Of a DNA stretch of 64,000 nt, positions 1 through 64,000 are shown piece by piece (within the stretch, counting starts at the first letter, position 1; the number at the start of each line of letters is the position of its first letter). The notes below the pieces were generated by a model, which was not told the DNA's origin, searched no databases, and saw only the letters and a list, made by a program, of their open reading frames with translations. The stretch spans positions 62,001 to 126,000 of the forward strand of contig JAILZL010000002.1 in assembly GCA_023512475.1 (NCBI GenBank). Reading direction: 5' to 3'. The stretch comes from Syntrophobacterales bacterium. GTDB lineage: Bacteria > Desulfobacterota > Desulfobaccia > Desulfobaccales > 0-14-0-80-60-11. A program made the position numbers and the translations under genes.

Positions 1-177
1 CCGCCCCAGCTGTCTGAGGCCGAGCTGGAGGCGGAGATCGACCGCATCATCGCCGAGGTGGGGGCGGCCTCGGCCAAGGATCTGGGGAAGGTCATGAAAG
101 CCGCCATGGCCCAGTTGGCCGGCCGGGCGGAAGGCAGGCTGGTGCAGGAGATCGTCCGGCGACGGCTCGGCTCCTGA
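1..177 (+). CDS. yqeY: GatB/YqeY-like protein, C-terminal fragment
   Basis: The window opens inside a reading frame that runs from base 1 to a TGA at 175-177, giving 58 residues of a C-terminus. The fragment ends in an acidic helix, a KDLGKVMKAAM segment, AGRAEG and a basic tail. This is the usual end of YqeY, the small stand-alone relative of the GatB tail domain (tRNA-dependent amidotransferase family). Its exact role is unsettled. Position supports the call: in many bacteria yqeY lies between rpsU and dnaG, and here mutS2, dnaG and rpoD follow on the same strand. The N-terminus and any rpsU lie outside the window. Confidence 0.75.
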   Translation, partial: PPQLSEAELEAEIDRIIAEVGAASAKDLGKVMKAAMAQLAGRAEGRLVQEIVRRRLGS

Positions 178-207
178 TCCGCATCGCCACAGGGGGAATG
201 GCGAGGC

Positions 208-2544
208 ATGCCGGATAAGACCTGGACTGCCCTGGAGTTTCCGGACCTGGTGCGGGTTCTGCAGGGGTTCGCGGCCTCCCGCCTGGGAAAGGCATTCCTC
301 GCCACCCTCTCTCCCAGCGCCGATTTTGCCCTCCTGCAGCAAAAATTCCAGGAAATCCGCGAGTTAAGGGACCTGGAGGACCGGGCGGGGGAGCTCCCCT
401 TGAGCGAGCTTCCCGATCTCGCGCCGTGGCTCTCCCGGGCGGTGGTGCCCGGCAGCCTGCTGCCCCCGGAGGCCTTCAACGACCTCCTCCTGGTGCTGCG
501 CCGGGCCCGGGAGGTGCGCCAGCACCTGGAGCAGCTGCCCCAACCCTCCTTGGCCCGTTTCCTGGCGGGTCTCCCCGACCTTGCCCCCTTGCGCCAGGCC
601 ATCGTCGCCGCGGTGAGCCCCCACAATTTCCTCCTGGACAGCGCCTCCCCCGGTTTGGCCCAGGTGCGCCGGGAGCTGGCCGCCACCCGGGAGCAGCTCC
701 AGCGCTTCATCAAGCAGCGCTACTTCAGCCCGCCCCAGGCGGAGGCGGTGCAGAGCCCCGTCATCTCCCAGCGCGGCGGCCGCTTTGTCATCCCGGTGAA
801 GGCCGATCATCGGGGGGCCATCCCGGGCATCATCCATGATCAATCCCAGACCCGGGCCACCCTCTTTGTGGAACCCCTGGAGATCGTGGAGCAGAACAAC
901 GCCCTGAACCTCCTGGCCTCCCAGGAAAAAAGGGAGGAGGAGGCGGTCCTCCGGCGGCTCACGGACCTGGTGCGGGCCTATCGCCTGCAGCTCGAGGAGA
1001 CCCTGGCCACGCTGGCGGAGGTGGACGCCCTGGCCGCCAAGGTGCGCTTCGCCCGTGCCTTTCAGGCCCGGGAACCCCTGCTGAGGAGCGCGGGCGGGGT
1101 GGAGTTCCGCCAGGCCCGGCATCCGCTGCTGGTGGCCCGGCGCCTTCAGGACCCCAGCGCCCCGCCGGTGGTGCCCATCGACCTGCGCCTCACCGAGGAG
1201 ACCCGCTTCCTCATCATCTCCGGGGCCAACGCCGGGGGCAAGACCGTGGCCTTAAAGACCCTGGGCCTCCTCACCCTCATGGTGCAGTGCGGCCTGCCGG
1301 TGCCGGTGGCGGAAGGCTCCAGTTTCGCGCCCTTTGACCAGGTCTTCGCCGACATCGGCGACCCCCAGGACCTGGCCCAGTCCCTGAGCACCTTTTCCGC
1401 CCACCTGAAGCGGGCCCTGGAGATGCTGGCGCATCTGCCGCCCAAGGCCCTCATCCTCCTGGACGAGCTGGGCACCGCCACCGACCCCACCGAAGGCGGG
1501 GCCCTGGCGCTGGCTCTGCTTCGGGCCTTTTACCGCCGGGGGGCCTGGGGTGCGGTGACCACCCATCTGCCCCTCCTCAAGGCCTTCGCCGGCCGGGAGC
1601 CGGGTTTTGAAAATGTGGCGGTGGTCTTTGATGAGCAGACCCGGCGGCCCACCTACCGGCTGGCCTACGGGGTGGTGGGGGCCAGCAACGCCCTCACCAT
1701 TGCCCGGGAGCTGGGGCTGGACCCGGCCATCCTGGCCGAAGCGGAATCCTACCTGGACTCCGAGGAGCTGAAGGCCTACCGCCTGCTGGCGGAGGTGGAG
1801 GCGGCCCAGGAGCGCCTCACCCGGAAAGAGCAGGAGCTGGCCGCCCGGGAAGCGGAACTCCTGGCCGCCCAAGCCGAGCTGGCCGCGGCGCGCCGGCGTC
1901 TGGAGGAGACCCGGCGCCACCTGGCCGAGAAGCTGCAGGCTGAGGCCCGGGCCCGCATCCGCCAGGCGGAGGCCGAGTTCAAAGACATCCTGAAGCGTCT
2001 GCGGGAGGGAGGGGAGTCCTGGGGAAAGCTGCGCCAGGAGCTCTCGGTCCGGGCCCGGGAGCTGGCGGCGGACCTCACCCCCCCGGAGGTGGCGGCCCCG
2101 GAGCCGGTCACCTTCCGCGTGGGGCAGCGGGTCTTCCTCCCGGCCCTCAACCTCACCGGCGAAGTGCTGGGGCCGGCGGGCAAGGACGGCCGCCTGACGG
2201 TGCGGGTGCGCCAGGTCAAGCTCCGGGTGCGCCCGGAGGAAATGACGCCGGTGGCCGGCGACGGCACCCGGGAGGTCCGGATCCCGGGGGCCTACCAGGT
2301 CGCTCCGGGGCCCCTCCCCCGGCTGAACATCGTGGGCCTGCGGGTGGAGGAAGCCTTGCCCTTGGTGGACCGGCTGCTGGACCAGGCCATCTTGCAGGGC
2401 CAGGAACGGGTGGATATAATTCACGGCACCGGCACCGGCCGCCTGAAAGCGGCCGTTCATGAACATCTGAAGCACCATCGGGCGGTGAAAGCCATCCACG
2501 GGGAGATCAACCCCGGGGTGACGGAAGTGGAACTGAAAGACTGA
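208..2544 (+). CDS. mutS2: MutS2 family ATPase with C-terminal Smr domain
   Basis: A 778-residue protein of normal MutS2 length. The family binds branched DNA and restrains recombination; in Bacillus it also acts on collided ribosomes. It starts at ATG 208, 30 bases after yqeY. The first 300 residues are helical core. The Walker A loop GANAGGKT is at about residues 339-346, followed by the Walker B region (LILLDELGTATDP) and a MutS-type HTTH-like segment. A long Glu/Arg/Ala-rich coiled coil covers about residues 515-620. The last 80 residues are an Smr domain with the motif HGTGTGRLK. The Smr LDLR motif is altered, reading LNIVGLR, so the Asp and Arg linked to nuclease activity appear to be missing. 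It probably belongs to the dnaG-rpoD cluster. Confidence 0.96.
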   Translation: MPDKTWTALEFPDLVRVLQGFAASRLGKAFLATLSPSADFALLQQKFQEIRELRDLEDRAGELPLSELPDLAPWLSRAVVPGSLLPPEAFNDLLLVLRRAREVRQHLEQLPQPSLARFLAGLPDLAPLRQAIVAAVSPHNFLLDSASPGLAQVRRELAATREQLQRFIKQRYFSPPQAEAVQSPVISQRGGRFVIPVKADHRGAIPGIIHDQSQTRATLFVEPLEIVEQNNALNLLASQEKREEEAVLRRLTDLVRAYRLQLEETLATLAEVDALAAKVRFARAFQAREPLLRSAGGVEFRQARHPLLVARRLQDPSAPPVVPIDLRLTEETRFLIISGANAGGKTVALKTLGLLTLMVQCGLPVPVAEGSSFAPFDQVFADIGDPQDLAQSLSTFSAHLKRALEMLAHLPPKALILLDELGTATDPTEGGALALALLRAFYRRGAWGAVTTHLPLLKAFAGREPGFENVAVVFDEQTRRPTYRLAYGVVGASNALTIARELGLDPAILAEAESYLDSEELKAYRLLAEVEAAQERLTRKEQELAAREAELLAAQAELAAARRRLEETRRHLAEKLQAEARARIRQAEAEFKDILKRLREGGESWGKLRQELSVRARELAADLTPPEVAAPEPVTFRVGQRVFLPALNLTGEVLGPAGKDGRLTVRVRQVKLRVRPEEMTPVAGDGTREVRIPGAYQVAPGPLPRLNIVGLRVEEALPLVDRLLDQAILQGQERVDIIHGTGTGRLKAAVHEHLKHHRAVKAIHGEINPGVTEVELKD

Positions 2545-2606
2545 GGGACAAAAGGGGAACGCCGGGCACCGGGGAGCTGGGGCGCGGCACCGGGCCGGCC
2601 CTCACG

Positions 2607-2668
2607 GTCAGGTCCGAGGGTGGCCCCGGGTGATGGCCGCGAACGGCTCCAGGGGGGGCCGGACTGAC
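2607..2668 (+). other. Nested inverted repeats in the dnaG leader
   Basis: The 196-base gap between mutS2 and dnaG can fold into three nested stems. The outer stem pairs 2607-2616 with 2660-2668 (nine pairs, one bulged G). The next pairs GCCCC at 2623-2627 with GGGGC at 2655-2659. The inner one is GCCG-CGAA-CGGC at 2636-2647. No U tract follows, so it is not a standard terminator. It lies 72 bases before the TTG start of dnaG and could be an RNA processing or translation-control element, or chance pairing in G+C-rich DNA. Confidence 0.35.
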
Positions 2669-2740
2669 AGCCCGGCGGCGCCCGCCCCTTGTCCCGGGTG
2701 ACTGTGCCGCCCCGGTTTCTCGGGTCGCCAGGAGAAGACA

Positions 2741-4527
2741 TTGGCTCCGTACATACCGGAAGACAAGCTCCTGGAGATCAAAGAGGCCGCCGCCATTGAC
2801 GAGGTGGTGGGGCAGTATGTCAAGCTCACCCGCCGCGGCCGCAACCTGGTGGGCCTGTGCCCCTTCCACCCCGACAGCAAACCCTCCTTCACCGTCTCTC
2901 CGGAGCGGGGCATCTTCTACTGCTTCGGCTGCGGCGCCGGGGGTAATGTCATCGCCTTCCTCATGCAGCACCTCCGCCTCAGCTTCCCCGAAGCGGTGGA
3001 GGAGCTGGCCCGCCGGTATCATATCCCCCTCAGCCTCAAGGACGTGGGCCCGGAGGGGGCCCGACAGGCGAAAAAGCGCCGCACCCTCCAGGAGCTGCAT
3101 GCCGAGGCCGCGGCCTTCTACCAGCGGGTGTTGGCCTCCGCCGCCGGTGCCGGCGCCCGGGAATACCTGGCCCGCCGGGGCCTCACCCCCGAAGTGATTC
3201 AGGCTTTTCAGCTGGGCTATGCCCCGCCGGAGTGGGAGGCCATGACCCGGCATCTCCAGGCCCGGGGCTTCCCCCTGGAGCTGGCGACGGAAGCGGGTCT
3301 GGTGCTGCCCCGGGCCTCCGGGGGGTTTTACGACCGCTTCCGGGACCGGGTGATGTTTCCCATCCATGACCGCCAGGGCCGGGTGGTGGCCTTCGGCGGC
3401 CGGGTCCTGGGCGAGGGCGAGCCCAAGTACCTCAATTCCCCGGAAAGCCCCCTCTTTGCCAAGGGGCGGCTCTTCTACGGCCTGCCCCAGGCCGCCGCGG
3501 CGCTGCGGCGGGACGATGTGGCCCTGGTGGTGGAGGGCTATCTGGACCTGCTCTCCTTAAGGGTGCACGGCATCGAGCCGGTGGTGGCGACTCTGGGGAC
3601 CGCCCTCACCCGGGAGCACGTGCGCCTGCTCAAAAGCCAGGTCTCCCGGGTGGTACTGGTCTTTGACGGCGATGCCGCGGGGGCCCGGGCCATGCTCCGG
3701 GCCTTTCCTTTGTTTGCCGCCGAGTCCCTGGCGGTGCGGGTTCTGGTGCTGCCCGCCGGGCAGGACCCGGACGACTACGTCCGCACCCAGGGTCCGGACC
3801 TCTTCCGCCGGCCCTGGGAGACGGCCCAGCCCTGGTTCGCCTACCTCCTGGACACCCTCCTGGCCTCGTATGGCCGGGAGGTGGAGGGGGTGATGCGCAT
3901 CATCGCCGAACTCAAGCCCTTTCTGGCCGCGGTGGCGGACCCGGTGGAGCAGGACCTGTGGCTCAGGCAGGCGGCCGCCCGCCTGGAGGTGGAGGAGGCG
4001 GGTCTGCGCCGCTCCCTGGCCCAGGCGGTGCCGCCGGCGGTCTCTCGTCTGCTGCCCGCCCAGCACCTCAGTGTCAGTCTGGAGCGCAATTTCCTCAAGT
4101 GGATCCTCAGCCAGCCGGAGGCGGTGACCCCGGCGGAGCTGGAGGAATGGCTCGACGAGTTCGAGGATCCGGAGCTGCGGGAGCTCATGGAGCGCATCCT
4201 CGCGGTCACCCGGCGGTATGGGCGCTTGGATCTCAGCCTCCTTTTGGAGCAGGTGGAGGAAGACGGCCAGCGGCAGCTCCTGTTGGCGCTGGCTTTCGGA
4301 GAGGAGGAATTTGACGGGGTTTCGGCCGGACCCTTGCGGCAGGAGTGGCGGAATGCCTTTCTTAGGCGTCGGCTGAAGAAGGTGCAGGCGCACCTGCGCC
4401 ACAAGCTGGCCCAGGCCGCGGCCGAGGCGGCCGCCGGCGAACTGGTGGCCTTGCAGCTCCAGAAGCAGGAGGTGGACCGACAGTTGGCAGCCTTGATGGA
4501 GCACGGGTGTGCAGGAGGAGAACGTGG

Positions 4528-4531
<4 letters not shown>
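2741..4531 (+). CDS. dnaG: DNA primase DnaG
   Basis: A 596-residue replicative primase, which makes RNA primers at the fork together with DnaB. The N-terminal CHCC zinc finger is visible (CPFHPDSK followed by [10 protein letters not shown], residues about 40-70). The catalytic TOPRIM core follows, with [11 protein letters not shown] and the acidic VFDGDAAG motif. The last 180 residues are the less conserved helicase-binding region. The start is TTG at 2741, preceded by AGGAG at 2730-2734, six bases upstream. A TTG start fits a protein needed in few copies. The stop overlaps the rpoD start (ATGA), so the two are translationally coupled. Confidence 0.97.
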
Positions 4532-6255
<1,724 letters not shown>

Positions 6256-6378
6256 GCTCCCACGCCCGCCCGGTTCCACCAGGAGGAAGAAGGCGCGGGG
6301 GGCCAAGGGTTGGCGCCGATGGGCTGCCTTCTCCCCTGCCGCCCCCACCGGACCGGCGGGAGGACGGATAGCCTGTCA

Positions 6379-6406
6379 GGGCCGGGGTCAGAAAGAGCCC
6401 CGGCCC
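6379..6406 (+). terminator. Possible rpoD transcription terminator
   Basis: A perfect nine-base stem (GGGCCGGGG at 6379-6387, CCCCGGCCC at 6398-6406) encloses a ten-base loop, 124 bases after the rpoD stop and before the tRNA promoter. The downstream run is only TTCT, so intrinsic termination would be weak. The position, between a protein operon and an independently promoted tRNA, supports the reading. Confidence 0.45.
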
Positions 6407-6446
6407 CGGCTTCTCCGGGCCCGGCAAACTTTTCCCCCTTGCCCCC

Positions 6447-6475
6447 TTGTTATCGCCGCCGGGACAGATTAAAAT
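6447..6475 (+). promoter_or_regulatory. Sigma-70 promoter of the tRNA gene
   Basis: TTGTTA at 6447-6452 and TAAAAT at 6470-6475 are separated by exactly 17 bases. Transcription would begin near 6482, about 11 bases before the mature tRNA. It stands out as an A+T-rich island in very G+C-rich DNA. Confidence 0.7.
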
Positions 6476-6492
6476 TATGTAAGTTCGTGCGG

Positions 6493-6565
6493 GGGCCCAT
6501 AGCTCAGCGGTGAGAGCAACCGGCTCATAACCGGACGGTCCCTGGTTCGAATCCAGGTGGGCCCA
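6493..6565 (+). tRNA. tRNA with CAT anticodon, probably tRNA-Ile2
   Basis: A 73-base cloverleaf. The acceptor stem is GGGCCCA at 6493-6499 with TGGGCCC at 6558-6564 and discriminator A at 6565. The D arm is GCTC/GAGC, the T arm is CCTGG-TTCGAAT-CCAGG, and the anticodon CAT is at 6526-6528 in the loop CTCATAA. CAT can mean initiator Met, elongator Met or Ile2 (C34 modified to lysidine by TilS). The first acceptor pair is G-C, which argues against initiator tRNA. C4-G69 and C5-G68, known TilS determinants in E. coli, favour Ile2. The top pair of the anticodon stem is an A-A mismatch, and 3' CCA is not encoded. Confidence 0.9.
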
Positions 6566-6635
6566 CAGGCTCTATGGAGGAACGAAAAACCTTTCAGGTC
6601 CCGGGATATACGCGGCTCTCGGGGAGAGTCATCGT

Positions 6636-6668
6636 GAGGGGTGCAATTTACGCACCCCTCTTTCTTTT
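6636..6668 (+). terminator. Intrinsic terminator after the tRNA
   Basis: A perfect nine-base stem, GAGGGGTGC at 6636-6644 and GCACCCCTC at 6652-6660, has a seven-base loop and is followed directly by TTTCTTTT (6661-6668). It is a textbook rho-independent terminator 70 bases after the tRNA. The T run ends only six bases before the start of the next gene. Confidence 0.88.
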
Positions 6669-6674
6669 GCACCA

Positions 6675-7799
6675 ATGGCGATTTCGGTGGGAGATCTCTT
6701 GACCTGCCTGGATGCGGCCTGGCCCTTTGCCTGGGCCGCCCCCGGCGACCGGGTGGGCCTCCAGGTGGGAAGCCCTCAGCAGGAGGTGGCCCGCCTGCTG
6801 GTGGCCCTGGAGGCCAGCGAGGCGGTGGTGGCGGAAGCCCGGGAGCTGGGGGCCGACCTCCTGCTCACCCACCACCCCCTGCTTTACGCCCCGGTGACAG
6901 AGATCCGGGAGGACCGGCCCGCGGGGCGCCTGCTGGCCCAGATCCTCCGGGCCGGCCTGGCAGTGGTGGCCTGCCACACCAACCTGGATGTGGCGCCCGG
7001 AGGCCTCAATGACTACCTGGCAGCCCGCCTGGGGCTCACCCAAGCCGCGCCCTTGTCCCTCCAGGGCCGGGATCCCTGGCTGAAGCTGGTGGTGTTTGTG
7101 CCGCTGGGTTATGAGGACCGGATCCGGGCGGCCCTGTTCGACGACCGGGTGGGGGTCATCGGCCGCTACTCCCATTGCTCCTTCGCCGCCCGGGGGCAGG
7201 GCACCTACCTGCCGGAGGAGGGGGCCCGGCCCTGGCGGGGGCAGGTGGCCCGGCTGGAGCGGGCCGAGGAGGTGCGTCTGGAGGTCATCCTGCCCCAGAG
7301 CCGGGCGGCCGCCGCGGTGGCCCGGATGATCGCCGCCCACCCCTACGAGGAGGTGGCGTATGATCTTTACCCCCTGGACAATCCCGCCCCTCCTTTGGGG
7401 TATGGCCGGGTGGGGGATCTGGCCGCTCCGTGCCCCTGGGCCGGATTCCGGGACCGCCTCCCGGAGATCTTCCCGGTGCGGGGCGTGCGGCTGTGGGGGG
7501 AGCCACCCCCGGAGGTGACCCGGGTGGCGGTGTGCGGCGGCAGCGGTGGGGAGCTCATCGCGGCCGCCCGGGACCAGGGCGCGCAGGTGTTCATCACCGG
7601 GGAGGTGCGCCACCATCAGGCGGTCCCCGGTGATTATCGGCATTTTGTGGTGCTGGAGGTGGGCCATTTCGCCAGCGAGGTGGTCTTCATGCCCGCCTGG
7701 GCCGACGATCTTCAGCGCCGCCTGACGGCCCAGGGGGCGGCGGTGGAGGTCCTGGTGTCCCGCCGGGAGGAGCCCCCCTGTGTCGTTTCCCTGTGGTAA
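6675..7799 (+). CDS. NIF3/DUF34 family metal-binding protein, YqfO type
   Basis: A 374-residue NIF3-family protein, the long (YqfO) form with a PII/CutA-like domain inserted at about residues 130-235 (from LKLVVFVPLGYED to PYEEVAYDLYPL). The dinuclear metal-site residues are visible: LLTHHPLLY, CHTNLD, GEVRHHQA and GHFASE. The family is universal; metal insertion or GTP cyclohydrolase-like roles have been proposed, without a settled function. ATG 6675 gives the expected N-terminus, but it lies six bases after the T run of the tRNA terminator and has no Shine-Dalgarno sequence. An in-frame GTG at 6687 is the alternative. Zinc-ribbon and RNase HI genes follow on the same strand. Confidence 0.92.
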   Translation: MAISVGDLLTCLDAAWPFAWAAPGDRVGLQVGSPQQEVARLLVALEASEAVVAEARELGADLLLTHHPLLYAPVTEIREDRPAGRLLAQILRAGLAVVACHTNLDVAPGGLNDYLAARLGLTQAAPLSLQGRDPWLKLVVFVPLGYEDRIRAALFDDRVGVIGRYSHCSFAARGQGTYLPEEGARPWRGQVARLERAEEVRLEVILPQSRAAAAVARMIAAHPYEEVAYDLYPLDNPAPPLGYGRVGDLAAPCPWAGFRDRLPEIFPVRGVRLWGEPPPEVTRVAVCGGSGGELIAAARDQGAQVFITGEVRHHQAVPGDYRHFVVLEVGHFASEVVFMPAWADDLQRRLTAQGAAVEVLVSRREEPPCVVSLW

Positions 7800-7882
7800 T
7801 GGACGCGGTCCCCGAGGTTCCGGGGACCCAACCGGGGCCTGAAGCCCCAGCGGTGTGGTGATCAAAACGGAGGCAGAAACCT

Positions 7883-8641
7883 GTGTTGCCGGAATTGCAA
7901 GCGTTGATTGAATTGCAGGAACTGGATAAAGAAATCTCCGGGGTGCAGCAGGCCCTGACCCGCCTGCCCCAGGAACTGACCGAGGTGCGGCAGCTCCTGG
8001 CGGACCTCACCGCGGCCGTGGAGGCCAAGGAAGGGGAACTGGAGGAGCTCCGGCGGCGCCGCCGGGAACTGGAGGCGGAGGTGGCCGACCTGGAGGCGGG
8101 CATCCTCGCCAGCCGCCAGCGCCTCATGGAGATCAAAAGCAACATCGAATACAAGGCCATGCTCAAGGAGATTGCCTTCAAGGAGGACCAGCGGGACCAG
8201 AAGGAGACCCTGGTCCTGGAGGTGCTGGAGCAGCTCGAGGCCGGGCAGCAGGAGCTGGCGGCCCTGAAGGAGCGCCGGGCGGAGCAGGAGGCGGTGGTGC
8301 AGCGGGTCTCCGGGGCGGTGGCGGAGGAAAGCACCCGGCTGGAGGCGGAAGTGGCGGCCCTGGAGGCGAAGCGTCAGGCCCTGCGCCAGGCGGTGCCCGC
8401 CGCCCTCCTCAAGCGCTATGAGTTCATCCGCAGCCGCCGCAACGGCAATGCCATCGCCGAGGTGCAGGAAGGCGTCTGCCTGGGCTGCCACATGAACATC
8501 CTGCCCCAGCAGTTCATCGACCTGCAAAAGGGGGAGGAGCTCCTGCAGTGCCCCCACTGCCAGCGCATCCTCTACTGGCTGGGGGAGCCGGAGGAGGAGC
8601 AACCGGAACCCAAGACCAAGGCCGCCTCCCGCTCGGCATGA
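7883..8641 (+). CDS. Coiled-coil protein with C4-type zinc ribbon (DUF164 family)
   Basis: A 252-residue protein. Residues 10-180 form a long coiled coil rich in Glu, Leu and Arg. The C-terminus is a zinc ribbon with two CxxC pairs (CLGCHMN and CPHCQR, about residues 198-225). Members of this family (zf-RING_7, CdsZ-like) often sit beside nif3, as here. They are thought to bind nucleic acid or act in cell division or nucleotide metabolism, but the function is not firm. GTG 7883 has GGAGG at 7869-7873. The stop overlaps the ATG of the RNase HI gene (ATGA at 8638-8641). Confidence 0.88.
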   Translation: MLPELQALIELQELDKEISGVQQALTRLPQELTEVRQLLADLTAAVEAKEGELEELRRRRRELEAEVADLEAGILASRQRLMEIKSNIEYKAMLKEIAFKEDQRDQKETLVLEVLEQLEAGQQELAALKERRAEQEAVVQRVSGAVAEESTRLEAEVAALEAKRQALRQAVPAALLKRYEFIRSRRNGNAIAEVQEGVCLGCHMNILPQQFIDLQKGEELLQCPHCQRILYWLGEPEEEQPEPKTKAASRSA

Positions 8642-9213
8642 GGGACGGACCCGCCTCCTCCCCGGTCACCCGGGCGGCGGTGCTGACAGCCTTGGCCGAG
8701 ACCCTGGACATCCCCGCGGTGCTGGCCCGCTTCGGGCTCACCCCGGTCCAACTGAGGGAACTCCTGCACCAGGCGTCACAGGAATGCCAAAAGGAAACGG
8801 AGGGCACCTGGCGCCTTTATGTGGATGGGGCCTCCCGGGGCAATCCGGGGCCGGCCGGCGCTGGGGCCGTCCTGCTGGACCCTGCCGGCCAGGTGGCGGA
8901 GGCGGCCTCCCGCTTCCTGGGCCGGGCCACCAACAACGTGGCGGAATATCAGGCCCTGCTCCTGGGACTGGAGCTGGCCCGCCGCCACGGGGTGCGACAG
9001 CTGGATATCTTTGCCGATTCCGAACTGCTGGTGCGTCAGCTCACCGGCCGCTATCAGGTCCGCAGCCCCCATCTGAAACCCCTGTACCAGGCGGTGCGCC
9101 GGAGTCTGGCGGAATTCCCCGCCTGGCGTCTGACCCATCTCCCCCGGCGCCACAATGCGACCGCCGACCGGCTGGCCAATGAGGCCATTGACCGGGCGGC
9201 GGCGCCGCGCTAA
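8638..9213 (+). CDS. Ribonuclease HI family protein
   Basis: A 191-residue protein with a 60-residue N-terminal extension, then an RNase H fold. The catalytic acids are visible: LYVDGASRGNPG (first Asp), NNVAEYQALLLGL (Glu) and IFADSELLVRQL (second Asp). A late RRHNATADRLANEA segment supplies the final His/Asp. This matches the archaeal/phage-like RNase HI type, which cuts the RNA strand of RNA-DNA hybrids. ATG 8638 is chosen because it overlaps the upstream stop; a longer reading from 8548 would lie inside the zinc-ribbon gene. The last codons carry the -35 and -10 elements of the rnpB promoter. Confidence 0.93.
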   Translation: MRDGPASSPVTRAAVLTALAETLDIPAVLARFGLTPVQLRELLHQASQECQKETEGTWRLYVDGASRGNPGPAGAGAVLLDPAGQVAEAASRFLGRATNNVAEYQALLLGLELARRHGVRQLDIFADSELLVRQLTGRYQVRSPHLKPLYQAVRRSLAEFPAWRLTHLPRRHNATADRLANEAIDRAAAPR

Positions 9214-9216
9214 AAT
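9188..9216 (+). promoter_or_regulatory. rnpB promoter inside the end of the RNase HI gene
   Basis: TTGACC at 9188-9193 and TAAAAT at 9211-9216 are 17 bases apart. The TAA of the -10 is the stop codon of the RNase HI gene. The predicted start near 9223 matches the 5' end of RNase P RNA. Confidence 0.8.
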
Positions 9217-9221
9217 ATAAG

Positions 9222-9590
9222 AAGCGGAGCAGGCCAGATGATCGCCGGCCGCGTCCAGGCACGGCCGGAGGAAAGTCCGGGCTCCACAGGGCAGGGCGCT
9301 GGGTAATCCCCAGGGGGGGCGACCCCACGGAAAGTGCCACAGAAACCAGACCGCCGTGGTACGGCCACGGTAAGGGTGAAAGGGTGAGGTAAGAGCTCAC
9401 CGGTGCCGGTGGCGACACCGGCAGCCAGGAAAACCCCGCCCGGAGCAAGACCAAATAGGGGAGCGCTGGAGGGTGGCCCGCCCGAAGCTCCCGGGTAGGT
9501 CGCGCGAGGCCCCGGGAAACCGGCGGCCCCAGAGGAATGATCATCACCGGCTCGTCCGGCACAGAACCCGGCTTACGGCCCGCTCCGCCA
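9222..9590 (+). ncRNA. rnpB: RNase P RNA, bacterial type A
   Basis: This is the catalytic RNA of RNase P, which trims tRNA 5' leaders. The conserved core is clear: GAGGAAAGTCCGGGCTCC at about 9269-9286, the GGGTGAAAGGGTG region near 9375-9387, and the 3' ACAGAACCCGGCTTACGG at about 9561-9578. The 5' end (GCGGAGCAGG) pairs with the 3' end (GGCCCGCTCCGC), closing the P1 stem. The length, about 370 bases, is normal. Boundaries are set by the P1 pairing and the promoter. No strong terminator follows; CTGGGT/ACCCAG (9592-9616) makes only a weak hairpin. Confidence 0.96.
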
Positions 9591-9745
9591 TCTGGGTTCC
9601 GGGGGGAGGGACCCAGGGGTTATCCACCCCGCCCCTCTCCCTCCCCACCCCCACCCCTGAGAGGGGAGCGGGAAGGGGGGATGGAGAAGGGCATGGGTCA
9701 GTGACTCGGGGCTCCCCCATCACACCGTGGGATGATGCTATATCC

Positions 9746-10741
9746 ATGAACCCAACCAGCGTTGTCCTGCCGGCGGTCAAGCCGGCTCCCTCCCCGTACC
9801 TTTCCGTGGTCATTCCGGTCTTCAACGAAGAGGACAATCTGGAGGAGTTGGGCCGCCGGCTTTTGGGCACTCTGGGTCAGGCCGGCCGCCCCTTCGAGAT
9901 CATCCTGGTGGATGACGGCTCCACCGACCGCTCCTGGGAGATCATTGCCGCTTTGCATGAGCGCCACCCGGAGGTCCTCCGGGCCATCCAGTTCCACCGC
10001 AACTTCGGGCAGCATGCCGCGGTCTTCGCCGGGCTGGCCGCGGCCCGGGGCCAGGTGGTGGTGACCCTGGATGCGGATTTGCAAAACCCCCCGGAGGAGA
10101 TCCCCAAGCTGGTGGCCAAGATCGAGGAGGGGTATGACGCGGTGGGGGGCTGGCGGGAGAACCGGCAGGACTCCTGGCTCCGGCGTCTGCCCTCCCGCCT
10201 GGTGAACTTCATCATGAGCCGGGTCACCGGCGTGCCCCTTAGGGATTACGGCTGCATGCTCCGGGCCTACCGCCGGGAGGTGGTGGACAGCATCAACCTC
10301 TGCCACGAGACCTCCAGCTTCATCCCCGCCCTGGCCAACCTCTATGCCCGGCGGGTGACGGAGATCCCCGTAGCCCACGCACCCCGGGCCGCCGGCGTTT
10401 CCAAATACAACCTCTTCAAGCTGTTGCGCCTCAATTTCGACCTGATGACCGGCTTCTCCAACTTCCCCATCCATCTGGTGGGGGTACTGGGCATCCTCAT
10501 CGCCCTCATGGGGCTGGGCTTCGGGTTGTTCCTCTTCATCCGCCGCCTCTTCGTAGGGCCGGAGGTGGAGGGCGTCTTCACCCTGTTCGCCATCCTCTTT
10601 GTCTTTGTAGGCTTGAACACCTTCGGCCTGGCTTTGATCGGCGAATACGTGGGCCGCATCTACCGGGAGGTCCGGGCCCGGCCCCGTTATGTGGTGCGTC
10701 AGGTCCTGGGGGGCGGGCAGGACCAGCCGGGGGCCCCCTGA
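9746..10741 (+). CDS. arnC: ArnC-like undecaprenyl-phosphate Ara4FN glycosyltransferase
   Basis: A 331-residue family 2 glycosyltransferase. It resembles ArnC along its length: VVIPVFNEEDNLEEL, VDDGSTDRSW, NFGQHAAVFAG, TLDADLQNPPEEIP and DYGCMLRAYRREVVD. Two C-terminal membrane segments (about residues 243-275 and 280-305) are followed by EYVGRIYREVRARPRY. ArnC moves formamido-arabinose from UDP to undecaprenyl phosphate on the cytoplasmic face, for lipid A modification and polymyxin resistance. ATG 9746 is chosen because the frame upstream of it overlaps rnpB. It is followed by the two arnA genes and arnD, which supports this over a generic dolichol-phosphate-mannose synthase-like role. Confidence 0.88.
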   Translation: MNPTSVVLPAVKPAPSPYLSVVIPVFNEEDNLEELGRRLLGTLGQAGRPFEIILVDDGSTDRSWEIIAALHERHPEVLRAIQFHRNFGQHAAVFAGLAAARGQVVVTLDADLQNPPEEIPKLVAKIEEGYDAVGGWRENRQDSWLRRLPSRLVNFIMSRVTGVPLRDYGCMLRAYRREVVDSINLCHETSSFIPALANLYARRVTEIPVAHAPRAAGVSKYNLFKLLRLNFDLMTGFSNFPIHLVGVLGILIALMGLGFGLFLFIRRLFVGPEVEGVFTLFAILFVFVGLNTFGLALIGEYVGRIYREVRARPRYVVRQVLGGGQDQPGAP

Positions 10742-10821
10742 TTCCCGGCATCACCCTTCCCGCCCCGGGGGTCGGCTGCCGGGGAGGCGGCCGTTCCTTA
10801 CCCCCGAGGCCTGAGACACGC

Positions 10822-11766
10822 ATGCGGTTGGTGTTTTTCGGCTATCACAACGTCGGTTATTTCTGCCTGCAGGCGCTCATAGAGATGTGCCGGGATTTCG
10901 GGGACGAGATCGCCGCGGTGGTGACCCATGCCGACCACCCCCGGGAAAACCTCTGGTTCGCCTCGGTGCGGGACCTGGCCCACCGGCATCACCTGCCCGT
11001 GTATCAGCCTAAGGATCCCAACGATCCGGCCTTTGTGGCGGCCATGGCCCGCCTGGAGCCCGATTTTCTTTTTTCCTGTTATTACCGCCACATGCTGAAA
11101 AAGCCCCTCCTGGAGCTCCCCCGGCGGGGGGCCCTCAACCTGCACGGCAGTCTCCTACCCCGCTACCGGGGCCGGGTGCCGGTGAACTGGGTGCTGGTGC
11201 ACGGCGAAACCGAAACCGGGGTCACCCTGCACTACATGGAGGAGAAGGCGGACCGGGGCGACATCGTGGCCCAGGAGGCCGTGCCCATCGCCCCGGACGA
11301 CACGGCCTACACCCTGTTTGCCAAGATCACTGCGGCCGCGGTGGCGGTCATGCGCCGGGCCTATCCCCTCCTGCGGGAGGGGACCGCACCCCGCATCCCC
11401 CAGGATCATTCCCGGGCCTCCTATTTCGGCGGCCGCACCCCGGAGGACGGCCGCATCGACTGGAGCCGGCCGGCGGCGGAGATCTTCAACCTGGTTCGGG
11501 CCGTCACCCATCCCTATCCCGGGGCCTTCACCCATCTTCAGGGCCGGAAGTGGTTCATCTGGTGGGGGCGGCCCCTGGTGAAATTTATCGCCCCGGAGCT
11601 GGCTCCCGGGCAGGTGGCGGAGGCCTGGCCCGGCCAAGGCCTGGTGGTGGCCACCGGCGACGGCGGCTTTCTCATTGAGCGGGCCCAGCTGGAGGGCGAG
11701 CCGGAGTTTCTGGGGCCCGTGTTGGCCCTCTTCACCCACCTGGTGGGCCTCCGCCTGGGGGAGTGA
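10822..11766 (+). CDS. UDP-Ara4N formyltransferase (ArnA N-terminal half as a separate gene)
   Basis: A 314-residue protein matching the formyltransferase half of E. coli ArnA, which uses 10-formyl-tetrahydrofolate to formylate UDP-4-amino-arabinose. The folate-enzyme signature NLHGSLLPRYRG with the catalytic Asn and His is at about residues 110-121. ETETGVTLHYMEEKADRGDI carries the catalytic Asp, and FGGRTPEDGRIDW marks the start of the C-terminal subdomain. It begins at ATG 10822 with only a weak ribosome site. In E. coli this domain is fused to the dehydrogenase; here the dehydrogenase is a separate gene 163 bases downstream with its own promoter. Confidence 0.9.
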   Translation: MRLVFFGYHNVGYFCLQALIEMCRDFGDEIAAVVTHADHPRENLWFASVRDLAHRHHLPVYQPKDPNDPAFVAAMARLEPDFLFSCYYRHMLKKPLLELPRRGALNLHGSLLPRYRGRVPVNWVLVHGETETGVTLHYMEEKADRGDIVAQEAVPIAPDDTAYTLFAKITAAAVAVMRRAYPLLREGTAPRIPQDHSRASYFGGRTPEDGRIDWSRPAAEIFNLVRAVTHPYPGAFTHLQGRKWFIWWGRPLVKFIAPELAPGQVAEAWPGQGLVVATGDGGFLIERAQLEGEPEFLGPVLALFTHLVGLRLGE

Positions 11767-11847
11767 GACCGGGGGAAGCCCGAGGTTCCCGTCTCCCGGG
11801 CACAGCCCTCCTGCGGCTCCCAATTCTGCCCCGGTTGGCGGGGCCCC

Positions 11848-11876
11848 CTGCCATTTGCCGGAAAATCGGCTATAAT
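11848..11876 (+). promoter_or_regulatory. Promoter for the ArnA dehydrogenase gene
   Basis: A perfect TATAAT at 11871-11876 has CTGCCA at 11848-11853 as a four-of-six -35, 17 bases upstream. It lies in the 163-base gap between the two arnA genes; transcription would begin near 11883, about 47 bases before the ATG. Confidence 0.6.
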
Positions 11877-11929
11877 GGCTCCGGGCAGCCCTGGAGCGGC
11901 CCCGATTCCCTCATGTCAGACCCACTCCC

Positions 11930-12970
11930 ATGAAAATTCTCATCCTCGGCGTCAACGGTTTCATCGGCAATGCCCTGGTGCGGCGCATCCTGACCACCCG
12001 GCCGGACTGGGAGGTCTTCGGCATGGACCTCTACGCCAACAAGATCAGCGAGGTCCTGGATCACCCCCGCTTCCACTTCCTGGAGGGCGACATCGCCATC
12101 AACAAGGAGTGGATCGAATACCATATCAAGAAGTGTGATGTGGTGCTGCCCCTGGTGGCCATCGCCACGCCCATGACCTATGTGAAAAAGCCCCTGGCGG
12201 TCTTTGAGCTGGATTTCGAGGAGAACCTGCGCATTGTCCGCCAGTGCGTCAAATACGGCACCCGCATCGTCTTTCCCTCCACCAGCGAGGTGTACGGCAT
12301 GTGCACCGACCCGGAGTTTGATGAGGACCAAAGTCCCCTGGTGCTGGGGCCCATCCACAAACAGCGTTGGATCTACTCGGCGAGCAAACAGCTCCTGGAC
12401 CGGGTCATCTGGGCTTACGGCCAGGAAGGGGCCCTGCAGTTCACCCTATTTCGGCCCTTCAACTGGATCGGCCCCAAGCTGGACGACCTGGACGCCGCCA
12501 AGGAGGGGAGCTCCCGGGTGGTGACCCAGTTCATTCTCAACTTGCTGTTGCGGGAGCCCATCAAGCTGGTGGACGGCGGCTTCCAGAAGCGCTGCTTCAC
12601 CTACGTGGAGGATGGCATCGACGCCCTCATGACCATCATCGAAAACCCCGGCGGCGCGGCGGACGGCCAGATCTTCAATCTCGGCAATCCCGCCAACGAA
12701 GCCTCGGTGCGGGAGCTGGCCCATATTTTGAGGGAACTCTTCATGCAGCACCCGGACCACCGAAACGACGGGGTCTATTCCGAGATCGTCGAGACCTCCT
12801 CTGAGGACTATTACGGCAAGGGCTATCAGGACATCCTCACCCGCAAGCCCTCCATCGCCAAGGCCCGGCGTCTCCTGGGCTGGGAGCCCAAAACCGATCT
12901 GGTGACCTCCCTCAAGTACACCCTGGACGCCTTCCTGGCGGAGGCCAAGGAGACCCAGGCGAAGGGGTGA
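11930..12970 (+). CDS. UDP-glucuronate oxidative decarboxylase (ArnA C-terminal half as a separate gene)
   Basis: A 346-residue short-chain dehydrogenase with close resemblance to the ArnA dehydrogenase half. It has the N-terminal NAD loop [41 protein letters not shown], the catalytic Tyr/Lys in [33 protein letters not shown] and YYGKGYQDI. The reaction converts UDP-glucuronate to UDP-4-keto-arabinose. ATG 11930 lacks an obvious Shine-Dalgarno sequence. Its stop overlaps the GTG of arnD. UDP-xylose synthase is the main alternative, but the ArnA-specific motifs and neighbours argue against it. Confidence 0.9.
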
Positions 12971-13938
12971 GCCGGCCGTGGGCAGGAGGCAGGGCGCGCA
13001 GTGGTTCATTCGGCGGGACGGGGGCTGTGGGCGGATTGGGACTGAAGATTGATGTGGACACCCTGGCGGGCCTGGTGCAGGGGGTGCCGGCCTTGCTCCG
13101 CCTCCTGGGGGCGCGGGGGGTGCGGGCCTCCTTTTTCGTGGCCCTGGGCCCCGACAACTCCGGCCGGGCCATCTTCCGGGTCTTCCGCCAGCGGGGTTTT
13201 CTGGCCAAGATGCTGCGCACCCGGGCCCCTTCGCTCTACGGCTGGCGCACCCTCCTCTCCGGCACCCTGCTGCCGGCGCCGCATATCGGGGCCCACGCCG
13301 GGGAGCTCCTGCCCCGGATGGCCGCGGCGGGGCACGAAGTGGGGCTGCACGGCTACGATCATGTGCTCTGGCACGACCGGCTGCTGACCATGAGCAAAAA
13401 GGACATTCGCCGGCAGGTGGAGGGCGCCCAGGCGGTCTTTGCCGGCGTGCTGGGTCAGCCGGCCCACGCCTTTGCCGCCCCGGGCTGGCAGGCCAGCCGG
13501 GCCTCCCGGGAGGTGCTGGCGGAGATGGGCTTCCTGTATGCCAGCGACACCCGGGGCACGGGCCCGTATCTCCCCCGCTTCGGGGACTGGGTGAGCCCGG
13601 TGCTGGAGTTGCCCACCACGCTCCCCACTCTGGATGAACTCCTGGGCTTCCAGGGCCTCAGCGCCCGGGAGGCCTTCCGTCTGGTGGAACAACGGGTGCT
13701 GCGCCGGACCCTCCCCCAGGTCTTCACCCTGCATGCCGAACTGGAAGGTGGCCCCCTGCAGGAGGAATTCGCCCGCTTTCTGGACCGTCTGGGGGAGCAG
13801 GGGGTGGAGTTTTTCCGCCTGGGGGACTGGGCCGCCAAGCTGCGTCCCCGGGAGGTGCCGCCGGCTGCGGTGGTGAGGGGCCGTCTGCCGGGCCGGGCCG
13901 GCTGGGTGAGCTGCCAGGCCCAGGAGGAGAGAGCGTGA
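12967..13938 (+). CDS. arnD: ArnD-like 4-deoxy-4-formamido-arabinose-phosphoundecaprenol deformylase
   Basis: A polysaccharide-deacetylase (NodB-type) enzyme that removes the formyl group from undecaprenyl-phosphate-Ara4FN. ArnD signatures include [40 protein letters not shown] (metal His residues), [10 protein letters not shown] and a C-terminal [17 protein letters not shown] 12967 overlaps the upstream stop (GTGA). The first 20 residues are low-complexity and unlike the family, so GTG 13027 (giving [12 protein letters not shown]) may be the true start; 323 or 303 residues result. It overlaps ispD by four bases. No arnB aminotransferase or arnT transferase is in the window. Confidence 0.9.
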
Positions 13939-14639
13939 AGGCCGCCGCCCTCATCGCCGCCGCGGGGGTGGGCACCCGCATGGGCACCGCCACCCCCAAG
14001 CCCTACCTGACCCTGGCCGGAAAACCCATCCTGGCCCACACCCTGGCAGTGTTTGAGGCCCTGCCGGAGGTGCAGGAGATCACCCTGGTGGTGCATCCCC
14101 GGGAGCTGGAGCAGTGTCAGGAGCGCATCATCATCCCGTACGGCTTCCGGAAGGTGCTGCGCCTGGTGCCCGGGGGCAAAGAGAGGCAGGACAGCGTCTA
14201 TCACGGCCTCAAGGCCCTGATGGGTGTCGGGGGGGTGGATCTCGTCCTGGTGCATGACGGGGTGCGGCCCCTGGTGCGGCCCGAGGACATCCGCCGGGTG
14301 CTCCGGGCGGCCCGGCGGTATGGCGCGGCGGTGCTGGGCTGGCCGGCCCAGGACACCCTGAAGCGGGTGAGCGCCCAGGGGGAGGTCCTGGAGACCCTGG
14401 ACCGGCGCCAGATCTGGCAGATCCAGACCCCCCAGGCCTTTCGGGCGGAGCTGCTGTGGCGGGCTTATGTCACCGCCTATGAGCGGGGCTTCTACGCCAC
14501 CGACGAAGCCGCCTTGGTGGAGGCCCTGCCCCATCCGGTGCGGGTCCTCCAGGGTGCCCCCTTCAACCTGAAAATCACCACTCCGGCGGACCTGGTGGTG
14601 GCGGAGGCCTTGCTGGTCCGGGCGGCGGAGGGTTCCTGA
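13935..14639 (+). CDS. ispD: 2-C-methyl-D-erythritol 4-phosphate cytidylyltransferase IspD
   Basis: A 234-residue enzyme of the MEP isoprenoid pathway that joins CTP to methylerythritol phosphate. The glycine-rich CTP loop AAAGVGTRMG is followed by a Lys in TPKPYL (residues about 10-26). VHDGVRPLV is the conserved central motif, and IWQIQTPQAFR and FYATDEAALVE follow. Start GTG 13935 overlaps the arnD stop and has AGGAGGAGA at 13922-13930. The stop overlaps the ispF start by one base. Isoprenoids from this route feed undecaprenol and the menaquinone side chain. Confidence 0.97.
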   Translation: MKAAALIAAAGVGTRMGTATPKPYLTLAGKPILAHTLAVFEALPEVQEITLVVHPRELEQCQERIIIPYGFRKVLRLVPGGKERQDSVYHGLKALMGVGGVDLVLVHDGVRPLVRPEDIRRVLRAARRYGAAVLGWPAQDTLKRVSAQGEVLETLDRRQIWQIQTPQAFRAELLWRAYVTAYERGFYATDEAALVEALPHPVRVLQGAPFNLKITTPADLVVAEALLVRAAEGS

Positions 14640-15133
14640 TGCGGGTGGGGTTCGGCTACGACGCCCATCGTTTCACCCCCGGCAGGCCCCTGATCCTGGG
14701 AGGGGTGGAGATCCCCTACCATCAGGGGCTGGCGGGGCATTCCGATGCCGACGTCCTGGCCCACGCGGTGGGGGAGGCGCTGCTGGGGGCCGCCGGCCTG
14801 GGGGATCTGGGCCGGCATTTCCCGGACACCGATCCCGCCTACCGGGGCATCTCCAGCCTGGTGCTGGTGGGCCGCATCCGGGAGCTGGCGGCGGCCGCGG
14901 GCTATGAGCCGGTGAATGTGGATGCCACCGTGGTGGCGGAAAAGCCGAAGCTGGCGCCCTTCATCCCGGAGATGCAGCGGCGGCTGGCCACGGCCCTGGG
15001 CCTGCCGGCCCACTTGGTGAACGTCAAAGCCACCACCACCGAGGGCATGGGGTTTGCCGGGCGGCAGGAGGGCATTGCGGCCTACGCGGTGGCCCTGGTG
15101 CGACCCCTGTCCCTGAAGGAGGAAGGCGGATGA
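14639..15133 (+). CDS. ispF: 2-C-methyl-D-erythritol 2,4-cyclodiphosphate synthase IspF
   Basis: A 164-residue trimeric zinc enzyme that cyclises the product of IspE. Metal ligands are in GFGYDAHRF (Asp8 and His10) and AHAVGEALLGAAGLGDLGRHF. VNVKATTTEGMGFAGRQEGIAA is the normal C-terminal signature. It is joined to ispD by TGATG and overlaps the following HD gene by ATGA. The ispD-ispF order is common; ispE is not here. Confidence 0.97.
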   Translation: MRVGFGYDAHRFTPGRPLILGGVEIPYHQGLAGHSDADVLAHAVGEALLGAAGLGDLGRHFPDTDPAYRGISSLVLVGRIRELAAAAGYEPVNVDATVVAEKPKLAPFIPEMQRRLATALGLPAHLVNVKATTTEGMGFAGRQEGIAAYAVALVRPLSLKEEGG

Positions 15134-15765
15134 GGGGGCCGAAGGGACGGTCCGGGTCCTGGCCGGCGGAGCTCGGAGGGGCCGCGGTGCGGGTGCCCAC
15201 CTGGGCCGAGTGCCTGGCCCTGATGGAGGAGTTCGGCATGCTCCCTCACATCCGGGAACACTGCTTCATGGTGCAGGCGGTGGCCCGGGAGCTGGGCCGG
15301 GCGCTGGCGGCGGCCGGGATGCCGGTCCACCTCCCTCTCATCGTGGCCGGAGCCCTCCTCCATGACCTGGGGAAGACCCCATGCCTGGGGACCGGTGAGG
15401 ACCACGCCCGCTTCGGCGCCGGCGTGCTGGCGGCCCGGGGGTACCCTGAAGTGGCCCGGGTGGTGGCCCAGCACATTCATCTGGAGGACCTCCCCGCGCC
15501 CGGCCGGCCCATCCGGGAGGCCGAGGTGGTGAATTATGCCGACAAGAGGGTGCTCCACACCCGGGTGGTGCCCCTGGCGGAGCGCTTTGCCGACCTGAAG
15601 CGCCGCTACGGCCGCACCCCGGAGCACCTGGCCCGCATCTCGTATTATGAAGAGCGCAGCCGCCGGCTGGAGGAGCGACTCTTTGCCCCTCTCTCCCTGA
15701 CGCCCGACGATCTCTTGCACCTGAATGACAGGAGGATGCCATGGCAAAGCTCAGGCTCGCCCTGA
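15130..15765 (+). CDS. HD-domain phosphohydrolase
   Basis: A 211-residue soluble protein with a small HD domain. The first His is in IREHCFMVQAV, the metal HD pair in GALLHDLGKTP (about residues 75-85), and another His in VAQHIHLEDLP. Such proteins cleave phosphate esters, often of nucleotides; the substrate is not evident. It starts at ATG 15130, overlapping ispF, and runs 25 bases into ddl, so expression is likely coupled. No regulatory or nucleic-acid-binding domain is attached. Confidence 0.85.
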   Translation: MRGPKGRSGSWPAELGGAAVRVPTWAECLALMEEFGMLPHIREHCFMVQAVARELGRALAAAGMPVHLPLIVAGALLHDLGKTPCLGTGEDHARFGAGVLAARGYPEVARVVAQHIHLEDLPAPGRPIREAEVVNYADKRVLHTRVVPLAERFADLKRRYGRTPEHLARISYYEERSRRLEERLFAPLSLTPDDLLHLNDRRMPWQSSGSP

Positions 15766-16679
15766 TTGCCGGAGGGAAGTCCGCCGAGCGGGAGGTGTCC
15801 CTGAAAAGCGGCGAGCAGGTCTTCCAGGCCCTGGACAAGGACAAGTATGACATCCGGCGCTATGACCCCAGAGACGACCTGGAACGCCTGGTCCGGGAGG
15901 CCCCGGAGCTGGACGTGGCCCTCATCATCATGCACGGCCGGGGGGGCGAGGACGGCACCCTGCAGGGACTCCTGGATCTCCTGAACCTCCCCTACCAGGG
16001 CTCCGGAGTCCTGGGAAGCGCTTTGGGGATGAACAAGGAACTGAGTAAAATCCTCTACCGCCAGGCGGGCCTGGCGGTGCCCCCGGCAGTGGTGTTCAAT
16101 CGGGAGGAGGCCCCCGCTCCGGCGGCCATCATCGCCGAGCTGGGCCTGCCGGTGGTGGTGAAGCCGGTGAACGAGGGCTCCAGCATCGGGGTGAGCAAGG
16201 CGACCAGCCCGGCGGACCTGGAGGCGGCCCTGGACAAGGCCTTTGCCTACGACCGGCGGGTGCTGGTGGAAAAATTCATCCCCGGGCGGGAGATCACCGG
16301 CGCGGTGCTGGGGAACGACCACCCCACCGCGCTGCCCCTGGTGGAGATCATTCCCGGCGAGCAGTATGCCTTCTTTGACTATGAGGCCAAGTACCAGCCC
16401 GGCGCCTCGCACGAGATCTGCCCGGCGCCCCTGGACGCGGAGCTCACCCGCCGGGGTCAGGAGTGCGCCCTCACCGCGCACCGGGCCCTGCAATGCCGGG
16501 GCTACAGCCGCACCGACATGATTCTGGCGGACGGCGTCTTTTACGTTCTGGAGACCAACACCATCCCGGGCATGACCGCCACCAGCCTCTTTCCCCAGGC
16601 AGCCCAGGCCTATGGGCTTACCTTTTCCCAACTCCTGGACCGGCTGGTGCAACTGGCCCTGGAGGGTCGCCGCCCCTAG
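15741..16679 (+). CDS. ddl: D-alanine--D-alanine ligase
   Basis: A 312-residue ATP-grasp ligase that makes the D-Ala-D-Ala dipeptide for peptidoglycan. The N-terminal GGKSAEREVSLKSG is the Ddl signature. VVVKPVNEGSSIGVSK, ETNTIPGMTATSLFP and YSRTDMIL match the ATP- and metal-binding segments. ATG 15741 has AGGAGG at 15730-15735. It lies in a run of envelope-precursor genes, with an autonomous serine hydrolase and mpl downstream. Confidence 0.95.
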   Translation: MAKLRLALIAGGKSAEREVSLKSGEQVFQALDKDKYDIRRYDPRDDLERLVREAPELDVALIIMHGRGGEDGTLQGLLDLLNLPYQGSGVLGSALGMNKELSKILYRQAGLAVPPAVVFNREEAPAPAAIIAELGLPVVVKPVNEGSSIGVSKATSPADLEAALDKAFAYDRRVLVEKFIPGREITGAVLGNDHPTALPLVEIIPGEQYAFFDYEAKYQPGASHEICPAPLDAELTRRGQECALTAHRALQCRGYSRTDMILADGVFYVLETNTIPGMTATSLFPQAAQAYGLTFSQLLDRLVQLALEGRRP

Positions 16680-16706
16680 CCGGGCCGGGAAAGGGAGCAG
16701 TCCGGG

Positions 16707-17876
16707 GTGGGGTGCGAGCCGGAACAGGGCTGGCGGGAGGTGGAGGCACTCCTCGAGGCCGGCGTGGGAGAGCTCTATACCGCCGCCGCGGCCGTGGTGG
16801 GGGTGGCAGGGGAAGTCCGGTGGCAAGGGGCGGCGGGACGCCTCAGCCGGGAGCCGGATTCCCCCTCCGCCTCCCTGGACACTGTGTTTGATCTGGCCTC
16901 CCTCACCAAGCCCCTGGCCACGGCATTGGCCGTGCTCCTGCTGGCGCAGGCGGACCGGGTCAGCCTGAGGGAGCCCCTGCGGCGCTGGCTCCCGGCCCCC
17001 TGGCTGCCGCCGGACAAAGGGGAGCTGACCCTGACGCAGCTTTTGACCCACCGGGGCGGACTGCCGGCCTGGCGGCCCCTGTACGCGGAGCTGCTCACCG
17101 CCCCGGCGGAGAAGCGGCCCCGGCTCCTCCCCCGGCTGGCCGCGGCGGTGCCCCTGGAGCACCGCCCGGACACCGTCACCCTATACAGCGATCTGGGTTT
17201 CATGCTCCTCCAGGGGGTGGTGGAGGAAGTGGCGGGGCTGCCCCTGGATGAGTTCTGCCGCCGGCATCTGTATGAGCCCCTGGGGCTGACGGTGATGGGC
17301 TTTACCCCCCGGCAGCGGCCCGGAGGGGACTCTTACCCCTTTGCCGCCACCGAGCCGGGGCTCCTCCCCGCCCGGCCCCCGGCCGGCGAAGTACATGACG
17401 AAAACGCCTGGGCCGCGGGCGGGGTGGCCGGCCATGCCGGGTTGTTCGGCACCGCCCGGGAGGTGTTCGCCCTGGTGGCGGCCCTGGGGCGGGCCTGGCA
17501 GGGGGAGGCGGTGGGCCCCCTCTGTCCGGAGTGGGTGCGCCGTTTCCTCACCCCGCCTCCCGGGGCGGCGCGGGCCTTGGGCTTTGACCGGCCGCCCCCG
17601 CCCCCGGAGCAGGGCGCCGCCGGCCGCTATTTCTCCCCCGCCAGCGTGGGGCATCTGGGCTTCACCGGCACCTCCTTCTGGCTGGAGCCGGCCACCGGCC
17701 AGGTGGTGGTGCTCCTCACCAACCGGGTGCACCTGGGGCGGGAGGACACGGGCCCCATCCGGGCCTTTCGGCCCCGCTTCCACGACGCCGCCTGCCGGGC
17801 CCTGGGCTGCGCCTTTGGGCGGGAAGAGCATCCGGCCCGCTGCCATTCCTCTAAGGAACGGAGGTCCCGGTTGTGA
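16707..17876 (+). CDS. Serine hydrolase, class C beta-lactamase/transpeptidase fold
   Basis: A 389-residue protein of the PF00144 fold. The nucleophile motif SLTK is at residues 65-68 in TVFDLASLTKPLATA. A YSD motif near residue 157 stands where YxN is usual. The C-terminal part contains HLGFTGTSFWLEP, where HxG replaces the KTG box. Members include esterases, D-aminopeptidases and penicillin-binding-like proteins. No signal peptide is seen, so a cytoplasmic role, possibly in muropeptide recycling, fits its place between ddl and mpl, but this is inference. GTG 16707 has AAGGGAG at 16691-16697. Confidence 0.87.
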   Translation: MGCEPEQGWREVEALLEAGVGELYTAAAAVVGVAGEVRWQGAAGRLSREPDSPSASLDTVFDLASLTKPLATALAVLLLAQADRVSLREPLRRWLPAPWLPPDKGELTLTQLLTHRGGLPAWRPLYAELLTAPAEKRPRLLPRLAAAVPLEHRPDTVTLYSDLGFMLLQGVVEEVAGLPLDEFCRRHLYEPLGLTVMGFTPRQRPGGDSYPFAATEPGLLPARPPAGEVHDENAWAAGGVAGHAGLFGTAREVFALVAALGRAWQGEAVGPLCPEWVRRFLTPPPGAARALGFDRPPPPPEQGAAGRYFSPASVGHLGFTGTSFWLEPATGQVVVLLTNRVHLGREDTGPIRAFRPRFHDAACRALGCAFGREEHPARCHSSKERRSRL

Positions 17877-19330
17877 TGGACTCCCTAGGGCTGCCTTGCC
17901 GTCGCTCCGACGCCATGGGCGCCTCCCCCCGGCACATCCACCTCCTGGGCATCTGCGGCACCGGCATGGCGGCCCTGGCAGGCATCCTCCATGAACAGGG
18001 TTTTGTGGTCACCGGGTCCGATGAGCATGTCTATCCCCCCATGAGCACCTTCCTGGCCGGCCTGGGCCTGGCCATTCGGGAGGGCTACCGGCCGGAGAAC
18101 CTGGAGCCGCCCCCCGATCTGGTGGTGGTGGGCAACGTCATCCGGCGGGAGAACCCCGAAGCCCAGGCGGTGGAGGCCCGGGGGCTGCCCCGCCTGTCTC
18201 TCCCCGAGGCGTTGAACCGCTTCCTGGTGAACGGCCGCCACAGCCTGGTGGTGGCCGGCACCCACGGCAAGACCACCACCACCGCCCTTTTGGCCTGGCT
18301 GCTCTATGCCGCCGGCCTGGACCCCGGGTTCATGGTGGGAGGCCTCAGCCGCAATTTCGCCAGCAACTACCGGGTGGGGGCCGGGCCCTATGTGGTGCTG
18401 GAAGGGGACGAATACGACACCGCCTTTTTCGACAAGCGCCCCAAACTGGTGCATTTTCAGCCCCGGGTGGCCATCCTCACCAGCGTGGAGTTCGACCATG
18501 CCGACATCTACCCGGACCTGGCGGCGGTGTGCCGGGCCTTCCGGGACTGGGTGGCGGGACTGACCCCGGAGGCGACCCTGCTGGCCTGGGGGGATGGACC
18601 CCTGGTCCGGGAGGTGGCTGCCTCCACCCCGGCCCGGCGGCGGTTTTACGGCTTCGGCGGGGAAAACCACTGGCAGGCCCGGGAGGTCCGGCCGGTGACG
18701 GGCGGCATGGCCTTCCGCGTCTGGCGGGGCGGGGAGCGATTCGGGGAGTTCACCGCGCCCCTGCTGGGGCGCCACAATGTCCTCAACTGCCTGGCGGCCC
18801 TGGCCGCCCTGATGGAGCTGGGGCTGACCCCCGGGGTTCTGAAGGAGGGCCTCTCAGGCTTTCAGGGGGTGAAACGCCGCCAGGAGCCGGTGTGTGGGTA
18901 CCAGGGCATTCTGGTGCTGGATGATTTCGCCCATCATCCCACCGCGGTGGCCGCCACCCTGGAGGCGGTCCGGGAGGGCCACCCCGGGCGCCGGCTGCTG
19001 GCGGTCTTTGAGCCCCGCACCAACACCAGCCGCCGCCAGGTCTTTCAGGCCGACTATGCCAGGGCCTTCGGGGCGGCCGACATGGTCTTCGTCCGGGAGC
19101 CCCCGGACCTGTGGAAGGTGCCGGAGGGGGAACGGTTTTCCTCGGAAAGGCTGGTGCAGGACCTTCGGGCTCGGGGCCAGGAGGCCTTCTATTTCCCCGA
19201 TACCGACGGATTGCTGGCGGGGCTCCTGAACACGGTCCGGCCCGGGGATGTCGTTCTGGTGATGTCCAACGGCGACTTTGACCACCTGGTGCCCCGGCTG
19301 TGCGCCGCCCTGGGCGGGACGCCGGAGTAA
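17873..19330 (+). CDS. mpl: UDP-N-acetylmuramate:L-Ala-gamma-D-Glu-meso-DAP ligase Mpl
   Basis: A 485-residue Mur ligase that reattaches recycled tripeptide to UDP-MurNAc. It has a Rossmann N-terminus (HLLGICGTGMAALAG), the ATP loop AGTHGKTTTTALL, and Mpl-typical segments GGLSRNFASNYRVG, LEGDEYDTAFFDKRPK and SVEFDHADIY. EYDTAFFDKR distinguishes Mpl from MurC. GTG 17873 overlaps the upstream stop, with GGAGG at 17860-17864; ATG 17876 is an equal alternative. Together with ddl and the serine hydrolase it suggests a peptidoglycan precursor and recycling unit. The gene ends convergently with the Ntn-hydrolase candidate. Confidence 0.94.
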   Translation: MMDSLGLPCRRSDAMGASPRHIHLLGICGTGMAALAGILHEQGFVVTGSDEHVYPPMSTFLAGLGLAIREGYRPENLEPPPDLVVVGNVIRRENPEAQAVEARGLPRLSLPEALNRFLVNGRHSLVVAGTHGKTTTTALLAWLLYAAGLDPGFMVGGLSRNFASNYRVGAGPYVVLEGDEYDTAFFDKRPKLVHFQPRVAILTSVEFDHADIYPDLAAVCRAFRDWVAGLTPEATLLAWGDGPLVREVAASTPARRRFYGFGGENHWQAREVRPVTGGMAFRVWRGGERFGEFTAPLLGRHNVLNCLAALAALMELGLTPGVLKEGLSGFQGVKRRQEPVCGYQGILVLDDFAHHPTAVAATLEAVREGHPGRRLLAVFEPRTNTSRRQVFQADYARAFGAADMVFVREPPDLWKVPEGERFSSERLVQDLRARGQEAFYFPDTDGLLAGLLNTVRPGDVVLVMSNGDFDHLVPRLCAALGGTPE

Positions 19331-19384
19331 GGGTGCCGGCTGCCGCCTGGCCTCGGGAGCGGGCTTCCTGGGCAGGCGGAGGAA

Positions 19385-19443
19385 CGGGGTGGGGGGAGGG
19401 GTCCGGGGAGGGGCAGGGGTCTGGGATCCCTGGCCCCCTGCCC
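19385..19443 (+). repeat. Partial copy of dispersed repeat, with hairpin
   Basis: This G-rich stretch in the convergent gap after mpl resembles the right half of the copies at 46371-46490 and 61153-61310: a GGGGTGGGGGGAGGGG-like block, then GGGGTCTGGGATCCCTGG. It contains GGGCAGGGG (19411-19419) pairing with CCCCTGCCC (19435-19443), and could act as a terminator for both flanking genes although there is no T run. Confidence 0.45.
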
Positions 19444-19448
19444 GGCGC

Positions 19449-20069
19449 TCACTCCACCGCCTCGTACCCCGCCGGGGTGATGGTGGCGAAGTGATAGGGA
19501 GGGCCCACCTCGTCTTTCACCGCCGCCATCTTTTCCAAAAACTCCCGGCACATGGCCAGCAGGGCCGCCAGGTCCTTCCCCGCCGCCAGCGCCTGAAACA
19601 GCCGCATCTCCATCCCCAGGTTCCGGGGCATGACCACCAGGTTGCCCACCGGCATGGGGTGCAGCGGCTCCCCTTCCTCGCTCCCCAGAAGCAGCAGCCG
19701 GTAGCCCGGCAGCGGCAGGCCGGGGCTGAAGCCCCCCAGGATGAAATAGATGCGTTTGAGCTCCTCCCCCCGGGGCGGGTGGACGGCCTGGTGCTTCACG
19801 ATCCCCTGACGCAGGAAGGCGGCGGCGAAATCAAAGACATCCTCCAGGTCCTCCAGTCCCCGGCGCCGGGAGATCTCCCGGGCCAGCACCTGGGAGAGGG
19901 GGACGCTCACCCCGGCGCCGCCGCTTATGATGGCGGAGTGGCGGGTCAAGGGGAAGAGCTTGGTGACCACGAAATACTCCGCCTTCTCCCCCTCCCGGAA
20001 GCGGGTGGCCCGGGAGTCGGTGGCGAAAAATAGCCCGTGTTCATTGTAGCCGGCCAGGGCCTGGGTCAT
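19449..20069 (-). CDS. Proteasome-like Ntn-hydrolase candidate
   Basis: A 206-residue protein without a firm family assignment. Its N-terminus (MTQALAGYNEHGLFFATDSRAT) looks like a proteasome beta-type subunit. Thr2 would be exposed by Met removal. Counting Thr2 as 1, Asp falls at 17, and a Lys in VVTKLFPL falls at 36, close to the canonical Thr1/Asp17/Lys33. SGGAG follows at the glycine position. The C-terminus (VGPPYHFATITPAG) resembles the last beta strand of the fold. Bacterial relatives would be HslV, Anbu or BPH. The gene overlaps the stop of the GH13 gene (ATGA) and ends the long minus-strand operon. The assignment rests on pattern only. Confidence 0.6.
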   Translation of the reverse strand: MTQALAGYNEHGLFFATDSRATRFREGEKAEYFVVTKLFPLTRHSAIISGGAGVSVPLSQVLAREISRRRGLEDLEDVFDFAAAFLRQGIVKHQAVHPPRGEELKRIYFILGGFSPGLPLPGYRLLLLGSEEGEPLHPMPVGNLVVMPRNLGMEMRLFQALAAGKDLAALLAMCREFLEKMAAVKDEVGPPYHFATITPAGYEAVE

Positions 20070-21376
20070 GGGGCAACCTCCAGGGGTGGCAGCGGCGGCA
20101 GCGCCGGGTGGAAAAAGAGCCGGATATCATAGGGGTCCAGCCGGAGAGGGCCTGCCGCCAGCCAGGGGGCCGGGTCCCGCAGGGGGGTAAGCTCCCGCCA
20201 CTCGCCGGGGCTGCCCCCCGCCGCCTCCGGGAAGGCCGGGATTTCGGCGACCTCCGGCCCGGGCTGGATGACCGCCAGCACCCGGCCCGGGCCCTGGTCC
20301 TGACTCTTCAGGAGGAGCACCGGCACCTCGCCTGGGGGGGTAAGGCGCACCTGCGGCCCCTCGGTGAGGAGCACCGGACAGGCCGCTTTCATGGCATGGG
20401 TGCGGGTGATGAACTCCGTGAGGTCGTAGGTGGGCTCCTCCCAGTCCTCGGGGCGGGTGTGCACCACGTGCAGGTGCTTCTGAAAACCGAACTCATAACC
20501 GATGGGCAGCATCAGCCCGGTGGAGAAGTAGGCGGCGAAAAGATACCGCTGCTTCGCCACCGCCGGGTTGCCGCCGCTTTCGGCGCTGAGGCGGGGGGTG
20601 TCGTGGGTCTCCGGGAAGCTCACCGAGGGGGCCACGTGCCGGAAGAGCTCATACTGCTCCAGGCACCAGGGCGCCTGAAAATCCCACCACTTGGAGCTGT
20701 TGTAGATGAAATCAAAGCCCGCCTCCGCCAGCTGGGTGCATTCCTCAATCCGGCACCCCAGGGTTTCGGCGAAGAACTGCACCTCCGGGTCCAGGCTTTT
20801 GGCCTCACTGATGAGGCGCTGCCAGAACCAGCCCGGAATCTTGTAGGCCGCATCGGCCCGGAAGCCCGCAAAGCCCAGGCGCAGGTAATGGGAGACCACC
20901 TGGTCCCAGAAGTGCAGCAGACCCTCGGGGTCCGGGACCGGCCAGTAGGCCAGCTCCGCCAGGTCCCCCCAGATGGTCACCCGGGTGGCGTCCGCCGGGT
21001 CAATGCAGCCCGGGTTTTTCACCGTGCCGTCGGGATTTTTGGCATACCACTCCGGGTGTTCCTGCACCAACGGCGCATCTATGGCGGTGTGGTTGATGAC
21101 CAGGTCCAGCATCACCCGAAGACCGTGTTCCCGGGCGGCGGCCACAAAGCCCTCCAGGGCCTCCTGGGGGTCGGAGCCGTCCTCCGGGTGGAAACGGGGG
21201 TCGATGCCGAAGTAATCCTTCACCGCGTAGAGGCTGCCGGAAAGCCCCGTCGTGTGGATGGGATTGAGGTAGATCCAGGTGCAGCCCAGGGACGCGATGC
21301 GGTCCAGGTGCGGATGCCAGCGGTTGATGGGGCCCGCGAGCAGCGGGAAGAGATTGTAGATCAGGGTGGGGGGCAT
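20066..21376 (-). CDS. Alpha-amylase family glycoside hydrolase (GH13)
   Basis: A 436-residue cytoplasmic GH13 enzyme without a signal peptide. The barrel motifs are visible: LDLVINHTAIDAP (region I), GFAGFRADAAYK with the nucleophile Asp (region II), FFAETLGC with the acid Glu (region III) and SFPETHDTPRL with the third Asp (region IV). A beta-rich C-terminal domain follows. Substrate is unclear: alpha-glucan hydrolysis or a transferase of the maltosyltransferase type are both possible. ATG 21376 has GAGG just upstream; GTG 21382 is also in frame. It lies 68 bases after the prenyltransferase gene, so it may share the menaquinone transcript by position only. Confidence 0.85.
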   Translation of the reverse strand: MPPTLIYNLFPLLAGPINRWHPHLDRIASLGCTWIYLNPIHTTGLSGSLYAVKDYFGIDPRFHPEDGSDPQEALEGFVAAAREHGLRVMLDLVINHTAIDAPLVQEHPEWYAKNPDGTVKNPGCIDPADATRVTIWGDLAELAYWPVPDPEGLLHFWDQVVSHYLRLGFAGFRADAAYKIPGWFWQRLISEAKSLDPEVQFFAETLGCRIEECTQLAEAGFDFIYNSSKWWDFQAPWCLEQYELFRHVAPSVSFPETHDTPRLSAESGGNPAVAKQRYLFAAYFSTGLMLPIGYEFGFQKHLHVVHTRPEDWEEPTYDLTEFITRTHAMKAACPVLLTEGPQVRLTPPGEVPVLLLKSQDQGPGRVLAVIQPGPEVAEIPAFPEAAGGSPGEWRELTPLRDPAPWLAAGPLRLDPYDIRLFFHPALPPLPPLEVAP

Positions 21377-21444
21377 GAACACCTCGTCCGGATAAGCTGA
21401 CCCCTGCTTTCACCCTCGCGCCGTTTCCGGAGCGGGGAGGGGGT

Positions 21445-22293
21445 TTAGGGCCACAGGCTCAGGAAAGTGGCGCCGCAGAGCACCAGTCCCACCAGGCCGT
21501 TTAAGGTGAAGAAGGCGTGATGCAGGCGGGAGAGATCCTCGGGGCTGAGGAGGTGGTGCTCCAGGAGCAGAATGACGCCGGCCAGCAGGGCCGCGGTGAG
21601 ATAAAGCGGCCCCAGCCCTGCCAGAAGGCCGGTGAGAAGAAAGCCCAAAGCCGCCGCCAGATGAAATCCCAGGGCCAGGCGCATGGCCCGGCGCCGCCCC
21701 AACTTCACCGGCAGGGAATGGAGCCCCACCTGGCGGTCAAAGTCCTCATCCTGGAGGGCGTAGAGCACATCAAAGCCCGCCACCCAGAAGACCACCGCCA
21801 GCCCCAGGACCACCGGCGTGAGGGCCGGTTCTCCCGTGACCGCCAGCCAGCCGGCGATGGGCGCCAGCCCCAGGGCCGCGCCCAGAAAAAAGTGGGAATA
21901 GGCGGTGAAGCGCTTGGTATAGGAATAAAAGAAGACCACTCCCAGGGCCACCGGCGAGAGCATCAGGCAGAGGCGGTTCAGCTGCCCGGCGGCGAAGATG
22001 AACAGGGCGGCGCTGGCCAGGGTGAAGAGCCAGGCGGCCCGGCGGCTGATGAGCCCCGCGGGCAGGGCCCGGTCCCGGGTGCGGGGGTTTTGGGCGTCAT
22101 AGTGATGATCCGCCAGGCGGTTGAAGGCCATGGCGGCGCTCCTCGCCCCCACCATGGCCAGGAGGATAAAGAAGGCCTGGCGGCCGCTGGGAAGCCCCCG
22201 GGCCCCCAACAGCGCGCCCATGAAGGCAAAGGGGAGGGCAAAGACCGTGTGCTGGATTTTGATCATGTCCAGGAGAGTCCACAGCCGCCGCAT
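21445..22293 (-). CDS. mqnP: UbiA-family prenyltransferase of menaquinone synthesis (MqnP-like)
   Basis: A 282-residue integral membrane protein with about eight hydrophobic segments. The two Asp-rich prenyl-diphosphate sites are present: NRLADHHYDAQNPRT (about residues 58-72) and DVLYALQDEDFD (about 176-187). The family attaches a polyprenyl chain to an aromatic acid. Next to mqnA/E/C and ubiX/ubiD genes, the substrate is most likely 1,4-dihydroxy-6-naphthoate, the role named MqnP. A 4-hydroxybenzoate role is less likely in this setting. ATG 22293 has AGGAGC upstream. Confidence 0.88.
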   Translation of the reverse strand: MRRLWTLLDMIKIQHTVFALPFAFMGALLGARGLPSGRQAFFILLAMVGARSAAMAFNRLADHHYDAQNPRTRDRALPAGLISRRAAWLFTLASAALFIFAAGQLNRLCLMLSPVALGVVFFYSYTKRFTAYSHFFLGAALGLAPIAGWLAVTGEPALTPVVLGLAVVFWVAGFDVLYALQDEDFDRQVGLHSLPVKLGRRRAMRLALGFHLAAALGFLLTGLLAGLGPLYLTAALLAGVILLLEHHLLSPEDLSRLHHAFFTLNGLVGLVLCGATFLSLWP

Positions 22294-22356
22294 CGTTGCT
22301 CCTGCCGGGTAAAAGATCTCAGGGTATTCCGGGCTCTGGCGGAGGCAGACCCCGGG

Positions 22357-22938
22357 TTATCCCCCGTCGCCGGACCCCTTCTCCCCCCAGCGGGGGGCAA
22401 GGTCGTGCTCCAGCCCCAGGTAATCCAGGATACGGCCCACAAACCCCCGGGCCAGGTCCGTCAGGGTGCGGGGGTGATGATAAAAGGCGGGCATGGCCGG
22501 GAAGATGGCCGCGCCGGCCTCCGCCGCGGCCAGCAGATTGCGCAGGTGCACCCGGCTTAAGGGCGTCTCCCGCACCGCCAGCACCAGGGGCCGACCCTCC
22601 TTCAGGGTCACCTCCGCCGCCCGGTGCACCAGATGGCGGGCGGTCCCCTGGGCGATGGCCGCCAGGGAGCCCATGGTGCAGGGGATGACCACCATGGCCC
22701 GCACCGCAAAGGAACCGCTGGCGATGGGCGCGAAGAAGTCCCCGGGAGAATACAGCACCGCCCGGGGGCCGGCCAGCTCCGGGAGGCTGAGGCCCAACTC
22801 GTGGCGCAGCACCTGCTCTCCGGCCTCCGAGGCCACCACATGCACTTCCAGTTCCGGGCGGCCCTGGAAGTAGGCCAGGAGCTCCCGGGCATAGAGCATG
22901 CCGCTGGCCCCGGTGATGCCGATGATGTAGCGCTCCAT
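22357..22938 (-). CDS. ubiX: UbiX-like flavin prenyltransferase
   Basis: A 193-residue flavoprotein that makes prenylated FMN, the cofactor of UbiD decarboxylases. The N-terminal IIGITGASGMLYA, SPGDFFAPIASGSF (family equivalent of the FMN-binding segment), VVIPCTMGSLAAIAQG and LVLAVRETPLSRVHLRN are typical. It sits directly between the ubiD-like and ubiA-like genes, which fits a menaquinone-specific UbiX (sometimes called MqnM). The start ATG 22938 has a G-rich ribosome site close by. Confidence 0.95.
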   Translation of the reverse strand: MERYIIGITGASGMLYARELLAYFQGRPELEVHVVASEAGEQVLRHELGLSLPELAGPRAVLYSPGDFFAPIASGSFAVRAMVVIPCTMGSLAAIAQGTARHLVHRAAEVTLKEGRPLVLAVRETPLSRVHLRNLLAAAEAGAAIFPAMPAFYHHPRTLTDLARGFVGRILDYLGLEHDLAPRWGEKGSGDGG

Positions 22939-23029
22939 CTCCCCCCTCCCGGAGACCGGCAGGGCTCAGGCGGCCCTGGGGTCGGTCCCTCTCCTGTGCG
23001 GCCGTCTGACGCCGGCTGCCCCTCCCGGA

Positions 23030-24478
23030 TTAATCCAGCCCCAGCTGGGGCCAGAGCTCATCCACTTTCTTCTGCACCTCGGGACTCATGACGATGACCT
23101 CGGGCCACTCCCGGGTGAAGCCCTCCTCCGGCCACTTGCGGGTGCAGTCAATCCCCATCTTGGAGCCGTAGTGGGGCAGGGGCGAGGCGTGATCCAAAGC
23201 GTCCACCGGGCCGTCCACGAAGACCACGTCCCGGCGGGGATCCACATTGTTCCCCAGCCGCCACAGCACCTGGCTCATGTCCTGGACGTCCACCTCCTTG
23301 TCGAAGATGAGGATGATCTTGGTGAACATCATCTGGCCCAGGCCCCAGAGGGCGTGCATCACCTTGCGGGCGTGGCCGGGATAGCGCTTGTCGATGCTGA
23401 TGCAGGCCAGGTTGTGGAACACCCCCTCCACCGGCAGGTTCATGTCCACGATCTCCGGCAGGGTCTTTTTGATGAGGGGGAGGAAGATGCGCTCCGTGGC
23501 CTTGGCCATGAAGCAGTCCTCCATGGGGGGGCGCCCCACGATGGTGGCGGGATAGATGGGCCGGCGCCGCATGGTCACCGCCTGCACGTGAAACACCGGA
23601 TACTCGTCGGGGAGGGAATAGTAACCGGTATGATCCCCGAAGGGGCCCTCCACCCGCCGCTCCCCCGGCTCCACCCAGCCCTCCAGGACGATCTGGGAGT
23701 TGGCCGGCACCTGGAGGGGCACGGTGAGGCAGGGCACCATCTCCACCGGCTCCTGCCTGAGGAAGCCCGCAAAGATGATCTCGTCGATATCCTCGGGCAA
23801 AGGGGCGGTGGCGGCGTAGGTGACCGCAGGGTCCGGGCCGATGACCACCGCCACCGGCAGCCGCTCGCCTCTGGCCTCTGCCACCCGGTAGTGCTGGGCC
23901 CCCCCTTTGTGGCGGTGCCAGTGCATGCCGGTGGTGTTTCTGTCATAGACCTGCATGCGGTACATGCCCACATTGCGGCGGCCGGTCTCCGGGTGATGGG
24001 TGATGACCACCGGCAGGGTGATGAAGGGGCCGCCGTCCCCCGGCCAGCAGGTGAGGACCGGGATCTTCCCCAGATCCACCTCCTCCCCCTGCCAGACCAC
24101 CTCCTGGCAGGGGGCCCGGGAGACCGTTTTGGGGAAGATGTTGGCCAGCCGGGCCAGCTTGGGGAGGAGCTTCAGCTTCTTGATGAGGGTGTCCGGGGCC
24201 TCCGCCTCCAGGAAGGTGAGGATCTCCCGGGCGATATCCTCCAGGCTCTCCACCTCCAGGGCCAGGCACATGCGCCGCAGGGAGCCGAAGGCGTTCATCA
24301 AAACCGGCATGTCATAGCCGGGCACGTTTTCGAACAGCAGGGCCGGGCCGCCCCGTTTGCAGACCCGGTCGGTGATCTCGGTGATCTCCAGATACGGGCT
24401 CACCGGCGCAGCAAGGCGCTTCAGCTCCCCTTTGGCTTCCAGAACCTCGATGAAATGCTGCAGGCTGCGATAGCCCAT
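23030..24478 (-). CDS. UbiD-family decarboxylase, probably menaquinone-specific (MqnL-like)
   Basis: A 482-residue prenylated-FMN decarboxylase. Family signatures include RMCLALEVESLEDI, VWQGEEVDLGKIPVLTCW, GMHWHRHKGGAQHYRVAE, EGPFGDHTGYYSLPDEYPVFHV and YPATIVGRPPMED. The Glu-Arg-Glu region is within the central part. It would remove the carboxyl group from prenylated dihydroxynaphthoate in the futalosine route. ATG 24478 has AAGGAGA upstream; an in-frame extension of 39 residues to 24595 overlaps mqnA and is rejected. Its UbiX partner follows. Confidence 0.92.
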   Translation of the reverse strand: MGYRSLQHFIEVLEAKGELKRLAAPVSPYLEITEITDRVCKRGGPALLFENVPGYDMPVLMNAFGSLRRMCLALEVESLEDIAREILTFLEAEAPDTLIKKLKLLPKLARLANIFPKTVSRAPCQEVVWQGEEVDLGKIPVLTCWPGDGGPFITLPVVITHHPETGRRNVGMYRMQVYDRNTTGMHWHRHKGGAQHYRVAEARGERLPVAVVIGPDPAVTYAATAPLPEDIDEIIFAGFLRQEPVEMVPCLTVPLQVPANSQIVLEGWVEPGERRVEGPFGDHTGYYSLPDEYPVFHVQAVTMRRRPIYPATIVGRPPMEDCFMAKATERIFLPLIKKTLPEIVDMNLPVEGVFHNLACISIDKRYPGHARKVMHALWGLGQMMFTKIILIFDKEVDVQDMSQVLWRLGNNVDPRRDVVFVDGPVDALDHASPLPHYGSKMGIDCTRKWPEEGFTREWPEVIVMSPEVQKKVDELWPQLGLD

Positions 24479-24491
24479 GGGTCTCCTTCCG

Positions 24492-25316
24492 TTATCCGAC
24501 AAACCGCAGTTCCGGCACCTCTTCCAGCTGTCCCAGGCGGTGGAGATAGCGGTAAAAGGCGTACAGGCCCTCCTGCTGCCGGGGCCCCAGGTCATAGTTC
24601 AGGCGTCGGAAGTAGCCCTCCAGCTCCGCCGGGCTCAGCTCCACCCGGGCGGCGGCCAGACGGCAGATGTCCGGCAGGTGGGCCAGCCCCAGGGCCTTGC
24701 TGTGGTGCAAGAGCCGGACCAGCTCCCGGACCTGCTCCGGGGCAGTGTGGGCGATCTCCCGCCGCACCGCCCAGACGCCGAAGACGAAGGGCAGGCCGGT
24801 GAGTTCGTGCCAGGCCCGGCCCAGGTCCAGAAAATAGGGGTAGCGGCCGCTGGCCCGCAGGCGCAGGGCCTCATCCCCGATGGCCAACAGGGCGTAGACG
24901 CCCTCCGGTAGCTCGGTGGTCACTGGCGCGGTGCGGTAACACGGCCGGGCCCCATATAGCTCATAGAGGAGGATGCGGGTCAGGGCGGCGGAGGTGGCGG
25001 AGGCCTCGCTCAGGCGCACCTCCCGGCCGGTGAGGCGGTGAAAGGGCACCCGGCTGAACAGGAGCACGCTCCCCACATCGCCTTCAGTGCTGATGGACAG
25101 ATCCGGCACCAGGTAATACTGCCGGAAATTGCGGGCGTATTCCACCGAGGAGACGGCGCTTACGTCCACCTCACCGGCGGCCAGCCGGGCGTTGAGCTCC
25201 GCCGGGGTGCCGGAGAGTACCGCCAGCCCGTTTTGCGGGAAACCCATTTCCAGGGCGTAGTAGATGGGCAGGACGTTGATGTAGCGGATCCGTCCCAGGC
25301 GCAGGCTGATGGTCAT
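24492..25316 (-). CDS. mqnA: Chorismate dehydratase MqnA
   Basis: A 274-residue periplasmic-binding-protein-fold enzyme without a signal peptide. It makes 3-enolpyruvyl-benzoate from chorismate, the first step of the futalosine route. The N-terminus LGRIRYINVLPIYYAL is typical (usual form GxIxYLNxxP). VDVSAVSSVEYARN, LSEASATSAALTRILL and ALLAIGDEALRL follow. The start ATG 25316 overlaps the deaminase stop (ATGA) and has GGAGGGGG upstream. Confidence 0.93.
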   Translation of the reverse strand: MTISLRLGRIRYINVLPIYYALEMGFPQNGLAVLSGTPAELNARLAAGEVDVSAVSSVEYARNFRQYYLVPDLSISTEGDVGSVLLFSRVPFHRLTGREVRLSEASATSAALTRILLYELYGARPCYRTAPVTTELPEGVYALLAIGDEALRLRASGRYPYFLDLGRAWHELTGLPFVFGVWAVRREIAHTAPEQVRELVRLLHHSKALGLAHLPDICRLAAARVELSPAELEGYFRRLNYDLGPRQQEGLYAFYRYLHRLGQLEEVPELRFVG

Positions 25317-26545
25317 GCTTCCCCCTCCTCATCCGGGGTGGCCAGCCATTCGATGCGGCCGGCGGCGCCCCCCGACAGCAGACCCGCCCAGAAATCCGGC
25401 CCGGCTTCCGGGGTAACCCCGATGAGGGCCGCCTGCTTGCCGGGAGTGAGGCTCCCCAGTTCCGCCTCAAAGCGCAGGGCCCGGGCGCCTCCCAGGGTCG
25501 CCAAGGCGATGAGCTCCTCCCCCGGTACCTCCGGGAAGTCCTGGTGCAACAGGAGCAGGTCCCGGAAGAGATTGTAGTCCTCCACGCTGGCCAGGGAATC
25601 GGTGCCCACCGCCAAGGGGAGGCCGGCCTGCCGGAACTGCCGGAAAGGCGCTTGTCCGGCGCCGGTGTGGCGATTGGAACGGGGGCAGAGGATCACCGTC
25701 ACCCCTTCCCGGGCCAAGAGCTCCACCTCCGCCCCGGTGACGTGCAGACAATGGGCCGCCAGGGTATCGGCTCCCAAAACCCCCAGGGAATGGAGATAGG
25801 CCACCGGGGTCACCCCCGGGGGCCGGAACTCATCCCGCCAGCGCCCCCGGGCCTGCAGCAGCTCCCGGAAAAAACCCCGGCCGGTCAGGAGAAACTCCAC
25901 TTCGGCGGCGGATTCCGCCACATGCACCGCGGTGGGGCGCCCCCGGCGCCGGTTCCAGGCCGCCACCCGCCGGAAGAGGGCCGGGGAGACGGAATAGGGC
26001 GCATGGGCCGCGGCGGAAAAATGGGGATCCTGCAGGGCCGCCTCGGTCAGGAAGATGGGGAAATCCCGGGCCAGCGGGCCGTCATCCTGGAGATGAAACC
26101 CCAGGCATTCATAAAAGTAATGATGATCCAGGCCGCTCTGTTTGAGGGCCTCCAGGCTGAGGCCGGTGTTGCTCACCTCCCCCACCAGCCCGATGCCGAA
26201 GCGCCACAGCTCCCGCAGGCCCATCTCCAGCCCGCCCTCCCGTTCATAGGGGCTCAGACGGTCGGCGGCCGCCAGGGTGGCGGACAGCCAGGCCGGGAAA
26301 TCGGACTGGGGCGGAACGCGGTTTTTGAGGGCGGAAAATTCCAGATGCACGTGGGCGTTCACCAGGCAGGGGAGGATGGCCACCTCCCCGTGATCCAGGA
26401 CCGGCCCCCGCCAGTGGTGTTTCAGCTCGGCGAATCTCCCCACCTCCCGGATGATCCCCCGGGCCACCGCCACCGCGCCGTTGGCGATGACCGGCCGGTC
26501 CACGGGCACCACGTGGCGGGCCCGGTGCAGGGTCACGGAAACCAC
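25313..26545 (-). CDS. Amidohydrolase, probable aminofutalosine deaminase
   Basis: A 410-residue amidohydrolase-superfamily enzyme. Metal ligands are visible: LVNAHVHLEFSA (HxH), AAHAPYSVSP, LAAHCLHVTG and VGTDSLASVEDYN (final Asp). The family includes S-adenosylhomocysteine/methylthioadenosine deaminases and the aminodeoxyfutalosine deaminase found in some futalosine pathways. Its place between mqnA and the mqnC fusion favours deamination of aminofutalosine to futalosine. GTG 26545 is chosen because GGAGGA lies nine bases upstream; GTG 26536, overlapping the previous stop as GTGA, is also possible. Confidence 0.85.
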   Translation of the reverse strand: MVSVTLHRARHVVPVDRPVIANGAVAVARGIIREVGRFAELKHHWRGPVLDHGEVAILPCLVNAHVHLEFSALKNRVPPQSDFPAWLSATLAAADRLSPYEREGGLEMGLRELWRFGIGLVGEVSNTGLSLEALKQSGLDHHYFYECLGFHLQDDGPLARDFPIFLTEAALQDPHFSAAAHAPYSVSPALFRRVAAWNRRRGRPTAVHVAESAAEVEFLLTGRGFFRELLQARGRWRDEFRPPGVTPVAYLHSLGVLGADTLAAHCLHVTGAEVELLAREGVTVILCPRSNRHTGAGQAPFRQFRQAGLPLAVGTDSLASVEDYNLFRDLLLLHQDFPEVPGEELIALATLGGARALRFEAELGSLTPGKQAALIGVTPEAGPDFWAGLLSGGAAGRIEWLATPDEEGEA

Positions 26546-28611
26546 GTGCGCCAGTCCTCCCCCAGATCGCCCCGCCGGCGGTAGCGCTCCATCAGCCGGG
26601 AACAGAAACACTCCTCCGTGGCTGTGGCCAGGGCCGGGAGCAATTTCAGGGCCAGCTCCCCGAAGGCGGCCTCCACCGCCTGCACCCGGGCCGTCTCCTC
26701 CTCCGTGGCCAGACCTTCAAAGAGCACCCCCGGCTGATACGGCCGCGGTGCCACCCCTTCGGCAAAATTCACCACATAGCAGAGGGCCACATAACAGAGT
26801 TCCAGCTCCCGGGCCAGAAAGACCTCCGGCACCAGGGTCTGCCCCACCAGATCGCCGCCCAGAAGCTTCAGCTTGCGGATCTCCGCCACCGTCTCCAAAC
26901 GGGGGCCGGTGGTGGCGGCATAGACCCCGCCGTCATGCACCGGGAAGGGGCAGCCCTCAAGGGCCGCCAGCAGGGCCCGGCGCAGGGAGGGGCAGAAGAC
27001 CGGCTGGTGGCGGATGAACCCCGGCCCCCGGCCGGGGAAAAAGGTGTAGGGCCCATGGGTGGTCTCATCCAGGATGTCATGGGGTACCACCAGATGCCCC
27101 GGGGCCATGGCCGGGTTAATGGCCCCGGGCGCACACCAGGCCAGGATGCGCCGCACCCCCAGGGTCTTGAGGGCGTACAGATTGGCCCGGTCATTGACAA
27201 AGGGGGCCGAGACCTCGTAGCCCGCCTCCCCGTGCCGGGAGAGCACCGCAAAGCGCAGTCCCCCCTGGCGGAAGACATGCACCGGGTTGGCCTGTCCGAA
27301 GGGCGTCGTGAGGAGCCTTGACCCCTCATACTCCACCCCCCGGTCCAGAAAATCCCTATGCGCCCCCACCCGGGCGATGAGGGCCACCGGGATGGCGTCA
27401 GGCGGGGGCCAGGGGGCGGACGTCCCGGGGGGGCAGGCGCTATTTCCCCTCTCCCCCCCGGCAGGGGGTTGCGGCGCGGCCGCACCTTCGGGGGGCGTCT
27501 CCGGGGGAAAGGCCCCGGCGGACGCCTGGGCAGGGCGGGCCTCCCGGATATTCCCCTCCACCGGCCGGTAGAGGTGGTCCCGCTGCCGGGGGGTATAGCC
27601 GGCCTGCGAAATCAGGCGCACGATCTCCTCCCGGGAGAGGCGGAAGGTGACCCCGGTGGCGGCCACCACGTTTTCCTCGATCATGGTGGAGCCGAAGTCA
27701 TCGGCGCCGAACTCCAACGCCACCTGAGCCACCTTGTCCCCCTGGGTCACCCAGGAGACCTGCAGGTGGGGGATATTGTCCAGCACCAGGCGGGAGACGG
27801 CCAGGGTCCGGAGGTATTCGTGGGCCCCCACCGCCTCGCCCCCCAGGGCGGTGCCCCCGGGCTGGAAGGTCCAGGGGATGAAGGCGGTGAACCCTCCGGT
27901 CCGGTCCTGCAGCTCCCGGAGTTTGAGGAGATGCTCGGTGCGCTCCGCCCGGGTCTCCAGGTGGCCGAACATCATGGTGGCGGTGGTGCGCAGCCCCAGA
28001 CGGTGGGCCGTTTCCATGACCTGAAGCCACTGGGCGGCGGTGGCCTTGCCCGGGGAAAGGAGCCGGCGCACGCCATCGCACAAAATCTCCGCCCCGCCTC
28101 CGGGAATGGAGGTGAGCCCTGCGGCCATGAGGCGCCTCAGCACCTCCTTAAGGCCAAGGCCGCTTTGGTGGGCGAAAAAGACGATCTCCGGGGGGGAAAA
28201 GCCGTGCACCTGCAGGCCGTAACCCCGGATGAAGGCCACCAGGTCCTCGTAAAAGGACAGGGGGAGGTCGGGATGGAGGCCGCCCTGCAGGAGGATACCG
28301 GTGCCGCCCAGCTCCCGGGTCTCGGCGAGTTTGCGGGCCAGTTCCTCCCGGCTCAGCACATAGCCCCCGGGGTGCCCCGGAGGACGGTAGAAGGCACAGA
28401 AGCGGCAGCCGGAGAGGCAGATGTTGGTGTAGTTGATGTTGCGGTCAGAGACAAAGGTGACCACCCGTTCCGGATGGAGGCGGAAGCGCACCCGCCGGGC
28501 CAGGCTGCCCAACAGGAGCAGGTCCAGATCCCAGAGGGCCAGGGCCTCCATGGGGGAGAGGCGCTCCCCGGCCAGGATTTTCTCGACAGCGGTGGCGGCC
28601 AGACGGTCCAT
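26533..28611 (-). CDS. mqnC: Fusion of MqnC (radical SAM) with a nucleoside phosphorylase/hydrolase domain
   Basis: A 692-residue two-part protein. Residues 1-360 are a radical-SAM enzyme of the MqnC type (cyclic dehypoxanthinylfutalosine synthase), with Cys65, Cys69 and Cys72 in the CX3CX2C cluster motif and LQGGLHPDLPLSFYEDL. A Pro/Gly/Ala-rich linker spans about 368-415. Residues 416-670 are a purine-nucleoside/MTA phosphorylase fold: SRHGEAGYEV, ANLYALKTLGV, HDGGVYAATTGPRLET and VPEVFLARELELCY. Where MTA phosphorylase has the base-binding TDYDCW, this reads VNFAEG (Asn615), which suggests a 6-oxopurine. It may therefore cleave futalosine, handing the product to the MqnC half. The stop/start junctions with neighbours are overlaps. 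Confidence 0.9.
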   Translation of the reverse strand: MDRLAATAVEKILAGERLSPMEALALWDLDLLLLGSLARRVRFRLHPERVVTFVSDRNINYTNICLSGCRFCAFYRPPGHPGGYVLSREELARKLAETRELGGTGILLQGGLHPDLPLSFYEDLVAFIRGYGLQVHGFSPPEIVFFAHQSGLGLKEVLRRLMAAGLTSIPGGGAEILCDGVRRLLSPGKATAAQWLQVMETAHRLGLRTTATMMFGHLETRAERTEHLLKLRELQDRTGGFTAFIPWTFQPGGTALGGEAVGAHEYLRTLAVSRLVLDNIPHLQVSWVTQGDKVAQVALEFGADDFGSTMIEENVVAATGVTFRLSREEIVRLISQAGYTPRQRDHLYRPVEGNIREARPAQASAGAFPPETPPEGAAAPQPPAGGERGNSACPPGTSAPWPPPDAIPVALIARVGAHRDFLDRGVEYEGSRLLTTPFGQANPVHVFRQGGLRFAVLSRHGEAGYEVSAPFVNDRANLYALKTLGVRRILAWCAPGAINPAMAPGHLVVPHDILDETTHGPYTFFPGRGPGFIRHQPVFCPSLRRALLAALEGCPFPVHDGGVYAATTGPRLETVAEIRKLKLLGGDLVGQTLVPEVFLARELELCYVALCYVVNFAEGVAPRPYQPGVLFEGLATEEETARVQAVEAAFGELALKLLPALATATEECFCSRLMERYRRRGDLGEDWRTWFP

Positions 28612-29708
28612 CAGGAAATCACGTTATACAGGGTGTCCCGCTCCACCGGCTCGCAGCCCGCCTCTCGGATGAGGCGCTCCAGGGCCTGGCGGGGCAGCCC
28701 GGTGGGGGTCTGGGCCCCGGCCATGTGGGTGATGCGCTCCTCAATGACCGTGCCGTCTATGTCATCGGCCCCGAAGGTGAGGGAGAGCTGGGCCAGCTTG
28801 GGTCCGATCATGATCCAGAAGGACTTGATGTGGGGGAAATTGTCCAGCATCAGCCGGGCCACGGCGATGGTTTTCAGGTCATCGAAACCGGTGGTGTGGC
28901 TCAGGTGGGAGAGCCCGGTGTTGGCCGGATGGAAGGCCAGGGGGATGAAGGTGAGAAAGCCCCCGGTCTCGTCCTGGGCCGCCCGCAGGCGCAGCAGGTG
29001 TTCCACCCGCTCCTCCAGGGTCTCCAGGTGGCCGTAGAGCATGGTGGCGTTGGTCCTGAGCCCCAGGCGATGGGCGGTCTGGGCCACCTGAAGCCAACCC
29101 TCGGGGGAGAGCTTCCTGGGGCAGAGCTCCCGGCGGATGCGGCTGCTGAAGACCTCCGCGCCGCCCCCGGGGAGCGAACCCAGACCCGCCTCCTTCAGGG
29201 CCTCCAGGGTGTCCGCCACCGACAGGCCGGCCAGCTCTGCCAGATGCGCGATCTCCACGCAGGTGAAGGCCTGCAGATGCACCGTGGGCCGGAGGCGCTT
29301 GATGCCCCGGAGCATCTCCAGATAATAGGAGAAGGGGAGATCCGGGTGCAGCCCCCCCACGATGTGGATTTCGGTGATGGGCTCATGCAGCCGCGCCTCG
29401 ATCTTGGCGAAGATCTCCTCCAGGCTCATCTCGTAGGCCTGGGGGTCCCCCTTGGGTTTGCCGAAGGCGCAGAAACGGCAGCCGTTGACGCAGACGTTGG
29501 AGTAATTGAGGTGCTGGTTGTAGATGTAGTAGGCCCGGTCGCCGTGCAGGCGGCGGCGCACCAGGTTCGCCAGGAAGCCCACCCCCAGAAGATCCGGGCT
29601 GCGGTAGAGGGTGAGCCCGTCCTCGAAGTCCAGGCGCTCCTGGGCCATGACCTTGTCATAAACAGGGAGGAGGGCGGCATCCGAAATGTAAGGTTCCGGT
29701 CCGGTCAT
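28611..29708 (-). CDS. mqnE: Aminofutalosine synthase MqnE
   Basis: A 365-residue radical-SAM enzyme that joins 3-enolpyruvyl-benzoate to the adenosyl group of SAM. The cluster motif is Cys73-Cys77-Cys80 in NVCVNGCRFCAF. HIVGGLHPDLPFSYY, SLPGGGAEVF and RTNATMLYGHLET follow the MqnE/CofH/MqnC pattern. ATG 29708 is chosen because GGGAGAG precedes it and it gives the usual N-terminus. It is joined to the mqnC fusion by TGATG. CofH is the main alternative, excluded by the mqnA, deaminase and mqnC neighbours. Confidence 0.93.
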   Translation of the reverse strand: MTGPEPYISDAALLPVYDKVMAQERLDFEDGLTLYRSPDLLGVGFLANLVRRRLHGDRAYYIYNQHLNYSNVCVNGCRFCAFGKPKGDPQAYEMSLEEIFAKIEARLHEPITEIHIVGGLHPDLPFSYYLEMLRGIKRLRPTVHLQAFTCVEIAHLAELAGLSVADTLEALKEAGLGSLPGGGAEVFSSRIRRELCPRKLSPEGWLQVAQTAHRLGLRTNATMLYGHLETLEERVEHLLRLRAAQDETGGFLTFIPLAFHPANTGLSHLSHTTGFDDLKTIAVARLMLDNFPHIKSFWIMIGPKLAQLSLTFGADDIDGTVIEERITHMAGAQTPTGLPRQALERLIREAGCEPVERDTLYNVIS

Positions 29709-29799
29709 GATTCTCTCCCGCCGCGCAGGCGCGGCATGTGGTGAGACGACGGCAAAAACGCCCGGCCGGCAGGCGGAGCCTGAATCCCCGGCTGCCGGG

Positions 29800-30489
29800 T
29801 CAGCCCGGGTTTCCTTCCCCTTTTGCGCCTGCGGCGGCGGGGGGCGCCAGCCCCCGGCGCAGCAGCTCGATGAGCTCCCGGCCCCGGGCGGCCACCTCCT
29901 CCGGCGCCGCCCGGTCCAGACCCAGGGTGACGTCAAAGGCGGGCATGGCCACTGCCTGCAGGAACCGGTCCAGCACCGCGTCCAGCAGAAAGATGACCGC
30001 CTCCCGGGGCACATCGGCCCGGATCTCCCCCCGGCTCAAGCCCTGGCGCACCAGGGAGGTGAAGTAGTCCGCGGCGAAGCGGCGCACCGCCTGCAACAGC
30101 TCCTGGCGCCGGGGGGTGCGCTGATCATAGAGAATCCGGAGATACAGGCCGAAGAGCCGGGGGTGCCGACGGATGAAATCCACCCCGGCCCCCAGCGATT
30201 TCTCCAGCCGGGTGAAGACGTCGGCCTCCCGGGTCTCCTCCTTCACGCTGAGGAGAGTGCGCCGCACCACCCCCACCGCCACCTCAAAAAGGTAGAGAAA
30301 AATTCCCTGTTTGTCGGTAAAATACTGATACAGGGAGCCCTTGGCGATGCCGGAGGCCGCCACCACCGCATTGAGGCTGGCCTGCTCATAGCCCTTGTCG
30401 GCAAACTCCGCCAGGGCCGCGTCAATGATGCGCTCCCGCTTTTCCGGGGGCAGATTGAGGAAGGTGGGGCGGACCGGGGACGTCTCCAT
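29800..30489 (-). CDS. TetR-family transcriptional regulator
   Basis: A 229-residue repressor-like protein. The N-terminal helix-turn-helix (RIIDAALAEFADKGYEQASLNAVVAASGIAKGSLYQYFTDKQ) is at about residues 19-60; the remaining helical domain would bind a ligand. It is the first gene of the minus-strand menaquinone run, 91 bases before mqnE, and diverges from the XXXCH-ferredoxin-AOR genes. A perfect seven-base inverted repeat covers its start codon, suggesting autoregulation. The Ala/Pro-rich C-terminal tail is unusual. Effector and targets are unknown. Confidence 0.92.
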   Translation of the reverse strand: METSPVRPTFLNLPPEKRERIIDAALAEFADKGYEQASLNAVVAASGIAKGSLYQYFTDKQGIFLYLFEVAVGVVRRTLLSVKEETREADVFTRLEKSLGAGVDFIRRHPRLFGLYLRILYDQRTPRRQELLQAVRRFAADYFTSLVRQGLSRGEIRADVPREAVIFLLDAVLDRFLQAVAMPAFDVTLGLDRAAPEEVAARGRELIELLRRGLAPPAAAGAKGEGNPG

Positions 30490-30506
30490 ATGACCACCTG
30501 GTCATA
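30489..30506. promoter_or_regulatory. Probable TetR operator (palindrome)
   Basis: TATGACC (30489-30495) and GGTCATA (30500-30506) form a perfect inverted repeat with a four-base centre. It runs from the first base of the tetR start codon to the -10 region of the tetR promoter. The size and symmetry fit TetR-family operators, and it lies between divergent operons. Confidence 0.65.
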
Positions 30507-30530
30507 CCATACCTGCCGGAAGGTTGTCAA
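30501..30530 (-). promoter_or_regulatory. tetR promoter
   Basis: On the minus strand, a perfect TTGACA (30530 to 30525) is followed 18 bases later by TATGAC (30506 to 30501), a four-of-six -10 inside the palindrome. Transcription would begin near 30494, only about five bases before the ATG, so the mRNA would be leaderless or nearly so. Confidence 0.55.
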
Positions 30531-30570
30531 GCTATCGGTCTGAAAACCGGCCTTGGACACCGAGGAGGGC

Positions 30571-31128
30571 ATGGAGGATACGCGGCATTTCGGCCTGGAC
30601 GAATTGGCGGATTATCTGGAGGGCCTGGCCCGGCAGCTGAAAAGCCGGAGTTTGACGGTGGCGGGCGAGCGCTTCAGCCTCTCCGGGGATCTGGAAGGCA
30701 AGGTGGAGCTGTGGGCCGCGGACGGGCGGTTCGGCCTGAAACTGAAGGCCAGATGGTCCCGGGGCCCGGTCCCCGGGAGACCTCCCCGCCCCCACGGGCC
30801 TGTGCCCCGGCCGGGCATAGCACCCCCGCAGGCCCCGGCGCGTGGGTTTAAGGAGATCAAAAAGCGGTTGGGGCGGGTTTTTGGCCAGCTTAAAAAAGCC
30901 GCGGCTCAAGGGGAACTGCCCCCTGCGGCCCTGGTCGGGGAGTTTTTGACCCTTTCCCGGGACTCGGCCCGGTTCGCCGAGCCGCGGTGGGAGCCCCAGA
31001 TGCAGGAGTTCCTGGACCACGCCGACAACCTGGAGCGGGCCTGCGCCCACGGCCACCTGGAGCTCTTCGCCCACGAGCTGAGGGATCTGGAGAGCCGTAT
31101 GCGCACCTGCCATGAGGAGTTTGCCTGA
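30571..31128 (+). CDS. XXXCH-domain-like protein with amphi-Trp-like N-terminus
   Basis: A 185-residue protein of unknown function. Residues 5-70 (LDELADYLEGLARQLKS and a following beta-rich part ending in LKARW) resemble amphi-Trp-type small domains. A Pro/Arg-rich linker follows. The last 80 residues are helical and end in SRMRTCHEEF, like the XXXCH domain of deltaproteobacterial proteins that ends in a Cys-His pair. Both family matches are from memory of the patterns. ATG 30571 is preferred over TTG 30553 because GAGGAGG lies just upstream. The stop overlaps the ferredoxin start (TGATG), so it is translated with the ferredoxin and AOR genes. Confidence 0.7.
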   Translation: MEDTRHFGLDELADYLEGLARQLKSRSLTVAGERFSLSGDLEGKVELWAADGRFGLKLKARWSRGPVPGRPPRPHGPVPRPGIAPPQAPARGFKEIKKRLGRVFGQLKKAAAQGELPPAALVGEFLTLSRDSARFAEPRWEPQMQEFLDHADNLERACAHGHLELFAHELRDLESRMRTCHEEFA

Positions 31129-31559
31129 TGGCGGTGAAGATTCTCACCACCCCCCGCCTGGAGCGCTGCATCGGCTGTTACTCCTGCTCTTTGGCCTGCG
31201 CCCGCCTGGTGCACCGGCGGCTGTCCTGGGAGACCGCCGGCATCCGCATCTTCACCTCCGGAGGGCTGTCCACCGGGTTTGAGGCCAAGGTCTGTCTGGC
31301 CTGCGAGCCGCCGCCCTGTGCTGCGGCCTGCCCCACCGGCGCCTTCGCGCCCCGCAAAGGGGGCGGGGTGGTGGTGCGGCGGCGGCTGTGCATCCGCTGC
31401 GGGGAGTGCGCCCGGGCCTGCCCGGTGGACGCCATCTCCCTGGACCCCCAGGGCGAGCCCTTCGTCTGTCTGCATTGCGGCCGCTGTGTTCCTTTCTGCC
31501 CCCATGACTGTCTGGCCATGCGGCCGGTGAGCGCCGATGGCCGGGAGGAAGCGCCATGA
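31128..31559 (+). CDS. Polyferredoxin-type 4Fe-4S protein
   Basis: A 143-residue protein with four cysteine motifs: CIGCYSCSLAC, CLACEPPPCAAACP, CIRCGECARACP and CLHCGRCVPFCP. That is enough for four 4Fe-4S clusters, as in HycB/DmsB-type electron-transfer subunits. No signal or membrane segment is seen. Its stop overlaps the AOR start by four bases (ATGA), so it is very likely the electron partner of that enzyme. Confidence 0.92.
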   Translation: MAVKILTTPRLERCIGCYSCSLACARLVHRRLSWETAGIRIFTSGGLSTGFEAKVCLACEPPPCAAACPTGAFAPRKGGGVVVRRRLCIRCGECARACPVDAISLDPQGEPFVCLHCGRCVPFCPHDCLAMRPVSADGREEAP

Positions 31560-33304
31560 TCCGGGACACCTTCCGGGTGCTGTGGGTGGATCTGGCCACC
31601 GGCAAGGGCCGGGTGGAGGAGCTCCCGGGGCGGGAGGAGGTCCTGGGCGGCAGCGGTCTGGCGGCCCGGCTCTTTGAACAATACGGCCGGCCGGAGCTCC
31701 CCTGGAACCACCCGGAGCAGCCCCTCATCTTCACCATCGGCCCCCTCACCGGCTATTTCCCTCTGATGAGCAAAACGGTGGCGGGTTTCAAGTCCCCTTA
31801 CCACGATCAGTACGCCGAAAGCCATGCCGGGGGCCGTTCCGCCCTGGCCCTGCGCTTCGCCGACCTGGACGCCCTGGTGGTCAGCGGCCGGGCCCCGCGG
31901 CCCAGCGTGCTGGGGGTGGGCTCCCGGCATCTGGAGGTGCGGGAGGCCCATTACCTGTGGGGCCGGGATGTCCTGGCGGTGGGGAAATACCTGCGCCGCA
32001 TGTTCTCCGGGGCGGGCCACCGCAGCATCCTGCGCATCGGTCCCGCCGGGGAGCAAGGCTGCGCCTATGCCTGCATCAACGTGGACACCTACCGCCACTT
32101 CGGCCGGCTGGGGGGCGGGGCGGTGATGGGGGCCAAACACCTCAAGGCCATCGTCATTCAGGGGGACGCCACCTTCCCCCTCCCCGAGGGAAAGGAGTAT
32201 GCCGCCCTTTTTGAGCGGGTCTTCCGGCTCCTCACCGACACCCCCATGATGCAGAAATACCACAACCTGGGCACCCCGGCGAATATCCGGGTCTTAAATG
32301 ACCTCAAGGCCCTGCCCTGGCGCAACCTCACCGCCACCAGCGACCCCCGGGCGGAGGAGATCAGTGGCGAGCGCTTCGCCGAGGCGGTGCTGCTGCGGAA
32401 CACCGCCTGCGCCGGCTGCCCGGTGGGCTGCATCCACCTGGGCTTTGTGCGGGAGAAGTTCCGGGCGGAAAACCGCTACTTCTTCCGGCAGATCGGCTAT
32501 GACCACGAGCCCATCTACGCCATGGGCTCCATGCTGGGGGTGACGGACGCCTTCCAGGTGCTGCGTCTCATTGAGACCACAGACCGGCTGGGGCTGGACG
32601 TCATGAGCGCCGGGGTGGCCCTGGCCTGGGCCGTGGAGGCCTGGGAGCGGGGCCTGCTCACAGAAAGCGACACCCTGCTGCCCTTGGGGTTCGGGGACGT
32701 GCCCGCCCTGGAACAGGCCCTGCACCATCTGGCCCGGGGGGCCACCGACTTCTACCGCCTGCTGGCCCAGGGCACCGCCAAGGCCGCCGCGGTCTATGGC
32801 GGCGGGGATTTTGCCTGCGTCCTGGGGCAGGAGATGGCCGGCTACGCCACCGGCGAGGTCTTTTTCGTCTCCCAGGCCCTGGGCTTCCGCCATTCCCACC
32901 TGGACGCCGCCGGCTACTCTTTTGACCAGAAGGCCCGGGAACGGCGGGTGGAGGAGGCCCTGGACTACCTTCTGGCCGAGGAGCGCCAGCGGGTGATCCT
33001 CACCTCCCTGGTGGCCTGCCTCTTTGCCCGGGAGGTCTATCGCCCGGAGCTGGTGGCGGAATGTCTGGCGGTTCTGGGCTACGGGGAGCTGGCGGCCCGC
33101 CTGGGCGAAGTGGGGGAGGCCATCCAGCGCCGGCGCTGGCGCCTGAAGCTCGCCACCGGCTATGACCCCGACCGGGTGGAGATCCCCCGGCGCCTCTTGG
33201 AGGTGGAGAACTGGAAGGGGAAGGTGGATGCGGACTTCATGACCGCGCTGAAAGCCGCCTATGCCCGGGTCATCCGGGAGCTGGGCCGGCCGGCGCAGGG
33301 CTGA
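31556..33304 (+). CDS. Aldehyde:ferredoxin oxidoreductase family protein (tungsten type)
   Basis: A 582-residue AOR-family enzyme, which oxidises aldehydes with a tungsto-bis-pterin and a 4Fe-4S cluster. The N-terminal domain shows GPLTGYFPLMSK, SHAGGRSALALRFADLDALVVSG and RIGPAGEQGCAYACI, typical of the family. Cys285, Cys288 and Cys292 (CAGCPVGC) and a later Cys in FACVLGQEMAGYATGE are the cluster ligands. Substrate cannot be read from sequence. The paired polyferredoxin suggests a subunit arrangement like WOR5- or AOR-complexes. Gene order XXXCH, ferredoxin, AOR with stop/start overlaps indicates one operon. Confidence 0.92.
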   Translation: MIRDTFRVLWVDLATGKGRVEELPGREEVLGGSGLAARLFEQYGRPELPWNHPEQPLIFTIGPLTGYFPLMSKTVAGFKSPYHDQYAESHAGGRSALALRFADLDALVVSGRAPRPSVLGVGSRHLEVREAHYLWGRDVLAVGKYLRRMFSGAGHRSILRIGPAGEQGCAYACINVDTYRHFGRLGGGAVMGAKHLKAIVIQGDATFPLPEGKEYAALFERVFRLLTDTPMMQKYHNLGTPANIRVLNDLKALPWRNLTATSDPRAEEISGERFAEAVLLRNTACAGCPVGCIHLGFVREKFRAENRYFFRQIGYDHEPIYAMGSMLGVTDAFQVLRLIETTDRLGLDVMSAGVALAWAVEAWERGLLTESDTLLPLGFGDVPALEQALHHLARGATDFYRLLAQGTAKAAAVYGGGDFACVLGQEMAGYATGEVFFVSQALGFRHSHLDAAGYSFDQKARERRVEEALDYLLAEERQRVILTSLVACLFAREVYRPELVAECLAVLGYGELAARLGEVGEAIQRRRWRLKLATGYDPDRVEIPRRLLEVENWKGKVDADFMTALKAAYARVIRELGRPAQG

Positions 33305-33385
33305 CCTCCGGGAGCCCACAGGCGGAGATCCCCGGCCTTTGCTCTTCGCCCTCCCTGAAAGCGAGGGGGATTAGGCGACAGGGGC

Positions 33386-33425
33386 GCGAGGGGGAAGGGC
33401 CGTTCTGCTCCGCCGTCCCCCTCGC
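33386..33425. terminator. Inverted repeat between convergent genes
   Basis: GCGAGGGGG (33386-33394) pairs perfectly with CCCCCTCGC (33417-33425) across a 22-base loop. A second GCGAGGGGG at 33361-33369 could pair with the same partner. It lies between the AOR stop and the convergent small Cys gene, so a bidirectional terminator is plausible, although no T run follows. Confidence 0.4.
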
Positions 33426-33435
33426 CCCGATCCCC

Positions 33436-33645
33436 TTACGGAGCCGGCGGGGCCAGGCAGGGGGGCGGGGTGTCGGTGAGCCGGTCCGGCCAGGCATAGG
33501 CGCAGAAGAGGTAGACCTGATCCTCGGAGCCGCTGGAAAACCACTTGCTGGCGAGATACGGGCAGGTACAGCAGACCTCCGGGACCTCATCCTGGTCCAC
33601 TCCCGGCAGACTGACGCTCAGGTGGCGGAATTCCTCCGGGCGCAT
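33436..33645 (-). CDS. Small cysteine-containing protein of unknown function
   Basis: A 69-residue protein, not recognised. It begins MRPEEFRHLSVSLPG and has a central VCCTCPYLASKWF and VYLFCAYAW, four Cys in all, then a Pro-rich tail. The Cys spacing (CCxC, then about 22 residues to one Cys) could hold a metal or disulphides. Support for a real gene is an excellent AAGGAGG ribosome site five bases before ATG 33645 and its own divergent upstream region. It converges with the AOR gene. Confidence 0.65.
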   Translation of the reverse strand: MRPEEFRHLSVSLPGVDQDEVPEVCCTCPYLASKWFSSGSEDQVYLFCAYAWPDRLTDTPPPCLAPPAP

Positions 33646-33742
33646 CGGTTCCTCCTTCGGTGGAACCCCTCCGCTGGGGTTCGAAGACAGCCGCCGCCGA
33701 GGAGCCGGTGGGGTGGCCGGCCATCTCATCTGGGAGGAGGGT

Positions 33743-34207
33743 ATGACCACGGAACACGCGGACCGGGGCGCCGCCGAGGCCCTCACGGCGGTGGCCGATC
33801 GCTACTGTTTCGTCTGCGGCCCGGACAATCCCCGGGGCCTCCGGATCAAGGTGCGCTATGAGCCCGAGGAGCAGGCGGCTCACAGCGAGCTCACCCTGCC
33901 CCGGGAGTTCCAGGGCTGGGCCGATCTCATCCACGGCGGCATCCTGGCCACGCTCCTCGATGAGATGATGGCCCATGCGGTGTGGCGCTTCGCCGGCCCC
34001 GGCGTCACCCTGTCCATGGAAGTGCGCTTCCACACCCCCCTCAAACCCGGAGAGGCCATCCGGGTGCGGGGGGTGCTGAGCCCCGGAAACGGCCGCCGCC
34101 GCCAGGCCGAGGCGGAGATCCTGCGGCTGACGGACGGCAAAAGGATCGCCAGCGGCCGGAGCCGCTTCCTGCTTTTGGAGGAGAAGCCCACCTTCCGGGC
34201 CACCTGA
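33743..34207 (+). CDS. PaaI-like hotdog-fold thioesterase
   Basis: A 154-residue single-hotdog protein. The signature DLIHGGILATLLDEMMAHAV (about residues 55-75) holds the central helix with the usual HGG loop and Asp/Glu. The N-terminal YCFVCGPDNPRGL is a frequent CxxC-bearing lead of this subgroup. It probably hydrolyses an acyl- or aroyl-CoA thioester; the substrate is not clear. ATG 33743 has GGAGGAGGG seven bases upstream. An inverted repeat, GAACCCC/GGGGTTC (33663-33682), lies in the gap shared with the divergent small Cys gene. Confidence 0.9.
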   Translation: MTTEHADRGAAEALTAVADRYCFVCGPDNPRGLRIKVRYEPEEQAAHSELTLPREFQGWADLIHGGILATLLDEMMAHAVWRFAGPGVTLSMEVRFHTPLKPGEAIRVRGVLSPGNGRRRQAEAEILRLTDGKRIASGRSRFLLLEEKPTFRAT

Positions 34208-34349
34208 GGGCCCCGGGGCGCCAGGGGGGGCCTTCCCGGGGATGGCCGCGAAGGGTAAGGGATGGGGCAAGGGGCAAACGCAGCCCGCCGCTCCCGGGCC
34301 CCTCTCCCCCAAGTGCCCGATTCCCATCTTTTCCTGTTCCCTGACGCCG

Positions 34350-34820
34350 ATGCTTCGGGTCAGCATCCTCATGGTGGGCCGGACCAAGGAGCCCTTCCTC
34401 CGGGAAGGGGTGGAGTTTTTCCGCCGCCGCCTGGCCCCGTACCTGCACCTTTCCCTGGTGGAGGTGCGGGCGGAGCGGGAGGTCAAGGGCCTCCCCCCCG
34501 AAACCATCAAGGCCCGGGAAGGGGAGCGCCTCCTGTCCCGGGTGCCAGAGCGGGCGTACCTCACGGCCCTGGACCCCCAGGGGCGGGAATACACCACCCC
34601 GGACTTCGCCCGCTGGCTGGCACGCCGGGAAGCGGAGGGCCGTCCCGTGGCCTTTCTCGTGGGCGGCCATCTGGGTCTGGCCCCGTTGGTGCTCTCCCGG
34701 GCGGAGGCCACCCTGGCCCTCTCCCGCCTCACCTTCTCCCACGAATTGGCCCGCCTGGTGCTCCTGGAGCAGCTCTACCGGGCCATGACCCTCCGGGCCG
34801 GTCACCCCTATCATGTGTAA
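34350..34820 (+). CDS. rlmH: 23S rRNA pseudouridine-1915 N3-methyltransferase RlmH
   Basis: A 156-residue SPOUT methyltransferase that modifies helix 69 of 23S rRNA. The C-terminal knot is evident: FLVGGHLGLAP, then LSRLTFSHELARLVLLEQLYRA and a terminal HPYHV, the near-invariant RlmH ending (HPYH). ATG 34350 gives the normal N-terminus, though no ribosome site is clear. It ends 42 bases from the convergent TIM-barrel gene. Confidence 0.96.
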   Translation: MLRVSILMVGRTKEPFLREGVEFFRRRLAPYLHLSLVEVRAEREVKGLPPETIKAREGERLLSRVPERAYLTALDPQGREYTTPDFARWLARREAEGRPVAFLVGGHLGLAPLVLSRAEATLALSRLTFSHELARLVLLEQLYRAMTLRAGHPYHV

Positions 34821-34862
34821 GGCACCAGGTCCAGGTTCTCTCCTGACCCCGGTTCGCCGGCC

Positions 34863-35672
34863 TCAGTCCCAGGGCCAGATCCGGGCCAAATAGGCCAGGG
34901 AGGGCTCCAGACCTCCCTCGGCGTGGGGCTCCAGGGTGATGAGGGGCGGGGTGGCGAGGCGGGCCCCCAGGTAGTCCAGGATGAACTTCAGGGGCACCCG
35001 GCCGGTGCCCAGGGCCGCGTGCTGGTCGTGGCTGCCGTCGTTGTCATGCAGGTGCAGCAGGCCGAGATGGGGCCACAGGGCCGCCAGCCAGCCGTCATAA
35101 TCCCCGTCCCCGAAGGCCAGGAGGTGCCCCACATCCAGACAGACCTTGAGATTGGGGGCCCCGGCCCGCTCCAGGACCTCCAAAAAGAGGTTTTTATCCT
35201 CCCCCCGTTCAAAGACATTCTCCAGGACCAACAGGGTGTCGTGGGCCCGGGCGGCCTGGGCCAGCTCCCGGAAGGTGGCGGTGGCCCGGGTGAGCCATCT
35301 CCGCCGGGCATGGCGGTAGTGCCGGGCCTCATAGCCCAGGTGGCAGACCAGCGCCGCGGGCCGGAAGACCGGCAGCCAGCGGCAGACCTGGCGCAGCCGG
35401 GTGCGCGTGGCGGCCAGCACCAGGTCGTCCAGGGCCCCGGGGGCCATGTCCTGGAAGGGGGCGTGCAGGGTGAGGCGCCGCCCGGCTGCCAGGAAGCGCC
35501 GGGCGACGCCCTTCAGGATCCGGGGCGGATAACGGCTCAGGCTTCGGGCATCCAGGCCGATCTCCGGGTTCAGGCCCCGTTCCAGAAACCGCGACCCATA
35601 GCGCCCCAAAAGATAAGGGAACGGGATGTTGACCTGCACCCGGGGAATGAGGGCCTCAGGGGTGAGCCCCAT
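34863..35672 (-). CDS. Sugar phosphate isomerase/epimerase-like TIM barrel
   Basis: A 269-residue protein of the xylose isomerase-like (AP endonuclease 2) superfamily. Metal-site residues are placed as expected: LTLHAPFQD, VCHLGYEA, LVLENVFERG (Glu), VCLDVGHLLAFGDGD (Asp and His), LLHLHDNDGSHDQH (His and Asp) and ITLEPHAEG (Glu). Substrate unknown; sugar isomerisation or an endonuclease IV-like role are both allowed by the fold. It lies 12 bases after the methylmalonyl-CoA epimerase gene in one transcription unit. Confidence 0.85.
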   Translation of the reverse strand: MGLTPEALIPRVQVNIPFPYLLGRYGSRFLERGLNPEIGLDARSLSRYPPRILKGVARRFLAAGRRLTLHAPFQDMAPGALDDLVLAATRTRLRQVCRWLPVFRPAALVCHLGYEARHYRHARRRWLTRATATFRELAQAARAHDTLLVLENVFERGEDKNLFLEVLERAGAPNLKVCLDVGHLLAFGDGDYDGWLAALWPHLGLLHLHDNDGSHDQHAALGTGRVPLKFILDYLGARLATPPLITLEPHAEGGLEPSLAYLARIWPWD

Positions 35673-35684
35673 GCCGAGCCCAGC

Positions 35685-36098
35685 TCAGTGGGAGGTGGGA
35701 TACTGCACCAGCTCCACCAGCAGTCCGAAGGTGGCCTTGGGATGAATAAAGGCCACCCGGGTGTGGTGGGCGCCCTCCCGGGGGGTTTCGTCAATGAGCT
35801 TGACACCCGCGGCCTTCAGCTCCGCCACCGCGGCGTCGATATCCTCCACCTCCAGAGCAAGGTGGTGGAAGCCTTCCCCCCGGGTCTCCAGAAACTTGGC
35901 CACCGGGCTGTCCGGCGCGGTGGGCAGGAGGAGCTCCAGATTGCTTTCCCCCACTTTGAAGAAGCTCACTTTGACCTTCTGTGTCTCCACCACCTCTTCG
36001 CCCCCCAGCTCCAGGCAGAGATTCTCGCCGTAGAGCTTTTTGGCCGGGTCCAGGTCCTTCACTGCAATGCCCAGATGGGCGATGCGCTTGATTTTCAT
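35685..36098 (-). CDS. mce: Methylmalonyl-CoA epimerase
   Basis: A 137-residue glyoxalase-fold (VOC) protein that converts the S and R forms of methylmalonyl-CoA. The signatures are HLGIAVKDLDPAKKLYGENLCLE, GEGFHHLALEVEDIDAAVAELKAAG and a C-terminal TFGLLVELVQY; metal ligands are the His in HLGIAV, the His in FHHLAL and the late Glu. ATG 36098 has GAGGAGGAG upstream; a longer frame to 36164 is unlikely. It suggests a propionate/methylmalonyl-CoA pathway, but no mutase is in the window. Confidence 0.95.
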   Translation of the reverse strand: MKIKRIAHLGIAVKDLDPAKKLYGENLCLELGGEEVVETQKVKVSFFKVGESNLELLLPTAPDSPVAKFLETRGEGFHHLALEVEDIDAAVAELKAAGVKLIDETPREGAHHTRVAFIHPKATFGLLVELVQYPTSH

Positions 36099-36144
36099 GC
36101 TCTCCTCCTCGGGAAGGGTGCGGCCGTCCGGCCCTGATAATCTC

Positions 36145-36191
36145 TTGCCCAAATAAGCTGCCATTATATATGATGAAACGAGCCGGGGGAA
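36145..36191. promoter_or_regulatory. Overlapping divergent promoters of mce and the M20 gene
   Basis: One A+T-rich island (36163-36174) carries -10 elements in both directions. On the plus strand, TTGCCC (36145-36150), an 18-base gap and TATGAT (36169-36174) point to the M20 gene. On the minus strand, a perfect TATAAT (36168 to 36163) with a weak TTCCCC (36191 to 36186) points to mce. The two polymerase sites overlap, so they would compete. Confidence 0.55.
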
Positions 36192-36259
36192 GACGGTCCG
36201 GGCAGGGCGGCGCCCGTCCCCTGCCGGAGAATTTTCTGCCCCGGCCGCCGTGGAGTGCC

Positions 36260-37498
36260 ATGACCCCAGATGACCTTTTTGCCCGGGTGGCGGCCCGGCT
36301 GACGGAGCTGGCGCCGGAGATGGTGGAGCTGCAGCGGGAACTGGTGCGCCGGGTGGCGGTGGGCCCCGATGCCGGCGGCCCCGGCGAAGGGGAGAAAGCC
36401 GACTTCCTGGCCGGGCTGATGGCCCGCTGGGGGCTGGAGGTGCACCATTTTCCCGCCCCCGACCCCCGGGTGCCGGGTGGGGTGCGGCCCAATCTGGTGG
36501 CCTTCCTGCCGGGCCGGGAGGCGCGGAGGGTCTGGGTGCTGAGTCACCTGGACGTGGTGCCTCCGGGGGACCTCTCCCTGTGGGACTCCGACCCCTTCAC
36601 CCTGCGGGTGGAAGGGGACCGCCTCTATGGCCGGGGCACCGAAGACAACCACCACGGCATCGTCACCTCCCTCATGGCGGTCCGGGCCCTGCTGGAGGTG
36701 GGCGCCACCCCCGCCCGCACCGTGGCGCTGGCGCTGGTGGCCGACGAGGAGACGAGCAGCGGCAAGGGCCTGGACTTTCTCCTGCGGGAGCACGGGGAGC
36801 TCTTCAGCCCCGAGGACCTCATCATCGTCCCCGACGCCGGCAGTCCCGACGGCACCATGATCGAAGTGGCGGAAAAGAGCCTGCTGTGGCTGAAGCTCAC
36901 CCTGAGCGGCAAGCAGTGCCATGCCAGCCGCCCGGAGCTGGGCCACAACACCCTCAGGGCCGCGGCCCACGCCATCGTGGCCTTAGAGGCCCTCCGGCGG
37001 GAGTTTCCGGGGGAGAACCCCCTCTTCCGGCCGCCGGGCAGCACCTTTGAGCCCACCAAAATGGAGGCCAACGTCCCCAACGTCAACACCATTCCGGGGC
37101 GGGACGTCTTTTACCTGGACTGCCGGGTGCTGCCGGAGTATGACCTGGAGGCGGTCAAAGCCCGGGTGGCCGAGCTGGCTTGGGAGGCTGCCGCCCCCTT
37201 CGGGGTGACGGTGACCCTGGAGGCGGTGCAGGAGCAGCCCGCGGCGCCCCTGACCGACCCCGGGGCCCCGGTGGTCACGGCCTTAAGCCGGGCCATCCGG
37301 GCGGTCTACGGCCGGGAGGCGGTGCCCCAGGGCATCGGCGGCGGCACGGTGGCCGCCTTTTTCCGGCGGCGGGGCCTGCCCGCGGCGGTGTGGATGACGG
37401 TGAGCGACACCGCCCATCAGCCCAATGAATTCTGCCGCCTCAGCACCCTGGTGGGGGACGCCCAGGTGCTGGCCCATGTCTTTCTCTTCGGAGACTGA
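36260..37498 (+). CDS. M20 family metallopeptidase (ArgE/DapE type)
   Basis: A 412-residue dizinc amidohydrolase. Metal and catalytic residues are clear: WVLSHLDVVPPGD (His and Asp), YGRGTEDNHHGIVTS (bridging Asp), LVADEETSSGKGLD (catalytic Glu and metal Glu), IIVPDAG (Asp) and the last His in DTAHQPNE. The dimerisation lid (about residues 190-300) is present. The family hydrolyses N-acyl amino acids or dipeptides; the substrate is not evident. ATG 36260 has a modest GGAG. Confidence 0.9.
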   Translation: MTPDDLFARVAARLTELAPEMVELQRELVRRVAVGPDAGGPGEGEKADFLAGLMARWGLEVHHFPAPDPRVPGGVRPNLVAFLPGREARRVWVLSHLDVVPPGDLSLWDSDPFTLRVEGDRLYGRGTEDNHHGIVTSLMAVRALLEVGATPARTVALALVADEETSSGKGLDFLLREHGELFSPEDLIIVPDAGSPDGTMIEVAEKSLLWLKLTLSGKQCHASRPELGHNTLRAAAHAIVALEALRREFPGENPLFRPPGSTFEPTKMEANVPNVNTIPGRDVFYLDCRVLPEYDLEAVKARVAELAWEAAAPFGVTVTLEAVQEQPAAPLTDPGAPVVTALSRAIRAVYGREAVPQGIGGGTVAAFFRRRGLPAAVWMTVSDTAHQPNEFCRLSTLVGDAQVLAHVFLFGD

Positions 37499-37505
37499 CC
37501 CGGCC

Positions 37506-37763
37506 CTACAGGCCCTCCCACAGGTGCCGGTCGTGGCAAAATTCCCAGTTGCTGTCGTCCACGATGAAGAAATTGTCCACATCTTCATCCAGCATCTCCG
37601 CCCATTCCTCCCGGGCGTCCACCGGGTCCTGGGACCCGAGCCAGAGGCGGACGCTGAATTCCTGGGCGAAACCCGGATGGCGCAGGAGTTCCCGGGGATG
37701 CTGGTCCAGGACCAGATAGGACGTGACCCCCATATGCCGTCGGATGATCACCGGATAGGACAT
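37506..37763 (-). CDS. Small acidic protein of unknown function
   Basis: An 85-residue protein, not recognised. It begins SYPVIIRRHMGVTSYLVLDQ after Met and ends with an acidic stretch (EEWAEMLDEDVDNFFIVDD) and SNWEFCHDRHLWEG. No membrane segment or signal is seen. The gene is supported by a strong GGAGGAGG site before ATG 37763. It converges on the M20 gene with only seven bases between stops. Confidence 0.6.
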   Translation of the reverse strand: MSYPVIIRRHMGVTSYLVLDQHPRELLRHPGFAQEFSVRLWLGSQDPVDAREEWAEMLDEDVDNFFIVDDSNWEFCHDRHLWEGL

Positions 37764-37812
37764 GGCCTCCTCCTGGAAGCCCCGCCGGTCACACCTGAGG
37801 GCGGGCCGTGAT

Positions 37813-38310
37813 ATGCTGAGGATATATAACTCCTTGCCAGAATTCTGGCGACGGGGCAAGGGGGTTGTGGGCGGCCTCCTCCTCGCCGCGGCCCTGACCG
37901 CAGCCTGCGGCCGACTGGGGCAGGTGCCCACCGCCTTGGCCCCCGACGATTACCAGGAGGTGAGTCTGGCCCAGCTGCGCCACCCCGCGGCCGCCCAGGC
38001 CCTGGTGGGCCGGCGGGTGCGTTTTCCGGCGTTTTTCTGGGAGTATGTCACTTACGACCCCGCCATGTTCAGCAATTACGCCCTGCTGGCCCGCCACCCC
38101 CGGGGCTGGTGGGACCTCCGGTGGGCGGCGCTCTACGAGTCCCCCCGGATGCAGGGCTTTTATGACCGGTTGGCCCTGGATGCGGCCCAACAGACGCGCC
38201 TCAAGCCCCGACGCCTGACGCGCCTGCTCATCTATGGGGAGGTGCTCCCCCTGGGGCCCAGGCTCACCTACGTGCGCCTGCATCAGGCCCAGGAGCTGGA
38301 GCCCAACTGA
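37813..38310 (+). CDS. Putative membrane-anchored protein or lipoprotein
   Basis: A 165-residue protein with a basic N-terminus and hydrophobic run (GVVGGLLLAAALTAAC, about residues 18-33). A Cys ends the run, but Thr at the -3 position makes the lipobox non-canonical, so it could be a lipoprotein or a simple signal-anchored protein. The rest is soluble, with RVRFPAFFWEYVTYDPAMF and LTYVRLHQAQELE. No family is recognised. It diverges from the small acidic gene across 49 bases. ATG 37813 is chosen over an earlier in-frame ATG (37762) that would overlap the divergent gene. Confidence 0.6.
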   Translation: MLRIYNSLPEFWRRGKGVVGGLLLAAALTAACGRLGQVPTALAPDDYQEVSLAQLRHPAAAQALVGRRVRFPAFFWEYVTYDPAMFSNYALLARHPRGWWDLRWAALYESPRMQGFYDRLALDAAQQTRLKPRRLTRLLIYGEVLPLGPRLTYVRLHQAQELEPN

Positions 38311-38441
38311 AACCGGGAGGAGACGTCAGGAAAGGGGCGGGGGGAAACAGCCTAGACACCGGGGCAGCCGGGGCCCGGAAGGAGCCCCTGGGGTCTCTGG
38401 CAGGCCCACCGGACCGACCCGGGGGTCCTGAGGCAGCGCCG

Positions 38442-39008
38442 ATGAATCTGCTGGATCTGGGAATCATCCTGTTGTTGGCTCTCATTGTGCTGCGCGGCTA
38501 TTACCGCGGGTTCTTTCAGGAGCTGGCGGTGCTGGCCGGGGTGGTCGGGGGAGTGCTGGTGGCGGCCCACGGCTATCCCCGGGTGGGGGCCTGGCTCACC
38601 CCCCTCTTCCAGAACCCCACCTACGCCCGCTGGGCCGCCTTCGGCCTCCTGCTGGTGGGGGTGTACTGGGGGGTGCGGCTCCTCGCCTTCGGCCTGCAGC
38701 GCATCTTCCACTACCTCTACCTGGATTTTTTCGACCGTCTCCTGGGCGGCGCCCTCGCCTTGGCCAAGGGCGGCCTGGTGCTGGGCTTGGCGCTGATGCT
38801 GGTGGGTGTGGTGCTCCCCAAGGACTCCCCCCTGATGAAGGAGTCCCGCACCGCGCCCATATTGGTGGGGGTGGCGAAGCAGGCCCTGGGGTATCTGCCC
38901 CCGGATTTCAAAAAACACTTGCAGGAATTCTTGCGGGGGCAGTCCCGCCGGGAGCGCGGCCGAACCGTGGGGCTGCCCCGTGCAGGGGAGGGGATGCGTG
39001 TCGGCTGA
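38442..39008 (+). CDS. CvpA family membrane protein
   Basis: A 188-residue protein with four hydrophobic segments (about residues 5-20, 25-43, 62-82 and 100-125) and the CvpA-type start MNLLDLGIILLLALIVLRGYYRGFFQE. The family is linked to colicin V production, purine regulons and envelope homeostasis; no enzyme function is known. The C-terminal 50 residues are basic. It overlaps mazG by 11 bases. Confidence 0.87.
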   Translation: MNLLDLGIILLLALIVLRGYYRGFFQELAVLAGVVGGVLVAAHGYPRVGAWLTPLFQNPTYARWAAFGLLLVGVYWGVRLLAFGLQRIFHYLYLDFFDRLLGGALALAKGGLVLGLALMLVGVVLPKDSPLMKESRTAPILVGVAKQALGYLPPDFKKHLQEFLRGQSRRERGRTVGLPRAGEGMRVG

Positions 39009-39807
39009 CGATGCCGCTCCCCGGATGGTGGAGCGGTTTCTGGAGATTGTGGCCCGGCTGCGGGGGCCGGGCGGGTGCCCTTGGGACGCCCGGCAGACCC
39101 CGGAGACCCTGAAGACCTACGTCCTCGAAGAGGCCTACGAACTCGTAGAGGCGCTGGACCTGGGGGACCCGGCCAAGATCCGGGAGGAGCTGGGCGACCT
39201 CTTTTTGCACATTGTTTTTTTAAGCGACCTCTATCGGGAACGGGGCGCCTTCACCTTTGAGGAGGTGGTGCAGACCATCACCGCCAAGATGATCCACCGC
39301 CATCCCCACGTCTTCGGGACCGCCGAAGCCCGCACCCGGGAGGATCTGCGCCACCTGTGGCAGGAGGCTAAGGCCCGGGAGGGCAAGCCCCACAAGGACG
39401 CCTCCCTAGGGGAGATCTCCGCCGCCCTGCCGGCCCTGACCCAGGCCCGGCAGCTGGGGGAAGCCGCCTCCCGCCTGGGCTTTGACTGGCCGGACCTCCA
39501 GGGGGCGTTGGGAAAAGTGGAGGAGGAGTGGCAGGAGTTCCGCCAGGCCCTGGCCGGTCCGCCGGATCCCGCCCGGGAGGAGGAGCTGGGGGATCTCCTC
39601 TTCGCCCTTGTGAATGTGGCCCGCTTTCTCAAAATCGATCCGGAGCACGCCCTGCGGCGCACCCTCTACAAGTTCATCAAGCGCTTTCATGTGGTGGAGC
39701 GCACCCTGGCCAAGGCCGGCAAGACCCCGGAGTCCGCCACCCTGGAGGAGATGGACGCCATCTGGGAGGCGGCCAAAGCCCAGGAGCGGAAATGTCCTTC
39801 CGGGTGA
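38998..39807 (+). CDS. mazG: Nucleoside triphosphate pyrophosphohydrolase MazG
   Basis: A 269-residue tandem MazG protein that hydrolyses (d)NTPs to monophosphates. The first domain has GGCPWDARQTPETLKTYVLEEAYELVEAL and IREELGDLFLHI, the magnesium-binding EExxE and ExxD motifs. The second has KVEEEWQEFRQAL and EEELGDLLFALVNVAR. GTG 38998 is favoured because AGGGGAGGGG lies just upstream; GTG 38980 and ATG 39025 are alternatives. Coupled to cvpA by overlap. Confidence 0.94.
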   Translation: MSADDAAPRMVERFLEIVARLRGPGGCPWDARQTPETLKTYVLEEAYELVEALDLGDPAKIREELGDLFLHIVFLSDLYRERGAFTFEEVVQTITAKMIHRHPHVFGTAEARTREDLRHLWQEAKAREGKPHKDASLGEISAALPALTQARQLGEAASRLGFDWPDLQGALGKVEEEWQEFRQALAGPPDPAREEELGDLLFALVNVARFLKIDPEHALRRTLYKFIKRFHVVERTLAKAGKTPESATLEEMDAIWEAAKAQERKCPSG

Positions 39808-39816
39808 GACCTGCGG

Positions 39817-39845
39817 TTGTCCTGCCCCGCGGGAAGTGATATTTT
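39817..39845 (+). promoter_or_regulatory. Promoter of the kinase-ntrYX genes
   Basis: TTGTCC (39817-39822) and TATTTT (39840-39845) are 17 bases apart, giving a start near 39852, about 18 bases before ATG 39870. The stretch is notably A+T-rich for this genome. Confidence 0.45.
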
Positions 39846-39869
39846 CAGGAAAACGAACCCGTTAAGGTT

Positions 39870-41681
39870 ATGAGCCTCAAGACCGCACCATCGCCCCGGG
39901 GGGCCATCTCTCTGCCGGTGGTTCTCGGCCTCATCCTCACCGGCGCCCTGCTGTTTGGCGGGGTCCTGATCTATCTGCTCCACCAGCTCAATTTCAAGGT
40001 GGAAAAGGTGATCCGGGACCAGTTCAATCAGCAGCAGCTGGTGCTGGCCCGCAAGATCGCCGACAGCGTGGAGAACCACCTGGACTTCCTGGAGAGCAGC
40101 CTCCTCACCATGAGCCGGGGCCTGGAGGAGGAGCCGGGCTCGCCGGGCTTCTACCGTCATCTGACGACCCGGCTGGAGGACCTCACCCCCCTGGGGGTGC
40201 TGGATCTGGCCTGGTACGGGGCGGATGGGGTCCTGAAACACTCCTGGCGGGGAGCCCCGGAGCCGGAGGCGGGGGTGTGTCTGGAAGGGGCGACCCTGGC
40301 CTGGGCCCGGGAGCCCGGCCACCGGGGCCGGCTGCGGCTGGGAAAGACCCGGCCCGGCCCCTACCCCCCCTTCCGGGAGCGCCTGGTTCTGTCCCTGACA
40401 GCCCCCCTTTACCATCAGGATGATTTTCGGGGCGTTTTGGTCCTCCTGGCGGATCCGTTCTTCATCTGCAGCCAGGCCACCAAGGAGGTGCGCTCCGGCG
40501 CCACCGGCTACGCCTGGATCATCAATCAGGACGGCATCTTTCTGGCCCACTACGAAAGGGATTTTGTGGGGCAGGACGCCATTGCCGTGCGCCTGGCCCG
40601 CAATCCCCGCATCTCCTTCGCCGGCCTCCGGGAGATGCATGAGCGCATCTTCCGGGGCGAGGAAGGCACCACCGAGTACATTTCCGGCTGGCATCGCCAG
40701 GAGATCGGCCAGATCCTGAAACTGGCGGCCTTCACGCCCATCCGCTTTGACAAGGGCCTCATCCGCAGCGTCACCGACGCCGAGGATCCGGCGCACCAGC
40801 TCTGGGGGGTGGCGGTGGTGGCGCCGGTGGCCGAGGTTTCCGGCCACATCTGGGAGATCCTGTATCAGGAAATCGCCTTGGCCGCGGTGTTCTTCCTGCT
40901 CTTGCTGGTGGGCAGCGGCGTCCTTATCGGCATGGCTCTGTCCTATAACCGCTCCCTCAGCCGGGAAGTGGAGGAAAAGACCCGGGAACTGCGGGAGTCC
41001 CAGGAGCGCCTGCTGCGGTCCGAGCGCTTCGCGGCGGTGGGGGAGGCGGCTGCCTATGTCAGCCATGAAATCAAAAACCCTCTCATGGTCATCGGCGGCC
41101 TGGCCCACCAGGTGGCCCGACGCCTGGAGGGCCAGACCGAGCTCCAGGAAAAATTGCGCCTCATCCGGGAGGAGGTGCGGCGCCTGGAGGCCTTTCTGGG
41201 CGACCTCCGGGACTTCACCCGGCCGGCCCAGCCGGCATTCACCCCCGTCGACCTGAACCGGGTGATCCGGGAAGTGGAGCAGCTGCTGGAATCCGAGGCC
41301 AGGAAACGGGGGGTGGAAATCGTGGAGGATCTGGACAGCCGTCTGCCCTCCGTCCCGGCGGACCCCAACCAGATGAAACAGGTGCTCCTCAACCTGATGA
41401 AAAACGCCCTGGAGGCCATGGACGGCGGCGGCCGACTGCTGCTGAAAAGCGGCGCCGAAGAACGGGAGGTGTGGTTCTCGGTCACGGATACCGGCGTGGG
41501 CATGCCCCCGGAGGTCCAGGCCAAGATCTTCAATCCCTTCTTCACCACCAAAGACAAGGGCACCGGCCTGGGCCTGGCGGTGATTCACAAGATCATCACG
41601 GATCACCACGGCAGCATCCAGGTGGAAAGCATCCCCGAGCGCGGGTCCACCTTTGTGGTGAAACTTCCCAAAGAGCAATGA
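39870..41681 (+). CDS. Membrane sensor histidine kinase with extracellular Cache-like domain
   Basis: A 603-residue kinase. Membrane segments are at about residues 13-37 and 332-355, bracketing a 290-residue periplasmic domain with double-Cache character (SGATGYAWIINQDGIFLAHY). The HisKA H-box is AAYVSHEIKNPLMVIGG, and the ATPase boxes are QVLLNLMKNALEAM, VTDTGVGMPPEV and GTGLGLAVIHKII. It has no receiver domain. The gene is followed by ntrY and ntrX, so it may feed the same response regulator. The ligand is unknown; small organic acids are common for this domain type. Confidence 0.93.
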   Translation: MSLKTAPSPRGAISLPVVLGLILTGALLFGGVLIYLLHQLNFKVEKVIRDQFNQQQLVLARKIADSVENHLDFLESSLLTMSRGLEEEPGSPGFYRHLTTRLEDLTPLGVLDLAWYGADGVLKHSWRGAPEPEAGVCLEGATLAWAREPGHRGRLRLGKTRPGPYPPFRERLVLSLTAPLYHQDDFRGVLVLLADPFFICSQATKEVRSGATGYAWIINQDGIFLAHYERDFVGQDAIAVRLARNPRISFAGLREMHERIFRGEEGTTEYISGWHRQEIGQILKLAAFTPIRFDKGLIRSVTDAEDPAHQLWGVAVVAPVAEVSGHIWEILYQEIALAAVFFLLLLVGSGVLIGMALSYNRSLSREVEEKTRELRESQERLLRSERFAAVGEAAAYVSHEIKNPLMVIGGLAHQVARRLEGQTELQEKLRLIREEVRRLEAFLGDLRDFTRPAQPAFTPVDLNRVIREVEQLLESEARKRGVEIVEDLDSRLPSVPADPNQMKQVLLNLMKNALEAMDGGGRLLLKSGAEEREVWFSVTDTGVGMPPEVQAKIFNPFFTTKDKGTGLGLAVIHKIITDHHGSIQVESIPERGSTFVVKLPKEQ

Positions 41682-41703
41682 CGGCAGCTATGGGAGGGCA
41701 CAG

Positions 41704-43986
41704 GTGAGCGGGCCCCCGTCGCCCCAGAGAGGCCGCACGCCGGAGCGGCTGCAGGGCGCCCCCGACGGCCGGACCCCGGAGGAGCGCAAGCGTCGCCGGG
41801 AGCGGCTCCTCATCGCCCTCACCCTGTTCTTGGTGGTGACCCTCACCGGGGTGGAGATCTATCTGGTGCGCCAGCGGGGCCACCCCCTCTTCGGCAGCCT
41901 CCTGGCCTTCGGCCTCCTCAACCTCAACGCCATCCTCTTTCTGCTCCTCACTTTTCTCGTTTTTCGCCACCTCACCCGGCTTTTTCTGGAGCGACGGCAG
42001 CGGGTCTTCGGCTCCCGCCTGCGGGTGCGGCTGGTGTTGACCTTCATCACCCTGGCCCTCCTTCCCACCCTGTTCATGTTCTTCATCGCCTGGCAGCTCA
42101 TCTCCAGCCGGGTGGATCTGCACTGGGGCGGGCGCCTGGGGGAGGTCCTGGATCAAAACCTCCTTTTGTCCCAGGCCTTTACGGAGGAAGCGGGCGAGAA
42201 GCTCAAGGCGTTAAGCCGCCTCTTCGCCCGGGAGCTCCTCACCCCCGAGGGTCGCCTGCGGCCGGGCCCCCGGGAGCTGGAGGGGCTCCTGTCCGAGTGG
42301 CGGGCCACCTTCGGCTTGTGGGGCATTGCCCTGTTTCAGCCCGGCGGCGAGCTGCTGGCCGAGGCCCGGGACCCGGCGGCCGCGGCCGCGCCCCCCGTGG
42401 CCCTGCCGCCCACCGCCACCTTGGGGCGGAGCGAGGAACTCACCCTGACCCAGACGGTGCCCGGCGGGGGGCTGGTGAGCCTCCTCACCCCCCTGCCGGA
42501 TGCGGGCCCGCCGGTGGCCTATCTGGTGGTGCGGGACTATTACCCCCGGCTGTTCTGGGCCCGCCTCACCGGCACCGAGGCCAGCCTCCGGGATCTGAAA
42601 GCCGTGGAACTCCTCATCCGGCCGGTGCGTATCAGCCACTATCTGGCTTTGATCATCGTCACCCTGCTCACCCTCATGGCCGCCATCTGGGTGGCTTTCT
42701 ACCTGGCCCGGGAGATCACCACCCCCATCCAGCAGCTGGCCGAGGGCACCCACAAGATTGCCGGGGGCGATTTCACCTTTCATATCGACCTGGAGGGCAC
42801 CGACGAGATCGGCTTTCTGGTGCAGTCCTTCAACCGCATGACCCAGGAGCTGCACCAGAGCCGGGCCCAGCTGGCCCAGGCCTACGAGCAGCTCCGGGCC
42901 TCCCACGCCGAGCTGGCGGCCCGCAAGCGCCATATGGAAATCCTGCTGGAGAATGTGGCCGCCGGCGTGGTGGCGGTGGACGCTCAGGGGCGCATCACCA
43001 CCATCAATGAATCCGCCGCCCGGATGCTGGGGCTCCGGAGGGAGGAGGTGCTGGGCCGTCCGGCCCGGGATTTCGTCTCCCCGGAGCAGGCCGACCGGCT
43101 GGCCGAGGTGGTGGCCGAAGCCCGGCGGCACCCCCGGGGCATCGTGGAGCGCCCCTTCACCCTGACCCTGCCGGACCGCACCCTGTCTCTGCTCCTCAAG
43201 CCCACGGTGCTGAAGGACGAAAACGGCCAGGACCTGGGAGTGGTCATCGTCTTTGAGGACCTCACCGAGCTGGAACGGGCCCAGCGCCAGGCCGCCTGGC
43301 AGGAGGTGGCCCGGCGCATCGCCCATGAGATGAAAAACCCCCTCACCCCCATCAAGCTGGCGGCCCAGCGGCTGGCGCGGCGCTACGCCGGCAAACTGCC
43401 CGACGACGGTCAGGTCTTTGAGGAGTGCACCCGCATCATCAGCGACCAGGTGGATCACATCCGGGATCTGGTGAACGAGTTCTCCCGTTTCGCCCGCCTG
43501 CCGCAACTGCACCTGGCCCCCGCCGACCTCAATGAGCTCATCCGGGAGACCCTGAAGCTCTACCAGGGGGGGCGGCCCAACCTCCGGCTGAGCTTCACGC
43601 CGGCCCCGGACCTGCCGCCATTGCTGCTGGACCGGGAGCAGATGCAGCGGGTGCTCCTCAATCTGCTGGACAACGCCCTGGCCTCCCTTCGGGACGGAGG
43701 GGAGATCCGGCTGGCGGCCCGGCTCCTCCCGGAGCAGCAGCGGGTGGAGGTGGAGGTGGCGGATACCGGTCCCGGCATCCCGGACCGGGACAAAACCCGC
43801 ATCTTCGAGCCCTATTACTCCACCAAGCGGGGCGGCACCGGTCTGGGCCTGGCCATCGTGCACTCCATCGTGGCGGACCACGGCGGCCATATCCGGGTGG
43901 AGGACAATGAGCCCCAGGGCGCCCGCTTTATCTTCGACCTGCCCCTGAAATCCCCGAACCATGGCGACCATTCTCATCGTGGATGA
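41704..43986 (+). CDS. ntrY: NtrY-like membrane histidine kinase
   Basis: A 760-residue kinase with three or four N-terminal membrane segments (within residues 35-150), then a 170-residue extracytoplasmic part and another membrane segment near 320-340. A HAMP linker (REITTPIQQLAEGTHKIAGG), a PAS domain (ILLENVAAGVVAVDAQGRITTINESAARMLG), an H-box (RRIAHEMKNPLTPIKLAAQRL, His541) and the ATPase domain follow. This is the NtrY layout, linked to nitrogen or redox sensing. GTG 41704 has GGGAGGG upstream. It overlaps ntrX by 26 bases, indicating a cognate pair. Confidence 0.93.
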   Translation: MSGPPSPQRGRTPERLQGAPDGRTPEERKRRRERLLIALTLFLVVTLTGVEIYLVRQRGHPLFGSLLAFGLLNLNAILFLLLTFLVFRHLTRLFLERRQRVFGSRLRVRLVLTFITLALLPTLFMFFIAWQLISSRVDLHWGGRLGEVLDQNLLLSQAFTEEAGEKLKALSRLFARELLTPEGRLRPGPRELEGLLSEWRATFGLWGIALFQPGGELLAEARDPAAAAAPPVALPPTATLGRSEELTLTQTVPGGGLVSLLTPLPDAGPPVAYLVVRDYYPRLFWARLTGTEASLRDLKAVELLIRPVRISHYLALIIVTLLTLMAAIWVAFYLAREITTPIQQLAEGTHKIAGGDFTFHIDLEGTDEIGFLVQSFNRMTQELHQSRAQLAQAYEQLRASHAELAARKRHMEILLENVAAGVVAVDAQGRITTINESAARMLGLRREEVLGRPARDFVSPEQADRLAEVVAEARRHPRGIVERPFTLTLPDRTLSLLLKPTVLKDENGQDLGVVIVFEDLTELERAQRQAAWQEVARRIAHEMKNPLTPIKLAAQRLARRYAGKLPDDGQVFEECTRIISDQVDHIRDLVNEFSRFARLPQLHLAPADLNELIRETLKLYQGGRPNLRLSFTPAPDLPPLLLDREQMQRVLLNLLDNALASLRDGGEIRLAARLLPEQQRVEVEVADTGPGIPDRDKTRIFEPYYSTKRGGTGLGLAIVHSIVADHGGHIRVEDNEPQGARFIFDLPLKSPNHGDHSHRG

Positions 43987-45322
43987 CGAACCCCAGATCC
44001 TCTCCACCGTGGGGGGGATCCTGGCGGATGAGGGCTTCGAGGTCCTCACCGCGGCCGACGGCGAGGCCGCCCTGAAGCTGGTGCGGGAGGAGACCCCCGA
44101 CCTCATGCTCCTGGATATCTCCTTGCCGGGAAAAGATGGCCTGGAGGTCCTGGGGGAGGTGAAAAAGCAGGACCCCCTGCTGCCGGTGATCATGATTTCC
44201 GCCTACGGCTCGGTGGAAAACGCGGTCAAGGCCACCCGCCTGGGCGCCTATGACTTCATCGAGAAGCCGCCCCACGCCGACAAGATTCTCTTAAGCGTCC
44301 GCAACGCCCTGGAGCTGGCCCGGCTGGCGGAGGAGAACCGGCGGCTTCGGCAGCAGGCCACCCCGGCCCGGGAGATCATCGGCCACAGCCCCGCCATCCA
44401 GGCCCTGCGGGAGAAACTGCGCCTGGTGGCCCCCACCAACGCCAGCGTGCTCATCACCGGCGAAAACGGCACCGGCAAGGAGCTGGTGGCCCGGGCCCTG
44501 CATCAACTGAGCCGGCGGGCGCACCAGCCCTTTGTGGAGGTGAACTGCGCCGCCATCCCCGAGGACCTCATCGAAAGCGAACTCTTCGGGCACGAGAAAG
44601 GGGCCTTCACCGGGGCGGTGTCCCGGCGGCCGGGGAAGTTCGACCAGGCCCATGGCGGCACCCTGTTCCTGGACGAAATCGGCGACATGTCTCTCAAGAC
44701 CCAGGCCAAGATCCTGCGCATCCTGGAGGAGCAGCGCTTCGAGCGGGTGGGGGGCAGCCGCCCCATCCAGGTGGATGTGCGCATCGTGGCGGCCACCAAC
44801 AAAAATCTGGAGGAGGAGATCGCCCGGGGGAATTTCCGGGAGGACCTCTACCACCGCATCAATGTCATCCCCCTGCATGTGCCGCCCCTTCGGGAGCGCC
44901 CCGAGGACATTCCGCTGCTGGCGGCGCACTTCCTGGCGGAAGTGGCGGCAGAGAACCACGCGCCCCCCAAACGCCTCTCCCCCGGGGCTCTGGAGGCCCT
45001 GAAACACCGGCCGTGGCCCGGCAACGTCCGGGAGCTGAAAAACTTCCTCTGGCGCCTGGCCATTCTGGCGCCGGGGGAGGTGATTGAAGCCCGGGACCTC
45101 ACCCTGGCCCAGCCCCAGCCCCCTGCCGGAAGCGAAACCTCCCTGGAGGCCGCCCTCTTTCAGGAGACCTCCTTTCGGGAGGCCCGGGCCCGCTTCGAGC
45201 GGGAGTTTCTGCGCCGCAAGCTGGCGGAACACGGAGGCAATGTCAGCGCCACCGCCGAAGCCATCGGCCTGGAGCGCTCCCACCTGCACCGAAAACTCCG
45301 GGCCCTGGGCCTGGAAGGCTGA
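43961..45322 (+). CDS. ntrX: NtrX-like sigma-54-dependent response regulator
   Basis: A 453-residue three-domain regulator. The receiver domain has the phospho-acceptor Asp52 (LMLLDISLPG). The AAA+ domain contains ITGENGTGKELVARALH (Walker A), the sigma-54 contact loop GAFTGA in HEKGAFTGAVSR, and LFLDEIGDMSLKTQAKILR. A Fis-type helix-turn-helix (GGNVSATAEAIGLERSHLHRKLRALGL) ends the protein. It would activate sigma-54 promoters when phosphorylated by NtrY and perhaps by the upstream Cache kinase. Confidence 0.95.
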   Translation: MATILIVDDEPQILSTVGGILADEGFEVLTAADGEAALKLVREETPDLMLLDISLPGKDGLEVLGEVKKQDPLLPVIMISAYGSVENAVKATRLGAYDFIEKPPHADKILLSVRNALELARLAEENRRLRQQATPAREIIGHSPAIQALREKLRLVAPTNASVLITGENGTGKELVARALHQLSRRAHQPFVEVNCAAIPEDLIESELFGHEKGAFTGAVSRRPGKFDQAHGGTLFLDEIGDMSLKTQAKILRILEEQRFERVGGSRPIQVDVRIVAATNKNLEEEIARGNFREDLYHRINVIPLHVPPLRERPEDIPLLAAHFLAEVAAENHAPPKRLSPGALEALKHRPWPGNVRELKNFLWRLAILAPGEVIEARDLTLAQPQPPAGSETSLEAALFQETSFREARARFEREFLRRKLAEHGGNVSATAEAIGLERSHLHRKLRALGLEG

Positions 45323-45376
45323 AAAAGACCCCTTCTTCCCCCTTGTCCCCGCATTTTTCCCAGGTCGCTCTTCGCC

Positions 45377-45478
45377 TCAGGAATTTTCTGAAAAATCTGG
45401 TCAAAAATATTGGCCAGGAGTTTATTTCTTTTTTATAATGCAGGAAATTATCTGATTGTCTGCTCAGGATTTTCCTGA
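45377..45478. promoter_or_regulatory. Three copies of a TCAGGA-TCCTGA palindrome around a promoter
   Basis: In the 197-base gap before the winged-helix gene, three similar A+T-rich inverted repeats occur: TCAGGAATTTTCTGA (45377-45391), CAGGAAATTATCTGA (45441-45455) and TCAGGATTTTCCTGA (45464-45478). The first and third share 13 of 15 bases. Between and beside them is a sigma-70 promoter, TTGGCC (45410-45415), 18 bases, TATAAT (45434-45439). One copy lies upstream of the -35, one at the predicted start site and one in the leader, the layout of an autoregulated operator. Confidence 0.6.
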
Positions 45479-45519
45479 GAAGCAGGTCATACTCCCACAC
45501 CGGAGAGGCGGGTTTCACC

Positions 45520-46299
45520 ATGGACCGGGATACACGACTGGCAGCGGTGAAGGCACTCACCCGCAGGGCGCTGAAAGAGCTGGCTCCCCCGGAGGAATCC
45601 ATTCATTTCGACGGCCGCTTCGGCCGCTTCGCCCAAATCGCCGGGCTGCCCCAGGCGGAGGAGCGGCTGGCCTTCTTCCGCTCCCGGGAACAGGGTCTGG
45701 ACCTAACCCTGGTGGCCGGCATGTTCTTCCAGGTGCTCCTGGAATCGGAGCAGCTCCCCGCCAGCCCCGGGGAACGGGCGGCCTATGTGCGCCGCCAGGC
45801 CAAAAACTACCTCATCACCCGGCTGGCCGGGGAGGTGCCTCTGTCCCGCTTCTTCCGCCTCCTGGAGCTCATCGATTCCCAGGTGCGGCATTATTTCGAC
45901 CACCTCCGGGACGGCTGGCTGCGACCGGGGGGCACGGACGCCCCGGAGCCCACCCCGCCGGCCTCCAGAAGCCGCATCAAGGTCCGGGAACTGCAGGAAG
46001 CCTTGGCCCGCATTCCCCTCCAGCCCAAGGGCCGCCGTAAGTTCACCCAGGACAGCCTGATGGCCTTCCTGGAGAGCAGCCAGGGCGGCTGGTTCAAGCT
46101 GCTGGATTTCGAAACCCACTTCCAGGTGAACAAAAAGACCGCCTGGGCCTACCTCCACCAGCTCCTCGAGGAGGGCATCCTCGAGCACAACGGCGAAAAG
46201 GCCAACAAGGTGCGCTACACCCTGGCCCGGCGCTTCCGGGAAGGGGAGCCGCCGCCGGAGCCCGCCGTCCGGCCCCGGCCGTTGCCCCTGGCTTTCTGA
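45520..46299 (+). CDS. Winged-helix protein of unknown function
   Basis: A 259-residue protein, not matched to a named family. Residues 1-130 are helical, with DLTLVAGMFFQVLLESEQLP and a basic VRRQAKNYLITRL. A Pro-rich linker is at about residues 143-150. The last 90 residues look like a winged helix: FTQDSLMAFLESSQGGWFKLLDFE, VNKKTAWAYLHQLLEEGILEHNGEKANKVRYTL. It resembles a DNA-binding wHTH with an N-terminal helical module. The triple palindrome in its promoter suggests it may bind its own operator. Confidence 0.65.
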   Translation: MDRDTRLAAVKALTRRALKELAPPEESIHFDGRFGRFAQIAGLPQAEERLAFFRSREQGLDLTLVAGMFFQVLLESEQLPASPGERAAYVRRQAKNYLITRLAGEVPLSRFFRLLELIDSQVRHYFDHLRDGWLRPGGTDAPEPTPPASRSRIKVRELQEALARIPLQPKGRRKFTQDSLMAFLESSQGGWFKLLDFETHFQVNKKTAWAYLHQLLEEGILEHNGEKANKVRYTLARRFREGEPPPEPAVRPRPLPLAF

Positions 46300-46370
46300 G
46301 TCGGCCGCCGGACCGTCGGGGACCCATAAGGCGCCTGCGGACCGGAAACAGGCGGTGGAAAAACCCTCTT

Positions 46371-46490
46371 TACCTGATTTGGGTGGGCTGAGGCTGGCCG
46401 ATTTGGCCAGTCTGGCGAAGCCAAATCCCTCCCATTATGGGGTGGGGGAGGGGTAGAGTCTGTAACCCCTGGCCCTTTTCCCGAATTACC
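46371..46490 (+). repeat. Dispersed non-coding repeat, copy 1
   Basis: About 120 bases sharing an ordered set of blocks with 61153-61310 (same strand) and 50459-50578 (opposite strand): AGGCTGGCCGATTT, then a block ending GCCAAATCCC, then TATGGGGTGGGGGAGGGG, then a TCTGTAACCCCTGGCCC-like end. It lies between genes in each case. Confidence 0.65.
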
Positions 46491-46535
46491 TTGTTTCCAT
46501 GACCTGCTCAGGGGTCGCCCGACCGGAGGCGCCAA

Positions 46536-46639
46536 GGTATGGGCCTCCTCAGGGACAGGGGCCACGGGAGCCCTGAGGACGACGGGGACGGGGCCTCCCT
46601 CCCCCGGCAGGGCCGCATGAGGTCCCGGGGCGCCATACC
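46536..46639. ncRNA. Possible folded RNA element (three stems)
   Basis: An outer stem GGTATGG/CCATACC (46536-46542 with 46633-46639) encloses TCCTCAGGG/CCCTGAGGA (46546-46554 with 46571-46579, nine perfect pairs) and a further stem based on GGGCCTC with GAGGTCCC. The arrangement is a three-way junction. No matching promoter or U-rich terminator was found on either strand, so this remains a weak candidate. Confidence 0.25.
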
Positions 46640-47248
46640 CTCGCCGCCGGTTCCGCCTCCCTACGAGTGGCAAAATTTTCCCGGGCAGGATATATTGACA
46701 GACAGCAGGGGAGAGACTTCCGGGGGAGGCCCCCTTGCCCCTCTGCCAGGACGTTTCCCGCCCCCGGACCTTGGGGCCGATGCAGGCGGGCGTCGCGAAG
46801 GATCGGCCACGGAGGGCCGGGGAGGCGCCGGTGAAGGCCCGGTTGCCTTGCCAGGGGCCGGCCAGGGAGGGGAAAGGGGCAGCGGGAAAGCAGAGCCGTT
46901 GCGCCCCCTGTCCGTGCCGATATGAGTCCTGAGACGGGAGCCCCCGTGAGGACGGAAAAAGAGCCAGGGGGGAGCGGCCCGTCGCCCCGCTCCCTTACCA
47001 CCTTTCCCGCTTCCGGATCGAGGGTGAGGGGAGGGGGTCAGGGAGAGGCGGCAGGAGCCCCCGCTCCCTGGCCCTGGCTGACGGACACGGTTTGCCGCAG
47101 TCTCACCTTACCGGATATTCCTGAGGAAGGCGCCGGGGGCGGCTGGGCGCCTTCTCTGGCGCGGCCGGAGTACACCCCCGCCGCCGGGAGAGAGGACATC
47201 GGCGCCGCCGGGGAGGGCAGAGCCCTCCGGTGCGCAAGGAAGTGACTG

Positions 47249-47494
47249 ATGGCCAAAGAGAAGGGAAAAAATCACCGGGGGCAGAAACTGGAGATCCGGG
47301 TCATCCCGCCCAAATATCTGCATCTGCCGCTGGTGGAGATCGCCCGCCTCATGGGGGAGGGGCCGCTTTTGTGGCCCGGGGGGGCCGGCCGGGCCCAGGG
47401 GGTGAAATTTGTCCCCTGCGAGCTCAAAAAGAAACGGGGCCGCAAACCCAAGAATGACAAAACGCCCGCCAACGGCCAGGGGAAGGGCCTCTGA
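47249..47494 (+). CDS. Small Lys-rich protein of unknown function
   Basis: An 81-residue basic protein, not recognised. The middle (KLEIRVIPPKYLHLPLVEIARLM) looks folded. The tail KKKRGRKPKNDK has an AT-hook-like RGRKP core, which could contact DNA or RNA. ATG 47249 has AAGGAAG upstream at 47234-47240. It lies 48 bases before uvrA on the same strand. An overlapping frame from 47230 reads as low-complexity and was set aside. Confidence 0.55.
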   Translation: MAKEKGKNHRGQKLEIRVIPPKYLHLPLVEIARLMGEGPLLWPGGAGRAQGVKFVPCELKKKRGRKPKNDKTPANGQGKGL

Positions 47495-47542
47495 CGGCCG
47501 CCATCCCGCCGACGCATCCTGCTGACCCGTCACCCGCGACCC

Positions 47543-50383
47543 ATGCCCAGCGACCAGATCATCATCCGGGGCGCCCGGGAACACAATCTCAAGAACCTGG
47601 ACCTGGAGCTCCCCCGGCAGAAATTCATCGTCATTACCGGCGTGTCCGGCTCCGGCAAGTCCACCCTGGCCTTCGACATCCTGTATGCCGAGGGTCAGCG
47701 GCGTTATGTGGAAAGCCTGTCGGCCTATGCCCGCCAGTTTCTGGAGCTGATGGACAAGCCGGACGTGGAGTACATCGAGGGGCTCTCCCCGGCCATCGCC
47801 ATCGAGCAGCGCAGCGCCTCCCGCAATCCCCGCTCCACCGTGGCCACCGCTACCGAGATCTACGACTATCTCCGGGTGCTCTTCGCCCGGGTGGGCACCC
47901 CTTACTGTCCGAAATGCGGCGTCCCCATCGCCTCTCTGTCGGTCCCCCAGATGGTGGACCGCATCCTGGAGCTCCCCGCCGGCACCCGTTTCACCGTCCT
48001 GGCCCCGGTGGTGGTGAATCGCAAGGGCGAGCACCGGGCGTTGCTCGAGCGCCTGGCCCGGGAGGGCTTCGCCCGCATCCGCCTCAACGGCGAGCTCCTG
48101 GAGCTGGAGGAGCTCCCTCCCCTGGACAAGAACAAGCGCCACACCATCGAGGCGGTGGTGGACCGCCTGGTGGTGACGGACGACCTGGCTCCCCGCCTCA
48201 CCGACTCCCTGGAGCTGGCCCTGAAGCTGGCCGACGGTACGGTGCGCATCGCCGTCCAGGGCGGGGAGGAGTTCATCTTCAGCGAGAAATTCGCCTGCGA
48301 CCTCTGCGGCCTCAGCCTGCCGGAGATCACCCCCCAGCTCTTCTCCTTCAACAGCCCCCAGGGCGCCTGCCCCGCCTGCTCCGGGCTGGGGAGCCGCCTG
48401 GTGGTGGACCCGGACCTGGTGGTGCCCAACCCGGATCTCTCCCTTAGGGAAGGGGCCATCCGCCCCTGGGCCCGGCAATACACCGCCCGCCACCAGGAAC
48501 TCCTGGAAGCCCTGGAGAAGCATTACGGCTTCTCCAGCCGCACCCCCTTCCGGCTGCTGGATGAGGAGGTGCGCCGGGCGCTCCTCTATGGCTCCCAGGG
48601 CGCCGCCATCGACTTTTTCACCGAGCACGGCCACCGGCGCCATTTCCTGCCCCGGCCCTTCCCCGGGGTCATCCCCTGGCTGGAGGAGCGCTACCGGGAA
48701 ACGGATTCCTCCTATATCCGGGAGGAGATCGAGCAATACATGACCCTGCAGCCCTGCCCCACCTGCCAGGGGGCGCGCCTGAGGCCCGAAGCCCTGGCAG
48801 TGAAGCTGGGGGGCTTGAATATCAGCGAGGTGACCGGCTTCAGTGTGGCCCAGGCCCTGAGCTGGTTTCGGGAGCTCCGGCTCAGCCCCCGCCAGACGGA
48901 GATCGCCCGCCGGGTCCTGAAGGAGATCACCGAGCGGCTGGGGTTCCTCCTGGAGGTGGGGCTGGATTACCTCACCCTGAACCGGGCCACCGCCACCCTG
49001 GCCGGCGGCGAGGCCCAGCGCATCCGGCTGGCCACCCAGATCGGCTCCAAGCTCTCCGGAGTGCTCTACATCCTGGATGAGCCCAGCATCGGCCTGCACC
49101 CCCGGGACACCGCCCGGCTCCTCAGGACCCTGAAGGTCCTCCGGGACCTGGGGAACACCGTCATCGTGGTGGAACATGACCCGGAGACCATCCGCCAGGC
49201 GGATTTTGTGGTGGACATGGGCCCCGGGGCCGGCCGCCACGGCGGTGAGGCCGTCTTCACCGGGCCCCCCTCCCGCCTCCTGAGGGCGGAGACCCTAACC
49301 GGCCTCTACCTCTGCGGCCGCCGGGAGATCGCAGTGCCCGCCGCCCGCCGCACCCCCTCGGGCTGGCTGGAGCTCAGCGGCGCCCGGGGCCACAACCTCA
49401 AGGATGTCACCGTGCGCGTGCCCTTGGGGGTGCTCACCTGTATCACCGGAGTGTCCGGGTCCGGCAAGAGCACCCTGGTGATGGACACCCTCTACCCGGC
49501 CTTGCGCCAGAAGCTCTACCGGGCCCGGGTGCCGGCGGCGCCCTACGGGGAGCTGACGGGGAGCGAGCAGTTGGACAAGGTCATTCACATCGACCAAAGC
49601 CCCATCGGCCGCACGCCCCGCTCCAACCCGGCCACCTATTCCGGCGTCTTCACCCTCATCCGGGAGCTCTTCTCTCAGGTGCCCGAAGCGCGCCTGCGGG
49701 GCTACAAGCCGGGGCGTTTCAGCTTCAATGTCAAGGGCGGCCGCTGCGAGGCCTGCCGGGGCGAGGGGATCAACAAGATTGAGATGCACTTCCTGCCGGA
49801 TGTGTATGTGAAGTGCGACGTCTGCCACGGCCTGCGCTACAATCCCAGCACCCTGGAGATCCGGTACAAGGGCCTCAACATCGCTGAGGTCCTGGAGCTC
49901 ACCGTGGATCAGGCCCTGGAGGTCTTCGGGGCGGTGCCGGCCCTGAGGGACCGCCTCCGCACCCTGGCGGACGTGGGGCTGGGCTATGTGCAGCTGGGGC
50001 AGTCCGCCACCACCCTGTCCGGCGGCGAGGCCCAGCGCCTGAAGCTCTCCCGGGAGCTGGCCCGCCGGGCCACCGGTCGCACCCTCTACATCCTGGATGA
50101 GCCCACCACCGGGCTGCACCTGGCGGACATCGACAAGCTCCTCCAGGTCCTCAACCGCCTGGTGGACGCCGGCAACACCGTCATCGTCATCGAGCACCAC
50201 CTGGACGTCATCAAGACCGCGGATTATCTCATCGATCTGGGGCCCGAAGGCGGGGACGCCGGCGGCCGGGTGGTGGCCGCCGGGCCGCCGGAGCTGGTGG
50301 CCGAGGTGCCGGAATCCCATACCGGCCGCTTTCTCAAGCCCCTCCTGCCCTTGTCCCCCCGCCGGCGGGCCGCGGCCTCCTGA
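47543..50383 (+). CDS. uvrA: Excinuclease ABC subunit A (UvrA)
   Basis: A 946-residue DNA-damage sensor of nucleotide excision repair. Two ABC cassettes are visible: Walker [10 protein letters not shown] near residues 35-43 and again near 638-646. Signatures [17 protein letters not shown] and [16 protein letters not shown] follow. Zinc-finger pairs are CDLCG/CPACSG, CPTCQG and [49 protein letters not shown] is the normal lead. ATG 47543 lacks a clear ribosome site. SOS-box-like sequence was not seen upstream. Confidence 0.98.
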
Positions 50384-50458
50384 GGCGGCGCCCCAGAGGC
50401 ACCCCCCAAGCCCCGAAGCGCAGTCGGGCTCTCCTCCCCGGCCCGGGAGGGGGGACCT

Positions 50459-50578
50459 GCCAGGTTGCTGAACCAGCTGATTTGGGGAAGGGGCCAGGGG
50501 CCAAAGACCCCTCCCCCGCCCCATTAACGGGATGTGGCGCCGCCAAACCGGCATATTCGGCCGACCTCATCCCACCAG
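50459..50578 (-). repeat. Dispersed non-coding repeat, copy 3 (inverted)
   Basis: Read on the minus strand this matches copy 1: a CCCACC-like lead, GGCCGA, GCCAAA-type block (here GGTTTGGCGG), then CCCGTTAATGGGGCGGGGGAGGGGTCTTTGGCCCCTGGCCCC. It occupies the middle of the 547-base gap between uvrA (ends 50383) and rex (ends 50931). The remainder of that gap, 50579-50930, shows no convincing gene or other element. Confidence 0.6.
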
Positions 50579-50930
50579 GCTCCGGAAAAGAGAGTTTTCC
50601 CACAGGCGGTCAGGCGCGGCTGGGTGAAACGACCGGACAAAGGCAGGGGCAGGGGAAGGAAGACGCCGGGAAACGCCGGACATTTCCTCCTTCCCCAGCC
50701 TGGCCTCCCGGGGGAGGGGATAGTGTCCAGGCAGTCCGGGGGGAATCCGGTCCCCGGCGTTTCTCTTCCCTCCTCCACCCGCCATGCCCATCCTTTGCGG
50801 CTGTTTCCCGGCCGCAGTGCGCCGGCGCCTGGAACGGGTCATTCAGGGCGCATCTCGGCCAGCAGGTGGCCGCAGGAAGGCTTAAACGGGATCGTGGGGC
50901 ACGCCGGCGGGTTTCCCCTGTCGTGGGGGA

Positions 50931-51578
50931 TCAGGCATTGCCCATGGTGAGATGGTAGGCCAGGTTGTCCAGTTTGACGGTGAAGTCCACGTTCTCCACC
51001 GCCATCCCCTCGGGCACCTGCAATTGGATGGGGGCAAAATTGAGGATGGCCCGGATGCCGGCCTGAATGAGGCGTTGGGCCACCTCCTGGGCCTGGGTGC
51101 CGGGGGTGGCGATGACCCCGATCTCCACGCCGGTCTCCTTGACCACCCGCTCCAGCTCGTCCAGGTGATGGATGATGAGGCCGTTGGGCAGCCGCCGCCC
51201 CACCTTGGCGGGGTCCACATCGAAGACCGCGGCAAATTCATAGCCCTGGCGGGCGAAGTTCTGGTGGGCCAGCAGCGCGGAGCCCAGATTCCCCACCCCC
51301 ACCAGGGCCATCTTCCAGACCTTGTTGAGGCCCAGGATGCGCTTGATCTCGAAGAGGAGCTCCTTGACGAAATAGCCCACCCCCCGGATGCCGAATTCGC
51401 CGAAGTAGGCCAGGTCCTTGCGGATCTGGGCGGGATTGATGCCGCACTTCTGCGCCAGCTTGTCCGAGGCGATGATCTTCACCCCCTCCTGGGCCAGGGC
51501 TTCCAGGTAGCGGGAATAAATGGACAAGCGGGTGATGCTGGCCGCGGGAATTTTGGAAAATTTCGTGGGAGAACGCAT
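50931..51578 (-). CDS. rex: Redox-sensing transcriptional repressor Rex
   Basis: A 215-residue repressor that binds DNA when the NADH/NAD ratio is low. The winged helix (PAASITRLSIYSRYLEALAQEG, then GINPAQIRKDLAYFGEFGIRGVGY) is followed by a Rossmann NAD(H) domain (ALVGVGNLGSALLAHQNF, then VFDVDPAKVG) and the C-terminal swap helix. ATG 51578 fits the family N-terminus; a GTG at 51620 would add 14 residues. It lies downstream of the F0 genes but behind their terminator, with a Rex-like site in its own upstream region. Confidence 0.96.
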   Translation of the reverse strand: MRSPTKFSKIPAASITRLSIYSRYLEALAQEGVKIIASDKLAQKCGINPAQIRKDLAYFGEFGIRGVGYFVKELLFEIKRILGLNKVWKMALVGVGNLGSALLAHQNFARQGYEFAAVFDVDPAKVGRRLPNGLIIHHLDELERVVKETGVEIGVIATPGTQAQEVAQRLIQAGIRAILNFAPIQLQVPEGMAVENVDFTVKLDNLAYHLTMGNA

Positions 51579-51605
51579 CCTTAGCCTACCGGGTGGGTAA
51601 AGCCT

Positions 51606-51623
51606 CGTACAAAATTGCACATA
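51606..51623. promoter_or_regulatory. Candidate Rex operator before rex
   Basis: On the minus strand ATGTGCAATTTTGTACGA matches 12 of 18 positions of a Rex consensus of the type TTGTGAAATATTTCACAA. Its core TGTGCAATTTT is identical to the site before the DUF4416 gene (58617-58627). It lies 28-45 bases before the rex start codon, a good position for autoregulation. Confidence 0.4.
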
Positions 51624-51634
51624 AAGCGGCGTGA

Positions 51635-51661
51635 AAAAGGGGAGGCCGTGTGGCCTCCCCC
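51635..51661 (-). terminator. Intrinsic terminator of the F0 ATP synthase operon
   Basis: On the minus strand a perfect nine-base stem, GGGGAGGCC/GGCCTCCCC (51661-51653 with 51648-51640) with a four-base loop, is followed by five T residues (51639-51635). It lies just after the atpE stop and separates the F0 genes from rex. Confidence 0.88.
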
Positions 51662-51671
51662 GATCTTCAGG

Positions 51672-52043
51672 TTACATCTTCAGGCCCAGGGCGGCGCCGA
51701 TGGGCTTGGCCATGGGGTAGGCAAAGAGGATGATGAGGGCCACGACCAGGGCGTAAATGGCCAGAGACTCGATCATGGCCAGACCGATGAGCATGGTCAC
51801 GGTGATCTTACCGGAGGCTTCGGGGTTGCGGGCGATGCCTTCCACCGACTTCTGGATGGCCAGACCCTGACCGATGCCGGTCCCGAAGGCGGCGATGCCC
51901 ATGCCGAAGCCGGCAGCCATCACCGCATAGCTGAAGAAGCTCCCCAGACCGGCAGCAGTACCGGCCGCGGCGGGCTCCGCCGCCCAGGCCGCAGACGCCA
52001 GCAGCAACGACACCAGCGCACCCAAAGCAAGACGCAGAGACAT
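51672..52043 (-). CDS. atpE: F0 ATP synthase subunit c
   Basis: A 123-residue proteolipid. A cleavable-looking signal (about residues 1-22, ending SAAWA) precedes two membrane helices joined by the polar loop ARNPEA. The ion-binding carboxylate is the Glu in MIESLAIY. Gln in GIGQG, Ser after the Glu, and the Tyr match ligands of the Na+-binding c ring of Ilyobacter (Gln32, Glu65, Ser66, Tyr70), while Thr67 is Leu here. Coupling ion, H+ or Na+, is therefore open. It is last in the operon, followed by a terminator. Confidence 0.95.
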
Positions 52044-52087
52044 AGAAAAAAACCTCCTGTGTATGTTAAGTTGGCCTTCTTCCTCTA

Positions 52088-52765
52088 TCAGTGGGCGTGC
52101 TCCATGGCCCCGGCGAAATACATCATGGAGAGCAGGGTGAAGACGAACGCCTGCACCAGGCTGGTGAAGATCGCCAGGAACATCATAGGCAGCGGCGCCA
52201 GAAACTTGCCGGCCAGGAAGATGAGAATGATGAGCACCGTATCCTCCCCCATGATGTTGCCGAACAGACGCAGAGTCAGGGAGAGGACCCGGGCCAGGTG
52301 GCCGATGATCTCAATGGGGAAGAACAGGGGCGCCAGCCACGGGATGGGCCCCAGGAAGTGCTTGATGTATTTCGCCCCATGGAACTTGATCCCCAGGTAG
52401 TGGGTGTAGACAAAGGTGCACAGGGCAAAGGCCAGGGTGGTGTTGATGTTGGCCGTGGGGGAGAAAAACCCCGGAATCAGGCCGATGAGGTTGCACACCA
52501 GGATGAAGATGAAGGCGGTGCCGATGTAGGGGAAGAAAGCCCGCCCTTCCTCACCGGTGATGTCCACCATGAACTCTTCCAGCCCGCCCACGAAGAGCTC
52601 CATGACGTTCTGGGCCCCGGCCGGCACCAGCGCCACCTGCTTGCTGGCCATCACCCCCAACAGCACCAGGAGGCCCATGATCAGCCAGGCATAGGTCACA
52701 TGCGGCGGAATGTGGAGTCCGAATTTTCCTAACAGCAGGTCAAGAAACAGAATGGGGTGTTCCAT
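52088..52765 (-). CDS. atpB: F0 ATP synthase subunit a
   Basis: A 225-residue membrane protein with five or six helices, which forms the ion half-channels beside the c ring. The essential Arg is in [29 protein letters not shown] precedes it, and [18 protein letters not shown] closes the last helix. It overlaps atpI by 26 bases. The length is within the family range. Its partner subunits b, delta, alpha, gamma, beta and epsilon are not in the window. Confidence 0.96.
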
Positions 52766-53171
52766 GAGACGGGTGTGCCTCCTTCCTCTTTAACTTGACG
52801 GTTTCGGCGACGGCCGCCAGCATCAGGGTCAAGACCACGGTGGACAGACCCACCACCAGTCCGAGGACGTGCACCCGGCCGGACCCGACCAGGTAAAAGA
52901 TGACCGCCAGCACCACGATATAGCGCAGTGCCTGCCGCACAGCAAAATAGGCCTTGGCCCGCCCTCCCTGCTCCGGGGGCTGCCCCTGGGCCCGGGCGGC
53001 CAAGCCGTTCAGGGCCCGGTGCAGGGCGTGAAAGTTGAGCACGGCCAGCACGCCTCCCACCGCCACCCCGACGGCGAACTCCGTCCCCACCATCAGCCGG
53101 CTCAGGGCCGTCAAGGCGGCCAGGATCACCCAGTTACCGACCTTCAGGGTGCGGGGGGAGAGGAAGTCCAT
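52740..53171 (-). CDS. atpI: ATP synthase subunit I (AtpI-like)
   Basis: A 143-residue membrane protein with four predicted helices (about residues 9-25, 30-48, 75-97 and 99-123) and a basic C-terminus. The family assists c-ring assembly and may carry Mg2+. ATG 53171 is chosen; the longer frame to 53222 overlaps atpZ. It lies between atpZ and atpB, the usual position. Confidence 0.8.
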   Translation of the reverse strand: MDFLSPRTLKVGNWVILAALTALSRLMVGTEFAVGVAVGGVLAVLNFHALHRALNGLAARAQGQPPEQGGRAKAYFAVRQALRYIVVLAVIFYLVGSGRVHVLGLVVGLSTVVLTLMLAAVAETVKLKRKEAHPSHGTPHSVS

Positions 53172-53175
53172 GCCC

Positions 53176-53397
53176 TTACTTGTAGCGTTTGCCCATGAGG
53201 TAGAGATTGCGGAAGCCCGCAATGATCCCCATGATCAGGCCGATGTAAATGAAGATGCGGTTGTCAAAGATGATGGACAGCCAATAACCCAGCCCGAAGC
53301 CGATGAGAATCGCCAGGACCAGGGACAGGCCGATGGCCGAGGCTCGGTACCCCCCCTGGAGCAACTCCTTGATAAATTTCTTCGTCTCTTCCTTCAT
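53176..53397 (-). CDS. atpZ: AtpZ/AtpI-like small membrane protein
   Basis: A 73-residue protein with two helices, SAIGLSLVLAILIGFGLGYWL and IFIYIGLIMGIIAGFRNLYLM, joined by a short loop. This is the AtpZ (putative F0F1-ATPase subunit) pattern, with GxxxG-rich helices. It is first in the F0 operon and precedes atpI by four bases. A role in cation transport with AtpI has been reported for the family. Confidence 0.85.
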   Translation of the reverse strand: MKEETKKFIKELLQGGYRASAIGLSLVLAILIGFGLGYWLSIIFDNRIFIYIGLIMGIIAGFRNLYLMGKRYK

Positions 53398-53454
53398 GCC
53401 GCAGCTCGCCTTCTGGCTGGGGGGAGGCCGGACTTTATGCCTCTTTTCACATGA

Positions 53455-53486
53455 GCCTGTCTATCACAGGCCTCCCCCCAAGTCAA
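53455..53486 (-). promoter_or_regulatory. Promoter of the F0 operon with overlapping palindrome
   Basis: On the minus strand TTGACT (53486 to 53481) is followed 17 bases later by TAGACA (53463 to 53458), a weak -10. GCCTGT-CTATC-ACAGGC (53455-53471) is a perfect six-base inverted repeat covering that -10 and may be a regulator site. Confidence 0.45.
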
Positions 53487-53603
53487 CTTTTTTTCCGGGA
53501 TGGCTGTCCAAAAAACGGACTGGCTGATTATGACAAAAATATCAGTTAGATAGCCAAAGAGACCGGGAAGGGCCCTTTGCGTCCGCCGCCCCCGGGGCCC
53601 CCT

Positions 53604-56075
53604 TCAGGGGTGCGCCTCGCTGCCCAGAGCCCCCGGCCTGGCCGTCGGCAGCTCCACCACAAAGGTGGTGCCGTGGGGGCCGGTGTCCGCCACGGCGATA
53701 CGTCCCAGGTGCTTTTCAATGATGCCGTAGCTGATGGACAGCCCCAGACCCACGCCCTTGCCCACCTCCTTGGTGGTGAAGAAGGGATCGAAGAGGCGGC
53801 TGAGGTGGCTTTCCGGGATACCGGGGCCGGTGTCGGTGAAGCGCACCCGCACCAGCTCGCCCCCCTGGGCCACCTCGGTGGACACGGTGAGCCGGCCCCT
53901 GCCCTCCATGGCTTCGGCCCCGTTCAGGAGCAGGTTGATAAACACCTGCTCCAGGCGGCTGCGGTCCCCCAGGACCGGGGGCAGATGCGGCTGGAAGAGG
54001 CGCACCACCTCCACCGACTGAAACAGCAGGTGATCGCTCACCAAGGCCAGGACGTTGTCCAGGATCTCATTGAGATTCACCGGCACCATGCGGGCCGGGG
54101 TGTAGCGGGAAAACTCCAGCAGCCCCTTGACGATCTCCTTGCAGCGGGTGGCCTCCCGGACGATCTTCTCCACCTGCCCCCACTCCGGGCTCTCCCGCTC
54201 CAGATCCTCCAGAAGCAGGTAACTCAGGACCAGGATGGTCCCCAGGGGGTTGTTCATCTCATGGGCCACCCCCGCCGCCAGCTGCCCCAGGGCGGCCAGC
54301 TTTTCGGTGTGGGCCAGGTGCTCCTCCAGCTGTTTCTTCCTGGTGATGTCCCGGAGATGGGTCTGGCTGGCGGGAGCCCCTTCATAGGTGGTGGGGAAGG
54401 AGATGGCCTCCAGACTGATGCAGCTGCCATCCTTTCTCTGACCCTTGAGCTCAAAGATGCGGGGGGTGGAATGCCCTTTCAGGAGCCGCAGCACCTGTTC
54501 CCGGGCCCGCTCCGGGCCGGGGAGGTTGAGGAAGGCGGTGAACTCCCGGCCCAGCATCTCCTCGGAGGCCTCACAGCCGAACATCTCCAGCGCTGCGGGA
54601 TTGGCATAGAGGATGCGGCCCTCCCGATGCAGCAGGATGCCGTCTAAGGAGGCCTCCGCCAACAGGCGGTACTTCTCCTCCGATTCCTTCAGCTGTCGGG
54701 CCAGTTGCTCCCGCTCGGTGATGTCCACGATGGACTGCACCGCGCCCAGCACCTGACCCTCCGGTCCGTAAATGGGGGAGGAGGTGCAATAGAAGGAGCG
54801 CTCCCGACCCCGGAAGTCCGGGAAATACTCATAGGCTTCATAGGCCACCGGGTGATAGGGGGAGCGCTTCAGGTCCTTGTTGCCGAAGAAGCGCTCCAGG
54901 GCCTTGAAGTTATGCTCCACCATCAACGAGGCCATGCTGGGGCCTTCCGGGGAGTAAAAGGGGAGCCAGTAGCTGAAGGTGCCGATCATCTCCTTCCGGG
55001 AGCAGCCGGTGAGCTCCTCGCAGGCCCGGTTCCAGGCGATGATGCGGTGATGGCGGTCGATGACGAAGGTGGGGAGGGGCAGGCCGTCCAGGATCCACTG
55101 GGTGGCGGTCTTCTCCCGGAGCAGGGCCTCCTCGCTCTCCTTCAGCAGGGTGATGTCCTTGATGAAGCCCTCATAGCCGGTGATCAGGCCGTCAGGGGTG
55201 CGCCGGCCGATGCCGGTGAGGAGGGCGGGCACCGTGCCGCCATCCGTGCGCTTGAGGGTGAGGCCCAGGTCCCGGGCGAAGCCGTCCTGCTCCACCGCTT
55301 CGAGGAAGCGCTCCCAGTCCCGGGGCTCCGCCAGAAAGCGCCGGAAACTGGTCCCCAGCACCTGCTCCTTGGCGGCCACCCCCAGAAGCTCCAGGCCGGC
55401 GGGGTTCATGTCCAAGAGAAGGCCGTCCCGGTCGGTGACGAAGATGAGGTCCATGCAGCCTTCAAAGATCCGCCGGTACCGCCGCTCGGAGCGCTTCAGG
55501 TCCCGGTAAAGACAAGCGTTGGCGATGGCCAGACCGATCTGGTTGCCCAGGATGGCATAAAACTCCGGATTCATGCCGCAGAAGGTGTCCGGATGAGCGG
55601 AGGCCAGGTTGAGGAAGCCCGTGACCTGCTCCCGGAACTTCAGGGGGATGCTCACCAGACTCTGATAGTGGCGGTAATGCTGGATGGAGCGGGAAAAAGT
55701 GGAGAGGGCCACCCGGGGATCGGAGTTCAGGTCCCGGATGAGGAGCGGGGCTGCCGCCCGGGTGAGGTAAGGGGTGATGATCTCCTCCAGGCCCCCGCTG
55801 GTCAATTCCTCCAGATAGTCGGGAGGAAAGCCGCGGGCCGCCAGGTTGCTCAGCCGCCGGCGCCGGCCGTCCCATAACAGCAGGATGCCGGCATCGATCC
55901 GGAAAAAATCCAGCAGGGCATCCAGGATCAGATCCACAATCTCCTGCAGATCCTGGGTATAGGAGGAGATGGTGGCAATCTCGTTGAACAGGGTAAGTTC
56001 AGGGCAATAATCCCGCACCCCCCGGCCGGCGGGCCGGCGGGGCAGGGGAGGGCGGTCCTCGGATTTCATGGCCAT
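53604..56075 (-). CDS. Cytoplasmic GAF/PAS sensor histidine kinase
   Basis: An 823-residue soluble kinase without membrane segments. Residues about 30-190 are a GAF domain (LDALLDFFRIDAGILLLWDGRRRRLSNLAARG is its start). Three PAS domains follow, at about 200-320, 325-455 and 462-585, the third with DGILLHREGRILYANPAALEMFG. The H-box is GVAHEMNNPLGTILVLSY (His605), and the ATPase boxes are QVFINLLLNGAEAM, FTDTGPGIPESH and GVGLGLSISYGII. No receiver domain is fused and no response regulator is adjacent. Its promoter -10 overlaps the gmk stop codon. The signal is unknown; the PAS set suggests redox or ligand sensing. Confidence 0.93.
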   Translation of the reverse strand: MAMKSEDRPPLPRRPAGRGVRDYCPELTLFNEIATISSYTQDLQEIVDLILDALLDFFRIDAGILLLWDGRRRRLSNLAARGFPPDYLEELTSGGLEEIITPYLTRAAAPLLIRDLNSDPRVALSTFSRSIQHYRHYQSLVSIPLKFREQVTGFLNLASAHPDTFCGMNPEFYAILGNQIGLAIANACLYRDLKRSERRYRRIFEGCMDLIFVTDRDGLLLDMNPAGLELLGVAAKEQVLGTSFRRFLAEPRDWERFLEAVEQDGFARDLGLTLKRTDGGTVPALLTGIGRRTPDGLITGYEGFIKDITLLKESEEALLREKTATQWILDGLPLPTFVIDRHHRIIAWNRACEELTGCSRKEMIGTFSYWLPFYSPEGPSMASLMVEHNFKALERFFGNKDLKRSPYHPVAYEAYEYFPDFRGRERSFYCTSSPIYGPEGQVLGAVQSIVDITEREQLARQLKESEEKYRLLAEASLDGILLHREGRILYANPAALEMFGCEASEEMLGREFTAFLNLPGPERAREQVLRLLKGHSTPRIFELKGQRKDGSCISLEAISFPTTYEGAPASQTHLRDITRKKQLEEHLAHTEKLAALGQLAAGVAHEMNNPLGTILVLSYLLLEDLERESPEWGQVEKIVREATRCKEIVKGLLEFSRYTPARMVPVNLNEILDNVLALVSDHLLFQSVEVVRLFQPHLPPVLGDRSRLEQVFINLLLNGAEAMEGRGRLTVSTEVAQGGELVRVRFTDTGPGIPESHLSRLFDPFFTTKEVGKGVGLGLSISYGIIEKHLGRIAVADTGPHGTTFVVELPTARPGALGSEAHP

Positions 56076-56233
56076 GGAATCACCGTGGCAGGCTCACGCC
56101 CGGGCCGGCGAAATATCGGGCAGCGGGGGTCAGGGAGCAGAGGCCCCGGCTCCCCTTCCACGTCTTCCCCTCCCCACCCGGGAAAAGAGAGGGAAGGGCG
56201 CGGCCGCCGGTGCCCCGGACCCTTTCCCCTTTT

Positions 56234-56239
56234 ATTATA
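56234..56239 (-). promoter_or_regulatory. -10 element overlapping the gmk stop, for the GAF/PAS kinase
   Basis: A perfect TATAAT on the minus strand (56239 to 56234) includes the TAA stop codon of gmk. No good -35 is present. It could start a transcript for the kinase gene 160 bases downstream. Confidence 0.4.
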
Positions 56240-56837
56240 CCTGAAAACGGGGCGCCAGGTGCGGCCAGGAGATGCTGCTGCGCAGGCGGGCGGCGGTGAT
56301 GATGGCCTTCAGCTCCGTTTCGGCCGTGGCCAGATCCTCGTTGACCACCAGATAGTCATAGTGGCAGGCCTGCCGCAGCTCCTCCCGCCCCTGCTCCAGG
56401 CGCTGGGCCAGCTCCCGCAGGGACAGGCCCCCCCGGAGCCTCAGGCGCCGTTCCAGTTCCTCTAAGGAGGGGGGGAGGATAAAGATGAGGAGGGCCGCCG
56501 GGAAGAGGGCCTTGATGGCCCGGGCCCCCCGGGGCTCCAGATCCAGGAGGGCGTCGGCCCCGCCAGCGATGGTGCGCCGCACCCACTCCACCCCGGTGCC
56601 GTAGAAATAGCCGAACTGCTCCACCCATTCCACCAGGCCGCCACTGTCCCTCAGGCGCAGGAAATCCTCATGGCTGATAAAGTGATAATCCTTCCCGTGC
56701 ACCTCCCCGGGGCGAGGGGGGCGGGTGGTGTAGGAGATGGAAAATCTCAGCCGCGGGTCGGCGGCCAGGAGGCGCTGAATGAGGGTGCTCTTGCCGGCGC
56801 CGGAAGGGGCGCTGATGACCAGGATGCTCCCTTCCAC
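56235..56837 (-). CDS. gmk: Guanylate kinase
   Basis: A 200-residue enzyme that phosphorylates GMP with ATP. P-loop ISAPSGAGKSTLI is at about residues 8-20. ISYTTRPPRPGEVHGKDYHFIS is the GMP-binding signature and DLEPRGARAIK the next conserved segment. GTG 56837 follows directly on the remA stop (TGAGTG), with GAGG in the end of remA as ribosome site. The usual rpoZ neighbour is missing downstream. Confidence 0.97.
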   Translation of the reverse strand: MEGSILVISAPSGAGKSTLIQRLLAADPRLRFSISYTTRPPRPGEVHGKDYHFISHEDFLRLRDSGGLVEWVEQFGYFYGTGVEWVRRTIAGGADALLDLEPRGARAIKALFPAALLIFILPPSLEELERRLRLRGGLSLRELAQRLEQGREELRQACHYDYLVVNEDLATAETELKAIITAARLRSSISWPHLAPRFQV

Positions 56838-57116
56838 TCAGGCCTCTTTCACCAGGAGGGCCGGCCGGGCCCCGGAGTGGCCGTTGAAGCGCTGGGACAG
56901 GGTCTCCACCTGCACCGCCGACAGGATGACATGATTGCTGTCGGTGACGATGATGGCCCGGGTCTTGCGCCCGTGGGTGGCATCCAGGAGGAGGTGGTTT
57001 TTTCGGGCTTCTTCCCGCAGGCGCTTGCCGGGAGCCGAATTGGGCATCAGCACCGCCACCACCCGATGCACGGCCACCATGTTGCCGAAGCCGATATTGA
57101 CCAACCGCTCGTCCAT
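56838..57116 (-). CDS. RemA/DUF370 family protein
   Basis: A 92-residue protein of the DUF370 family, whose Bacillus member RemA regulates biofilm genes by binding [32 protein letters not shown] is the strongly conserved lead and [28 protein letters not shown] the tail. Its gene position between yicC and gmk is conserved in many bacteria. Function in Gram-negative anaerobes is unknown. Confidence 0.92.
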
Positions 57117-57132
57117 GACGTCCCCCTGGAGA

Positions 57133-58029
57133 TCATTCGACGTTGTGAATCTGTTCCCGGAGGCGCTCCAGGAGGCCCTTGAGGAGGAGCACTTCCTGGG
57201 TGATGCTCAGGTCCCCGGCCTTGGCGCCGATGGTGTTCACCTCCCGGAGCATCTCCTGCACCAGAAACTCCAGCCGCCGGCCCACCGGCCCCCCGGCGCC
57301 CAGGAGCTCCCGGAACTGACGCACATGGCTCTCCAGGCGGGCCAGCTCCTCGGCCACATCCCGGCGCTCCGCCAGAAAGGCCAGCTCCTGGGCCAGCCGG
57401 GCGTCCTCCACCTCTCCCACCTCGCCTTTGAGCTCCTCCAGCCGGGCGAGGATCTTCTGCCGCCAGGCCTCGGGGCTTAAGGCGGCCAGGGTCTGGATCC
57501 GTCCGGCCGCCGCAGCCAGCTCCTCCAGGTGGCGGCTCAGGTCGGCCCGCAGGGCCTCGCCCTCGGCCCGACGCATCTCCTCCAGGGAGTCCAGGGCCTG
57601 CTGCAGGGCCTGGGAGAGGAGGGCCCAGGTCTCCTCCAGGTTCGGGGCCTCCCGTTCCCGGGTGATGAGCAGGTCGGCAAAGCGCAGCAGGTGGTCCAGC
57701 CGCAGGGGCTCATCCAACCCGGCGGCCGCCTTGAGCTCGGTGAGCGCCGCCACCGCCTGGGCCGTGAGGCCCGGATCCAGGCGCAGGGCCCCTCCCGCGC
57801 CCGGCTGCATTTCATAAGAGAGCTGCATCTCCACCCGTCCCCGATGGAGGCGGGCCTTCAGCACCTGGCGGCAGCGGTCCTCCAGGGCCCACAGGTGGCG
57901 AGGCAGATTGAGGGCCAGATCCAGAAACCGGTGGTTGAGACTCCTCAGCTCCACCGTCCAGCGCTGGGCGGGACCCTCGGCCTCGCCCCGGCCGTAGCCG
58001 GTCATGCTTCGGAGACAATCTGCCGCCAT
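57133..58029 (-). CDS. yicC: YicC family endoribonuclease-like protein
   Basis: A 298-residue protein. The N-terminal [10 protein letters not shown] and [11 protein letters not shown] are the family signature, and [16 protein letters not shown] the normal C-terminus. E. coli YicC takes part in sRNA decay and RNA cleavage. ATG 58029 keeps the conserved RSM, while ATG 58005 (ATGA with the DUF4416 stop) is the coupled alternative. A frame extending to 58419 lies inside the neighbouring gene and is rejected. Standard yicC-remA-gmk order. Confidence 0.93.
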
Positions 58030-58550
58030 TGCCGCAACTGCCAGAGATATTTGCGCCGCACCCGCTCCAGCCAGGGGAGTAGAGGTTCGGAGGCATAGTC
58101 CGGATAGGTCCAGGGCAGGGGAGTAAAGCCGCCCCGGGCCGCCACCAAGGTCACCTCGCCGTAAATCCCGTGGGACAGATAGAGGCGATGCCGGAAGTTC
58201 TTCCCGGTGGCCAGCACCAGGCGCTCCCCGGTGAGATAGCCCACATCCAGGTTGAGGAGCCGCCGCCCCCCCAGGCTCAGGGCCTGCTCCAGACGGTGAG
58301 CGACCAGCTTGACGGGGGGCAAAAACTCCGGGTCCGCCAGGTGCAGAAAGGAGGCCAGACAGCGCTCCAGGCCGACCCCCATCTCCGGGACGTAGTAGTC
58401 CGTATGGGGAAACGGCCACCAGGGGCTCACCATGTCCGGGGGGCCGAGGTGCTCCGCCAGCCGGGCCAACGCCCGGGGAACCAGCTCCCGGCGCACCGTG
58501 AGGAGACTCGCCACCGGCTTCACCGGCACAGGCGGCCTGGGCTCACTCAT
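58002..58550 (-). CDS. DUF4416 family protein
   Basis: A 182-residue protein of unknown function, typical of deltaproteobacteria and related phyla. The core LLNLDVGYLTGERLVLATGKNFRHRLYLSHGIYGEVTL and FTPLPWTYPDYA are the recognised family segments. ATG 58550 has GGAGGAGG upstream. It overlaps yicC. A candidate promoter and a Rex-like site lie upstream, hinting at redox control of the whole yicC-remA-gmk unit. Confidence 0.88.
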   Translation of the reverse strand: MSEPRPPVPVKPVASLLTVRRELVPRALARLAEHLGPPDMVSPWWPFPHTDYYVPEMGVGLERCLASFLHLADPEFLPPVKLVAHRLEQALSLGGRRLLNLDVGYLTGERLVLATGKNFRHRLYLSHGIYGEVTLVAARGGFTPLPWTYPDYASEPLLPWLERVRRKYLWQLRQWRQIVSEA

Positions 58551-58571
58551 GCCTCCTCCGATGAGAACCCC

Positions 58572-58600
58572 ATCTTACGGGACCCCGCCCTGGAAAGCAA
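58572..58600 (-). promoter_or_regulatory. Promoter of the DUF4416-yicC-remA-gmk unit
   Basis: On the minus strand TTGCTT (58600 to 58595) and TAAGAT (58577 to 58572) are 17 bases apart, giving a start near 58565, about 15 bases before the ATG. Confidence 0.5.
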
Positions 58601-58610
58601 TGAAATTTTC

Positions 58611-58628
58611 ATGTGAAAAATTGCACAG
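58611..58628. promoter_or_regulatory. Candidate Rex operator before the DUF4416 gene
   Basis: ATGTGAAAAATTGCACAG is an imperfect palindrome matching 14 of 18 positions of a Rex consensus of the type TTGTGAAATATTTCACAA. It also resembles CRP/FNR-type TGTGA-N6-TCACA sites, so another regulator is possible. Its AAAATTGCACA core is shared exactly with the site before rex. The remaining 251-base gap (58551-58801) shows no gene. Confidence 0.45.
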
Positions 58629-58801
58629 TTACCAGACTTGGCTTGATCATTTCCCGCCCCGGGGGGAGTCGGCGGGCCAGGCGGCAGGATCGGAGGCCCG
58701 GCCCCGCCGCCGCGTCACCTCTGCTTCACCTCAACTAACCGTCGAAAACCCTTTCCCTGCCTTTCCTGACTGATCTGCGGCGCTAAGGCCCCTCAGCCCT
58801 G

Positions 58802-59053
58802 CTAAAGATGCACCACCTCCACCAGTTTCTCCTGGAACGGGACCTCCTGGGCCGGCACGATTTCCCTTTCTTTGATCTCTTCGAGGGTCTCCCCCTTCAC
58901 CTCCGTGACAATCTCCCAGGAACGCGGGCCGCTCTCCGCCCAGATGACGCATTCCAGGGAGCGATCCTCCTCCACCTTGCCGCGTTTCCAGCCCGCACAC
59001 TCCGGGATGCACCGGAGCCCCAGCTCCGCCCGGACGCACTTTTCAAAGAGCAT
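58802..59053 (-). CDS. Small cysteine-containing protein of unknown function
   Basis: An 83-residue protein, not recognised. It starts MLFEKCVRAELGLRCIPECAGWKRGK and contains four Cys, three of them in the first 20 residues and one in LECVIWAE. The second half is acidic (EIVTEVKGETLEEIKEREI). AAGGGGGTG lies upstream of ATG 59053. A longer in-frame reading to 59596 has no support. It may bind a metal, but nothing proves this. Confidence 0.6.
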   Translation of the reverse strand: MLFEKCVRAELGLRCIPECAGWKRGKVEEDRSLECVIWAESGPRSWEIVTEVKGETLEEIKEREIVPAQEVPFQEKLVEVVHL

Positions 59054-59384
59054 CAACACCCCCTTGTTGCAGTGAGGAGCCTGTCGATCTGCCACCCGGA
59101 GGCGCAGGGCACACTCCGCCGCCCCGGCCCCGCTCGGGTGGGTGGGATGGTGAGATCCGGGTTGTAAGGGTGCTAAATAGGACGTCAGAAAGAAAAGCGC
59201 GCCGACTCCAAATCTAACATTATACCCGGACGGATGGCGAACGCAACCCTTTTTAGCCGGGGGTCCAGGCCTTGGCGCCGGCTGGACCGCCTGATATAGT
59301 GTGAAAAAGGCCGAAACGGGGTGCCGCCCTTCCCCCGGCCCCGGTCCCTCGTCTTCGGTTGCATCCCGGCGGAAGGAGAACCCC

Positions 59385-59768
59385 GTGCACGAATACGCCC
59401 TCATGCAAGGCATCGTCACCGCTATCCAGGAGCAGCTGGCGGCCGAACAGGTGAGCGCCCCGGTCCTGGAGGTGGGCCTCACCCTCGGCATCTTCGAGGT
59501 CCATTCCGAGGCCGCCGCCCGCCAGGCCTTCCAGGTCCTCACCCAGGGGACTCCCCTGGAGCAGGCCGCCCTCACCCTCACCCTCCTGCCTGCCACCCTG
59601 ACCTGCCCGGCCTGCGGCCATACCGAGCCCTTCCTGGTGGACCACTTCCACTCCCATGACCCCCTGCCGGTGGTGGACTGCCCCCGCTGCGGTCAGACGG
59701 CCCACCTGACCGGCGGCCGGGGAGTGGAGGCCATCGAGGTGGTGCTGGCAGGCGAGGAGGACACCTGA
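59385..59768 (+). CDS. hypA: HypA-like hydrogenase nickel metallochaperone
   Basis: A 127-residue HypA/HybF-type protein that delivers nickel to NiFe hydrogenase. The nickel-binding start MHEYALMQGIV (Met-His-Glu) is intact. GTG 59385 is used as initiator, with GGAAGGAGAA upstream. The zinc site has CPACG and CPRCG, but the linker between the pairs is long and His-rich (VDHFHSHDP), unlike the short usual loop. No hydrogenase gene is in the window. queE follows after 23 bases. Confidence 0.88.
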   Translation: MHEYALMQGIVTAIQEQLAAEQVSAPVLEVGLTLGIFEVHSEAAARQAFQVLTQGTPLEQAALTLTLLPATLTCPACGHTEPFLVDHFHSHDPLPVVDCPRCGQTAHLTGGRGVEAIEVVLAGEEDT

Positions 59769-59791
59769 AGAGAACCCCGGAGTCGCAGGCC

Positions 59792-60433
59792 ATGGCCCTG
59801 GTGGTCTGTGAAACCTTCGTCAGCATCCTGGGGGAGTCCTCCCGGGCCGGGCTGCCCGCCTTTTTCATCCGCCTGACGGGCTGCAACCTGCGGTGCCGTT
59901 GGTGCGACACCCCTTACTCCTATGACGGCGGGGAAAGCCGGGAAGTGGGTGAGCTCCTGGCGGCGGTACGGGACTCCCGCCTGCCCCGGGTCCTGGTCAC
60001 CGGCGGGGAGCCTCTCCTGCAGCCTGAGACCCCGGAGCTGCTGGCCCTCCTGTGCGACGCCGGCCGGGAGGTGCTGCTGGAAACCAACGGCTCTCTGCCC
60101 ATCGGCCCGGTGGATCGGCGGGTGAGGCGCATCGTGGACGTGAAGTGCCCGGGAAGCGGCATGGCCCACGCCATGTACTGGCCCAACCTGGCGCAGCTCA
60201 CCCCCCGGGATGAGGTCAAGTTTGTGGTCAGCCACCGGGAGGATTTCGCCTACGCCGAGGCCATCATCCGGGAGCACGGCCTGGCCGCGGGCCCCACCCT
60301 GCTCATCTCCCCGGTGTTCGGGGAGGTGGACTTGGCGGAGGCGGCCGGCTGGGTGGCGGCGAGCCCCCTCCCCTTACGGCTGAACCTGCAATGGCATAAA
60401 ATCATCTGGGGCCCGGAGAGGCGAGGGGTATGA
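59792..60433 (+). CDS. queE: 7-carboxy-7-deazaguanine synthase QueE
   Basis: A 213-residue small radical-SAM enzyme that forms the deazapurine ring of queuosine precursor. The cluster motif is CNLRCRWCDTPYS (Cys at CX3CX2C, about residues 31-38). VLVTGGEPLLQ and LLETNGSLPI follow the family pattern. It overlaps queC by four bases (ATGA). queD and queF are not here. Confidence 0.95.
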   Translation: MALVVCETFVSILGESSRAGLPAFFIRLTGCNLRCRWCDTPYSYDGGESREVGELLAAVRDSRLPRVLVTGGEPLLQPETPELLALLCDAGREVLLETNGSLPIGPVDRRVRRIVDVKCPGSGMAHAMYWPNLAQLTPRDEVKFVVSHREDFAYAEAIIREHGLAAGPTLLISPVFGEVDLAEAAGWVAASPLPLRLNLQWHKIIWGPERRGV

Positions 60434-61152
60434 ACGCCAAACCCATTGCGGTGATCCTGGCCAGCGGTGGCCTGGACAGTTGCGTGGCCGCCGCCTGGGC
60501 CGCCCGGGACTATGAGCTCGCCTTCTTTCACGCCGACTACGGGCAGCGCACCCTCACCCGGGAGCGGGCCGCCTGTCGGGCCCAAGCCGCCCATTTTCAG
60601 GTGCACCGCCTGTGGGAGGTGGATCTGGGCTTCCTGGGGCGCCTGGGAGGTTCCAGCCTCACCGACCCGACCCTGCCCATCCCCCAGGGCGCCCGGGAAG
60701 CCCCCGGACTGCCCAGCACCTATGTGCCCTTCCGTAACGCCCTCCTCCTGGCCGCGGCCACGGCCTGGGCCGAGGTCATCCGGGCCGCGGCGCTGGTCAT
60801 CGGCGCCAACATCCTGGACAACCCCGGCTACCCCGACTGCCGCCCGGAATTCTTCCAGGCCTTTGAGAGGGTCATGGAGTTGGGCACCGGCCCCGACACC
60901 CGCCTGAAAATCCTCACCCCGCTCCTTTACCTGGACAAGGCCGGCATCATCCGCCTGGGGTTGGAATTGGGGGCTCCCCTGCACCTGACCTGGTCCTGCT
61001 ATCAGGAAAATCTCCTGGCCTGCGGCCGCTGCTCGTCCTGCCGGCTGCGCCTCCAGGGCTTCGCCGCGGCGGGGGTGGCGGACCCTGTTCGCTACGTTCC
61101 CGGAGGGCGTCACGCTTGGCGGGAGGCGGAGGGCCCGGGAGAAGGGGCCTAG
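60430..61152 (+). CDS. queC: 7-cyano-7-deazaguanine synthase QueC
   Basis: A 240-residue ATP-dependent enzyme that turns carboxy-deazaguanine into preQ0. The N-terminal PP-loop VILASGGLDSCVAA and FFHADYGQRT are clear. The zinc ligands are in SCYQENLLACGRCSSCRLR near the C-terminus. ATG 60430 overlaps queE. The stop adjoins a dispersed repeat copy. Confidence 0.96.
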   Translation: MNAKPIAVILASGGLDSCVAAAWAARDYELAFFHADYGQRTLTRERAACRAQAAHFQVHRLWEVDLGFLGRLGGSSLTDPTLPIPQGAREAPGLPSTYVPFRNALLLAAATAWAEVIRAAALVIGANILDNPGYPDCRPEFFQAFERVMELGTGPDTRLKILTPLLYLDKAGIIRLGLELGAPLHLTWSCYQENLLACGRCSSCRLRLQGFAAAGVADPVRYVPGGRHAWREAEGPGEGA

Positions 61153-61310
61153 CAGGCTGCTGAATAACACCCTCCCCGAAATCTGGTGGGATAGGCTGGC
61201 CGATTTTGCCCGTTTGGCTAAGCCAAATCCCATGTATGGGGTTGGGGGAGGGGTGCGGGGGAGGGGAGGGGTCTATGATCCCTGCCCCTCCCCTGAATAA
61301 CCTTTCCCCA
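61153..61310 (+). repeat. Dispersed non-coding repeat, copy 2
   Basis: This copy follows queC directly: AGGCTGGCCGATTTTGCC, GTTTGGCTAAGCCAAATCCC (itself a TTTGGCTAAGCCAAA palindrome), TATGGGGTTGGGGGAGGGG, GGGGTCTATGATCCCTGCCCC. TGAATAAC occurs near both ends, at 61161-61168 and 61294-61301. It fills most of the 205-base gap before the receiver-like gene. Confidence 0.65.
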
Positions 61311-61357
61311 CAGTCTGCCAAGCTGAAGCCCGCGGGCAGGAGGGGGAGGGCGCCGGA

Positions 61358-61780
61358 TCAGGAATGCTTCCGGCGGGGCAGGCGCCGCCCCGGCCGGGGG
61401 GCGGACACATGGCGGACGATGGCCAGGACCTCCCAGTCCTCCACCGGCGCCAGCAGGCAGGCGTAGACCCCGATCTCCATGGCCTCCCGAATGAGCTCCC
61501 GATGCCCCCGGTGCTCCTTGTGACAGAAAAGCACCAGGCGACAGCCCGGAGAGGCCACCTTCAGGCGGGAGTAGAGTCCCGACCCATAGCGCAGAACGGC
61601 CTCGCAGTCGACAAAGACCGTGGCCCGCTCCCGCCCCTTGAGCTCCTGCACCACCTCATCGGGGTCCAGCAGGATGACGGGCGAGTAAAAATGCTCCGCC
61701 AGGATCTCCGCCACCGCCCGGCGGGTCTCCTCCCGGAAGATCAGCAAAAAGAGGGGGATGTCCTTATCTGTCCCCACCAC
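61358..61780 (-). CDS. Receiver-like protein of unknown function
   Basis: A 140-residue protein with alternating strands and helices reminiscent of a response-regulator receiver: LFLLIFREETRRAVAEIL, ATVFVDCEAVL (Asp at the usual phospho-acceptor place), LVLFCHKEHRGHRELIREAMEIGVYACLLAPV (the Lys-Pro step is Ala-Pro). The early acidic pair is missing, so phosphorylation is doubtful. It has a basic C-terminal tail. Its GTG start at 61780 follows a long leader that contains a terminator. Confidence 0.65.
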   Translation of the reverse strand: MVGTDKDIPLFLLIFREETRRAVAEILAEHFYSPVILLDPDEVVQELKGRERATVFVDCEAVLRYGSGLYSRLKVASPGCRLVLFCHKEHRGHRELIREAMEIGVYACLLAPVEDWEVLAIVRHVSAPRPGRRLPRRKHS

Positions 61781-61830
61781 ACCATCCCTTGACGCTAGTC
61801 GGATCCCGGGGGCGGCCGGTGCTGGCAGGC

Positions 61831-61870
61831 GAAAAGAACAAAAGCCCCACGCACCGGCATTCCGTGGGGC
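61831..61870 (-). terminator. Intrinsic terminator in a leader or after a small RNA
   Basis: On the minus strand an eight-base stem GCCCCACG/CGTGGGGC (61870-61863 with 61851-61844) is followed by TTTTGTTCTTTT (61843-61832). It lies 208 bases after the MBL-TPR stop and 50 bases before the receiver-like start. It could end the MBL transcript, a small RNA (a TTGCCG/CATTAT promoter candidate lies upstream near 61945-61970), or be an attenuator. Confidence 0.75.
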
Positions 61871-62078
61871 CTTGCTCTCCTCTTTCGGTAATCGGCGAAA
61901 AATTCCCTGTTAATATTTTGCAAACTTCAGGCCAGGATAATGCCTCATGATCCGGGGCGCCGGCAAGCAACTACTGTCCGGAATCGGACCCAAAGTCTGA
62001 CTGAGGGGGTGGCGTGGCGTGTCTTAGCTTCTTTTCTTTTGTCGCATTCCCGACCCGCTTTTCCTGATTTGCACAGCC

Positions 62079-63257
62079 TCAGGGGGAGGGGCGGCTTTGG
62101 GCCAGGCGGGCCAGCTCGTCCTTGAGCCGCCGGGTGAATTCCTCCCCGAAGGCGGGCAGGTCCAGGGCTTCCGCTTCCCGGCCGGAGAGGTACAGGGCCA
62201 TCCCCTGATAGACCTGGACCTCCTTGAGGTCAGGGCGCAGGGCTGCCGCCCGGTTCAGGGCCGTGAGGCTGTCCTCGTAGCGCCCCAGCCCCAGCAGGGC
62301 CACCCCTTTCCCCAGCAGGGCCTGGGCATGATCGGGCTCCTGACGGAGAATCCGGTCGAAAATGTCCAGGGCTTCCTGGCCCCGGCCCAGGTCGTTGAGG
62401 AGAAAGCCCTTCATCTCCAGCGCCCGGGGTTGGGGGGTCTCCTGAGCCAGCTCCCTGTCCAGATAAAAGAGGGCCTCCTCCAGCAGCCCCTGCTGGGCCA
62501 GCTGGGTGGCGCCCTCAAAGAAGGGCGTCTCCAGACCCACCACCCGCTTGATCAGGGCGTCATAGGTCTCATCCACCACAAAGCGGCCGATTCTGGGGGC
62601 CACGCCGCCATGCCCGGGGAGGATATGGTCGATCTGCCGCTGGCGCAATATCCGGAGGGAATAGAAATAGTGGGCCATGCTGCCGCCTGCCGCCTTGGTG
62701 TCCGGTTCCGCCAGGATGGTGGGAAGCACCGTGTCGCCGCTGAACAGGGTGCGGCTGGGGGCATGGTAAAAGCACAGGCCGTCAATGGTGTGCCCCGGGG
62801 TGTGGATCACCTCCAGCTCAAAGCCCGCCAAGATGATGGTCTCCCCGCCCTTCACCTCGGTGATGCGGCAGCCCAGGTTCTGCATCATCTCCTTGAATTC
62901 CAGGGGGCCGGCCTCATGCATGATGATCTCCAGCTCCGGGGTGCCGAAGCCCCGATGGCCCCGGAAGAGCTCCACCGCGCCCATGACGTGGTCGTGGTGG
63001 CCGTGGGTGACGGCGATCTTCTTGATATCCGTGGGCTTGATGCCCCGCTGCACCATCTGCATGTAGGCAGGATAGTCGTTGCCCGGATCGATAATGGCGT
63101 ACTCCTCCGGGCCGCAAAGCAGGTAGATGTTACTGGAGAAATCGTAGCCGAAAAGAAAAAGAGTGGCCTCGAAGAGGGGCTCCCGGATGCCGGTGAGCTC
63201 ACCTAACGGGGTCCAATCCTCCTGGGTATGCAGTTCAAAATCGCTGAATTCGTTCAT
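62079..63257 (-). CDS. MBL-fold metallohydrolase with C-terminal TPR repeats
   Basis: A 392-residue fusion. Residues 35-250 are a metallo-beta-lactamase fold with THGHHDHVMGA (HxHxDH), HTPGHTIDGLCFY, FSGDTVL and ILPGHGG. Residues about 265-375 form three or four tetratricopeptide helices pairs (LLEEALFYLDRELAQE, GRGQEALDIFDRILRQEPDHAQAL and GRYEDSLTALNRAAALRPD). Substrate unknown; glyoxalase II-like or nuclease activities occur in this fold. The TPR part suggests a partner protein. AAGGAGA is 14 bases before ATG 63257, farther than usual. Confidence 0.87.
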   Translation of the reverse strand: MNEFSDFELHTQEDWTPLGELTGIREPLFEATLFLFGYDFSSNIYLLCGPEEYAIIDPGNDYPAYMQMVQRGIKPTDIKKIAVTHGHHDHVMGAVELFRGHRGFGTPELEIIMHEAGPLEFKEMMQNLGCRITEVKGGETIILAGFELEVIHTPGHTIDGLCFYHAPSRTLFSGDTVLPTILAEPDTKAAGGSMAHYFYSLRILRQRQIDHILPGHGGVAPRIGRFVVDETYDALIKRVVGLETPFFEGATQLAQQGLLEEALFYLDRELAQETPQPRALEMKGFLLNDLGRGQEALDIFDRILRQEPDHAQALLGKGVALLGLGRYEDSLTALNRAAALRPDLKEVQVYQGMALYLSGREAEALDLPAFGEEFTRRLKDELARLAQSRPSP

Positions 63258-63368
63258 GCCGGTGGCAGGTCTCCTTGACTGGGGCGAAATTCCCCCTTTC
63301 CCATGGTCCCGGGAAGCAGGGGGATGGACATACCTTAGCAGAGATTCAGGTCGGGGTAAACGGGGAGG

Positions 63369-63683
63369 CTATTCGTTGAAGCCGCAGCCGACGATGAGGC
63401 CGGTCTTGGTTCTCCGGGCGTAAGTGCATTTGTTGGCCCCGGCCCACTGATAGCGGACAAAGGTCCCTTCCTCGGTGCCCTTGGCCACCTCTTCATACAC
63501 CGGGCCGGCCTTTTCCTTCAGGCTCTCCCCCTGGAGGGTGGGATGGACCAGAAGCTTGCCGCCGGCCTCCATGATGAAGGCGTAGGGGTCCTCCTGGGCC
63601 GCGGAGGCAAAATCCTCCGGTTTTTTCCCGGCATTGAGGGCCTCCACAATGTCATCCACCTTCTTTTTGACCACATCCTTCAT
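63369..63683 (-). CDS. Small single-Cache-like protein
   Basis: A 104-residue protein with a Cache-type core: DPYAFIMEAGGKLLVHPTLQGESL, then EEGTFVRYQW and GLIVGCGF, as in small-molecule-sensing domains of chemoreceptors. The first 25 residues are a basic/acidic helix (VVKKKVDDIVEALNAG). There is no signal peptide or membrane helix, so it would be a soluble, free-standing sensor or ligand binder. ATG 63683 has GGAGGTG six bases upstream. Two Cys (NKCTY and VGCGF) are present. Confidence 0.75.
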   Translation of the reverse strand: MKDVVKKKVDDIVEALNAGKKPEDFASAAQEDPYAFIMEAGGKLLVHPTLQGESLKEKAGPVYEEVAKGTEEGTFVRYQWAGANKCTYARRTKTGLIVGCGFNE

Positions 63684-63830
63684 AGCGCCACCTCCCTCTT
63701 TCGGGTTCACAGCCGATGCGCCGGGGAAGACCCCCGGGCGGGATGCCATGGGGCGGTCAGGACAATGCTCCGGTTCCACACGGGGAGCGCGGGCTGGCAG
63801 GCGGGAAGAATGGGAACCGGGGACAGGGGA

Positions 63831-63852
63831 CAGCCCCCTGGGAAGGGGGCTG
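63831..63852 (-). terminator. Hairpin after the right-edge gene
   Basis: CAGCCCCC/GGGGGCTG (63831-63838 with 63845-63852) forms an eight-base stem with a six-base loop, 19 bases after the stop of the gene that enters from the right. No T run follows, so termination is possible but unproven. Confidence 0.4.
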
Positions 63853-63870
63853 CCCGTCATATGTCGGATC

Positions 63871-64000
63871 TTACGGCGCGGCGTAGGGCAGGAAGTAGCT
63901 CAGCTTCATCTTGCCATCCGGCCACCATTTCCGTTTCTTGGTCTCACCGGGATAGATCTCCTTCACCTCGCCCGTCTTGGTGACGATGTGGGTGAGCTCC
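63871..64000 (-). CDS. Unidentified protein, C-terminal fragment
   Basis: A minus-strand frame open from the right edge to TAA at 63873-63871. The 42 visible residues read ELTHIVTKTGEVKEIY and end MKLSYFLPYAAP, with a basic KKRKWWPDGK between. No family is recognised. The upstream part lies beyond the window. Confidence 0.55.
   Translation of the reverse strand, partial: ELTHIVTKTGEVKEIYPGETKKRKWWPDGKMKLSYFLPYAAP

Follow-up and report, generated by a model that had tools for sequence, protein, structure and literature searches.

The window analysed here, i.e. the whole stretch of 64,000 nucleotides, carries on its minus strand a short gene (19449-20069) whose product, searched alone, has no significant match in Pfam, NCBIfam or PDB; weak matches to PadR, POT1 and Bbp19 were dismissed as chance. 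An earlier note, made from the letters only, had proposed a proteasome-like Ntn-hydrolase. Is this gene indeed a relative of the proteasome, is its product an active enzyme, and does it work alone or with partners? The reading that we favour, with a probability of about 0.72, is that its product is an active N-terminal threonine hydrolase belonging to the proteasome-like family, and most likely to the PHD cluster (Proteasome Homolog of Deltaproteobacteria). This enzyme would mature by Met1 removal and cleave or transfer amide bonds. The features are listed below, A, B and C being the three groups of the family tree presented further on.

19449..20069, minus strand: proteasome-like Ntn-hydrolase gene, class A (Thr1 nucleophile), 206 aa (open reading frame, family profile, AlphaFold, Foldseek, dN/dS)
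20064..20066, minus strand: codon of Thr1, the nucleophile, presumably exposed on Met removal (Thr in 43/43 class A orthologues)
20016..20018, minus strand: codon of Asp17, same number as in the proteasome (Asp in 43/43 class A)
19959..19961, minus strand: codon of Lys36, equivalent of proteasome Lys33 (Lys in 43/43 class A, 6/6 class C, 0/20 class B)
19917..19919, minus strand: codon of Gly50, equivalent of the oxyanion Gly47 (invariant in all classes; Lys +14)
20077..20081, minus strand: Shine-Dalgarno GGAGG, 7 nt upstream of the hydrolase ATG (sequence)
20066..21382, minus strand: GH13 family alpha-glucan enzyme, 438 aa, upstream neighbour (Pfam; nearest solved structures; adjacency conserved in one family)

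The open reading frame is a real gene under purifying selection, with a dN/dS of 0.16-0.20 (Nei-Gojobori) against three relatives. It is 206 codons long, starts with ATG-ACC (Met-Thr), and its beginning shares the four bases ATGA with the GH13 stop. Of 69 non-redundant relatives, 61 have a Shine-Dalgarno core before their MTQ/MGQ/MSQ start, compared to 15.8 on average, and 26 at most, when the upstream regions were shuffled. This placement directly at the start supports a translation beginning just before the Thr, and hence the absence of a propeptide, as the earlier note had anticipated. It is an established rule that methionine aminopeptidase removes Met when the second residue is small. On this protein, the enzyme would remove Met1 and expose Thr1, so that a propeptide would be unnecessary.

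Numbered from the Thr after Met, the hydrolase motifs are Thr1, Asp17 (within TDSRAT), Lys36 (within TKLFPL) and S48-G49-G50-A51-G52 (SGGAG). The Met-Thr start, Asp17, downstream Lys and SGGAG to which the earlier note had drawn attention are thus all in place, and Thr1, Asp17, Lys36, Gly50 and Gly52 are invariant in the 43 class A sequences. The catalytic Lys has number 36 rather than 33 as in the proteasome, with three extra residues preceding it, and the distance from Lys to Gly in class A, 14 residues, is exactly that separating Lys33 from Gly47 in the proteasome. Equivalents of Thr1/Ser1, Asp17, Lys33 and Gly47, by which the proteasome-like family is recognised, are therefore present in 43/43 class A members. 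This active-site pattern is not due to chance, because its four catalytic positions are invariant throughout class A, the dN/dS is as low as given above, and the family alignment holds from 87% down to ~28% identity.

Sequence evidence for the fold came from the family rather than from the single protein. When a profile built from 21 members was compared to PDB, the best matches were proteasome beta subunits (E 7.6e-6), and the 60 matches listed were proteasome subunits and Anbu; with a 34-member profile, the alignment to proteasome beta was full-length. Five of the 21 members individually matched Pfam PF00227 (best 4.9e-5), so that the sequence relationship to proteasome subunits (PF00227 superfamily) is seen via the family profile, and not via the window sequence alone. 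The AlphaFold model of the hydrolase (pLDDT 92.8, pTM 0.90) arranges its elements as a beta subunit does: strands, H1 (55-68), H2 (75-96), strands, H3 (151-162), H4 (167-184) and two last strands. Its best Foldseek matches in PDB were Mycobacterium and eukaryotic proteasome chains (E 2.7e-8), with query-normalised TM scores mostly of 0.63-0.73, i.e. the proteasome beta fold. Structure prediction, which had been set beforehand as a possible refutation of the Ntn-hydrolase proposal, thus returned this fold and not a different one. The family would represent a conserved, uncharacterised threonine hydrolase missed by single-sequence database searches.

In 2021, Fuchs, Alva and Lupas described 22 new clusters of proteasome-like proteins, PHD included, without propeptides, informative gene contexts or a co-occurring AAA+ partner (PMC8665760). 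Proteasome homologues of Deltaproteobacteria having neither propeptide nor AAA+ partner have therefore already been described (PMC8665760). Our hydrolase is probably PHD (represented by OGP72033.1) or a close relative, as judged by taxon and anatomy. Both share the taxon, a proteasome-like fold with H1-H4, the Thr1/Ser1-Asp17-Lys33-Gly47 site, the absence of a propeptide and the absence of any reported AAA+ partner; the description of PHD differs in that it mentions no inactive sister clade and no informative gene context (PMC8665760). No later functional study was found in the open-access papers searched.

The beta subunits of bacterial 20S proteasomes (Mycobacterium/Rhodococcus), which are the best structural matches, share the fold and the register of the catalytic triad; they differ from the hydrolase in having a propeptide, and identity in the structural alignments is only 12-19%. 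In addition, the loops equivalent to those of the auxiliary Ser129 and Ser169 in the proteasome would carry in the hydrolase an invariant Pro148-Arg149 and a conserved Pro190-Pro191, as placed by predicted topology, a point against the favoured reading. No alpha/beta gene set and no Mpa/ARC/PAN ATPase is found nearby in the window, and the PF00227 matches of the genome are only one HslV-like and one WPH-like gene. HslV, a Thr protease found in bacteria, belongs to this superfamily as well, but none of the 21 members had an NCBIfam HslV match, and no hslU/HslU neighbour is present in the window. Anbu is of the same superfamily, again without a known ATPase, and gives weak matches to the family profiles (5lox, E 0.0032-0.029); its C-terminal H5 coiled-coil extension is absent from the hydrolase model, whose last element is a strand ending at residue 205.

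Two further proteasome-like genes were noticed in the same genome (L002:1501-2034 and L001:1501-2013, on G000:C13 and C44). One, on G000:C44, is a separate HslV-like gene; the other encodes about 236 aa with a Met-Thr start and a long C-terminal charged stretch, and resembles the WPH cluster. Aligning the family profile by hhalign with these two proteins as single sequences, comparisons that are weak, gave no meaningful alignment to the HslV-like one. Counting the paralogue described below, this 2.8-Mb genome encodes four proteasome-like proteins.

Of the 395 genomes sampled from the phylum (Desulfobacterota/"Deltaproteobacteria"), 46 have homologues of the hydrolase, about 12% of the sampled species, and so do 22/22 genomes of its own bacterial family. 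Named relatives carrying them are Desulfobacca, Desulfobaccales, Syntrophobacteraceae, Syntrophaceae and unplaced Deltaproteobacteria MAGs. No homologue was found among phages, plasmids and viral contigs, and a phage, plasmid or viral origin was rejected on that ground. A tree of 61 sequences falls into class A with Thr1 and Lys, the degenerate class B, and class C with Ser1 and Lys. B (bootstrap 100, SH-aLRT 99) and C (100/100) are strongly supported, A only at 83/71. Class C, found in other families of the phylum, has Ser1, Asp17 in an ADRR(V) motif and the Lys, in single copy per genome; its assignment covers 6 genomes (L029, L032, L098, L099, L100, L102), five more that have one weak match each being left aside. 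Thr (or Ser) and Asp are thus retained in classes A and C, where the loss of these residues, named by the earlier note as evidence against its proposal, was not seen. Column 131 of the alignment is Glu/Asp in all A and C sequences, and Lys or Arg in 18/20 B, the remaining two having Ser and Thr, respectively. It is therefore acidic in the lysine-bearing classes and basic in most of B, shifting with the loss of the catalytic Lys; from the alignment, residue 131 is a candidate accessory active-site residue.

What is new here is this ancient degenerate sister clade beside the active form. The genome of the window has its own class B paralogue (L033, G000:C52:671-1288, plus strand), with a Met-Gly start and Arg replacing the catalytic Lys; it is kept across relatives and lies elsewhere in the genome, beyond what the earlier note could see. 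Class B members have Gly, Ser, Ala, Asn or Pro in position 1, and none of the 20 tallied has the catalytic Lys (18 Arg, 2 Trp); L119, read outside this tally, has Cys. Asp17 is mostly retained and the Gly50 equivalent is invariant. Class B is not decaying, its dN/dS being 0.05-0.29, and the A and B profiles align along their whole length (E 6e-59).

Among the genomes read in the 395-genome sample, A is present in 30, B in 19 and both in 15, leaving 15 genomes with A only and four with B only; a family profile search revealed no hidden class A in these four. Three further genomes of the window's family, outside this sample, also have both. Co-occurrence is significant by Fisher's test (p about 1e-15), a value overstated since the test ignores shared ancestry. 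The two-copy genomes that were read always had one A and one B, and the two genes were never adjacent. HlyD-type membrane-fusion and ABC ATPase genes, and then permease-like genes, follow class B in the window's family, a context that was discarded as a conserved one because it is not kept outside this family.

Do A and B then form one assembly? The loss of catalytic residues throughout a conserved sister clade suggests, speculatively, that they could be active and inactive subunits, like beta and alpha of the proteasome. Like class B, proteasome alpha is a paralogue without catalytic Thr and Lys beside an active form; unlike alpha, class B has no N-terminal H0 extension and is not always present with A. 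Moreover, B is not an obligate partner of A, since the genes are not adjacent and each class occurs without the other in the genomes counted above. Regulators acting independently, each in its own pathway, would account at least equally well for the genomes that have only A or only B. We hold it unlikely that Desulfobacterota evolved independently a second two-subunit proteasome-like system, in which A (active, Thr1) and B (degenerate, without Thr/Lys and, in most members, of opposite charge at 131) would stem from one ancient duplication and co-assemble, in parallel to the true beta/alpha split.

As to the enzyme itself, Thr1 would be activated by Asp17 and Lys36, with Gly50 shaping the oxyanion hole, and we infer that it cleaves, or transfers, amide bonds in peptides or proteins. 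An oligomer is likely because the ring-building helices H1-H4 of the proteasome are present in the model; speculatively, it might include the class B paralogue as a non-catalytic subunit. A possible alternative, though on the unlikely side, is that of a specific amide-bond enzyme acting alone, as a monomer or dimer, e.g. a connectase-like protein ligase or a processing peptidase, and not a compartment-forming protease. Connectase illustrates that monomers which are not proteases exist within the proteasome-like family (PMC8665760). Moreover, 15 sampled genomes keep class A in the absence of class B, and the hydrolase has no ATPase neighbour in the window, as the earlier note had remarked in contrasting it with HslV. 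However, connectase lacks H1-H2 (PMC8665760), whereas the hydrolase model retains all four helices and shows no insertion above, or covering, the active site.

Could the function rather be read from the neighbouring GH13 gene, to which the earlier note had described the hydrolase as coupled? The GH13 protein retains the usual catalytic motifs GFRADA, FFAETLG and ETHDTPR, as read from its sequence, and its nearest solved structures are GlgE and maltogenic amylases. It could be a partner of the hydrolase in alpha-glucan metabolism, the latter controlling for instance GH13 turnover. The GH13 gene is indeed directly upstream of class A in all 20 family genomes having a GH13 orthologue, with the 4-base overlap in the window, and malQ (GH77) precedes it in most relatives from genera other than that of the window. 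Downstream, these relatives often have a phosphoglycerate mutase-like gene or a branched-chain amino-acid transporter. But the adjacency is limited to this one bacterial family, in which two genomes have the hydrolase and no GH13 orthologue that could be found. The sister family has 4 genomes holding both genes, and in 4/4 these are unlinked (different contigs or far apart). In the sample, 7 genomes have the GH13 orthologue without detected hydrolase, and class A neighbours in other lineages are unrelated (ftsK, glutamyl/glutaminyl-tRNA synthetase, methyltransferase, UbiA and AsmA-like genes). The GH13 enzyme is therefore no general clue to function, coupling to it was discarded as the key to the hydrolase, and a partnership in alpha-glucan metabolism is improbable. 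The earlier proposal thus stands for the fold and the active site, and is unsupported for the GH13 coupling as it was worded.

Directly upstream of GH13 in the window (21445-25316, minus strand), UbiA, UbiX, UbiD and MqnA-like genes, as read from the sequence, stand in a row, probably a futalosine-type menaquinone cluster.

Finally, it is very improbable that the hydrolase is a non-enzymatic structural or regulatory protein merely keeping the fold: clade B does persist despite plain loss of its catalytic residues, but Thr1, Asp17, Lys36 and Gly50 remain invariant in class A even though large parts of the protein have drifted to less than 30% identity.

Evolutionary biology has yet to explain how the proteasome acquired active beta subunits and inactive alpha ones. 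If the separate split between active and degenerate forms is true, this family would offer a simple system, of ~206 residues and without propeptide or ATPase, for testing inactive subunits as assembly or gating partners.
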